This document shows, one piece after another, positions 1-64,000 of a stretch of DNA of 64,000 nt. The DNA comes from Apostichopus japonicus (lineage: Eukaryota > Echinodermata > Holothuroidea > Aspidochirotida > Stichopodidae): NCBI RefSeq assembly GCF_037975245.1, contig NC_092566.1, forward strand, positions 124,001-188,000, in the 5' to 3' direction. A program made the position numbers and the translations under genes. The notes below the pieces were generated by a model. The model made no database searches, was not told where the DNA came from, and was given only the letters and a program-made list of their open reading frames with translations. Numbering within the stretch: position 1 is the stretch's first letter; each line of letters opens with the position of its first letter.

Positions 1-3000
1 TTGTCAAACTGTCTCCTTTCATTGACCTTAGCCTAACCACAGTCAGGACGAGGTTATGGTGTGGCCTAACCACCATAAACCAAGTTCAATCCTCCATGCA
101 CTGGACCAATGTAGACGGTATACATGATAAATTCAACTACCGTATAGCCAACATAGCCCGTGGAAATGCTCTGAAATAGAAGAAGCCAACGGCAATCTGT
201 GTAAACGTTTCCTTCCTACCACCCCTGTAAGTGGACATAGGCTTAATGTATATATATTCCTGGTTTAGCATTTGGAAATAACTCATGGAGAAGTATGGTA
301 CGTTTCATTTTCACCCAAGTTAAAATTCGATCCCTCCCTGCGTCGTTCCTAACCAGAAAGTCAAATGTATTTGACCTGAATATTTGGGCCGAAATACATG
401 CACAAGTTTACAACAATGCACGATTTTGCTTGAATTGACTGCATAGTTCACCATTATGAATCCCGTGTATATGAACCGCAATAACTGCATACGTGATTGC
501 CTAACTGTTCAATTCATAATTTAACTTTGTAATCACAATCGTATATAATTTTTAATCCCATATACCGGGGGTCAGGGCTGTATGCCAGGGCTGTATTCAT
601 TGAAACTTGAATACCGAGATACAAAATAAATGAATTGAAAGACAATTGCCCAAATGGATGCAGTAAGAGCAAGATTCTTTACAGGTCTAGTTCGACTGTA
701 GCAAGTTAGCATCGTGCATGTCGCCGACGGCGAGGTTTTCATAGAAAAAAAATATTCGATTTATATATCGTTAACGCAATTGGAGTGGAGATTCTCACAC
801 ACGACTCCTTCTGGAATAAACGTACGTATGTTAACAACAATCTCTCACGGTTTACTCATTTATGTTCCTTTGTAATTTGATTCCTTTCAAGCACAGGCGT
901 CCATAGTTATCCTTGCACTGTCCATATAGTCAACCCTGAACATCAAAGAGTACCCGCCCGAGCCTTATCATTAAATTATCACCGCGCGTGCTCCAGATGT
1001 CCATGACCTTGGTACTGAAAGTCATTGCTTGGGGACCTGTTCAGACTGATCAGGTATAGCGAATTCCTAGCACTCTGTCGCTGACCGGGTTGCATGTCGA
1101 CCACTCCTTGAAATATCTTGGAATATAGTATTCTCCAAGTTAATTACTCGCGACTTTTCTTGTATATAGCTGTGTAGTAAGGTTAGGCTAAAAAGAGAAA
1201 AGGTTAATACTTTAATAGATGGAAGATGCAATGCGATAGGTTTCGAGTGATAAGATCATATTTGAAGGTGCACGGTTGATTGAACTGTGATGTATTGTAT
1301 ACAAGATGCCTATTTGTCAAGGCTCAAATATATTGCTATTTCAATATGTTATATAACAAATAATGCTTTCATTGTGTCATATTTAGGCCTACAACTATTG
1401 TACACATTTGTTTGTATGTTCTGCCCATAATAAGTACACGCCCGTATAAGTACTGTAACATTTCCCGAATTTTGACAATCTGTATCAAATTGGTTCCACA
1501 AATGAGATCATTAACTAATCATGACAAAGAAGTTTTTTAGATAATATTGCTTTTAAACAACGTAAGCCATCCATTTTCTTTCTTTTTTGGGGGGGCAATT
1601 TTTCTTAAATTAGGGAGTATACTGAGAAATTATTCCATCTAGTTCTGAATATTGCGTTACAAAATAATATGAATTACTATAGTATTAATAACAGCAAGAT
1701 AGAAACTACCGTATATTATTTGTTATTTGAAATGGAACAATGCTGGTAATGGACTTCGATATTAACGACAATCGAATATGAAATCATCGATATGAAGGCA
1801 TGAAGCTGATTTAAGTATAGTTTAAGCCGAATATGTGCAGAATACGAATTTCTCAATATGGCCTCCCCGCGTCTGATGTAAAAGAGCCCAAATTACTTTA
1901 AATAACCTTATCTTCAGACCTGTCACAGATCCATGGATCTTAGTTAAATGTATTGTCATATTGAGCGCTGTTTGAAAGTTAATTGGATTCAGGTAAGTAT
2001 TAGTGTAGTTTGGTTATGTGTACAGTGGAAAAGGAAGCCGCTGTAAACACTGGTCACTGCACCACTGGCATTGTATTGAAGTGTGTTAGTCTTATGTTTG
2101 CATGAAGGGCGGCCGTTCTGATTGTGCTGGTTCAAGGTAATACTTCCATCAAAATGCCATATGACTGTAAGGAGGTACAAATCACTCATAATTAACGGTG
2201 ACTTGAAATGAAACACGAACAAAACATCACCGCTGTGAAATAATTATTGGAATTCCATGATATTCAATAATTTGATCAGCTGTTCTATGAACTACATTGA
2301 TATTTCCCGTATACGTATATATACTGTTTAACATAGCTCCATTCTTAGCTTTTTGTATTTTCTTTATGCAACATACTTTCTGCGAATTATCATACGCTTA
2401 TTTAACACACCTGCAGTAAAGTGTTGTAACTTCAAGGTATATTTGGATAATATATCAAACTTGAAGTGACAGACTGGCTAAGCACACTGTGGCAATGACA
2501 AAAGAAGAAGCTTAACAAAGGACATGGGGTATTGGCTGAACACGTAGTCACCTTGGAAATTAAATGACTTTTCTTATATAAGTGTTTACTCTCAAACTGG
2601 GGAACAGGTAAAAACATAAATATGAGCAATGTTGTCATGGTTACGACGTACATAACTTAAATGTTATCCTCGCAACAGCAATGTGCTTTATTGTCATCTA
2701 CCGCGTTCATTAGTAGATCTTTGCAAAAGCAGACGATTATTCCAAATCAATGACTAACAGCCTTCAAGAATGTGAGCAAAACCATCATGGAGGTTTGTAT
2801 GATGGACTCGATTAGTCACCCTAACGGAGAAAATGACTTTTGAAGTCTTAAAATTCATTCCTTTTAGCAACAATTTTTATACTTTTTAGGCTGTGTTTTG
2901 TGTTGCATTGTACGGAACGCCATCTGTTTCAGAGTATTTGGAAAATATATCAGTGTGTCGGGAAAAATATCAGCATGGTAGAGGTTAACATCTGCATGCC

Positions 3001-6000
3001 AATATAAAAATTCACAGATTATGTTTCATGTAGTACATAAAAATAAAATCAACATGTTGCAACTCAATATCAGCATGTCAAGAATAAAATCAACAGTTTT
3101 ATGAACTGTTATCCAATCTAAGAAATGTCTGAATGTTTGAACAGTATTGGTTTTCAAGGACAGTACCATTCGTTTCACAATATCAGAATTTGCACATCTT
3201 ACGGAGAATAGTCAGTAGCATACGTTACAAGTTTACATCACCATGTCGGGGTTAACATTGATGTGTTTCACCGGTATGTAGTAAGAACAAATAAAATATC
3301 ATATTTTTGTACATCGATGGTTCGACTACCAAAGACTTACATAGATAGTACACTTAAGGAATAAATTAATTGTGACCCTATCTGTTTCAAGACCCTATCA
3401 AGTTCAAGAAGGATTATACACACACACACACAAAAACTCCATTATTGAATATTTCCAAGTATATCAACCACTAATATGACATATATATATTCATGACGTG
3501 TGCACAATAGGAGGTATGTCTTTATATTGGTGTTGCGATGACTGAGGGTGTATACAACTACAAAACTTGCAATGCATGTTGCGGTCACCAGTTCTTGCTG
3601 CTATCCAGTAGGGTCTTAATTGGCGTATAATTGGCGTGTATGCTTTGAAGTCTGCACATACCTGTCATTGGGACAGATTGCGACAACTTCACTTCATAAA
3701 CGTGGAGCTAATTTTACTCACATAAGATGCTTGATGAGGTAGCTGAACTTTTTACCGCAAAGAGAACAATTAACATAAAGGTCGTGAAATATATCAGAAG
3801 TACACAGAAAGGTCACGTATTTACACATAAGTTCACGATGGCATCAATAGTACACTCTCTCACCCTTGAACATGTGTTTAGGGTGGTGGCACTATCAATG
3901 ATGGTTTATTGATGGCTTGACTATGCCACGTTCAATAACTATTCCATGTGTTGCACGTTACTGCACAATCCCTTCATTGGAAGCAACCGCCCCTTCCCAC
4001 AACCAAGCACCCTCTCTCGTTCTTACATGTCTTGTTATATTAACTGTGGTAGCTTGAAGACCATGCCGTGGTGAGCCGTTGATAATTCGTTGCGTACACT
4101 TTCAGTGGCATGTGGATAGTACACTGAAACGAGTTCAGCAAGTTATTATCGTAAGTTTGCCGTATAGTAAAACATATATATATGCACCTGTGAAACTTAT
4201 TCAAGTCATCATCTATCAAAGTGGGCAGAATGATTATTGTTTTGAGAGTACAGAATGCATACTCCCTTAACCTATGAAGTTATACAGAGAAGAGGCTTGT
4301 GTTTGGTTAACCCTTACAATGCTGTCACAAGGACTTATAAAAGAGTCCCCGCAGCTCAACGATCTAGCGGAAATCAAGCTTTTCAATGGAGTGTGTATAA
4401 AGTAAACAGGGTGAAGATATGCTTCGGCGAAAATCAAAGCGAATACATATTTTGGGTCCCCAATGTGGCCCGAAGGAGCTTATGCTGAGGATATATATGT
4501 CATACAGGGCGAGGGCACCGCGCGGAATTTCATGACATGCACAAAATGCAGTTATTTAGAATTGACAATTCGTTAGCAACTATATATAACGGTGGTTCAG
4601 GAATCGCGAGTTCTGTGGAATAGTTCAACAAACTAAGTTACTTCATTTGGTTCGACTGTTAGAAGAACCAATCAAAATGTTATAGTTGTGCAAAGCCGTT
4701 ACTTAAAATGAATGACTGCCACTTCGGAGAGCGTGATTTGGAAGGGAAAATGTAAGTAGTTTTGGGACTGAAGGCGTAAATCGCCATTAATTCCAAGGCT
4801 GAAGAAAGACGTGTGGGTCTTTTAGTTCCAAATACTTCTGTCCACACAAGCCCGAGGAAGTATTTGACCGTGCCAGTAGCAAGGCTGGCCGCACGTTCAG
4901 TGATGTAGCCGACCGCATCGGCTCTGTGGAGATGAAAGCTATATTTGTTCTGTTTAATTAATTCTATGCTCTTAACGTTGTTATGCCAAATCATTTCTAA
5001 TTCCAAGTACACGAGATTCACTTATCACTTCATATATTCCACGTTTACGCTTGCTGACGACATCAGAGGCCACATTCCGGTACTGGCTTCTATCCTCTCA
5101 GCCCGGAATGTATTTTACTAGAAATATTTCACTAACAAAACTGCGCTGTGATGAATCGTAGTTTCGCCATCTTTGTTCTCTGGAATCACATATCCATATG
5201 AGTAAATTGTTTAGTTTGTAATGACATCGTTTACAAACTGTCAAATAACGAGCAATACTTGTAAAGGCCTATGTAAGGAAGGTGTAAACTTGCAGGGGTT
5301 TGATCTGGTTTAGCATATCCCTCGTGTTTCTGGTGCCTTTACCTATACTTGCACTCCGTTGTTTGTCAGTGAATGTTAATTGTACCTTCAAAGTGCCTTC
5401 CCTGTCTACAGACTTATGATACCCACTGGACGTATACCATCCTCATGACCATACGGTCTCGATGACTGGGTATAAATGTACATCAAGTTACTTGGTTGGC
5501 GTGTCAAGACCCTATTTTGTCTAAAGCTTCAATGGGTTTGAGCTAAACATAAAGACCCCTGCATATTTTATATTGGACAGCGGCAACGTAATCCACAGAG
5601 GGCATGTAGGCCCTACGGCAATTTTAAAGCCCGTAACTTGGGTCACCACAAAATCCATAACTTCACAATTCCAATATATGCTATTTGCATTAGCCAATAC
5701 CGGTGACAAGTAACTTATCATAGAACGCAATCAATGATTATTCGCCGACGAACGGTCATTTGCTGAGAAAATATTAGAGGGTGTCTTGGTGTGACCTATT
5801 ACAGTTTTAGTTCGAGTAACTCAGTTTATACTGGATAGGCTCGGTAGAACAACATGGGATGAAATAGGCTGAATGAGGTGTGTCATCCCACACACAATGA
5901 TAAGACACACTTTGCGCCCTGCAGTGTGATGATGTTTGTAGTTGTTTCTTTTACAAGAGAAATGTATTTGCATTTCTAAAAGTCCTAAAGTCACTAACTG

Positions 6001-7220
6001 GGTAGCCTTCTTCCCCGTATGCTGAAGAGATCGTATATATTATACACTATGAATAAAGTAAAGAATATGGTAAATCCTTCCGAAAATGAAACAAAAATTA
6101 TAATCATTCGCATGGCATAAGTAAGGAGCGCGAACTGTCACAGGTGAGATATATTATGCTAAATATTTACTTTGGTTATAAAATGATTAATATTCTAAGT
6201 AATATAAACTCCTAATATGTCGTGGCTGACTGTGACAAGTATCATGACTAATAACGATTTACCGTATCTCCTTATCTTGCGACAGTGTTCCATGCCATGC
6301 ACATCATAATGACTAGTTATGATAGTATAGTGATTGCCAACATTATGTCCTTACGTGTTCTATTTGTAATAATTTCTTGTAGGCTATGTAGGGGAGCCGT
6401 ATATGTCTGTGTTCACTGAGCTGCGTTATTTCCTCGATGCTGTTATAGATTCATAAACAATATAAGCAGTTAGTTTTTGCGTGTCTGTGTATATAAGAAT
6501 TGTACGTTATTTCACCAATACACATTCAAAAAGACGCGATGGCTATGTACAGTTTGCAGTTTACACTTGTCGTGCGTTCACGGGTTAGGTCCGCGGTTAA
6601 TTGGTAGCTACCATGGTGTGGTTTCATATGTTACCGTTGTAGGTACACGTACTTTTATAATTTTCCTGAAGGGATGCAACAGGAATGGGAAAGTCAGTTA
6701 ATATCTTCAAATTAAACAAAGTCATGATCATCGTAGTCTTCTTACTTCAGTCGTTATTGAAGTTTACCAGGAATCAATCCGATAAATTATATCAATCAGT
6801 CATGAGTAGATTGTTTACGATTACTTAACATTTTTACTGTCCAGCATAGAATAACAATAAACATGAAAAAGGTTTCGCACATTTAAATATCATGTTCAGA
6901 CAGAGGCTGCAGGTTGTATGTAGAGGTAGTTTTAGTTAAGGAGTTGGTGTTTCCAGTAGGCTTATATCTAGAGATTGTATATGACTCTACTGATACAAAT
7001 TTAGACAGGTCGATAACATCGGATGAATATAGTGCATGTGAAGAGTGTTGTGAGATAAGGGGCACGATACCTTGGTAGGTGTCAAATAGTTACTGCATTG
7101 TCTTTATTACTGTCCTTGTCATGGTGCTAGTCTGGATGCCGTGGTGCTATTGAGAGACGAAAAGGTCTTTAACTTGACAGCATTTTTTAGGTTATTTAAT
7201 ATGTTTTTATTTTTTTTCAG
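1..7220. other. No recognisable gene; upstream of the visible Dickkopf exons
   Basis: About 7.2 kb of AT-rich DNA. I see only short open frames without recognisable domains, a short CA microsatellite near 3419-3432 and scattered poly-T and poly-G runs. The 5' exon of the Dickkopf gene (signal peptide and N-terminal region) should lie upstream of 7221, but I could not identify it here. It may be short, diverged or outside the window. The promoter of that gene cannot be placed. Confidence 0.5.
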
Positions 7221-8838
7221 GTGTTATGTTACGACGATGATGAATGCGGTCGAAAACACTTCTGCCACGGGGGTGAAGGTCACAGATCGTGCGTGCCTTG
7301 CAGAAAATCGAGGAAGCGTTGCCATAGACATGATATGTGCTGCCCTGGTTACGCATGTCAAGATGGGCGATGTCGACTGAGGGAGAGTCGGGCTGATAAT
7401 AATCGAGATGATGAGATGTCTTACAGCGAAGCCGAAGACAGCTTCTGGAATGTCGAAGTACCCAGAAAAAGTAAGATGGCGCTGCAAATCAATTGCTGAC
7501 GAAATTGTATTAAAAATAGTTAATTTCCTGCAAAATAACGAACTTACTAACATAATTTACAAGAAAGTTCCGAAAATATGCAAATAGTTGTATTTTGATA
7601 TTGAAACGGTACTGGAAGACTGGTTACACGGTGACTGAACCCAAGGTGCGCGAAAATGGTTCGAGTTTTATGCAAGGAACAGCGCTGTTTATAATTAAAT
7701 GGTTCGAGTTTTATGCAAGGACAGCGCTGTTTATAATTATGACCGATGAAATGCAAGTTGTATTAGGCTTAATTGTCATTTGTGATTATACAAATGTTTC
7801 ATATATTTCGTTTAGCTTTATCAATCTTCTTCAGCCACCTCATGCTCCCATCCTCCATCCTATCGTTACTGGCTATAACGCTATAACTTTACCCACATCA
7901 TAGCAATACTTGAATGGACCATAGGATGTGCCCACAAACACAAGGTTCGATAAACCGTCCAAAATAAAACACACATTGAGCACTTACCTGACTATTGAAT
8001 TAATTCGATAAAACGGCCTTACACACACATACACAGACACCCAAATGAAATACAACACATCGAGCATAATCTTACTACGTTGGGTTATTTCCGTGATACT
8101 CGTAGCCTGTCAAAAAGCATTCGGTTTTCAAATGTTCTCATGACATCAGAACAGCAATGCATTCTGTCAATCATTAAAGAATGGTACAATTGTTTCGTTA
8201 TTACGTCCACTAAGTTCAGCTGTACTCGTGATTCAGGGTGATCATTTACAGTGCTGAATAGTTCAGTATTCACCTTCTAACATTTTTATATGTACAACCT
8301 AGCTGGTTATTCTTTCATCATATTTTACCTGATTTTTTTTTTGCACATATCAGAACATCATGGCGAAGATTGTGAAAACTCAGATGACTGCATGGAAGGC
8401 CTCTGCTGTGCCCGCCATCTTTGGTCCCGGGTCTGTATGCCAATGTTAGATGAAGGGGACCTCTGCGTTAAAAAGAAAGACCGAGTTTCTGACCTCTTTC
8501 AGAGATGTGACTGTAAGAGTGGCTTATCGTGCAAAAGGGTTCCTGACATTAACACCAGACTGCACGCCTGCTTCCCAGTTAAATCTAACCAAGCCTCGGA
8601 AGTGGTTGTCGTCGACAACGCCCAGATGTCTTCTCGACGTGAGTCTGTCGACAACGATAACGATGTGCCGCTATCCTCTGGTCAATCGAAAAGTAAACGA
8701 AGCCACCCTTCTGCGGAACCTAATGAAATGAACGAACAGAGGGCAGTATTCTCTATAGACCAAAATCCACACAGGACAGTCTTGAAGCGGTCAGATTCCT
8801 TTAAGGATAAAGTTTCTCAGACTATGACCGTATCTTGA
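7221..8838 (+). CDS. DKK: Dickkopf-1/2/4-like secreted Wnt antagonist (last two coding exons; 5' exon not seen)
   Basis: Two exons are visible: 7221-7470, entered after a polypyrimidine tract and CAG and left at GTAAG, and 8354-8838, which ends at TGA. The junction is phase 1 and keeps the frame. The first exon encodes the N-terminal Cys-rich domain with ten cysteines and the family core CRKSRKRCHRHDMCCPG. The second encodes the colipase-fold domain, again with ten cysteines, including EGLCCARHLWSRVC and LFQRCDCKSGLSC, the pattern of DKK1/2/4. In that family this second domain binds LRP5/6 and blocks canonical Wnt signalling outside the cell. About 240 residues are visible. A Ser/Asp/Lys-rich tail of nearly 90 residues follows the last cysteine, far longer than the short tail of vertebrate DKK1. 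No signal peptide is encoded in these exons. Family assignment is strong; choice among DKK1, 2 and 4 is not possible. Confidence 0.9.
7656..7741. repeat. 42-bp tandem duplication in the Dickkopf intron
   Basis: Two adjacent, nearly identical copies of a roughly 42-bp segment containing TTCGAGTTTTATGCAAGG and CAGCGCTGTTTATAATTA. They differ by a one-base indel. It lies within the intron between the two visible Dickkopf exons. Confidence 0.8.
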
Positions 8839-9938
8839 TGGTCTTTGTGACGTAATCACACGTAAATTTGACAGCAAGCCGAGATCGGCAGTTGAGCACT
8901 GCTGACCTGAAGCTTTGCCATGACGTTGCAGTGACGTCCATTTATAACTAGTGCACCTTTTCACTTGGAAATGTCGCTCCGTGAACGGAGAAATTGCAGG
9001 ACTTTGCTAACATTTCTTATCACCATATATGTCTATTCAGCTTACGCTCTGCTAGTCATGTTGTTTGTCTTGTGTGGACACCGGCATTAAATTTTTTCTG
9101 TTGCGAGTTATTTACATTTGGTCTTACATCTCCCTGTTTTTGTTAATGGTTTCAAAAGGAAATATATTGAACGAGAATTATATTATTTTAACATTTATTA
9201 TGAAAAGTGTTTTGAGTTACATAGTTTTTTTCGCACCAAGTGTTTTCTTTTATTAAAAGTTATTTTCTCGTGAAAACGTTTTACCTTGCAATCTTGTGTC
9301 TATTGAATTTAAAGGAATATTTCGTTAAGGTGCCTTGATCGCGGTGATCTTTAAACTATCAGTTGTGACTTACCAAAGTTCTCAGCGTACAACATACATA
9401 TGTATGTTTACAATGTGTTCGGTCCAGAAGTACATTTCTCCACAACCATTTCGTCCCCTTTTTCTGTTATTGTTGGGTACTTACAGTGCTTAATAAGTTA
9501 TATTGTAAATGACGTATATATTACTTGTACATACGTGTCAAAAGAGTGTTTAATTGGGTTCAAAGGTGTACATTGAATATAAACTGTATTTTGTCTACAT
9601 ATCTGTATATTGATCCATCGGTCATGAAGGAAAGCCTAACAGTATTTATAGGTAAGATGTGTTCCATCCATTAATATATCCCTTGTATCATTCACACAGT
9701 ACATTATGCCACTTATACTAGTTGGTATTTTGAAAGTAAATGTAAATAAGGTTTAAATTTAAATGTGTTTGTATATCATGATTCTTTATTGCATTTTCGG
9801 GTAGCCACTTGCAACAGTTAACATGTTCGTTACTCAGCATAACCATTGTAAACGAGAGATATAATACAGTTTCACCATATTGGTTTAGACACAAGCACTT
9901 TTGTAATGCTGGTCTATTCACTTTGTTAGGTCCCATCC
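8839..9938. other. 3' flank of Dickkopf, no other gene
   Basis: AT-rich sequence after the Dickkopf stop codon, presumably including its 3' UTR. An ATTAAA hexamer at 9252-9257 is one possible polyadenylation signal. No other gene or repeat was recognised. Confidence 0.4.
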
Positions 9939-9939
9939 A

Positions 9940-10615
9940 CTCCCATCCACTCCCCAGTTCCGTGGATCAGTACCTGGAATAACATTTCCTGCAGGTTGAT
10001 CCATTAACATCAGAACATTCTATGCTTCCATCCTATCCGGTACCAAACATACCTTAACCCCACATACTCCCCAGTTCCGTGGGTCAATACCTAGAATAAC
10101 ATTTCCTGGTTTCTCCATTAACATCAGAACATTATATATGCTTCCATCCTATCCGGTACCAAACATACCTTAACCCCACACACTCCCCAGCTCCGTGGAT
10201 CAATACTCGGAATAACATTTCCTGGTTTCTCCATCAACATCAGCACATATATGCTTTCATCCTATCCGGTACCAAACATACCTTAACCCCACACACTCCC
10301 CAGCTCCGTGGATCAGTACCTGGAATAACATTTCCTGGTTTCTCCATTAACATCAGAACATTCTATGCTTCCATCCTATCCGGTACCAAACATACCTTAA
10401 CCCCACACACTCCCCAGCTCCGTGGATCAATACTTGGAATAACATTTCCTGGTTTCTCCATCAACATCAGCACATATATGCTTCTATCCTATCCGGTACA
10501 AAACATCCCTTAACCCCATACACTTCAAAGTTCCGTGGATCAATGCCTGGAATAACATTTCCTGCAGGTTGATCCATTAACATCAGAACATTCTACGCTT
10601 CCATCCTATCCGGTT
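9940..10615. repeat. Tandem array, ~116-bp unit, about six copies
   Basis: The unit runs from CCCCAGTTCCGTGGATCA through TGGAATAACATTTCCTG, CATCAGAACATTCTATGC and ATCCTATCCGGTACC to CCTTAACCCCACA. Copies start roughly every 116 bp and differ by substitutions and small indels, for example in the ATATATGC segment. No coding capacity was seen. Confidence 0.85.
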
Positions 10616-10717
10616 CGCAGTATCACTCTCTTATTTCTGCACTTTGCTTCCGCTGAGTAAAATGTTTAGCTTGGTCAGAAAAAAAGAAGGGTAGATCAGT
10701 GAACCGTCATGAAACAA

Positions 10718-12512
10718 CACTCTCGTTGGGTGAGAGGGGACCCTGTCGCTCTGTTCCACTTCGTAGGCTCTACAATATAAACACTCACGCTGGGGTGAGA
10801 GGGGACCCTGTCGCTCTGTTCCACTTCGTAGGCTCTACAATATAAACACTCACGCTGGGGTGAGAGGGGATCATGTCGCTCTGCTCCATTTCAAAGGCTC
10901 TACAATATAAACACTCTCGTTGGGTGAGAGGGGATCCTGTCGCTCTGCTCCACTTCTTAGGCTCTACAGAGTAAACACTCACGCTGGGTGAGAGGGGATC
11001 CTGTCGCTCTGCTCCACTTCTTAGGCTCTACAGAGTAAACACTCTCGTTGGGTGAGAGGGGATCATGTCGCTCTGCTCCATTTCAAAGGCTCTACAGAGT
11101 AAACACTCTCGTTGGGTGAGAGGGGATCATGTCGCTCTGCTCCATTTCAAAGGCTCTACAATATAAACACTCTCGTTGGGTGAGAGGGGATCATGTCGCT
11201 CTGCTCCATTTCAAAGGCTCTACAGAGTAAACACTCTCGTTGGGTGAGAGGGGATCCTGTCGCTCTGCTCCATTTCAAAGGCTCTACAATATAAACACTC
11301 TCGTTGGGTGAGAGGGGATCCTGTCGCTCTGTTCCATTTCAAAGGCTCTACAATATAAACACTCTCGTTGGGTGAGAGGGGATCCTGTCGCTCTGCTCCA
11401 CTTCTTAGGCTCTACAGAGTAAACACTCACGCTGGGTGAGAGGGGATCCTGTCGCTCTGCTCCACTTCTTAGGCTCTACAGAGTAAACACTCACGCTGGG
11501 TGAGAGGGGATCCTGTCGCTCTGCTCCACTTCTTAGGCTCTACAGAGTAAACACTCACGCTGGGTGAGAGGGGATCCTGTCGCTCTGCTCCACTTCTTAG
11601 GCTCTACAGAGTAAACACTCACGCTGGGTGAGAGGGGATCCTGTCGCTCTGCTCCACTTCTTAGGCTCTACAGAGTAAACACTCTCGTTGGGTGAGAGGG
11701 GATCATGTCGCTCTGCTCCATTTCAAAGGCTCTACAATATAAACACTCTCGTTGGGTGAGAGGGGATCCTGTCGCTCTGTTCCATTTCAAAGGCTCTACA
11801 ATATAAACACTCTCGTTGGGTGAGAGGGGATCCTGTCGCTCTGTTCCATTTCAAAGGCTCTACAATATAAACACTCTCGTTGGGTGAGAGGGGATCCTGT
11901 CGCTCTGCTCCATTTCAAAGGCTCTACAATATAAACACTCTCGTTGGGTGAGAGGGGATCCTGTCGCTCTGTTCCATTTCAAAGGCTCTACAGAGTAAAC
12001 ACTCTCGTTGGGTGAGAGGGGATCCTGTCGCTCTGCTCCATTTCGAAGGCTCTACAATATAAACCAGTGGCGTAGGAAGGTACTTTTGAGTGGGGGGGGC
12101 TGAAGACTGATGGCCGGCCTGGGGGAGGGGTCTAAGGGGAGGGGGTGTCCCCCTCCCCTTTGGAATTTTTTTGCATTTCCAGGTGGCCTCAGATGCAATT
12201 TGGTGCAATATAGCACACTTCAACACCCACTCCATTTTGTAAAGAATTTTGCATTTTCACCTGGCCTTAGATGCAATTTGGTGCTTCAAATGAGATTTTT
12301 TTCTCATTTGGAAATGAAAAAGGGGTTTTCTGACTTGCGAAGCGGGGGGGCGGAACGATACTTCCGCCCCCCATATTTTTCACTGGGGGGGGGGCTGGCG
12401 GCCCCAGCCCCCCCGGTTCCTACGCCCTTGATATAAACACTAACGCTGGGGTGAGAGGGGATCCTGTCGCTCTGCTCCACATCTTAGGCTCTACAGAGTA
12501 AACACTCTCGTT
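10718..12512. repeat. 64-bp minisatellite, ~22 copies, split by a hAT MITE
   Basis: The unit contains GGGTGAGAGGGGATCCTGTC, CGCTCTGCTCCA and AGGCTCTACA. Two unit classes are visible: one with CTCTCGTTGGG and TTTCAAAGG, the other with CTCACGCTGGG and CTTCTTAGG. They occur in runs; five of the second class are consecutive at about 11405-11680. A 366-bp MITE interrupts the array at 12065, and at least one more unit follows it. Short open frames on the minus strand inside the array are by-products of the repeat. Confidence 0.95.
12065..12430 (+). mobile_element. hAT-type MITE, copy 1 (8-bp TSD ATATAAAC)
   Basis: A 366-bp element with terminal inverted repeats: it begins CAGTGGCGTAGGAA and ends GGTTCCTACGCCCTTG. 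It is flanked on both sides by ATATAAAC (12057-12064 and 12431-12438), a perfect 8-bp target-site duplication typical of the hAT superfamily. Internal sequence includes GGGGAGGGGTCTAAGGGG, AGATGCAATTTGGTGC and poly-G runs. There is no transposase frame, so it is non-autonomous. It is inserted inside the 64-bp minisatellite, whose unit itself supplies the target sequence. Confidence 0.93.
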
Positions 12513-12529
12513 AGGGGTCGGACGGGAGC

Positions 12530-14092
12530 CTTTTAGGCACTAACAAATATTGCACTTAATTGAATTTGAAAACAGTATTTTAGGGAAAAACACAGTAGGG
12601 GTTTATATACCGTGAACCATTAGGCGTGTACCCACTGCATCGCCCGCCAGTAGTCGGTGTATTGCTAAAGCTAAAGGAATAGCTTCGCTAGAGATTACTG
12701 CAGCATTGTTGTTGCATCAGGCTAGCACGTCAGGATTGAACTTATCGACTTTAAATATTAAGTGTTTCATGCTTTCCTTGCCATATTTGATGACGTCAAA
12801 ACTTGGCTGTGATTGGCTATTCAATATATACAATAGTACGAACCTACCTGCATAAAAAACTCGCCGCCCGCCCCCCCCCCCCCTCGCATCTTCCCTTCTC
12901 CACGAACCTTCCCACTTGTCTCGCTATAGCGGTTGCTCAATAACCAAATGATGCACATCAAGATTCGGCTTCCACTAAACCGGTGGATTTATTTTGTGAT
13001 AGTAATCGCTTGTGAAATTTCATCAACACGATATAGTCAATGTTATTGTTGGTATTTGAATGCTTCTATGATATAGATTACAAGAATTATATTGGTTTGT
13101 TGGATCAAAGGTCATATGAGATTACTTCTATGTCAATTTCTGAAAGTTGAATAAATATACGATATCTCAAAGAAGGATGTTTTGAATACCACAGATGTGG
13201 CAAATGGATGTCCTAACATTGAGTTCACTTGTTTTAGCAGAGTTCAAAGATCACAGATATCAGCAGGGATCAAATTAAAGAAAGAAATTAATATGAAAGA
13301 AAAAACTAAAAAGAAAATATGCACATGTGTAAACATTGACGACACGACGTCTCAGGTATACTACACTTCAGAAACGTCATCGGAACCTCAATGCAAGTTT
13401 GCTTTCCGTATATACTCTGTTAGTCTAACTGTCTCGTACAAGAAAGGTATCCACTTCCTTCGAAAGTAAGTAGCTTAATTCGCTTCAATGATGAAATTCC
13501 AACAATTTTGTGGGAAAATCCAGCAGGGAGATTCCTTAGTCAGCAAACTGGTCAGCATCGCGGGACTTTTTCCGGTTTCGAGGATACGCACATGTGCATA
13601 CAACATGAAGTTTACTGCATGCATATGGTGAACCAGTCAGAAGGGTTTCCATGACGGTATCAAACAAAGTGTAACATGCATCCGTTATAATTTAGTTTTT
13701 GCTCCATTCCGTATACATTAGCCGTATCTGATACTGTTATATCAACTTATTTTTACTTGAATATGGACAGTGCGAAATTAAGGAAAGAAATAGTGAATAA
13801 TTTAAAATATTAGGAACATGAGATATTTTCTTTTCAGTATTTTCATACTCCATGGGATATATATATATATTACCCAATCATGTGTTCGATGTGACGTATA
13901 TTAAATTAAAACCCGTGGACTACCTTGTTTTTAGACCTAATTATAGACCTAAGTAAGTATAAATGTGCCTGAAAATTGTTTCATACCTAATTTTATTTTG
14001 CTGCGACTTAAATCTTAGGGTCCTATGACAATAGTGCTGTGTCATAGTTTCTGTTATGTAACTGCCAGACATATGGATACACTGCAGGACAA
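12530..14092. other. No recognised gene
   Basis: Unique-looking AT-rich DNA. A poly-C tract lies near 12870-12883 and an AT dinucleotide run near 13858-13871. An open frame of 95 codons at 13182-13469 (+) is Lys/Thr/Ser-rich with no recognisable domain, and I do not support it as a gene. Confidence 0.4.
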
Positions 14093-14093
14093 T

Positions 14094-15076
14094 TGCATTT
14101 AACTTTGATCTCAACCACCAAAGTTGAAATTTACATATGACTTGAATGAGATGATGCATTAAACTTTGATCTCAACCACCAAAGTTGAAATTTACATATG
14201 ACTTGAATGAGATGATGCATTAAACTTTGATCTCAACCACCAAAGTTGAAATTTACATATGACTTGAATGAGATGATGCATTTAACTTTGATCTCAACCA
14301 CCAAAGTTGAAATTTACATATGACTTGAATGAGATGATGCATTAAACTTTGATCTCAACCACCAAAGTTGAAATTTACATATGACTTGAATGAGATGATG
14401 CATTAAACTTTGATCTCAACCACCAAAGTTGAAATTTACATATGACTTGAATGAGATGATGCATTAAACTTTGATCTCAACCACCAAAGTTGAAATTTAC
14501 ATATGACTTGAATGAGATGATGCATTAAACTTTGATCTCAACCACCAAAGTTGAAATTTACATATGACTTGAATGAGATGATGCATTAAACTTTGATCTC
14601 AACCACCAAAGTTGAAATTTACATATGACTTGAATGAGATGATGCATTAAACTTTGATCTCAACCACCAAAGTTGAAATTTACATATGACTTGAATGAGA
14701 TGATGCATTAAACTTTGATCTCAACCACCAAAGTTGAAATTTACATATGACTTGCATGAGATGATGCATTAAACTTTGATCTCAACCACCAAAATTGAAA
14801 TTTACATATGACTTGAATGAGATGATGCATTTAACTTTGATCTCAACCACCAAAGTTGAAATTTACATATGACTTGAATGAGATGATGCATTAAACTTTG
14901 ATCTCAACCACCAAAGTTGAAATTTACATATGACTTGAATGAGATGATGCATTAAACTTTGATCTCAACCACCAAAGTTGAAATTTACATATGACTTGAA
15001 TGAGATGATGCATTAAACTTTGATCTCAACCACCAAAGTTGAAATTTACATATGACTTGCATGAGATGATGCATTT
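14094..15076. repeat. 61-bp satellite-like array, ~16 nearly identical copies
   Basis: The unit includes AACTTTGATCTCAACCACC, AAAGTTGAAATTTACATATG and ACTTGAATGAGATGATGCAT. Spacing is exactly 61 bp and copies differ at very few positions (TTTAAC or TTAAAC, one AAAATT, CTTGCATG in two copies). Each unit holds the inverted repeat AACTTTG / CAAAGTT separated by 11 bases. The high identity implies recent expansion or homogenisation. No other feature lies inside. Confidence 0.96.
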
Positions 15077-15780
15077 CGCAGTCACTAGTCACGGACTGTG
15101 CCGTTAGGAACGATACAATCAAAACAATTATTTTTTTCACTGCAGTGATATCAGCTTGGCATGCATACGGAGATCACATCAATCAAACAGGCTTCCTTCT
15201 TCAGAAATCATTCAATTTGTAACGATTTTATAACCTTCCTGTGATGCTTTCTTCAATCGAGATAAATTCGCCCAAAGGAACATTTCTGTAAACGTTTTAT
15301 GATTGGTAAGAAATGAAGGAAAAAGTAGAGTGCTTTCAACGATTAGTAACCCAAGACAGTTATATATAACTGACCCAGAGAATTTGAGCAATGAATGAGA
15401 TTGTACGTGTATGTCCCTGCCTGCGTGGGTGTATACGTTTGTGCGTATATGTGTTTACTTATATGGTGGTGCTTTTCATTCAGTGTAAATGCAAACTATT
15501 AAAACGGATTTGATTGACTCGAACACATCGACGCATCTCATCATCGGTCACAATTTGTAGTATTATGGACAACCGAGGATGAATAGAGGGCAGCAGGTCC
15601 CTTACTCTAATCATTATTTATGTCAGGATTGACCAAGACCAAATAGACTTTCCAATTACTATTCTAGACGTGGGATGATGATACGTGGTGTCGGTATGAA
15701 GAGAAACTTACAAAGATATTATGCGTTAGTATATGCAGGTGCGTATCCAGGGGGGGGGCGTTGGGGGCGCGCGCCCCCCG

Positions 15781-15908
15781 GGTAAGGAAAAGAGGAGAGA
15801 AAAAAAAAGAGAAGAAAAAAGGGAAAAGGAGGGGAAAAAAGAAAAGGAGGAGAGAAAGGAAGGGAAAAGAAAAAGAAAAAAAAGAGAGAAAAAGGAGAAA
15901 AGGAGGGA
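15781..15908 (+). repeat. Polypurine tract
   Basis: About 130 bases that are almost purely A and G on the plus strand, built from AAGAGGAGAG-like segments, next to a G-run and a GCGCGC step. The minus-strand frames of Ser/Phe/Leu repeats here are artefacts of the composition. Such tracts can form intramolecular triplexes under supercoiling. Confidence 0.85.
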
Positions 15909-16772
15909 GTAGAAGATAGCCAAGACCTCGGGAAGAGAAAGAGGAACAGTCATAGTTAAAGCGCTGATCCCTATTATATACACAGGGTAGCCAGTGACAG
16001 ATCAAGGATTACGGAGGGGGTGTGTGACTCACCCTACCCCTGACACCGACAACTCCATTTTTGACGTTTCCATTTTTACTCTCTCACTAATGTATCTATA
16101 TAAATACTATATATGGTCTATCATAACGCGCGTGTGTGTATGGACGCCTTAAACAGTTGTACAATTGTGTTATATGGAACCAACTGTGGCTGGTCTTGAA
16201 CTCGACCGAGTCGTCGGGGAACATGACGCATTTCGGGAAGGGGGCGACCGCCCCCCCCCCCCCCGAAGCAAATTTTCTTTATGACATCGCTAGTAATTTC
16301 AAAATAGACAATGCTTATAGATGCAACTTACAAGGCCTGGGAAGTGTTATTTCTAGCGATCTGGGAGGCATTTTTGGCCATTTTTTTTTACGCTTCGCGA
16401 CAACTGATGGTGGCGCTTCGCTTAGATAGTTTGCCTACAGGCTTCGCCCTCCCTTGACAATTACTCGCTACACGCCTGTTCGAATTTGTAAAGCAAAGAG
16501 CAGATATAACATCATATCAGTGAGCATTGAAATGCATGTTCCACGATGAACAGCCTCAAAAACTGTCTATGTGTGTAGTCAAAGGCGTAGGAGCCCAATT
16601 GGATTTGGGGCTGTAACGACTTGCTCGAAAAAAAAAGCCAAAAATTTTCGCGCGCGTTCAACATATCGATGCCAATATCATATAAGCAAGTATCGGTCAT
16701 TACATTGCATGCCATCGTGTACCTTACGGTCCGTGAAAGTTGCACAGTATATCGCCGGATGCTAATGTAAAC

Positions 16773-17137
16773 CAGTGGCGTAGGAAGGTACTTTTGAGTG
16801 GGGAGCTGAAGACTGATGGCCGGCCTGGGGGAGGGGTCTACCTGGGGGAGGGGTCTAAGGGGAGGGGGTTCCCCCTCCCCTTTGGAATTTTTTGCATTTC
16901 CAGGTGGCCTCAGATGCAATTTGGTGCAATATAGCACCCACTCCATTTTGTAAACTTTGTATTTTCACCTGGGCTTAGATGCAATTTGTTGCTCCAAATG
17001 AGATTTATTTTTCTCATTTGGAAATGAAAAGGGGTTTTCTGACTTGCGGAGCGGGGGGGCGGAATGATACTTCCGCCCCTCCACATTTTTCACTGGGGGG
17101 CTGGCGCCCCCCAGCCCCCCCGGTTCCTACGCCCTTG
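16773..17137 (+). mobile_element. hAT-type MITE, copy 2 (8-bp TSD ATGTAAAC)
   Basis: A 365-bp element of the same family and orientation as the copy at 12065: it begins CAGTGGCGTAGGAA and ends GGTTCCTACGCCCTTG. The duplicated target ATGTAAAC is at 16765-16772 and 17138-17145. An internal CTGGGGGAGGGGTCTA segment is duplicated relative to the other copies. No coding capacity. It sits inside the nested element cluster. Confidence 0.93.
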
Positions 17138-19089
17138 ATGTAAACAACCAAATGTCTTATGTAGATGCAGAAAAGCATACAGATCCATTTAGGTCAAAAC
17201 TCTCTTTTACAGTAGTAATGTCGGCCCAAGCTTAGAACTTTATTTTAATTACCAAGGAGATCATTTTTAAGCTATTCATTGCAATTTATTTTTCTTTCAG
17301 TAGGTGCCCGAAAAAATGGGAAACAATTTGGTTGCGGGGGGAGGGGGGGGGGAAATATCTGCTATTTTTTATTTCCTTCAACCAAGTTTTATAATCGCCA
17401 TTATAAGAGGTTGCAATATTTCTACACCAATAAACTGTGTCGGAATTTTCCAAAATTTCCTCACCAACATTCTTCATCATACTTTCCTCTACTCGTGCAA
17501 TTTTGACCTGTCTGTTAGGGGTTCAAGGAGGTTTTTCTATATTGCTTGTCCATAGATTGAATTTTCTGCAACATTATGGGTATGTTTTCAAGTGATTTTT
17601 ATTCACGAGAAATGTGAATTTTCAAATTCTCAACAAATAATGGGCTGAAAACCTTGAAAATGGGGCTTTCGGATATTGTGGGCCGTGACGTAGAATCACC
17701 TACAAAAGCAATCATCCATAGGACATGCAATCAGGTCGAACATGCCACTGGTGACAATCTTCAAAAAGGTTATGGATGGAAAAGAACTTTTGGGAAAAAC
17801 TTGGTCCTCAGACAAAAGTGTACATCTGGTTGCTCATTTTCAAGCCCGAGAAGTGCCATTTCCGGTGATCTGGGGGGTATCAAAACCAGAAATTTTCTTG
17901 TACGCTCCGCGCCAACCGATGGTGGCGCTCCGCTTAGATAGTAATTCGCGCCCCCCGGGTTAGAAAATCCTGCATACGCGCCTGATATGCTTCCTGAAAA
18001 CCAATTACAGAGGTAATAAACGTGAAACAATTTGTAGATTGTGATACGATCAAGCTTTAGGCCTTAGTGAAATTTTAGTCCCGTTTTAGGTATATAGGCC
18101 TAACTATATATTACTGGCCATGATCAGTATAACCCGGGTTTTAGTCCGGGATCATAAAGCCTACGCCAAAATCGGTTTAATTACGTTCAAGCTTGTTGCC
18201 ACACGGACACAGAAATGGTGCAATTTTCAAGTTTATTTAGAATCCAAGTCAATCTCAAAAAGATTTTTCATTGGAGCGACAACATCAAAGTTACAAACAA
18301 AGAAGTAACTTTACAGAATGCAAATGACACACCTATAGTTTAAAAGCATTTAAGAGTATTTGAGTTTTGGATTTCGTGTGGAAGACTCTTCTAGGCTCTG
18401 GAAGGAATCCTTGTGGACCCATTTTTATTTACACATTTAATTTGGTGGAAATACAATTACAATACCTTGTAGGGATATTTCTCTGGTTTGGTAGTAAATA
18501 TGTTAGCCAAATATTAAAATTAAAACGCTGGTTAATACTCATAAATTTGAGCCGTGACTGTTTATAAACGTATAATACGCAAACGACGATTTTGACCACG
18601 CTGAAGGCGCTGTATGTAGAAGGGGGGGGGGGGTACATCAAACTGTTGAGCAGTAGTCAATATTAGGTAAAATAAGAGTATTATACAAATTTTCCGAGTG
18701 TCATAAGAGATGAACGGAGAGACTCCTTTGAAAACACCAATGGCCTTTTTTAATATTGGATATCTGATTTTCAAAAAGTGCATTGAATGAAATTGTTCAT
18801 CAACTAAGTAGTTTGAAGTTTATTTTTCTACTTTCCATACAAATACGTAATTAACATACTTCTTCAGACATGCATAATATTAATAATAACATATAGTAAC
18901 AGCAATGAGGAAACTGCAAATATAAAAGGTGGAAGTAGAGGAACCAGAAATAAGTATAACTTTTCGAATCTGGTCCCTTATATTATACACACAAAAATAA
19001 AGAAAAAACAGGGTATTTTTTTTAATTTTCTATTATTGTCATATTTAATGAGGGTAGTCAAGGTCAGTGCAGAAGCACTGCTTTCCAGA

Positions 19090-20060
19090 TGAGCCCTCTG
19101 AGATTCAAGAGGTCAAGAAACATATATAGGTGAAAAACGTAGTTTGAACTATTACACAGTATAGGAATTGTTTTACTTTTCTTTGAAATATATTTAGTGT
19201 GAGAGAAAGTTTAATTTCATTATCAAGAGAATACCAGAAATGTACACTTGTAGTTCGAATCTGAGAATGACTGAGGCTGGTTTTAGGGTATGCATGGTTG
19301 GTGTAACAAATCTTTGTTATAAGTGACGAGTGTTATAAGTGAAGTAGCTTGTAACATAAACATAAAAGTTGTCGAATACTGGTGGCAGAAGTGATTGGTA
19401 GAATTTGTATTGAAAAATTCCTAGTTGGTAATTGTAAAAATCATAAAGAGTCAGTGTTTTTAGATCCATAAATAGAGGAACAGTATGTGTACGATAATCG
19501 GCATGACCTATATTACGAATAACACTTTTTGGGAGTTTGAATCGATTGTTTAGTATGCTTGTGTGTGTATTACCCTAAACGAGCAGACAGTAATTGAGAT
19601 GGGAGAGTATACAACAGAGCATTATAAAGTGGGAGAAGTGTTTTTTAGGTAAAACATGCCTTAGTCTATTTATTATACCATTTGATCTAGAAACCTTTTT
19701 ACTAACTGTGGAGATGTGCTCTTTCCAATTCAATTTATCACCAATCATGATTCCTAAGAACTTTGTTAGATGAAGCTGTAACTTGATGACCATCTAGTAA
19801 AACAGTAATATTGCTCTTATCTGTGACCTTGTTTATCAAAGATTAATAGTTTTCAAGTTTGAGGATGTTAAGAGATAACTTATTTGATCTTAACCAATCA
19901 TAAATGTGTGAGAACGCACGAGTAGCATCTGCGAGCGTATCGCTGAAGTTCCTATTTTGAAGAGAAACAGTTGTATCATCAGCCAAAAAAATGGAAATTA
20001 ACCCTTTTGCTTTGATTATGTTTTTAACAGAGAACAAAAAGACGTTTTCTGCTTGAATAG
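19090..20060 (-). pseudogene. Non-LTR retrotransposon (LINE) reverse-transcriptase C-terminal fragment
   Basis: Read on the minus strand, 19843-20037 gives the catalytic-motif region (LADDTTVSLQNR, where FADD or YADD is usual) followed by WLRSNKLSLN. Then 19575-19793 gives FLGIMIGDKLNWKEHI and SNGIINRLRHVLP, ending at LNYCLLV. The next codon is TAG where Trp is expected in this family (VWG). The frame then continues to about 19350 with LLPPVFDNFYVYV, and related sequence to 19240 with YSLDNEIKLSL. This is the 3' part of a Jockey/CR1-like ORF2. Stops make it non-functional. No 5' part is seen. Confidence 0.8.
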
Positions 20061-20339
20061 TTGGGCGGAAGCATACTTCAGTCCCTCCATATCAAGATGG
20101 TTTGGGGAAAGTTTGCAACGTGAAGAGGAGTGTTGAAAACTTAAATTTGAATTCATGCAGGGTAGTAGTGAAGTTTCAAGCACTAGCGGTTCACGCCGGG
20201 CCTCTGTGACCTTGTAAGTGAGAAACCAACTGGTTATTGTGATGAGTTTGGTGGAAAGAAGTTAATCTGATGAACATCATACGTTTCGTCCTTTCTTAAA
20301 ACAAATTTTGTTTCAGTATTTTTTTAACACTACAACTCG

Positions 20340-20428
20340 CATTTGGGGGCACGATTTTTTTTTGAGAGGCCACCTGCAGCCCCCCCCCCCATGCAGCCCC
20401 CCCCCCTGGCGACGTCACTGGAAGTATT
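20340..20428. mobile_element. Fragment of a G/C-run TIR element
   Basis: Poly-C runs followed by CCTGGCGACGTCACTGG, which resembles the right end of the CAGTGGCG-type elements elsewhere in the window. No matching left end was found. Confidence 0.35.
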
Positions 20429-21019
20429 ACTATCGGAGTATCTCTTCCACTTCAGAAACCGTTTTCAAGAACAATATTGAGATCCAGATAACGTAACAGT
20501 TTAAACCTAGCACCCAAATTACCGGGTTTTACATACCATTGTAACCAATACGACGATCTTCTTTATTGTGCATCAAAGAAGCACATGCACGACTTTAGTT
20601 TAGCACCTCATGTCATCTTACACACACTCTTTAACTGAGAAACTTCTCACTAAAGGATGATCATCAGCTTTTTATCCAGTTTTTAAGCCACTGATATTTT
20701 CCCCTTCACTTGCCCCTTCTGATCAGAAAAAATCAAGGGGATTTTAACGTAGCACTTGATGCTTGTGAGCCGCCGGGCTCTGGTGATACAAGCCTATACT
20801 AACCGGTGCTTTGAAGAAAAGACACCCAAGACAGGATCTGGGCACGAAAACCAAACAGTTTAATCCAATCTAAACCCTAGTCCCCTTACATCGAGACTAT
20901 AGCCGTAATATGGTATATTTCACTTTTTTATCCGCCTCAATTAAAAACATAAATATCGGACAGACTAAGCCCGAAAATTCTTGAACATAAAGTTGAAAAA
21001 TATAGCACCAGATTGCATC

Positions 21020-21162
21020 TTCTCAAACGGGAGGGGACACCCCTCCCCTTAGACCCCTCCCCCAGGACGCATTTCAAAAATAAACATTGTGCCCCCTCCC
21101 CCTAAAAAAGTGATCCCCCTGTGCCCCCCAAGATTGAAATGTCTGGCGATGCCACTGCTTTA
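21020..21162. mobile_element. Fragment of a hAT-like MITE (right end)
   Basis: Contains CCCCTCCCCTTAGACCCCTC, shared with the MITEs and with the 1-kb elements, and ends GTCTGGCGATGCCACTG, a diverged terminal repeat. The left end is not evident. A 90-codon frame starting here (21121-21393) is not supported as a gene. Confidence 0.45.
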
Positions 21163-21940
21163 GTCCCCTTATCGCCTATACTGTTTGTGCATCTGAAAAG
21201 AACATCAACTGACAGGGTTTTCATCGACAAGGAACGGCTGGAGAGTAAAGCCTATTACTACACCGCTGATTCTTGGTACGCTGTCGTGTACTGTTATTAT
21301 TCGCCGATTGAACATAGTGATGTCGTGTCTTTAGTGATCTTGCAGAACTGTAGGCTCTCTAGGTTTTTCGTGAGCGACCAGCACTATGCTTAATAAGTAA
21401 AAGCTGTTTATTTCTTATAAACCCTAGAAGTGTCAATTGATGTGTAACTGCAGTGGTTAGTTCGTTTTCCGGGTTTTTCGCTGAACACATACAACCATTA
21501 TACTTTCAATTGGATCTTGATAGCGCAATAGTAATTTACATTAAGGCAAGTGTATGACTATGGGTATGAAGTATGTATTGTAACATTTTGAGGGCCTCGC
21601 TGAAGCTTAACTCGGGCTAAACAACAAAAGTAATACATATAATAGGTGTTAATGTACTTGTTAGGCCAAGGCCTACTGTTTTTGTTTGTTCACATGACGT
21701 TAAAATAACAATTAGGTAAAATGGCCTAGACCTAGAATAGTTTCATATTTGTTACTTGTAATGTAAGTTGTAGGACTCGGAGTATGGTAATGCTGTCCTA
21801 TATGTAATAGTTTGTTTATGTACAGGCATAGCTAAATGATCTTTGTGTGATAATCAATTTGATAATATTATAAAAATTTATAATGATCAAGCTATGCCTA
21901 TACGCCTGCCAACTTAAAGTTATGCTGTATAGACCCCAAC

Positions 21941-22248
21941 TATAGCACGCTATCATGGAAACATTTCTTGAGATTACATAACTGACCTGCCTTGGTCGTA
22001 AAATTACCTCTTTTTTATACCAATTAGTCTGCAATGCCTGACACCTATGTTTACTTGTGTTAGGGTCTTGTGTGAATGCTGTATGATTAACTACGCAGTA
22101 GACATGAACATATTTCCACACAGTGTTTACACAAAGAGCCTAATGGTGTTAAGAAGCTATGCAGGCTAATTGTAGAGCCTGCAGGTCGATTTACGACCGT
22201 GGCAGGTTGATTAGGTAATCTCAAAACTTTCCTGCTGTAGCGTGCTAT
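21941..22248. repeat. Foldback (inverted repeat) element
   Basis: The arm at 21941-22002 is the reverse complement, at roughly 80% identity, of the arm at 22190-22248. Shared blocks are TTTACGACC, GGCAGGT, GTAATCTCAA and TAGCGTGCTAT. A spacer of about 190 bp separates the arms. A third copy of TAGCGTGCTATAATTGG occurs near 22471-22487, just before the SINE. This is probably a MITE-like foldback. No target duplication was identified. Confidence 0.6.
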
Positions 22249-22485
22249 TATTGGAGCCAATAAAGCAGATCTTTCAAGGTATACTGTATAGGCTCCCAAT
22301 AAGCTAGATATTCAAAAATGGTCACCTTTGGTCAAGACTCTTAAACAGTTTTTATTACAACCTTCGAGGAAATTTTTCCTCACTTGGACATTCAGTCATC
22401 TTTTGTGTTCCTTAAATATGACTGAAAAGATTTTGGAGGAAAGAACTTTTTGAAAACTTCTAGCAATAATAGCGTGCTATAATTG

Positions 22486-22740
22486 GCGGAGTTTATAGCC
22501 TAGTGGTTAACGCCGGCGTCTCCCAGTCATGAGATCCCCGGTTCGATTCCCCGCCGACAGCAATGTGTGTCGTCTGGCAAGGGTGTTGTTCAATGACAAC
22601 TTCCCGACATGGGCGTTAAATGGATGTGTGCCGAGAGATTGGCTTCGGTCAGCTTGCGAGTCTACAAGCCTCCATGGCTTCTTTCGCGAGTTCATGCTTG
22701 CGGGAAGATCACATATACATAATTTGGGGCCTATACTGAC
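22486..22740 (+). mobile_element. tRNA-derived SINE
   Basis: A tRNA-like head with an A box (TAGCCTAGTGGTTAACGC, 22496-22513) and a perfect B box (GGTTCGATTCC, 22540-22550), followed by a non-tRNA body (GTGTCGTCTGGCAAGG, then GCGTTAAATGGATGTGTG). The spacing is right for an internal RNA polymerase III promoter. The flanks do not fold as a full tRNA, so this is a SINE rather than a functional tRNA. The 3' boundary is approximate. Confidence 0.65.
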
Positions 22741-23289
22741 TACCTTTAAGTGGTCCTTGGACGAATCTATATTATGCTGAACAGATTGCTGTTACATAGG
22801 ACGACATTTTCCAAGCTATACTATAACATGATAAATCAAAAAGTGCTGCTTATTTGCAGTTCATACATGGTATGTAACTCCCTCTTGTGAGTGCAAGGAT
22901 TCTTTAAACTGGACAATGTCAAAGGTCGTTTGAGGTCAGCAGGTGAACATGAGTTGGAAGAATGTCATGCTTGATACTAATGATCCACCTAATGCAAAAA
23001 AACTATTCTTCTCTGTGAAATTCAAAGTTTATTTGAGTTCAAAGAGGTCAAATTCTTAGCATTTTGTTAGCATTCACCCGATAACTAGAAAGGTGTATCT
23101 TTGTTGAAGTTCATTCTAGATTATAACGTAGGTCTGAAAACTGTGTGGATATATTAACCTTAAAAGTAAAGCTTTTGATGATGGACTTCTTAATTGGTAG
23201 GTTCACATTGTTGCAAGGAATCTTGCTGAGCAGTAATGGTTAACATAAGAATCTTGTTTGTGCTGCAGTGTTAGCACTAGGATGTTAAA

Positions 23290-23475
23290 AAAAAATGGGA
23301 ATTCTCCCATTCAATTTTTTTATTGGGGGGGGGTTAAAATTTTGGGTTTTTTTTTAATTTTGGGGGGATTTTTAAATTTTTTGGGGGATTTTTAAATTTT
23401 TGGGGGGATTTTTAAATTTTGGGAGGAATTTTAATTTTTTTTTTTGGGGCGGGCATTTCATGGGGGGGGGGGGGG
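23290..23475. repeat. G/T-rich low-complexity block
   Basis: Repeats of a GGGGGGATTTTTAAATTTT-like motif, about 23-25 bp long, ending in a run of about 13 G at 23463-23475. It is simple-sequence expansion with no coding content. Confidence 0.7.
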
Positions 23476-23649
23476 TACACATGCACGTACCAAGATTTAG
23501 GGCACAAAGTCTGAAAACCTTGTAATCACAGTAACTCAGAAAGTGAAACAGGTACAAGACCCTTATTGAAAGTGGTGGAGGTCATTTTCGGTCAGTGTAG
23601 ACCTTGCAAACATGATCACTAAAGATGTAATGCCCGGATGAACTCTCCA

Positions 23650-24530
23650 CTTGTATGGTATATGTGGATGCACCTTATTGACATGTATGGTATATGTGGA
23701 TGCACCTTATTGACATGTATGGTATGTGTGGATGCACCTTATTGACATGTATGGTATATGTGGATGCACCTTATTGACATGTTTGGTATGTGTCGATGCA
23801 CCTTATTGACATGTTTGGTATGTGTGGATGCACCTTATTGACATGTATGGTATGTGTGGATGCACCTTATTGACATGTATGGTATATGTGGATGCACCTT
23901 ATTGACATGTTTGGTATGTGTGGATGCACCTTATTGACATGTTTGGTATGTGTGGATGCACCTTATTGACATGTATGGTATGTGTGGATGCACCTTATTG
24001 ACATGTATGGTATGCAAGGGCGTAGGAACTGGGGGGGGCGCCAGCCCCCCAGTGAAAAATGCGGAGGGGCGGAAGTATCATTCCGCCCCCCCGCTTCGCA
24101 GGTCAGAAAACACCTTTTTCATTTCCAAATGAGAAAAAAAATCTCATTTGGAGCACCAAATTGCATCTAAGGCCAGGTGAAAATACAAAATTAAGTTTAC
24201 AGAATGGAGTGGGTGTGGAAGTGTGCTATATTGCACCAAATTGCATCTAAGGCCACCTGGAAATGCAAAAAAATCCAAAGGGGAGGGGGACACCCCCTCC
24301 CCTTAGACCCCTCCCCCAGGCCAGCCATCAGTTTTCAGCCCCCCCCACTAAAAAGTACGTTCCTACGCCACTGATGGTATGTGTGGATTCACCTTATTGA
24401 CATGTATGGTAGGTGTGAATACACCATATATACATGTATGGTATGTGTGGATGCACCTTATGGACACCTATGGTATGTGTGGATGCACCTTATAGATATG
24501 TGTGGTATGTGGATTCACCATATTGAGCAG
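23650..24530. repeat. 32-bp minisatellite, split by a hAT MITE
   Basis: The unit contains TGTGGATGCACC, TTATTGACATGTATGGTATG and variants with TTTGG. About eleven clean units run from 23650 to the MITE at 24015. Degenerate units continue from 24374 to about 24530. The ATGGTATG that forms the MITE target duplication is part of the repeat unit. Confidence 0.92.
24015..24373 (-). mobile_element. hAT-type MITE, copy 3, inverted (8-bp TSD ATGGTATG)
   Basis: The reverse-orientation copy of the family at 12065 and 16773: it begins CAAGGGCGTAGGAACTGG and ends CGTTCCTACGCCACTG. ATGGTATG flanks it at 24007-24014 and 24374-24381. It is 359 bp long with no transposase. It is inserted in the 32-bp minisatellite. 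Confidence 0.93.
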
Positions 24531-25734
24531 AAGAAAAGCTATTGAACTTGGTGGAGGTGAGAAGCCATTTGAAATCAACATAGGTCAAAGCTTGAGAGTC
24601 ATGTTAACAATAGCAAGGAAGAGTTACAGACATCATTTACATTCCCCACCCCCTTATACCCTTCCTTATCCCTTATCCCCTTCCTTATTCCCTTACCCTA
24701 AAGCCACTGTTGGATTGTGGTAATCCACTTAATCTGTCTGGATTTTTTTATCAAACTCAGCAAATGTGGTATCCACCTGGATTTGTAATGCCAGATCCGG
24801 TGCATCCATGATAATTTCTGATACTTAAAACAATTGACCTAACGCTTTGCTTAACAAATGAATTTTTCACTGCATATATGTTTTAGTAAAGTAACAGACA
24901 GAGATTTATTTTGTGACAATACTAATAATAATAATAATTAATACTAATCAATATGAAGTATCAGCAACAAAGTTTGCCTTCTTTAGAATCAAAGAGGTCA
25001 GATGTCAAAGAAACTTTTTTTATACATCAATTAATGTAAAATGTCAAGTGTCATGAGCTCTGAGGCTTGGTGCACAAAGTGTGTTTAGAGGTCATACATT
25101 TTAAAGGCAAAGGACAGGATTATTCTTGGGTACTGTGTACAGGTTTGTGCACGGGTCAGATGTTAAAGGCTAAAAACAAATGTTTTTGAGCATTATGTGT
25201 GTATCAAGCTTGCAAAATGCTTGAATCCCTCATATCAATACATAAATAAGAATGTATAAAAAAGTTGTTGATCTTAAGAAGGTTAAAAAATCAGTATAGT
25301 TCAAGGGTAAAACTTTGCAAAATTGGTGCACATGCAGAGTGTGCTGTAAACTCCTAAACCACAGTTCAACTCTCAATGGACTTCAGATTTGGTGGGTAAA
25401 TGACTGTTGATTGAGCATGTGATGTTGTGCCTGCTTATCCGATGATATTATAGAATCATGTAATAATAATAATCTTTGATAAATTCCCAATGATTAAGAT
25501 GGCCAAAACTAACCCTAGGCCTATCCATACAGAAAATAAAAATAAATATGTTTATATTTATAGTAAGGGCTTCCAATGGTAATACAACAGAACTTGGAAG
25601 ATAGCGAGTGCACGTTTCTCAAATGTCTATATGGTTGGTAACCAATGTACAATAAGAATTTCCTTCTTCTTGTTTACAGTAGTTTCAATATTTCATGACT
25701 TATTTTTGGTCTGCAGCTCCAGGGAATTGATAAG
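24531..25734. other. Upstream region of the MZB1 gene
   Basis: AT-rich DNA without repeats or open frames of note. A likely 3' splice site (TTGGTCTGCAG, ending at 25716) just before the MZB1 start codon suggests that a 5' untranslated exon lies further upstream. I could not place the promoter or that exon. Confidence 0.4.
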
Positions 25735-28700
25735 ATGAAACAGCCTTTTGTCATCGCACTGTTTTGCCTCTTCTTAACTTTCATGAGCATAGCTGTTCCA
25801 ACAGCTGTTGCTGATGAAATGAGTGATGAACCAGTTGTTGATGGAGAGGAAGAAACAATGGAGGGAGAAGAGTTTGAAGGTGATGAAGAAGACTTAACAG
25901 GAATGGATGTCAATGGAGAAACAATCTTTTTTGGGATACCTGAGGATGATGATGAATTCCACAGTATGCACATACCGCAGGAGTTGAAGTGTGATGCCTG
26001 CAAAATACTTGCAAAACAGGTATTTACAATACTAACAACATTGATAAGTGCACTGTACATACTTCAAATGTACTCATTTGACTTGTTGTATAAATGATAA
26101 GTACATTCTTAATGGTAGGATCATATATACAGCAAGGTGTGTCAGCACATGTGAAGTATGTATACAATGCTAGATTCACCCACAGCCTAGTAAGGATATA
26201 GCCTTATCACACTTGTGTTAGGCTTTTCCATGTTCAGATTGGAAAGGGGATTTAATGTATTTCTAGGTAAGATCAAATTTGTGCTTTTTTTCATTTCTGG
26301 TTTGCAAAATGCAAAAATAGAATTTTACAATTATTTGAAATATCCAGAGCTAGAAATGTACCTTTGGAGGGGTTATTTTTGCTGAGTAAAATCTAGCTGC
26401 CAATAGAGACCTTAAATTTTTTTTTTTTTTCTTGTATTACCCAACAGTTCAATTGGGGATAACATTTGAATGAAATTTTAGGCCCTTCTTCCTTGTTAGC
26501 CTTAGGTCTTCCATAATACTTAATCTTGGCCTGTACTATATGTGTACGGGACTAGATAGGACAATTTACCAAGAAGGGGAATTTGTGTTTAATAGGGAGT
26601 GCATAGGTGAGAGCTAATGATTTTTGTGTCACAATTTAAGATCCAACACTATATGAAAAAAGTGTTTTTTTATACATAACAGTATATAGGTATGTGTTTT
26701 TGCGCATATGTGGAGGTAGGGGAGAGGGAGGGGAGAGGAACGGGAGGGGGAGAGGGCACGATTTCATCCATTTTGGTCTCAGTTGGCTCTCAGCTTTCCC
26801 ATTTGATGGAGCTTAGCACCATGTTAATCCACCTCTGCATGCATACACCCACCCTTGCAGACAAGCTGATTACCAACCATGATCCATTGTACACTAGTAC
26901 TATGCTTTGTTAAAAGTGTTTCTGACAGTTCTATTAGTAACCAAATGTGACACAATTTGTAGTTGGCTGTTTAAGTATGCAAGCATATTATTCATTCCAG
27001 TGAATAAATGACTTATAATACATGTATAAAACCAAGACAATTTCAACTCAGTAGCAATGATAATGCCATTGATACCAAATACATTCATGAAACTTCATAA
27101 GTTAGTATATTCAATAGAAAAATATATTATCAGGATGTGTTCTTCAACTAATGCTGCAATTTTATGGAAACATTCAACTTTGCTGAGCAGGAAATTCCTT
27201 TAAGAGGGCAGGAAGAGGGGCAGGGAGGATCCTTTAAGAGGGCAGGGAGAGGGGCAGGGAGAATCCTTTAAGAGGGCAGGGATAGGGGCAGGGAGAATCC
27301 TTTAAGTGGGCAGGGAGAGGGACAGGGAGAATCCTTTAAGAGGGCAGGGAGAGGGGCAGGGAGAATCCTTTAAGAGGACAGGGAAAGGGGCAGGAAGAAT
27401 CTTTTAAGAGGGCAGGGATAGGGGCAGGGAGAATCCATTAAGAGGGCAGGGATAGGGGCAGGGAGAATCCTTTAAGAGGGCAGGGAGAGGGGCAGGGACA
27501 ATCCTTTAAGAGGGCAGGGAGAGGGGTAGGGACAATCCCTTAAGAGGGCAGGGAGAATTCTTTAAGAGGGCAGGAAGAGGGGCAGGGAGAATCCTTAAAG
27601 AGGGCAGGGAAAGGGGCAGGGAGAATCTTTTAAGAGGGCAGGGTGAGGGGCAGGGAGAATCCTTTAAGAGGGCAGGGAGAGGGGCAGGGAGAATCCTTTA
27701 AGAGGGCAGGGATAGGGGCAGGGAGAATCCTTTAAGAGGGCAGGGAGAGGGGCAGGGAGAATCCTTTAAGAGGGCAGGGAAAGGGGCAGGGAGAATCCTT
27801 TAAGAGGGCAGGGAGAGGGGCAGGGAGAATCCTTTAAGAGGGCAGGGAGAATTTTTTAAGAGAGCAGGGAGAGGGGCAGGGAGAATTCCTTAAAGAGGGC
27901 AGGGAGAATCCTTTAAGAGGGCAGGGAGAGGGCAGGGAGAGGGGCAGGGAGAATCCTTTAAGAGGGCAGGGATAGGGGCAGGGAGAATCCTTTAAGAGGG
28001 CAGGGAGAGGGGCAGGGAGAATCCTTTAAGAGGGCAGGGAGAGGGGCAGGGAGAATCCTTTAAGAGGGCAGGGAGAATTCTTTAAGAGGGCAGGGAGAGG
28101 TGCTGGGAGAATTATTTGTAAGGAAATGAAGCCTGAAAGGTGACAGAAGTTGCCAAAACATTATCTTATGAATATGCATTGTTCACATACATAGATCAAT
28201 TATTCAGGGATTGGCTGATGCGGTGTGTATTTTCAAGCTCTATTGATGCAAAGAGTGGAAATTGAATAATTGATTATCAATTCACAGGCAGCTGTACTGC
28301 TTATTGGAGAGTTCGGTTACAAGCAATTAACCATGACAGACAGTTGAAATATTGGGAAATGTGAGATCATGAGTTATTTCAGTTCAATGCACAGTAAAGC
28401 ATCAATTCCTCTAAATTTATTATTTTCAAGGCCAACCTTTTAGTGAAGATTTCTGAAAAGCTTCCTGTAAGTGTTCTCATGAGAGTACATAGAAATGGCC
28501 AATTTCAGAGAAATTTAGATTTATATTCTTGAGCAGATGATGATGAAACAATAAGTGGTGGAAAACAGATGTATTTACAATAGTTGATTGATGTACAACA
28601 TTTAAAGCTGATTTTATATTTATTGTCTAATTTCTTGACTATGTTTCATTGCGAGGTGATTCTAACTTAAGATACGTGTCCATTTTCTATGCAGTTTAAT

Positions 28701-30552
28701 GTTAATGAATTGTCAAAACAGCACCTGTAAATTGCAACTTTTCTTTTTTCCTTTCCCAGTTTAAAACTGCATTTGATAAGGCTAATGAGAAGAGGCCATC
28801 ACTGAAGAAAAAGTTACCAGAATCAATCATAATAGATATTCTAGAGGAGGAATGTAACAGTGAGTTTTTGAGGTGAGTTGAATCATTGCATTTGGGTAGT
28901 TTGCAACATTTCTTAGTTAATATTAAGATTAATGACAAGGTTACAATTGAATGATCATTTTGAGCAGAGGAATGTTTATTTGTTTGTCTCGGCTCTAAAT
29001 TGCAAGATTTCAGTATGTATTTATATGATTAAGCATTGTTTGTCTACTGTAAAAAATGCTGGTAAACTGTGATAATGAAGCAGTGTCTAGGTAATAGGTC
29101 TGATTGGGGGAGGCAGGCTGCCTGATGCGTTGTTCAGTGGCACGAGTCTATCAGACGGGGTGATGGCCGAGTAATCAGCCCATGGCCACTGCAGGCCGCC
29201 TAATGCACACATGCATAGATTTGGAACTGGTGTTGTTCAGTGACACAAGTCTATCAGACGGGGTGATGGCCGAAAAGTCAGCCGATGGCAATGACAGGCC
29301 ACCCGATGCACACTTGCAAAGATTTGGGCCTCCATTAAAATTTTGTCATCTTTAGTGTAGCGTGTTTTGGCATAAGTGTGTAATCCAATGGCCAAAATGA
29401 GTAGAAAATGTAAATCGGGTTGGATGGCCTACCCACCTCAATTATCAGTTATTAGACCTTATTATCTAAACATACCTAGGAATTCACCATTTGATGTCAA
29501 TACATAACAACCACAGACCAAATCAGTTGATCCGTGGCTGCTGTAATGAATCTGTCTCCATGCAACCAGTCACAATGAAGTTTTATCACTCATTGACAGG
29601 GAGTCTCTCAAAGGTGAAGTTCTTCTTCCACAAAGGCAGAGGGCAGATGCACCTTTACTTACTAAAGTTTCATTTATCTTGTCAGCAAAGTTACTTACCA
29701 AAGTTTTGACCTTTTGCTTCTAGTTAGTGGACCCTTACAACCTTTCTGAGCCCTACTCACACCTCAACCTTTCTCAAATGCTTCTGAGCATGTGTCATTT
29801 TGTCAGATGATTGGTTTGTTTTTAATGGTATTTATAATATGTTGGCTTTTTTATCTCTGTAGTGTTGGTGTTAATGATTACAACATCTTTCTACATTATT
29901 CTAAATCATTTGTTGTGAATATTATTATTCTGTACTTTTCATAGTAACTATTATGTCTTTCATTCTGTAGTGTTGGTGTTAAAGAAATTAAAGGTGTTAA
30001 GAGGCTCTCTGGACCAGGTATGCCAGCTGAGAATGCAGTTGGGGTAATGCAAGGTGGAGGAAAATGGCCTTACAGGTAAGAAATGTCTTGAACTGCTCAT
30101 TCAAAACAATTTCTGTGTGTAAACTTGACTTTAATCATTCCATAGTTAAATTATAGTTGACTGGTGTAACTCCATAAACGGCCAAGTCCCGCAAATTATA
30201 TTTTGCAGAGTTGTTGATTAAACTCTTTAAATGTGATACAATGATCTAAACATATACTACAAAGGCTGGACTGCTATGGTGAAGCATATGTTCAATGCTA
30301 GATGAAAATTTAGAAGACTGTTACTTGTGATGTTTTTATATTAAGTTGAAAGATGGCTGATGTTTTTTTGTGTGGTTGGTTTTTCATTTATGCAGGATGA
30401 AGGCTTTGTGCTCTGATATTGTCGGAGAGGTTGAAGAAGATGAGATATATGGCCTTTACCTTGAAGGGAAGTTAGAGACACATCTCTGCCTAGCTAAATA
30501 CAAATCATGTGTAACAATCATGAAAGATGGACGTCCTAGGGTAGAGCTGTAG
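25735..30552 (+). CDS. MZB1: MZB1/pERp1 orthologue, ER-resident saposin-like cofactor (complete, four coding exons)
   Basis: Coding exons are 25735-26019, 28760-28872, 29971-30075 and 30396-30552, encoding 219 residues. Residues 1-26 form a signal peptide ending TAVA. An unusually acidic stretch follows (about residues 27-75). Then come HIPQELKCDACK (Cys86 and Cys89), VGVKEIKGVKRLSGPG, GGGKWPYR and a C-terminal RVEL, which resembles an ER-retrieval signal. The six cysteines and the spacing match vertebrate MZB1 (CDAC, one Cys in exon 2, VKRLTGPG, WPTR, C-terminal EEL). In mammals MZB1 is an ER partner of GRP94/BiP that assists immunoglobulin assembly, calcium handling and secretion. An animal without antibodies must use it for other secretory cargo; that is inference. 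A possible poly(A) signal is at 30878. Identity is strong; the acidic insert is the main difference from the vertebrate protein. Confidence 0.88.
27192..28105 (+). repeat. 34-bp G-rich minisatellite in MZB1 intron 1
   Basis: About 27 copies of a unit containing AATCCTTTAAGAGGGCAGGG and AGAGGGGCAGGGAG, with occasional shortened units (27540-27560, 27840-27850, 27900-27950). The sense strand of the gene is the G-rich one, and nearly every unit has four or more runs of at least three G with loops of one to four bases. This fits the canonical quadruplex pattern. Confidence 0.95.
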
Positions 30553-30642
30553 CAGGGAAGTTAGAGACACATCTCTGCCTAGCTAAATACAAATCATGTG
30601 TAACAATCATGAAAGATGGACGTCCTAGGGTAGAGCTGTAGC
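30465..30642 (+). repeat. 89-bp tandem duplication of the MZB1 coding end
   Basis: The last 88 coding bases and stop of MZB1 (from AGGGAAGTTAGAGACACATC) are repeated head-to-tail immediately afterwards at 30554-30642. The copies are identical as far as I compared them. The second copy repeats the terminal codons including RVEL and TAG but lies after the first stop, so it is 3' UTR. Confidence 0.93.
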
Positions 30643-30877
30643 AGCAACATAAAGATTCTTTAAAGTAAGCCATTGTTAAGGTGATGGGTAAGTTAAAATG
30701 GCAGCCTTTTATGTGGCTTTGGGATCTTAGGGATGGTTCATTAAGCATCTTGTGTTCCAATAGTCATTAGTCTTTCAAGAGAAACATCATTTGTATGAGG
30801 ATGCAATGAATTAGTTTTGGTTTTTTCATTTGGTGAAAAGGGGCATTGGATGTTTCAAGGAAAAGGAAAGGTGATAA

Positions 30878-30883
30878 AATAAA
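30878..30883 (+). terminator. Candidate MZB1 polyadenylation signal
   Basis: AATAAA about 325 bases after the MZB1 stop codon. A second AATAAA lies at 31004-31009. The choice between them cannot be made from sequence alone. Confidence 0.4.
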
Positions 30884-31354
30884 CCAGTGAAATATGCTAA
30901 CAACTATTTCCAAAAAGGCTGGAGGAAAGTTTGGATGCAATGGGAACCCCAAATGAATATGGTTAGAAGCCTTTACAGATCTTGTTTTAACGACAGTAAT
31001 GAGAATAAAAGGTATGTACTATGGTAGCTGTTTAGAACGGGGAACACTGTTACAAGGTTGGGACATTTTGGTCTTCGTCTTTGAAGCTCAGGCAATGACT
31101 ATGCAAGTCTTTCATAGTGCTCTATATTTGTTGTACAGAACCTTGTGAGAAATATTTTCTTACATATGCAAATCTTAAACCCTATGGCATTTTCATTGTA
31201 ATGGATATAATAATAATAACCGGATATGAAATAGCATAATCTCCTATATGCTTGTAACATCAAGGTGTAAGGTTCTAACATCACAATCTTACATGTAGAC
31301 CTAACAATAGACTCAACTATAGCCTAAATATGCTTTGAAATGCACAATATCACA

Positions 31355-31808
31355 TCTACATGGGAGGACCTTCACACCACCTTACATGGGAGGGCCCTCA
31401 CACCACCTTACATGGGAGGGCCCTCACACCACCTTACATGAGAGGGCCCTCACACCACCTTACATGGGAGGGCCCTCACACCACCTTACATGGGAGGGCC
31501 TTCACACCACCTTACATGGGAGGGCCCTCACACCACCTTACATGGGAGGGCCCTCACACCACCTTACATGGGAGGGTCCTCACACCACCTTACATGGGAG
31601 GGCCCTCACACCACCTTACATGGGAGGGCCCTCACACCACCTTACATGGGAGGGCCCTCACACCACCTTACATGGGAGGGCCCTCACACCACCTTACATG
31701 GGAGGGCCCTCACACCACCTTACATGGGAGGGCCCTCACACCACCTTACATGGGAGGGCCCTCACACCACCTTACATGGGAGGGCCCTCACACCACCTTA
31801 CATGGGAG
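31355..31808. repeat. 26-bp minisatellite, about 17 copies
   Basis: The unit is built from ACCACCTTACATGGGAGGG and CCCTCAC. Only a few copies vary (CCTTCAC, ATGAGAG, GGTCCTC). Because 26 is not a multiple of three and the unit has no stop in any plus frame, all three frames stay open and give the same Pro/His/Gly-rich pseudo-peptide. It is not a gene. Confidence 0.96.
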
Positions 31809-31809
31809 T

Positions 31810-33290
31810 CTTATTCAATAACCCAGAGCCACTAGCCCTCCCTCTTTTTCAAAATCTTGGGATCTGCCCTTGAAAGTACCTTCAAGACAAAGTGTATGGT
31901 GCTGTTTGAAAGCTGTGTCATTTTTGTGAAAATGTTAAAACGTTTGACGATAATATGCTGATGTGATTTTGTAGGAGTGCTTGCTTGGATAGTGAGGATA
32001 TGCTATGGATTTGATTTCTGTTGAGAATTGTTTGGTACCATAATGCTGAAGATTGATACCAGAAAGTGTGGCCAACATAGATGACAGTCCTAAGCCTTTG
32101 TTACTGAATTTCTAGTAAAGATCAATCAATCTATTCTTGACCAAGTGGCCCTGTAGTCTCATTAAAACAATGTCCCTGAAGTCATTATCTGGCTTTGTCC
32201 CACAAATTTGCTGTAATAAATTCACTTTCTGACAATGTTTGATTCCTTGCTCAAGATAAAAGTAATCAGAGTGATTGTGGTTGTGTATCTTTCAGTGTAT
32301 ATGAGTATGTCTTCTTTCTCACAGTAATCAATGAAAGTAGAGGTTGGTTGGACTCCTTATTGGGGTGTGGATTCACCATAGTGAGTGTAAGAACCATATC
32401 TCTTCTTTTGGAGGTCAGCAGAGGTTACAGTTTTACAACTGTGTCAATATGGTACATCAAAGCATGAAGCTGAGACTTTAAACTTGATATGTTGGTGAAT
32501 AAAAGACCCTACCAGTGTGTCTGTATTCATCTTATTGGAAAACATGGTCCTATTTAATTTGTATTCATTCTAGTTTTTTTTTACAAAGCTGCCTCCTCAA
32601 TAAAAAATAGTATTGAGTTTAATTTACATCTATAGTACTGATACTTTGTTACCTTGCCGATACAAACATATTTTACATTTTTCAGAATATTGTAACATGG
32701 TGAGATTTTACATTATGTTGCAATATGTTGATATTTTCAGGATGTTCTCTACAAAACATGGTTATACAATAGATAAAAGTGATCAGAATACCAATAAAAT
32801 TGGCAAATTTTATATATTTATGCAGTTATTCTCGCTGAACTTAATATGTTTATGTAGCTTCCATTTTTACCAACACGTTGGTTTATATACTTGATAGTAG
32901 GATTTTTATTGTTGGATATGTTAACTGAAAATATGTTATTTTTTAAGTCAATATAAAAAAGAAATCATAATTTATGGTGAATGTTTAGTTTTGTGTTCAA
33001 CCTTCCATTTTCTTAACACAACTTAGTTAAGACAGGACACAACTTATTAATTTGTACATCATGTATGAACTTCAGTATCAAAACTTTAATTCTTCGTTCT
33101 TGCATCCTTCACTGGGCAGGAGGCTTCTTTTATCTTCTACAATGTGGTGGCACAGTACAGAAACATTATCTATTGGTAATGGAAGAATAACCAAGACTTG
33201 CCAATGACAAAAAATCACATTAAATGTTCAGGAGATCAGTTCCAACTATGTTATTGGACGGAATTTACAAATTGAACAAGTTACATAAAT
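31810..33290. other. No recognised gene
   Basis: AT-rich DNA between two minisatellites. No domain-bearing open frame or clear repeat was seen. Confidence 0.4.
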
Positions 33291-33294
33291 CATC

Positions 33295-34880
33295 GACCAA
33301 TTGCATCACAAGTCATAGAGGCACTACATCCTATTCTCACACCCGCCAAGTCTGGTGTCCATTTCATGTCACAAGTCATAGAGGCACTACATCCTATTCC
33401 GACACTCACACCCGCCAAGTCTGGTGTCCACATCATGTCCCAAGTCATAGAGGCACTACATCCCATGTCCACTCTCACACCTGCCAAGTTTGATGTCCAT
33501 TTCATGTCACAAGTCATAGAGGAACTACATCCCATGTCCACTCTCACAACCGCCAAGTTTGATGTCCATTTCATGTCACAAGTCATAGAGGAACTACATC
33601 CTATGTCCACTCTAACACCCGCCAAGTTTGATGTCCATTTCATGTCACAAGTCATTGAGGTACTACATCCCATGTCCACTCTCACACCCGCCAAGTTTGA
33701 TGTCCATTTCATGTCACAAGTCATTGAGGTACTACATCCCATGTCCTCTCTCACACCCGCCAAGTTTGATGTCCATTTCATGTCACAAGTCATTGAGGTA
33801 CTACATCCCATGTCCACTCTCACACCTGCCAAGTTTGATGTCCATTTAATGACAAGTCATTGAGGTACTACATCCTATTCCCACTCTAATACCCGCCAAG
33901 TTTGATGTCCATTTCATGTCACAAGTCATTGAGGTACTACATCCCATGTCCACTCTCACACCCGCCAAGTTTGATGTCCATTTCATGTCACAAGTCATAG
34001 AGGAACTACATCCTATTCCCACTCTAACACCCGCCAAGTTTGATGTCCATTTCATGTCACAAGTCATTGAGGTACTACATCCCATGTCCACTCTCACACC
34101 CGCCAAGTTTGATGTCCATTTCATGTCACAAGTCATAGAGGAACTACATCCTATTCCCACTCTAACACCCGCCAAGTTTGATGTCCATTTCATGTCACAA
34201 GTCATTGAGGTACTACATCCCATGTCCACTCTCACACCTGCCAAGTTTGATGTCCATTTCATGTCACAAGTCATTGAGGTACTACATCCCATGTCCTCTC
34301 TCACACCCGCCAAGTTTGATGTCCATTTCATGTCACAAGTCATTGAGGTACTACATCCCATGTCCACTCTCACACCTGCCAAGTTTGATGTCCATTTAAT
34401 GACAAGTCATTGAGGTACTACATCCTATTCCCACTCTAATACCCGCCAAGTTTGATGTCCATTTCATGTCACAAGTCATTGAGGTACTACATCCCATGTC
34501 CTCTCTCACACCCGCCAAGTTTGATGTCCATTTCATGTCACAAGTCATTGAGGTACTACATCCCATATCCACTCTCACACCTGCCAAGTTTGATGTCCAT
34601 TTAATGACAAGTCATTGAGGTACTACATCCTATTCCCACTCTAATACCCGCCAAGTTTGATGTCCATTTCATGTCACAAGTCATAGAGGAACTACATCCT
34701 ATTCCCACTCTAACACCCGCCAAGTTTGATGTCCATTTCATGTCACAAGTCATTGAGGTACTACATCCCATGTCCACTCTCACAACTGCCAAGTTTGATG
34801 TCCATTTCATGTCACAAGTCATAGAGGAACTACATCCTATTCCCACTCTAACACCCGCCAAGTTTGATGTCCATTTCATC
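33295..34880. repeat. 69-bp minisatellite with higher-order structure, ~23 copies
   Basis: The unit contains CGCCAAGTTTGATGTCCATT, TCATGTCACAAGTCAT and GAGGTACTACATCC. At 69 bp it keeps reading frames open on both strands (a 23-residue repeat), but a variant unit with TTTAATGACAAG, two bases shorter, breaks the frame at about 33846, 34396 and 34601. The first two of these are 550 bp apart (eight units minus two bases) and the next 205 bp on (three units minus two), so multi-unit blocks were duplicated. I treat it as non-coding. Confidence 0.93.
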
Positions 34881-36029
34881 ACTGCATCCCATTCCCTCAC
34901 TGTATCCTGGTCAATGGGAAGGCGTGTCTTAATATCGCGAAAGAACTACATTAACGTTAGTGTTTCAGCCTGTTGCAAATATGTAGCCAATATTACACAG
35001 CTTTTACTGCCAGGTTTTTGGGGCTAGTATGCAGCCATCAATCACGTTTGTAAATCATAAAACATGGATACTTTTGAACATCACAAAGACCTTTAGATAG
35101 TTGGGGTGATTTAGTTTGCCAGCGGAACAATAGATATTCACTTGCAACAATTGGATTCTCCTGATTAATCAGGACATGGTATGCATATGTATACCATCCA
35201 TGTATGGAATAGAACTAAAATTAAATGTAGAAGATACTATTCTTTATTTTAAATTAAAGCAGACTGCAACAAATTTTTGAACCTACAGAAACTTGTATTA
35301 ATGATTAGTGATACAATATAATTAGTAGACTAAAGCCACACTTTCCATTAGATTTGCTACAAGCTGGTGATATCATACTCAGAGTGTAACTCAACTACAA
35401 CACTGCATACTCCACAATTAAAGGAAAGATAAATTCAAAAATTTCTTACACAGGAATGATGAAAATGGTCTAAACCAAGAAGCATAACATCAACTTAATA
35501 TTTGGTACACAGTGAGCAGAATAATAGTTTCAATGTTATAATCCGAGACAACTAGATATGCTTCTATTACTAGTTTTACGCTAGGTGTAATATGAGCACT
35601 GGTCAACATCAAGAAGTAGTACCAACCATACATATTCAAGAGTTCACCCCACTACAGGTTCATACAAATTATTCATGCTATTTGGTGATGTAGGAGATTT
35701 AATATGAAACACTGAATCCACAGAGTGGTGGTATAATGAAAAACATCTCCAATAACACTGACCACTCAAGAGTGAGTCTACAAGTAAATGTTAATATTCC
35801 CATGCACATCACAAACTGCAAATCTATAAATGCAAACATTGTAATTGCTCTAGCAATTAAAACACTTCATTTGTGTCAGTAATGTGTTCCTTGAACAAGA
35901 CCCTTGTGTAGACTTAGTGTTAACATCTTACAGTTCAATGTCCTTGGATAAAGCACACATGATTACCTACTGCATTAAATTGTCTATATTAGTAAATTAC
36001 TATTCCACTTTTCACACTTTTTCGTAAGG
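34881..36029. other. 3' flank of the renalase gene (minus strand)
   Basis: AT-rich, without repeats. On the minus strand an AATAAA (complement of 35243-35248), about 790 bases beyond the renalase stop, is a possible polyadenylation signal. No other gene is evident. Confidence 0.35.
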
Positions 36030-42583
<6,554 letters not shown>

Positions 42584-43195
42584 TGCAATTCAAGACTGAT
42601 GTAAGACGTTTGTTACTTGCACCCTATCACAGCTACCAACATCTCACCATACCAGCAGCCAAAGAAAAAATATCTTCTGGGCCTAACGTCGTTAGGCTAT
42701 ATAAAGAGTGGCTATATGCTCTCAATCTTTGATACAGCTCCCTCCGGTAATACTGTGCTGCGTCCTGATACCGTAACAGCTGTAGATAACCCTGGCGTGG
42801 TATATGTATGTGCTGATTATTTTTCTCCGTATCTCCGCCTTCACACCACAGAAATTCAATAAGGACGCTAATTGTCGAATCGTAGGTAATTTGTACTTTG
42901 TACAATTTGAGCCTACCTTGCGTTACTTATATCAATTTTAAAATATCAAGCTGCAACAGAAAATTTTCCGTGTAACCGTTGAAATGTGCGAAGAACTGCA
43001 TGACGAGCTGGTCGTCAACCATACTCCGTACAGTATGGGAAGCACTATAATTAAGTTAGCCTAAATTCAAGCTAAACATAATTCTTCCAGAGGCCGACCC
43101 ACGTATACTTCTGGAGGGACAAATTCTGCCAGGACAGGGTCTTACAAACATTCCCAGTGTGCAGCATACATAGGGCGGGATTTGAGTTGTGAACG

Positions 43196-43340
43196 TGGGG
43201 GGGGGGGGGGTGGCAAACCTGCCAGCAAGACTATCTAAGCGGAGCGCCACCATCGGTTGGCGCGGTGCGTACACGAAATTTTTTGGCTTTACAAACCCTC
43301 CAGATGGCCGGAGACGGCACTTCCCGAGTGCTCTAAACTG
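43196..43340 (-). mobile_element. Fragment related to the nested TIR cluster at 15736-17984
   Basis: Contains CTATCTAAGCGGAGCGCC and ACCATCGGTTGGCGCGG, the reverse complement of the segment at about 17905-17942, followed by a region matching the GAAGTGCC segment at 17850. A run of about 13 G precedes it. The termini are not resolved. Confidence 0.6.
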
Positions 43341-44193
43341 CATGTACCCATGAGGATCTCATGTCTGCAATTGTATCTAGATCAGTTGGGGCGGCGCGTC
43401 GAAATTTAAGCAAAAAGTTAATCCTTAGATCAGCAAGAATAACACCTCTGGTAACAATAAATCGCATCTAGACAGTTCTTTCCCCCTTAAATTATTAGTA
43501 TATTGTGCATTGGACCGATCAAGAATATGTTACTTGGCAAATACTGGGGGCTGAACATACCTTTACCTCCCACTTTTTTCATGGGGGATAAGCCCCTCAA
43601 GTCCACCGGTTCCGTCGCCACTGAAATCGAGGCGGGGTGACTTTTTGGATTTTACAATGCGACTATGTGCAACATGGAGCAATGTTTACGGGTCATTTCA
43701 TACGGTACTGGCTGAGATTTTGAAAATGAAAGTATTACATGGCAGTACCAGCATTATGTTTGAACTATTGCCAGATTATCAGGCAACATAGAAATGCATA
43801 ATAAAAACTTGAATGTTACTTACAGCAACGTTGAAAATCAATTCCTGAAGCTAGCACTGTAGCACATGCCGCGGATTCATCACATGCAGTATTGAATCGC
43901 TAGTGTGTGAGCTCCAGGTTTCGTAACCTGTGCTGCGAACCATGTGCTAGCTCCAGCTCCAGTTATTCTGCATGCTACATGTTACGATGTTAAACACAAA
44001 TTCGACTTAGATTCGAAACAAATAGGCCTATTTGATAGAGCTGTTGTGGGGGAATAATTTCGATTAGGGTTTTGCGCATTTGTCTGCAAAAAAGACAAAG
44101 AAAGTGAATTCTGGGAAAAAGTGGGGGCAAATTCCCCCTCTTGCCCCCCCCCCCTCCGCAATCCCGCCCATGCCTGCAAGGCTAAATTAACAG

Positions 44194-45219
44194 CACTAGC
44201 GGATCCAGGGCCTTTGTTTGGGAGGGGCCAAAGTGGCATTAGAGTGATATGGGGGAGGGGTCTAAGGGGAGGGGTGCCCCCTCCCCTTTGGAAAATTTTC
44301 TATTGCTGAATGCCCTCAGATGCAATTTGGTGCGACAAAAGTGTACAATGGTGATGTTAATTTACTTCTAAAAAAAATGTTTCCCAGGTGTAATTTTCTA
44401 AAATATTTATAAAACAAAGTTGGGATCATCTTTCTCAAGAAATTTTATTTCTCATAATTGAGACCTTCTCAGGATATAAATTTCTTACAACCAGCCTGTA
44501 ACTGCAAAATGGTGTTACACTGTAAATCCTCATGCTCATACATTTACATAGCTCCCAACTCTTGAGAAGGCAAATGCTGGTCCATGTCACGAATCGCCGT
44601 CCTGGGGGAGGGGTATATGGGGAGGGGGTGTCCCCCTCCACTTTTGATTTTTTTGGGAATCCTGGTCATGCCTACATGTAAAATGGTGGCACTTAGAAAG
44701 GCTTTTGTCACCCAAAATTTTCTGAGAAATATGCATTTTTTTGTGTGTAACATCAATAAATTGAATAGTAGGTGATAATTCATTCTTTCCCGTGGCATGA
44801 AAATGTTTGCTGCTCGCCCCAATGAAAAGAAATATAGGCTAATTTGAGGTTCAAATGATGCTGTAAAGGAGGTTTTATACTCTATTATGCTAAATGCTAA
44901 AGAAATGATGGTTGCTAAGTCAAAAATTGATGCAAATTTTTTTATGTATACTTGACAATTACAATGCGGTTTTTTCGGACGCTTGTGCGGGTCAGCGGGT
45001 TTGGGTGTTAGAATGCGGGTCTAATTCCCGCGAATTGCGGGTCAGTTGGGAGCTCTGCATTTAATTTTAAACCAGAAAACGAAAAGGTTTAGACTAGTCT
45101 ACCACTGCTATTCCTCTCGATTTTTTTTAATTTCCAATCATATGATTTAGCGGATGTTCGGAAACACTTTTTGGCTCACCTTTGGGGGGGGGGCATGGCC
45201 CCCCTTGGATCCGCCAGTG
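44194..45219 (+). mobile_element. 1.03-kb hAT-like non-autonomous element, copy A
   Basis: Ends are CACTAGCGGATCCAGGG on the left and CCTTGGATCCGCCAGTG on the right (inverted repeats CACTGGCGGATCC). It is nearly identical in inverted orientation to copy B (51793-52827); an internal 63-codon frame in A and its counterpart in B differ at only four positions. It includes AGATGCAATTTGGTGC and GGGGAGGGG(T/G) motifs shared with the small MITEs. The right flank is GGGACCGG; the left flank ATTAACAG does not match it. No transposase domain was recognised. The left neighbour (44120-44190) is itself G/C-run repeat DNA. Confidence 0.85.
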
Positions 45220-45353
45220 GGGACCGGTAACGGCACCGGCCTTCCCCCACTCCCCACCCCACTCTCCCCCACACAAAACATTAGGTCTTCGTTTTATAGG
45301 TCGCCGTTCAGGCACACCCTCAACTGTGTGGAGTTACGCTGGGTTATTTGAAA

Positions 45354-45412
45354 TAATTAGTATAGGCATACATATGGAAATAACTATTCCATATGTATGC
45401 CTATACTAATTA
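45354..45412. repeat. Perfect 26-bp inverted repeat with 7-base loop
   Basis: The arms are 45354-45379 and 45387-45412, containing GTATAGGCATACATATGGAA and its exact reverse complement, around the loop ATAACTA. It lies 135 bp from element copy A and about 500 bp before the sulfotransferase start. It could be a small foldback remnant or form a cruciform. Confidence 0.9.
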
Positions 45413-45910
45413 CAATCCAACTCAGTGAGCATTGCTTTGGCCTTCAGACTCAAGAGTACAAGCAAATTATATATGTTATGACGATTCCAATAGATGGGTT
45501 AATAGTGCTTTCATTGTAGGTTATCATATTATTAAATGACAAAAGAAACCGGCGCGTATTATTTTCGTTGTGTGGGTGCTACGGTTGAATGATTCTGATA
45601 GGGTACAACTTAACACTACTAGTATAGGCCTACAGCAATATTGAAGTTTACAACAGTACAGTATTAGTACTGCTTCTGTCTGCATAAAATGCTCTGTCTA
45701 TACGGGAGCCATTTTTCTTCTTACTTTGGTATTAAAATTGGGTGATAGATATTTCTCAAAAGCCATACAGAGATAGGATCAAGTTGAATGTAGGCTTACT
45801 TTGGAACAAGGTTTCTAAAATAATTGGAAGTATTTTGAAAAGGTATACAGCATATATGCTGCTGCTGCTACTGTGATAGTGTTGATTCCTACAGAAGTCC
45901 TCGGTGTTGA

Positions 45911-48576
45911 ATGCATCAGCATGCTACAATGGACAGAGCAACACGCTTAGAGTTGAAAAAGCTACTCGTTCTTGTAGTTATTATATCTGCTACTGGGATC
46001 GTTCTCCAAATATCAATGGTGAACAATATTATGGATGCAAGATATTCCCGCATTCTGCCTTACATCACCAACCAACTCAGAAGAGAAAACGGTAAGTATA
46101 TACAGGCCCAATATTAATATGACCACAGTCATATCAATATCTTATCTCAGCCATGTAGGGCACTAAATTGCCGGACCGGTGCTGGTTGGGGCGAGGGCTT
46201 GGTCGGATCCCATTTTGGCCTGTGTACGCTATAAATCTCACTCGACCATGGCACTTTAATTTGGTCCGCAGGTAACATTCCGCCCTTAGGTCACATATGA
46301 CATTGTTATCGGCGGAAAGCTTTCCCCAGTGGCGTGCACAAAGGTTTAGAGTATTGTACATTTTGTTTGTTTTTATTTGTGAAAGAACACACCTCCCTCC
46401 TTCTTTACAATGTGAGGGCGTTGTGGTCAAGTGGTTAAGGCAGTGGACTTGTGATCTAAGGATTACAGGTTCGAGCCCTGGCCTTGTGTCCTTGGGCAAG
46501 GCGCTTTATCTCCATTGCCTCTCTTCACCCAGGTGTATAAATGGGGACTTGCGAGGTAACTTGTAAATATAGTTGCGTGCGCCGGTTTATGGCTGCACCC
46601 TATGGGAAGTCCCCCGGGGGACACGTGGTTGTGGTGCACTGTGGTGCCCCAGGAGAGATTGATTGAATTGTGCACACTTTGGTGCATGTGTAGGTGTATC
46701 AAGTTACCATGGTTGTAAAGTCGTGTGAGAGGGCCTTGGCCCTGAACAAGACTGTAAACCTAAATAATAGAAAATATACAGTCAACAGTTCGATTTAGAG
46801 AAGCAATATACGCATAGTTCTGTCTTATCCAGCATGGCGGGTGTGTGTGTTCACCATAAAAGAGATTATTGAATGATAGCGGGTTACCTAGCTATGTCAA
46901 TTATTATTATTTAGAGAGGGACGATTAGTTGTTGTATAGGTTACTTTATTTCTAAATTTGACTGATTTTTAGATTTGATATTCTACCTTTCGATTCCTTC
47001 CTTTAGGTCAGATTGTTGGTAGAGTGCTTCGTACTCACACAACCTACTCTGGTAATAACTCTTTTGTAATTATGCTCACCAACCTATCTCTGCAGAGCAA
47101 CCAAACTCTGGATGATATTTTACTAAAGGTTTGTGTATTACGTTGGTTTATATATCTGTCCGACTATCACTTTACGATAACTTAACGTTCACATATAATA
47201 AGTGTTTTTATGAACGCGAGTGCACATGCTTGAAATGAAACTGTAGTCGTGAAGAAAGAAATGATAACGTTCAAGCTGTTGATGCTCAGATTTACCTTCA
47301 TTACTTCCCTTTATATGTTCTTTCACAATTCTCCCCAACACTTTGCTTTGCCGTTCTATACCCCCCCCCCCCTCCCGGCCCGCCCCAGCACCATCCTTCT
47401 GGTTGTGCAGTTAACACCAACAACTTTTGCAGTGTACTGAATTCAATATGAATGAATTGTGGCCGAAAGAATTTTAAAACAGAATTGGTGTGAAGTGTAT
47501 TCTGTTAAAGATATAAATGAATATGTGGCTGTGAAATATGGGAATAACATGTTTTACCGATATGGAAGTTTATAGAATCAGGGAATTACAGGACTCTGGT
47601 AACATATAGAGTAATTGATAAACACAGTCTCTCTATAATTGGCATTTAAAGACAAATTATGTGAAGCAACTCAAGCAGTGAGAACACTCACAGCACAACT
47701 AAACGGTACTCTGTCAAACTGTTTCCTTCTCATGTTTCACAGAATAAATCACTGACCTCAAAAGAATGGCTGTACTTAATGGAAACGAGACAAATGATAC
47801 GAACTGATCGCACAAAACGGATATGCGCGCAGCTCAATCTATCGAAATTCACCGCAGAGGAAATGCTTGAGCGCAAGGGATTACGCGCAACTTTTTACTC
47901 CAACGACCCATATAAAATCACATTTAGCGTTGTCAAGAAAGCAGCTTCGAATAACTTTGAAAACCTTTTCAAAGAATTAGGAGGTCTGACCAGATTATTT
48001 ATGTTGCCAGATGACATGTGTAAACCACGATTGGAATCTTACACGAAGGTTCTCTTCATCCGCCACCCATTGTCACGTGTTCTCTCTGCATATATTGATA
48101 AATTTGTTCTTCATCATATCGATCACTTCATTGGCATCGGAAGAAACATAATATATGCACATCGTAAAAATGTTAGCAAACAGGAACGGATTGCAGCGGC
48201 GAAGAAAGCAACGGACGTGAAATTCAAAGAGTTCATCGCATACATAACTGGTGATCCCAAGCACAGAAAAAATACACACTGGAACAACTATTGGAAACAT
48301 AACAGAGTATGTGAAATACAGTATGACTTTATTGGTAAGCTTGAAACAATACGCGATGACGTTAAGTATATGTTGTATAAACTAAAAGTGGACAATCTGA
48401 CGCAACTGGACATACCCAGAGCTTATATGACCTACCACGGAGATCGGGATAAACTTCGATCTTACTATCAAGATATATCCAAAGGACTCTTAAGGCAATT
48501 TTTTTCTGTATATAAAACGGATTTTGAGCTCTTTGGTTACAGTATGGACCTACTAGGCCATAGTATTTGGTCGTAA
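45911..48576 (+). CDS. Golgi carbohydrate sulfotransferase, CHST8-14 / Sulfotransfer_2 family (complete, three exons)
   Basis: Exons are 45911-46091, 47007-47128 and 47743-48576, with phase-1 and phase-0 junctions, giving 378 residues. An in-frame ATG at 45929 would give 372, and I cannot decide between the two. Residues about 18-36 (LLVLVVIISATGIVLQISM) form a type II signal anchor after a short basic cytosolic tail. In exon 3, VVKKAASNNF (about 164-173) is the 5'-phosphosulfate loop for PAPS, where many family members have PKVA(C/S). VLFIRHPLSRVLSAYIDKF (about 204-222) is the 3'-phosphate-binding motif, and YDFIGKLET (about 295-303) is a conserved family block. Several N-glycosylation sequons are present (NNS, NLS, NQT, NKS, NVS, NLT). 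Family members sulfate GalNAc, dermatan/chondroitin or HNK-1 glycans in the Golgi lumen; the acceptor here is unknown. A poly(A) signal is likely at 48855. Confidence 0.88.
46414..46790 (+). mobile_element. tRNA-derived SINE in sulfotransferase intron 1
   Basis: The head has an A box (GTGGTCAAGTGGTTAAGGC, 46423-46441) and a B box (GGTTCGAGCCC, 46469-46479). The body contains CCTTGGGCAAGGCGCTTTAT, CACCCAGGTGTATAAATGGG and a tail around CTGTAAACCTAAATAATAG. It lies in the same orientation as the gene. The body motif is one I associate with widespread invertebrate SINEs, but I cannot name the family. Its ends are approximate. Confidence 0.75.
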
Positions 48577-48854
48577 CATACTATTTTAAATATATACCTT
48601 TAAGTATGTATCAACTCACTGAAGAAAACGACTTGTGCATTATATTTTCTCTGAGTCGAACTGATACTGAACATGCTTCGATGAAGGCATGAAAAGGAGA
48701 CAACTCAGCTAGGATCCGTCACAAGGTACGATAAGGTACGATATACAGCTGCTTCAATGACGGGCTGACTTTTATGATAGTTACTATTATGTTCTCTCGT
48801 TTCTCGTATACTCTCCACAGTGGAATATGTAAGAATGCGATAAAGATCTTTTAG

Positions 48855-48860
48855 AATAAA
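48855..48860 (+). terminator. Candidate sulfotransferase polyadenylation signal
   Basis: AATAAA in the context TTAGAATAAAGTTC, about 280 bases after the stop codon. It is the best hexamer in the downstream flank. Confidence 0.5.
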
Positions 48861-49084
48861 GTTCAGGAAAACTGCATTTTCGAATGATCGTATAGTTATT
48901 TAACAAGGTTTCCTATGTACGGTTAAAGTTCGGTTACGGCTAAATTGCCAAAGCTTATTGTAACATAATTATCACGTGCATTTAACTGCAAATAGCTGCA
49001 TAAAATAGTGCTGAACTATTGTTTTGATCTAATACCTACATGTAATGTACTCTATGAACGAGATATAGAAACTTGGTGAATGGA

Positions 49085-49245
49085 TGTGTGTCCATTAGTG
49101 AGGGGGGGGGGGGGCGGGGTGACATATAATTTAGTATGGGGTGGACAAGGGCGTGGGAGTGTCAGGTGTGTCCATTAGTGAGGGGGGGGGCGGGGTGACA
49201 TATAATTTAGTATGGGGTGGACAAGGGCGTGGGAGTGTCAGTGAA
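49085..49245. repeat. ~81-bp tandem duplication
   Basis: Two adjacent copies of a segment containing TGTGTCCATTAGTGAGGGGG, GACATATAATTTAGTATGGG and ACAAGGGCGTGGGAGTGTCA. They differ in the length of the internal G run. Confidence 0.88.
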
Positions 49246-49549
49246 ATCAAAAGTCGGATTCAAATCAATTCTCCAAGTCGATTTCAAAATTGGAGCCGAA
49301 TTCAAATGAAAGTATAAGAGAATAAACAAAAACAAGTTGAAAAAGAAACAAATATTTCTCTCTGTTTTTCTACATTTCCTATATTTTGATAATATTAGGC
49401 CAACAAGATGCTACAGCTCCCGCGGCCCTTTATACCACATCCGCTAGAATTGAATAACTCTCAGAAATATATTTCTGTGCCTTGCTTCAAGAACATGAAA
49501 AATCTGCAAACACGGCAGCTGAGTTTTCATGCATGTATCTCCAACAGGG

Positions 49550-50215
49550 CTTGGAACGCATTCCAGAGAACTGTAATTCCTCTTTCTGACAAGTGTTTGT
49601 GTGCTGTGAAGATGCTACGAGGAACAAGAATTATCATCAAATGCTTCAGTGGTGTTCGCTCTCTGCACCCACCAGTGCATTAAAATAAATTCCAGAGAAC
49701 TGTAAATCCTCTTTCTGGCAAGTGTTTGTGTGCTGTGAAGATGCTACGAGGAACTAGAATTATCATCAAATGCTTCAGTGGTGTTCGCTCTCTGCACCCA
49801 CCAGTGCATTAAAATAAATTCCAGAGAACTGTAAATCCTCTTTCTGACAAGTGTTTGTGTGCTGTGAAGATGCTACGAGGAACAAGAATATCGTCAAATG
49901 CTTCAGTGGTGTTCGCTCTCTGCACCCACCAGGGCATTAAAATACATTCCAGAGAACTGTAATTCCTCTTTCTGACAAGTGTTTGTGTGCTGTGAAGATG
50001 CTACGAGGAACAAGAATTATCATCAAATGCTCCAGTGGTGTTCGCTCTCTGTACCCACCAGGGCATTAAAATACATGCCAGAGAACTGTAATTTCTCTTT
50101 CTGACAAGTGTTTGTGTGCTGTGAAGATGCTACGAGGAACAAGAAATATCGTCAAATGCTTCAGTGGTGTTCACTCTCTGCACCCACCAGGGCATTAAAA
50201 TACATTCCAGAGAAA
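49550..50215. repeat. ~130-bp tandem array, five copies
   Basis: The unit contains TTCCAGAGAACTGTAA, CTGACAAGTGTTTGTGTGCT, GAAGATGCTACGAGGAAC and GTGTTCGCTCTCTGCACCCA. Copies start about every 126-131 bp. The open frame at 49408-49683 runs into the first unit and has no recognisable domain. Confidence 0.9.
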
Positions 50216-51439
50216 TTGAATTCATCTCTCTCATATGTACTTTACTACTTTAATCTCGCTACGTGAGAACCAGAAATGCTCCCAAAACGCTACAGCTTCA
50301 GGACCTTTCCCCTAGGGACCCCTTTAAAGTTCTAAGATTGGCATATATTCATAGACTTGTTGAGTAAATCCTTTTTGTGGCATGTAATCTTAATTTTTCT
50401 AAAAATGATATACCTTCGGGGACTTCGCCTCACCCAGTACTGCCCATCCAATAACATTTGCAGTTGTAATTATAAGACAAAATTAATCTTTTACTGGTTT
50501 AATTGACAAAACGTTGCTGAGCCAGTCGCAAAAACAGGTAGCCGGTCTCGTCTATATGTATCATACGAAATAAATCTATCTATCTTCAATCTACTCCGGT
50601 CTTCTTTATATAATCCCCTTACACCATCCTATGAGCAGCCACAGCAAAAATTAGTTTACAAACATTTTAATTTCAAACATGCTTTTTGAGAGAGGGGGGG
50701 GGGGTAGGTGAGCCCATTCCATATGAGTGTCGTACACACTAAAAAGTTACAATAGGAAGCAGAATTTATGTTCGGTTATATGTTTAGTATGAGAACTCAT
50801 TTTGAACACAATTTCCAGAACCAAGAAACACGCCTACTTCTTCTTTGTTATTTAATGAAGTAATGAGTTGATAAAGAATGTCGATGTCAAATCGCGTCAA
50901 CATGCAAAATATATGTATTTCCACGAACGACTGGCAGTGTTAAGTCAATGGCCTGTCCGAGTCTTTGCTTTAAAAAAATAACATTCGCCATTTTGGTTGA
51001 GTGTAGACTGTTAGTGTACAACTGAATTATGCGTAGGCATTGAGTTAATTGGATGATCTTTTATGGGGACACATAAAGGTATATGGGCTTACTGGCTCTA
51101 ATTTTTTTGATTGGAGCTTGAATATCATATTTTTGGTGTTGCATATATTACACCAAATCCACCAAAACAAAAGTTTAAACCATATGATCCAATAAAACAT
51201 TTGTATGTATGTGTGCGTTTGTTTTGCTATCTGACCGAGGACTTGAACAAAAGAATTTCAGGTCCTCGGTTGTGATTTCTAAAAAATCACCACGTCCACG
51301 GAAGAATTCTATTGCAAGTGTATTGTTAAGGTTAGGGTACGTGGATTTGAACAATGGAAAATACAATGGGGTCCTCGGACTGAATGTAATACAAACATGT
51401 GTATGTGTTTATATGTGTGTGTGTGTGTGTGTGTATGTG

Positions 51440-51792
51440 ACGCCCTTGGCTCGTAAACACGATAACTCAACAATGGCCAGTTGGATTGAGATCATACTTA
51501 GTACATAGATGCGCCATACTGAGTAGATTTTGAAGCTCATCTCATGAATATTAATGAGGTCACGGAGTCAAACGTAAAAAATCTTCAAAAGCTAATAACT
51601 CCGCAACCAAAAGTCCGAATTTATTTATACTTAATAATAATATGTTGGTAGATAGCAGGTACATGGTGATATATGTTCAAGTTGATATTATGCATATTTG
51701 TTAGGGGGCGGGGCTTAAGTTGATTTTTACTAAAATAGCTTGTAAACACGGTAACTGAATAACTAAAAATAAGTTGGATTGAAGTCATACTG
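51440..51792. repeat. Two diverged copies of a short repeat, the second cut by element copy B
   Basis: The segment near 51450-51500 (TAAACACGATAACTC, GTTGGATTGAGATCATAC) resembles 51738-51790 (TAAACACGGTAACTG, GTTGGATTGAAGTCATAC). In the first copy the sequence continues TTAGTACATAG; in the second it stops at CATACTG, exactly where element copy B begins. A TG microsatellite lies just upstream (51404-51438). Confidence 0.6.
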
Positions 51793-52827
51793 CACTGGCG
51801 GATCCAAGGGGGGGGGGGCCAAGGGGGGCCATGCCCCCCCAAAGGTGAGCCAAAAAGTGTTTCCGAACATCCGCTAAATCATATGATTGGAAATTTAAAA
51901 AAAATCGAGAGGAATAGCAGTGGTAGACTAGTCTAAACCTTTTCGTTTTCTGGTTTAAAATTAAATGCAGAGCTCCCAACTGACCCGCAATTCGCGGGAA
52001 TTAGACCCGCATTCTAACACCCAAACCCGCTGACCCGCACAAGCGTCCGAAAAAACCGCATTGTAATTGTCAAGTATACATAAAAAAATTTGCATCAAAT
52101 TTTGACTTAGCAACCATCATTTCTTTAGCATTAAGCATAATAGAGTATAAAACCTCCTTTACAGCATCATTTGAACCTCAAATTAGCCTATATTTCTTTT
52201 CATTGGGGCGAGCAGCGAACATTTTCATGCCACGGGAAAGAATGAATTATCACCTACTATTCAATTTATTGATGTTACACACAAAAAAATGCATATTTCT
52301 CAGAAAATGTTGGGTGACAAATTCCTTTCTAAGTGCCACCATTTTACATGTAGGCATGACCAGGATTCCCAAAAAACTCAAAAGGGGAGGGGGACACCCC
52401 CTCCCCATATACCCCTCCCCCAGGACGGCGATTCGTGACATGGACCAGCATTTGCCTTCTCAAGAGTTGGGAGCTATGTAAATGTATGAGCATGAGGATT
52501 TACAGTTTAACACCATTTTGCAGTTACAGGCTGGTTATAAGAAATTTATAACCTGAGAAGGGTCTCAATTATGAGAAATAAAATTTCTTGAGAAAGATGA
52601 TCCCAACTTTGTTTTATAAATATTTTAGAAAATTACACCTGGGAAACATTTTTTTTAGAAGTAAATTAACATCACCATTGTACACTTTTGTCGCACCAAA
52701 TTGCATCTGAGGGCATTCAGCAATAGAAAATTTTCCAAAGGGGAGGGGGCACCCCTCCCCTTAGACCCCTCCCCCATATCACTCTAATGCCACTTTGGCC
52801 CCTCCCAAACAAAGGGATCCGCCAGTG
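51793..52827 (-). mobile_element. 1.03-kb hAT-like non-autonomous element, copy B (inverted relative to A)
   Basis: It begins CACTGGCGGATCCAAGG and ends GGATCCGCCAGTG. The interior is the reverse complement of copy A at high identity, apart from small indels in the G runs. The right flank CCGGTCCC (52828-52835) is the exact reverse complement of copy A's right flank GGGACCGG (45220-45227). The left flank TCATACTG shows no matching duplication. No coding capacity was recognised. Confidence 0.85.
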
Positions 52828-52835
52828 CCGGTCCC

Positions 52836-55800
52836 GAGTTCAGAAGCCAGTTTTGTAGGGTCATCGTGTTTATATCTCCACTTTTAGACATTCCTATGGA
52901 GGTGCTGGAGAGGGTGGGGGGGGGGGGTGTGTCTCTAAAACGAAGATCAGAAAATGCAAATCTCCATTTCTTGGCAGCAACCTATATCAGTGTGTTTCTT
53001 TTTGCTAATAAACGCTCCATGAGAACGACCAAAATATACTGTTTTGACTTTTGAAGGATAGGCCAATTTCTCAGGACCTTCAATGACACTTTATAGAGGT
53101 AAAGGGACGAAAAACAAATGGAATGACGCGCACTAGCGCTTGTTCAACTCTCATGACCTATAAAATAGATTCCAATTTCAGCAGCCAATCTTACATATAG
53201 TGTATGCATTTCCCAGAAGAAAAAAATAGAAGTCAAATGGTGTATTCTGAGCATATGTAGACTGTAATTTAGTTTTTAACTAAGAAGCTCTAAACAGAAG
53301 CTTGTGCTAATAAATAATATAAATTCAAACTTTCCCCGAATGACTAAGGTAGGGGCCTGAACCTTTATGGTAGGGCCAGAGGGGATTGAAGTATTTCATA
53401 GTGAAGAAGGGGTGGGGTGTCCCTGGGGTCATTTAATCCGTCTCCAATGTAGGGAAACAATTTAGACGTCCAATGGTGCATACTGAGGCCAAGGCATATA
53501 TAGACTATAAGTTATTTCTATAGAAGTTGCCCTAAACGCAATGTATGAGGTTGAAGTCCTGGGAGAGAGAGAGAGAGGTAAAGAAAGAGGGAGTGGGGAG
53601 GGTGGGGCGTGGGTACACCCAAAGTAGTGGTCCTATTCTTCCCAGGCAGAATGCAAAATTTCCCGACTGAACCATTTCCTCCGACTGACGTTCGTAGGTG
53701 GAGGGCGCGCCTCCCCTCCCCCTACCGTCTTGCGCACGCCGCTGCTGTCTTAGAACAAAGAAACGACGGAGAAAGCAGCCCCGAAGCCAGTATGGAAATT
53801 TCGACATTAAACGCAAAAATGAAACAATTGAACCACAGATAGTTCCTAAGAAGCACCGAGTTTTTCACGATTATCCTTTACATATCATATTTATTTAAGA
53901 GGGGTGGGGGGGGGTGGATAGGAGCAACACAATTTGATGACGTCCGTTGAGAGGTTTGCCCTTCTAGGGGGGGGGGGGGGATCGGTAAGGGGGCTTAAAT
54001 GCATATGTTGCTATCACTTTCATAGTTTTAACTACATTCGTGTACTTACGTGCGTCTGTTATAAAAATGACCTAGTTAAGCCATTTAGAAGATTTGGTGT
54101 TTTTTTTTTGGGGGGGGGGGGCGGGGGAGTCACATGTTGGCATGTGACTGCGACCTTGTGTAAACGAACGATATCGAGCATGCACAATTAAATAATAGGG
54201 CTAGTACGTGTGGTTGTGTATCTCATATATATTTATATGATCCACATGGAGATGTCGGGTGTTTTCAATAGACTACAATGAAGTTCTGTACGACACACTG
54301 AACTTTGCCTAAAAGTGTCAATTGTTGAATCACAGTTAACTTGTTGAGAGTAACCTTGTTCTATGTAAGGTATCGCTAATGAGGGACTCTATAAAGACAA
54401 CTAGCATATCCAGTATCATATATATATATATATATCATAGCAATTTATTGTTCTTTTGTCATCCCATGTCGTCCCGAAATATTCTGTGGGGTCACTTTGC
54501 ACCTGTCTATGCCATTGTGAGTACTCCCTCCGGATTTACACGCACGAGAGTAGAGGGAAGGGAACTGCAAGTTTTGTCCTATTGGCATTGGCCTATAAGT
54601 GTTAAAACATTAAACTGGTCCAAGAAAGGCACTTCTACATTTTATAACTTAACAATCCCCATAAACTAGCTGCAATTTAAGTTTTGGTGAAAAGGTTTAC
54701 TAGTTTACCGAACTGCCCAAATGAAGGAAATTCAGGTATCTATATCATTCAAATATGTGACCTTCTGAGGAAAACTCCATGAATAGATCATACAATATAA
54801 AATGACTCTTTGAAACATTTGATGTGAATGTATGCATAGAGACTGTTGAAGTCACATGTACTTGAGTTTGCAGAGGGTTTTAACTTCAATTACTCAAGGA
54901 TGGTTAGACATAGGGTTCTGTGTCAGATTGTGTGCAACTGGCTTATCCCTGACTAATCCCTGGCTACTCTGAAAAGCCTGGGAAATTATGTGATGAAATA
55001 AACAATGAGTACAGTGTTTTGCTGCACAATGTTAGCTTCTAACATATAAACAAGCAATAAGAACAAAGCACACCATATGGTTTAATACAATATCCTTTAT
55101 TACACATTAAAATGGTATGTATGACGACATAGTAATCCCTCTGGTAATAGTGTGTGGATTCACTGCATCATCCTTGATCTATTAATACTACTTGTATTCA
55201 CAATATTAAAACAACACTTGGAAAGCCATTTTGAAGAAACTCATACCGTGGAAAATCTCTACCATAAGATGCAAATCCTTAAATTAAATTACTTAGTATA
55301 GGTATGCTTATTCAATTCTGACTTTATGAAAACCTTTGGAAAATGGCCTTGATAGATAACCAGCAAAACTACTAATACTGCTGAATAGGTTGATTCTTGT
55401 CACCAAACAGAAACAAGGTTAACCTTTCCTGCAAGCAAGTTAATTTCTTTAAGTACTTGGTCAGAATAAAGTGTTGCATACAAAGTGATTATTTGAAAGT
55501 TTGATCTGTTCCCTACTGGCTGGATTGCATTACGATCTTCCCTGCCTATAGCAGATACCATCCTGTTTTGGCCAAGAACAGGGGAGATGAATATCTACCC
55601 GATACTGAATGCTCCTCTGCACAAATTCATGATTAAACACACAGTGCATTATTTCAGTGGTCAAGCCAAAATTGTCTTCACACAGGAAAGTTACAATCAT
55701 ACGGTGGCTGGTCAATTAATTAGCTGCGCTCAAGTATGAATCCTAATGGCAGTACTTGGGGTAGTTTGTGCTATCAAGTAACATATTATCAATGCTCAAG

Positions 55801-56181
55801 TGAATTTGAGGAGGACTGGTTGTCTCGCAAGCTTGACCATCATGTCAAAGCATCCTAACTTGAATTAATGCTCACATACAAACACTCAAGCCTTGCTCAT
55901 GTATTAATATTTTGTTGTGAAATTTTGTGTGAAAATAGTTGCTGCAAACTTGTTCTCTGTGTAGAATTAAGTTTGTTGTTGCATGTAACACTTGACATGC
56001 TAACTAAGAAACAAGTTTTTGTAAATAATTAGTTAACAAAAAACATAATGAAAAAGAGCAACACAAATGTTTGATGCAAGGCACTTTACAAATGATAGCT
56101 TTAACAAACAATCCTGAATCCAACTTCAGAATGTTCATTCCATTCCAGTGTTAAGTCATTGCTAATTTCTATGCAAGACAT
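52836..56181. other. No recognised gene; G-run-rich intergenic DNA
   Basis: Poly-G tracts near 52915-52927, 53905-53914, 53968-53980 and 54109-54122, a GA run near 53563-53577, and an AT dinucleotide run near 54418-54435. Short frames at 53532-53842 and 53934-54669 have no domain. On the minus strand, AATAAA (complement of 55096-55101) is a possible poly(A) signal for the C2orf81-like gene about 1.1 kb beyond its stop. Confidence 0.4.
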
Positions 56182-59100
56182 TCATGACTCAACAAGATTT
56201 TCTTGTGATGAACTGTGTCTTGGGATGATAGGAGGTATAGGACCATTGGGATTCAGGGGTCTAACTGAAGGAGACTGGGAGCCAATAATGTCCCCAACTG
56301 AAATAGCAACTCCCTTATTGTCCAATGTAACTAAAGGTCGTAAAGATCGGATCTTTCCAGATGTTACTTCACTCTGTCGTATGGCTAGCCTTGGGCCTTG
56401 CTTGAAACGACTGCCTTCCCTAACAGTTACTCCTGGTGATAACTCCATTGATTCAATCTGTAAAGGAGAAAAGCTTGAAAATAACAAGTTGTGGTGTGAC
56501 AATAAAAAAGAACATGCAAATGATAATAACTTGTGATACTAAGACAAAAGACAATCATATCTGTAATATCATGGTCGATATGGACATAAAATATGGACTA
56601 AAACTAAGTAAGGAGGCAGTTATATATATGAAATTACATACATACACAAAGATGTAAGGTGCAACAAGGTGCAAGTGGTCATGTGGTCAAGTTTTCCAAG
56701 TCTGCTATACTATACCAATCGTTTTGTAACACTATTCATCTATACACAAATTTATTTGTGTGATTACATTTTAAAATGAGATTTAGAAAGAAACACATAA
56801 TGCAGCACATGATGGGTTAGATACATTTAATTAGGAAACAAAGGGTGAGGGATAAGGTAAGGAATCAATTACAGAATACTTCTCTTCTTTTCACAATGGG
56901 AATCAGGAAGTAATGAGGAGTCCCACCAAAGGTTACATCTTCACGTAAGGGATAAGAACAGCTCTAAGGGTACACTAATGGGGTGGGAGGGGGAGGACAG
57001 AGTGATGTGGAAAATGTAATAACAAAAACGTGTGATGACTCTACCAGGAGACTAACCAAGAATGGGAAGGGTTTTATACCATTACTGGCCTAACATACCT
57101 AGGTTGGGTGAAGACTGTTATCTGTTACTTACCAGGGGTGGGTAAGGTTGTTATACTTCTATGCTTGACTTACAAGGCCTGGGTGAAGGATGTTTAACTA
57201 TTAAGGGCTGACTTACCAGGGGTGGGGGCAGTGGTGTTACACCATCATTTACATCTTTTGTTTTCCGTGTGGTTGAACTTGAAGCTGCAACACTTGTTAC
57301 ATTGGTCCGCACTGTCATTGCTGCTGTTCCTGTGAGAGAGGAATACAAATACAAATGATAAGAGTGTCAGTATTACAGTTTTGGGGGAACTTTACAGTAG
57401 GTAAATGATATTCAGTTAGATTGCTTGCTTTATGTACAATAACCTTTGCCTATATTGTTTCAAGATCATGAAGTATGGGGGTGATGTGAGAGACAGGGCT
57501 AGTGCGAGTGATCGGCCTGGCAGCAGAGTTTTGAATGCGTTGCAATTTAGCCAGTTGACTATCAGGGAGACCAAAGAGCACACTATTGCCTGCAGTAGTC
57601 CAAGCGTGATGTAATAAAAGCATGGACGAGACACTCGGTAGTTTGATTGTTCAAAAAACGATGAATTTTACCAATCTTATGAACAGCGAGAAATGCAGCC
57701 TGGCAGATATCATTTACATGACACTCCATGTTCAGATTTTTGTCAAATATGACTCCTAAGTTACATACATGTGAAACAGGTGCAATCGAGGCATGTGCAA
57801 CTCTAACAAGTGGGATAGGAGTGACAGTTCTCATATATATGATTGTACGTACTTACACTCATACACAAGAGATGTACAGACATGATAATAATCATGAGGG
57901 ACAACATGCTATACAGTCACAGGTCACAGAAACGACCCCAAAGGGTCATTTACCTCATGCAGCATGTGTTGGATGAAGTTTTAGCCACCGCCAAATATGA
58001 TTTGGATAAATAATCTCACCCCTTATTTCTATTTATAGCCACCAAAGAAAACTATGCCACCAAATATTGCGGTGGATATAAGATACCCCCCCGTGCCCCC
58101 ATGATTGCTGCCCATGGCCTCAATGATAACAATGTTTCTTGTTTTTTATACAAGATATCTATGTGTGCTATGATAGTGTGCCAAGTCTAAGCTAACAGAT
58201 CTGTCCTTTTAAATAGTAACAGACTATTTTGACATATCTTTTGCAACATTCCTACCACAAGCTCTCTAAATTATTTTATGTCCATTGAAAACAGCACCTT
58301 TCAACATGTTGAACTAATAATTGCTTTCAACCATATATCCCAGCATACAACTATTTGTACTATATATGTACCAGCATAGATAACATCCATAATGAATGGC
58401 ATACAACTATATATACAAATATACGTACCAGCATAGATAACATCCATCATGAATGGCATCCAACTATATATGTACCAGCATAGATAACATCTATAATGAA
58501 TGGCATACAACTATATATACTATATATGTACCAGCATAGGTAACATCCATCATGAATGGCATACAACTACATATACTATATATGTACTAGCATAGATAAC
58601 ATCCATCATGAATGGCAAAGAACTATATACTGTATATGTACCAGCATAGATAACATTCATAATGAATGGCATACAACTATATGCTATATATATACCAGCA
58701 TTGATAACAACAATAATGAATGGCATACAACTATATACACTATATATGTACCAGCATTGATAACATCCATCATGAATGGCATACAACTATATACTATATA
58801 TGTACCAGCATTGATAACATCCATCATGAATGGTATACAACTATATAAACTATATATGTACCAGCATAGATAACATGATCCATCATGAATGGCATACAAC
58901 TATATACTATATATGTACCAGCAATGATAACATCCATAATGAATGGCATACAACTATATACACTATATATGTACCAGCATTGATAACATCCATCATGAAT
59001 GGCATACAACTATATAAACTATATATGTACCAGCATAGATAACATCCATAATGAATGGCATACAACTATATATGTACCAGCATAGATAACATCCATAATG

Positions 59101-62100
59101 AATAGCATACAACTATATATGTACCAGCATTGATAACATCCATAATGAATATAATCTGATTAGTATTTACCTTGCTGTGCACTTCTATCTCTGACCTGTT
59201 TGACTGATGGAGTGTTTATGTAATGTCTTCCAGTTCTCATAGCTTGTAATCTGGCTTGAGCTGCCTCCACAGCTGGATCTATTACTGTAAACTTGGTGCG
59301 AATTCTAAACAAAGATGTAGAAACATGGTGAAATCACGTCATCTTTCATGCATAGTAACATACAATGGTCTATGCTGGATGTGAAGTAAAGTTGATGATT
59401 TGATATAAAACTGTAATTCTTTTTTATTATTAAATATAGCAATGAAGACAGTTTTGCTGGTGACATATTATTAAAGAAGAGCAAAATGAAAGTATTAAAC
59501 AGTCATTCTACCATAATGGATAGTAAACATTCTCAGCAACAGCAGAATGTCACTCCCTTTGTCACTTCAGTCTCATATCAACTACTGTCACTGCCACCAA
59601 TCGATGCTGAATATAGTGAATGAATCAATATAGAAACAAAATCAATCAGGATTTAAAAACTTTACACAACAAATGGGTACCTCAGGACATTCAGTGTCAG
59701 AACTGTGAACCCTGCTCTTAATGTAGAAAAGATGTTCTACTATGGAAAATTTCACTTTCATGAACACACAGAGCTACAATTTAATTGTTATATGCCATTT
59801 TGCAATTTGCAGGTGGTCTAGACATGGTACAGGGAGAGTGCAGTTGTTCTGGTGAGACAGGTAAGTAAGTGAAGTAAATTTATATAACTTTAGAGATTGC
59901 TCCCAGTAGTCTACCTTATGAAATGATGTTAGAATCATTTGAAGAAGGTTGGCATAAGCAAAGAAAACAAAGTAGTTTTGTCCAGTATGATAATATGTCA
60001 AGATGTGGTACCGCATTGGGTGTAAAACATCAATTACTTTCTCATGAGATATGTTGTTCCCTTGCACAAGGATCAGCATTAGTAAATATTAAGGAAGTAA
60101 TAGCATGAGAGTTACCTATGAGATGGTAGCTGTTCTGGATCTAGCTTGAACACTGCCACCACATTACCCATATCATCGTAGGTTACATCTTTGCTGCCTG
60201 GGGGCCTTCCTGTTTGTACCTAAATAGATCATTTTGCAAAGAAGTTAAGTAATGTAACTTCCTTTTTCAAGTAAATTACAAGTGTTTCAAACTAACAAGC
60301 CACATTACAAATGTTCTCCTTTAATATTACTGTCATAATCAATTGCAAGTCATCTTAATGTGAGCATAGCGCATAAAATGTTATGACAAAAAGAGTTAAG
60401 CTCTCCATAAATCAGCTCCAGTTATATGTAATCTGACAAAGGATACATATTTGTGCTGTGTAACCATCAGTGAGGAATGAAATCAAACCTATTGCTAACA
60501 ATAACAACTGCCATGTGCAAGTTATATGGTCAAATGAGTCACATATCTTACGAGGAGATAGTCTAGTCATTATGCATAGCTCATTACAACTTAAACCCTA
60601 ATTGTAGCCCCAGATCTTCCTAGCAGTAGGAGCAAGTAGAAGCAAATTTAACAGAGCAGCCTTGGTAGCAAAGTCAATTTGTGCAAGACAAGGGGCTGTT
60701 GCATGCAGGCTCTTCCCTACCAAACAAGAACATTACTGCAAACCCTGAAATGTATTCAAACTGTAAACACAGTTGCTTATGACAATTTTCTGTCATTTGT
60801 GCAGGCATTTAATTTCCATGGACACATATTATGATGGCTAAAATGGATGAGACCTGACCTATATCAGGCCACAGAACTAATTATGCTTTACCAACCAGTG
60901 AACAATTTTCATGGAGGGAAGGTGTTCAGCTATTTGATGGCCTATTTAGATCACTCGCCTTACACTGTATTTCTTATCTTGTTATCCAAACTATTTCTTC
61001 ATTTACCTTTAGAATGTTATGACATGAAGATGGCATGTAGTCCAATGCAGACTTTTTGACTGGACTAAGACCACCCTTGGCCCTAATCTCGGCTTCCATT
61101 AACTCCTTTTCTGTTTCGTCGAGTGGCTTGTTTATAGAGCGCACCCCTGCTGATCTGATGGGTCCTCTATAAGGTTTGTACTTGGGTTTCCTTGATTTAT
61201 TGTCTTTCTTCTTTTCCTGCAAGATACAAAAACAACAAAACTTTTCTAAATATTTATTATTTCATGCTACAAAAGAAGACATTATAGTGAATGTAATTTC
61301 AGGTGGCATTTTATGCAGTGATGAAACTTCTTTGACTCATTTTCTTGTGAACTTGTTTCTTTACCATGATGATGATAGTGAAAGATTTAATCTGGCCAAA
61401 TTTAATTATTTACTAAGTAATACTATTACAGATCCATTTTTCTGTCCTGCTATGTAGTCCTACTAGTACTACCACTGAATCATTTTATTTCTTGTTTGGG
61501 TTCATGGATACAGGTTTGTGGCAACCAATGATAAAGCTTAGGGGCTACCATTGATACAGCATAATGGTTAGCATTGAAAAATACGGAGGACACAGAAGTG
61601 GTAAGGATTCTTACAAATGATCAACTCATTGTTTGAAAGGCACTTTGCATTGCAGACTTGTACTTTCAATGCTAACCACATAAATTCCTCACAGGGTATC
61701 AAATTAATGAGATGATGAAAGGGGAAACCAATAGCATTCGAGCTGAAGTGATCTTATGCCATAGGCGTATATTGCCAGCTAAAACACATGGTTTACAAGG
61801 GAACCAGAAAACAGAGCTCCTATCAGGCCCTGTATCTTTCACAACCAGGGAGGGGCCAAACGCATGTTTTACCCAATGTTAAGATAGTGTTATAAGATCG
61901 AATGGTTCACCAATGTATTGCTGTATGGACGCATAAGATTCTTTAACAACCTAGTCAAAGCAATCCTGTGAAAATTACAAGGTTTATGGGTATTGCTTTT
62001 AAGTTCACTTTTCTCATCATTGGCATCTTTCTAAATCTTCTGCTTCATCTTGGTTCACTTCATTACTCACTAATTACACCCTCATCTTTTAATTTTTCTG

Positions 62101-62889
62101 TTGCACAGGCACATTGATGAGGGGGTTATATGGGCATCTGCTCCCCCCCCCCCCCCCAAATGCAGAAATAGTCTTGTTATCTGGTCAAATGAGCAAAGAA
62201 ATATGTTCCTCCACTAAGCCTATTATATTCTCTTGCTTTTATAATCAATCAGACAAAATTTCCACACAATTCATTGTATTGTGCAGCAGTGATTTCACAA
62301 GACTGTCGTCTTCTACTAAAAAAAAAACCCCTGAGCAGAAAATAAGACCTTGTGCACTCTCTAAAGATTTGGCAAAGAGTGAAAATGGAACACTTGAATA
62401 AAACAGGCAAAAAAATATTGCAACCCTACCCCTCTTAAACAAGACAACATAAAATGCCTCTTAATCTATTAACAAATAAGCATAGTCATTTATTTGCTTA
62501 TTTGCTCTGTGTCTGTTGGAAGTTTACTAACACCACACCATGTTATGTTCTGTTTTATTGACATCCACTCAGGAAGCTCACCTCAATGATTTCCTCATTA
62601 TTGTTATTTTCAATTTCATCTTCCTTTTCTTCTGCCTCCTCTATCTTCTTATCCTGACTCCTGTCTGTCTCTGTCTCTGCTTCTTCAACAGTCCCGGTCT
62701 CGTTTAGGGTGCTAGGGAGGTCCTCCAAGACCTCAGGGTTAGATATCCTACTGATGGATGTTACCTCTGTATCATGCTCTGACATGGTTGGGGAGACTGG
62801 AGGGAGTGCCTGATAAGGCACAGAACCCTGTGCCCAAGCATCTGGTACACTAGGTAAGGGTTCTGTATCGAAGAAAATTGATGAACTAT
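56182..62889 (-). CDS. C2orf81-like protein of unknown function (last six coding exons; 5' part beyond window)
   Basis: In transcript order the visible exons are 62889-62582, 61216-61007, 60219-60116, 59304-59171, 57329-57217 and 56457-56182. Their phases are consistent, giving about 381 residues to a TGA stop. The first visible exon has PDAWAQGSVPYQALPP; vertebrate C2orf81, as I recall it, has a near-identical DAWAQGSVP. Exon 3 has VVAVFKLDPEQLPSHR, comparable to its KRLDPARLPCHW, and the last exon has MELSPGVTVREGSRFKQGP, comparable to LKLAPGVSM. The protein is hydrophilic, with a Glu-rich stretch at the end of the first visible exon and a Lys-rich KKKDNKSRKPKYKPYRGP segment; no membrane span or enzyme motif is visible. 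Function is not established. The start of the 62889 exon is inferred from a TTTGCAG acceptor. The name rests on three short motifs in the right order. Confidence 0.72.
57416..57834 (-). pseudogene. CR1/L2-like LINE reverse-transcriptase fragment in the last introns of the C2orf81-like gene
   Basis: The minus strand encodes HVCNLGVIFDKNLNMECHVN, IGKIHRFLNNQTTECLVHAF and SRLDYC, typical of the C-terminal RT region of CR1/L2 elements. The frame shifts after DYC, and the shifted frame continues through QLAKLQRIQN-type sequence to about 57440. Gaps and frameshift mark it as dead. It spans an intronic interval just downstream of the exon at 57217-57329. Confidence 0.72.
58330..59155. repeat. ~56-60-bp AT-rich tandem array in a C2orf81-like intron
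   Basis: About 14 copies of a unit containing TATATATGTACCAGCAT, GATAACATCCATAATGAATG and GCATACAACTATATA, with variable TA-rich spacers. Both strands carry short repetitive frames that are by-products. The array lies just before the exon at 59171-59304. Confidence 0.93.
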
Positions 62890-63284
62890 CTGCAAACACA
62901 TATAACTCTTCATCTCTTAATACTATATCTTGTTGACAGACCAGAGCATGATATTGGTCATCATTCACACATTTCTCAAGGGGATTGGGAGGCACATTTC
63001 AAAACATTAGCCTACTATCATAATTAGCAATAACAGTGCCTGTTATACATCGAGCATTACATCTGTCTATCATATGAGTTACATCAGCATGTTCTCGGCT
63101 TCAAGTATCTTAAATTACAGTCCACATGTTATATTGAATAAAACAGGTTAGATCAAGTTGAAGAATCAAACTTATGGGGAATGCAACTGAAATGCAATTT
63201 CTACATACTATAAGAAAGCCTTAAATGAAGGACTATCTCTACCATAAAGAGAGTCAATTCATGCACTTGTGATATACATTAGCA

Positions 63285-64000
63285 CAATCATCCTCAAATG
63301 AAGGGTAGATGTAATCATCCTCAAATGAAGGGTAGATGTAATCATCCTCAAATGAAGGGTAAATGTAATCATCCTCAAATGAAGGGTAAATGTTATCATC
63401 CTAAAATGAAGGGTATATGTAATCATCCTCAAATGCCTTAAAGGGTAAATGTAATCATCCTCAAATGAAGGGTAAATGTAACCATCCTCAAATGAAGGGG
63501 AGATGTAATCATCCTCAAATGAAGGGTAAATGTTATCATCCTCAAATGAAGGGGAGATATAATCATCCTCAAATGAAGGGTAGATGTAATCATCCTCAAA
63601 GAAGGGGAGATGTAATCATCCTCAAAGAAGGGGAGATGTAATCATCCTCAAATGAAGGGGAGATATAATCATCCTCAAATGAAGGGTAAATGTAATCATC
63701 CTCAAATGAAGGGGAGATGTAATCATCCTCAAATGAAGGGTAAATGTAATCATCCTCAAATGAAGGGGAGATATAATCATCCTCAAATGAAGGGGAGATG
63801 TAATCATCCTCAAAGAAGGGGAGATGTAATCATCCTCAAATGAAGGGGAGATGTAATCATCCTCAAATGAAGGGTAAATGTAATCATCCTCAAATGAAGG
63901 GGAGATGTAATCATCCTCAAATGAAGGGTAAATGTAATCATCCTCAAATGAAGGGGAGATGTAATCATCCTCAAATGAAGGGTAAATGTTATCATCCTCA
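63285..64000. repeat. 27-bp minisatellite running off the window end
   Basis: The unit contains AATCATCCTCAAATGAAGGG plus GAGATGT or TAAATGT, with shortened variants CTCAAAGAAGG. At least 25 copies are visible. It presumably lies in an upstream intron of the C2orf81-like gene, because that gene's 5' exons must lie beyond 64000 or in 62890-63280, where none was recognised. Confidence 0.94.

Follow-up and report, generated by a model that had tools for sequence, protein, structure and literature searches.

A sulfotransferase gene in an inversion between two oppositely oriented hAT elements: a candidate footprint of reversed-ends transposition in an animal genome

Inversions flanked by transposable elements are usually ascribed to recombination between the copies, and alternative transposition, in which ends from two separate copies move as one unit, is documented chiefly by experimental work in maize and fly. 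In reversed-ends transposition of the maize Ac/Ds elements, two copies in direct orientation move by the ends that face each other, and the model predicts an inversion with an element at each breakpoint, a new 8-bp target site duplication (TSD) that is split, and the loss of the intervening fragment (PMC8225341). The locus described here resembles the Ac/Ds case in that hAT elements of opposite orientation stand at both breakpoints and a single new 8-bp TSD has one half at each of them, while the other two flanks are unrelated and the intervening fragment is apparently gone. It differs in that it would be a footprint of old and natural origin in an animal, left by a non-autonomous family of ~1 kb elements and with a reconstructed progenitor, and in the size of the segment, which is 6.6 kb compared with about 81 kb in Ac/Ds (PMC8225341). 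The natural inversion 2z3 of Drosophila buzzatii is likewise flanked by opposite copies, in this case of Galileo, with an exchanged TSD; however, Galileo belongs to the P superfamily and has a 7-bp TSD, both TSD pairs are exchanged and the copies are chimeric (PMC2775673), whereas at the present locus one pair is matched. A search of open-access papers gave no example of reversed-ends transposition arising naturally in an animal, although such examples may have been published.

We analysed a window of 64,000 nucleotides of the Apostichopus japonicus genome (C6:124001-188000), to which all coordinates below refer unless a contig is given, and searched the whole genome (671.6 Mb, 35 contigs). 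Element A (44194-45219, plus strand, 1026 bp, termini CACTAGCGGATCC / GGATCCGCCAGTG) and its sister copy, element B (51793-52827, minus strand, 1035 bp), are both full-length, mutually inverted and 98% identical. Nearly all full-length copies are bounded on both sides by the family termini, CACTGGCGGATCC and its complement, and left ends of the family number 474 genome-wide (≤3 mismatches). Out of ~470 copies, 28 full-length ones other than A and B were aligned with their flanks. A perfect 8-bp flanking duplication was present in 23 of these 28, one more matched at 7 of 8 bases, and four (L018, L019, L020 and L031) lacked a simple TSD; the genuine TSD of this family measures 8 bp. Neither A nor B showed a transposase gene. 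Three relatives of ~1.4 kb (L101, L102 and L103), which have the same ends as A and matching 8-bp flanks, hold only a C-terminal piece of a hAT transposase, with a PF05699 (Dimer_Tnp_hAT) fragment inside. Together with the 8-bp TSDs, these relatives, which combine the ends of A with a hAT dimerisation domain, identify A and B, as far as sequence can tell, as non-autonomous hAT elements. A search of the open-access literature for the terminal inverted repeat gave no match. Elsewhere in the family, L021, L022 and L039 all have one TSD (CTCACTGA) and the same flanks, and these copies have spread within another repeat or duplication. The window also contains short GC-rich matches to the subterminal GGGGAGGGG motif of the element (12120-12206, 16843-16927, 21024-21064 and 24233-24318), which we read as subterminal repeats of other transposons, either related or convergent.

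Read in the direction of the element, A has ATTAACAG on its left and GGGACCGG on its right, and B has GGGACCGG on its left and CAGTATGA on its right. The original prediction had placed both copies correctly, including their inverted orientation and near-identity, and its claims about their flanks also held: neither element has matching flanks of its own (5 of 8 bases mismatched in the pair around A, 6 of 8 in the pair around B), and GGGACCGG, which adjoins the right, inner end of A (45220-45227, plus strand), is the exact reverse complement, at 8 of 8 bases, of CCGGTCCC, which adjoins the left, outer end of B (52828-52835, plus strand). Compared across the copies in element orientation, B-left and A-right therefore have 0/8 mismatches. 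Within the window, this 8-mer is found at the A-right and B-left junctions only. Genome-wide and with up to one mismatch, it adjoins a right end solely at A and, among the 474 left ends, a left end solely at B, so that the search for GGGACCGG as a common flank of the family, which had been proposed along with the prediction, came down to these two junctions alone and a flank preference of the family was rejected. A fold-back duplication was also rejected as the origin of the match, since it has TSD orientation and extends over exactly 8 bp. The split of the TSD is genuine, and because GGGACCGG adjoins element ends at A-right and B-left only, we conclude that the segment was inverted: read as the halves of one duplication, the two 8-mers mean that the DNA from the right end of A to the outer end of B once lay in the other orientation. 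An inversion of ~6.6 kb that carries the sulfotransferase gene between two hAT elements is thus well supported. Based on the split TSD and the reversed-ends model (PMC8225341), the inverted segment would comprise the ~6.6 kb interior and element B (45220-52827), a piece of 7.6 kb with one whole gene. No joined empty target site, either as a paralogous or as an alternative-haplotype copy, is present in the genome, where both flanks are single-copy.

The second pair of flanks that a simple exchange between the copies would match, namely the outer flank of A (ATTAACAG, 44186-44193, plus strand) and the inner flank of B (TCATACTG, 51785-51792, plus strand; CAGTATGA in element orientation), differs at 7 of 8 bases. 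Genome-wide, no right end carries ATTAACAG (0 or 1 mismatch) and no left end carries CAGTATGA (≤2 mismatches). The inner flank of B belongs to a ~300-bp tandem repeat monomer (51414-51792, plus strand) that is interrupted by the element and does not continue on either outer side. This satellite occurs at many loci (106 matches in 40 scored places), and its intact copies continue as TCATACTTGGTACATAGATGCGCC; at three intact loci TCATACT is followed by TGGTACATAGATGCGCC or a near variant, whereas at B the satellite ends at the element. The continuation was not found across B, left of A or anywhere else in the window. Both the mismatch of this pair and the break of a repeat that does not resume on the other side of B had been noted originally and were confirmed here. 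On the outer side of A lies the final part of an unrelated dispersed repeat (43823-44172, plus strand), which stops 21 bp left of the element. Judging from these sequences, the element at the satellite has lost the left flank that originally bordered it. Since the difference extends over the entire flank and the satellite fails to resume, the mismatch between A-left and B-right is not due to a few point mutations, and we disfavour point mutation of an old TSD as its cause.

We consider it probable, although well short of certain, that the locus is the footprint of reversed-ends (alternative) transposition by this non-autonomous hAT family. The starting point would have been two sister copies near each other in direct orientation, the first with ATTAACAG on its left and the second, within the satellite repeat, with CAGTATGA on its right. 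A hAT transposase would have taken the facing ends, the first copy contributing its right end and the second its left end, and the joined ends would have inserted at the target CCGGTCCC, ~6.6 kb to the right. With each copy still bound to the chromosome via its other end, the DNA reaching from the second copy up to the target site, including the sulfotransferase gene, would have flipped, a new 8-bp duplication would have arisen with one half at each junction, and the DNA between the two donor copies would have been lost. From this footprint we infer that the donors lay in direct orientation, that a fragment was lost and that transposase acted. The elements at the two breakpoints are of opposite orientation (A plus, B minus), as the model requires, and because the model predicts exactly one matched flank pair and a lost fragment, it fits the locus with no extra event. 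One matched pair, two unrelated flanks and the absence of partner junctions elsewhere count in its favour, and the satellite that is cut at the right end of B and has no continuation fits the loss of the fragment between the donors.

The relation between A and B also agrees with this reading. Both contain an insertion that is common to them only, of 15 bp in A (AATTGAGACCTTCTC, 44456-44470, plus strand) and of 16 bp in B (AATTGAGACCCTTCTC, 52555-52570, minus strand), which is present in 0 of the 28 other full-length copies; a genome-wide pattern search for the 16-bp form returned B only, as the 1-bp deletion in A escapes the pattern. In addition, they share several substitutions and group as sisters (support 98/97) in an otherwise star-like family tree. 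The private insertion and the sister grouping are expected from a local jump followed by joint use of the two copies. A and B have diverged by ~1.2%, with private changes similar in number in each, and the distance to the family consensus is 1-2.5% for most copies; on this basis, the inversion event, or the local jump that created the pair, probably dates to the later part of the family's burst.

Other observations speak against reversed-ends transposition. Given that 4 of the 28 other copies have no simple TSD, a donor already missing one flank would not be rare. Moreover, the base-by-base comparison of A and B that had been called for originally showed, besides indels, 11 substitutions within element positions 20-950, all of them at 268-720 and none at 20-267 or 721-950. 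This clustering (P about 0.005 against the mutability of the family, in a post hoc comparison picked after the data were seen) hints at possible gene conversion between A and B at the element ends, and B has a 5-bp deletion within its left terminus. The star-like tree contains no informative sites for chimerism of A or B.

Gene conversion would sit well with ectopic homologous recombination between a TSD-less copy (ATTAACAG...CAGTATGA) and an inverted sister at CCGGTCCC, one flank having been replaced earlier, which we regard as an unlikely origin of the locus but the strongest competitor. Besides possible conversion tracts at both element ends, it is favoured by the split TSD, by the inverted copies with 1 kb of near-identity and by a natural precedent, Galileo in Drosophila (PMC2775673). 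For near-identical inverted repeats at a distance of 6.6 kb, recombination is also probably the more frequent process in nature. However, it predicts that both TSD pairs are exchanged, which the A-left and B-right flanks contradict. Because the satellite continuation is gone, it also requires an extra rearrangement that ended exactly at the left terminus of the element, and the partner junctions of the unmatched flanks were not found elsewhere in the genome. Of the originally proposed inversion by recombination between the copies, the inversion itself, recorded by the split TSD, is therefore well supported, whereas the recombination mechanism is not, as the second pair was not exchanged and the proposal had to invoke a further event.

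Insertion of a hybrid element, or sister-chromatid transposition, is more doubtful still. Here an element would provide its right end and its sister-chromatid copy the left end, both inserting together at CCGGTCCC, and the inversion and the second copy would arise in one step. The descent of A and B from one element and the split of the new TSD are as expected, and copies that were initially identical are predicted (PMC2775673). In contrast, an old TSD common to A-left and B-right is also predicted, and ATTAACAG and CAGTATGA differ at 7/8 bases, unless the progenitor had already lost a flank. Finally, we give very little credence to a chance 8-bp match of two independent insertions or to a misassembled inverted repeat, for although the A/B configuration is known from one assembled genome alone, the exact 8-mer adjoins element ends genome-wide solely at A-right and B-left, random pairs of 8-mers from the window were equal in only 18 of 400,000 draws (4.5e-5), and A and B are separated by both substitutions and indels and have single-copy target-side flanks, so that they are not one copy assembled twice.

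A second pair of copies, met by chance during a pattern search, provides an independent sign that this family uses the ends of two copies together. L020 (C22:15254287-15255295), one of the copies without a simple TSD, has the flanks TACACAGG and CACCTACT, and L104 (C22:15262350-15263349), in the same orientation, has GGGACCAC and TACACAGG; their outer ends thus share one 8-bp duplication, TACACAGG, while the inner flanks are unrelated. The two copies differ by 4.2% and are not sisters, and the interval of 7.05 kb between them contains an open frame of 349 aa with FG-GAP repeats. From this arrangement, the pair is a probable macrotransposon that carried a gene. It resembles Ac/Ds macrotransposition (Huang and Dooner 2008), as far as this is described where cited in PMC3260210, in having one TSD at the outer ends only, with ~7 kb and a gene between the copies; it differs in being reconstructed from one static genome, and it lies outside the window. 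This pair supports two-copy end use in the family, counts for the reversed-ends reading of A and B and weakens recombination as its default explanation. Our survey of close pairs covered a few pairs only. For L031, which lacks a TSD, no partner was found within 6 kb. L099 (C2:8870400-8874500) consists of two direct copies 2.4 kb apart whose left flanks are both ATGTGCAG and whose right flanks are both TATAAGTA, left and right being mutually unmatched; with the same flanks in both, it was set aside as a tandem duplication around a TSD-less copy. A pair on C7 was rejected as a case of alternative transposition because it involves a complete copy with an intact TSD, and a series on C9 because it is truncated.

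Taken together, the inversion at A and B and the probable macrotransposon on C22 raise the possibility, which we put forward tentatively, that a small non-autonomous hAT family of an animal makes repeated use of the ends of two copies in transposing, inverting segments with genes and moving genes between copies as macrotransposons, so that alternative transposition would regularly generate natural rearrangements in this lineage. The combination of one shared TSD pair with a cut satellite that traces the lost flank offers a way to separate transposase-made from recombination-made inversions in a single assembly. The second case emerged after only a few dozen of the ~470 copies, and the frequency with which alternative transposition remodels animal chromosomes could therefore be estimated by screening TSD-less copies across a genome.

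The sulfotransferase gene within the inverted segment is intact, with three exons and standard GT/AG splice sites. Exon 1 (45929-46091, plus strand) contains the start codon and a hydrophobic N-terminal stretch and is followed by the donor site GTAAGT, exon 2 spans 47007-47128 (plus strand), and exon 3 (47743-48576, plus strand) encodes the Sulfotransfer_2 domain (PF03567, E 7.8e-33) and ends with the stop codon. There are no nearby tandem paralogues that could show the ancestral orientation of the gene; the closest paralogues on the same contig are 49% and 37% identical and lie at 18.6 and 4.4 Mb. Two further repeats were observed around the gene: six 129-bp tandem repeats at 49430-50244, ~0.9 kb 3′ of it, and a perfect 26-bp inverted repeat with a 7-bp loop at 45354-45412, 135 bp inside the left breakpoint.
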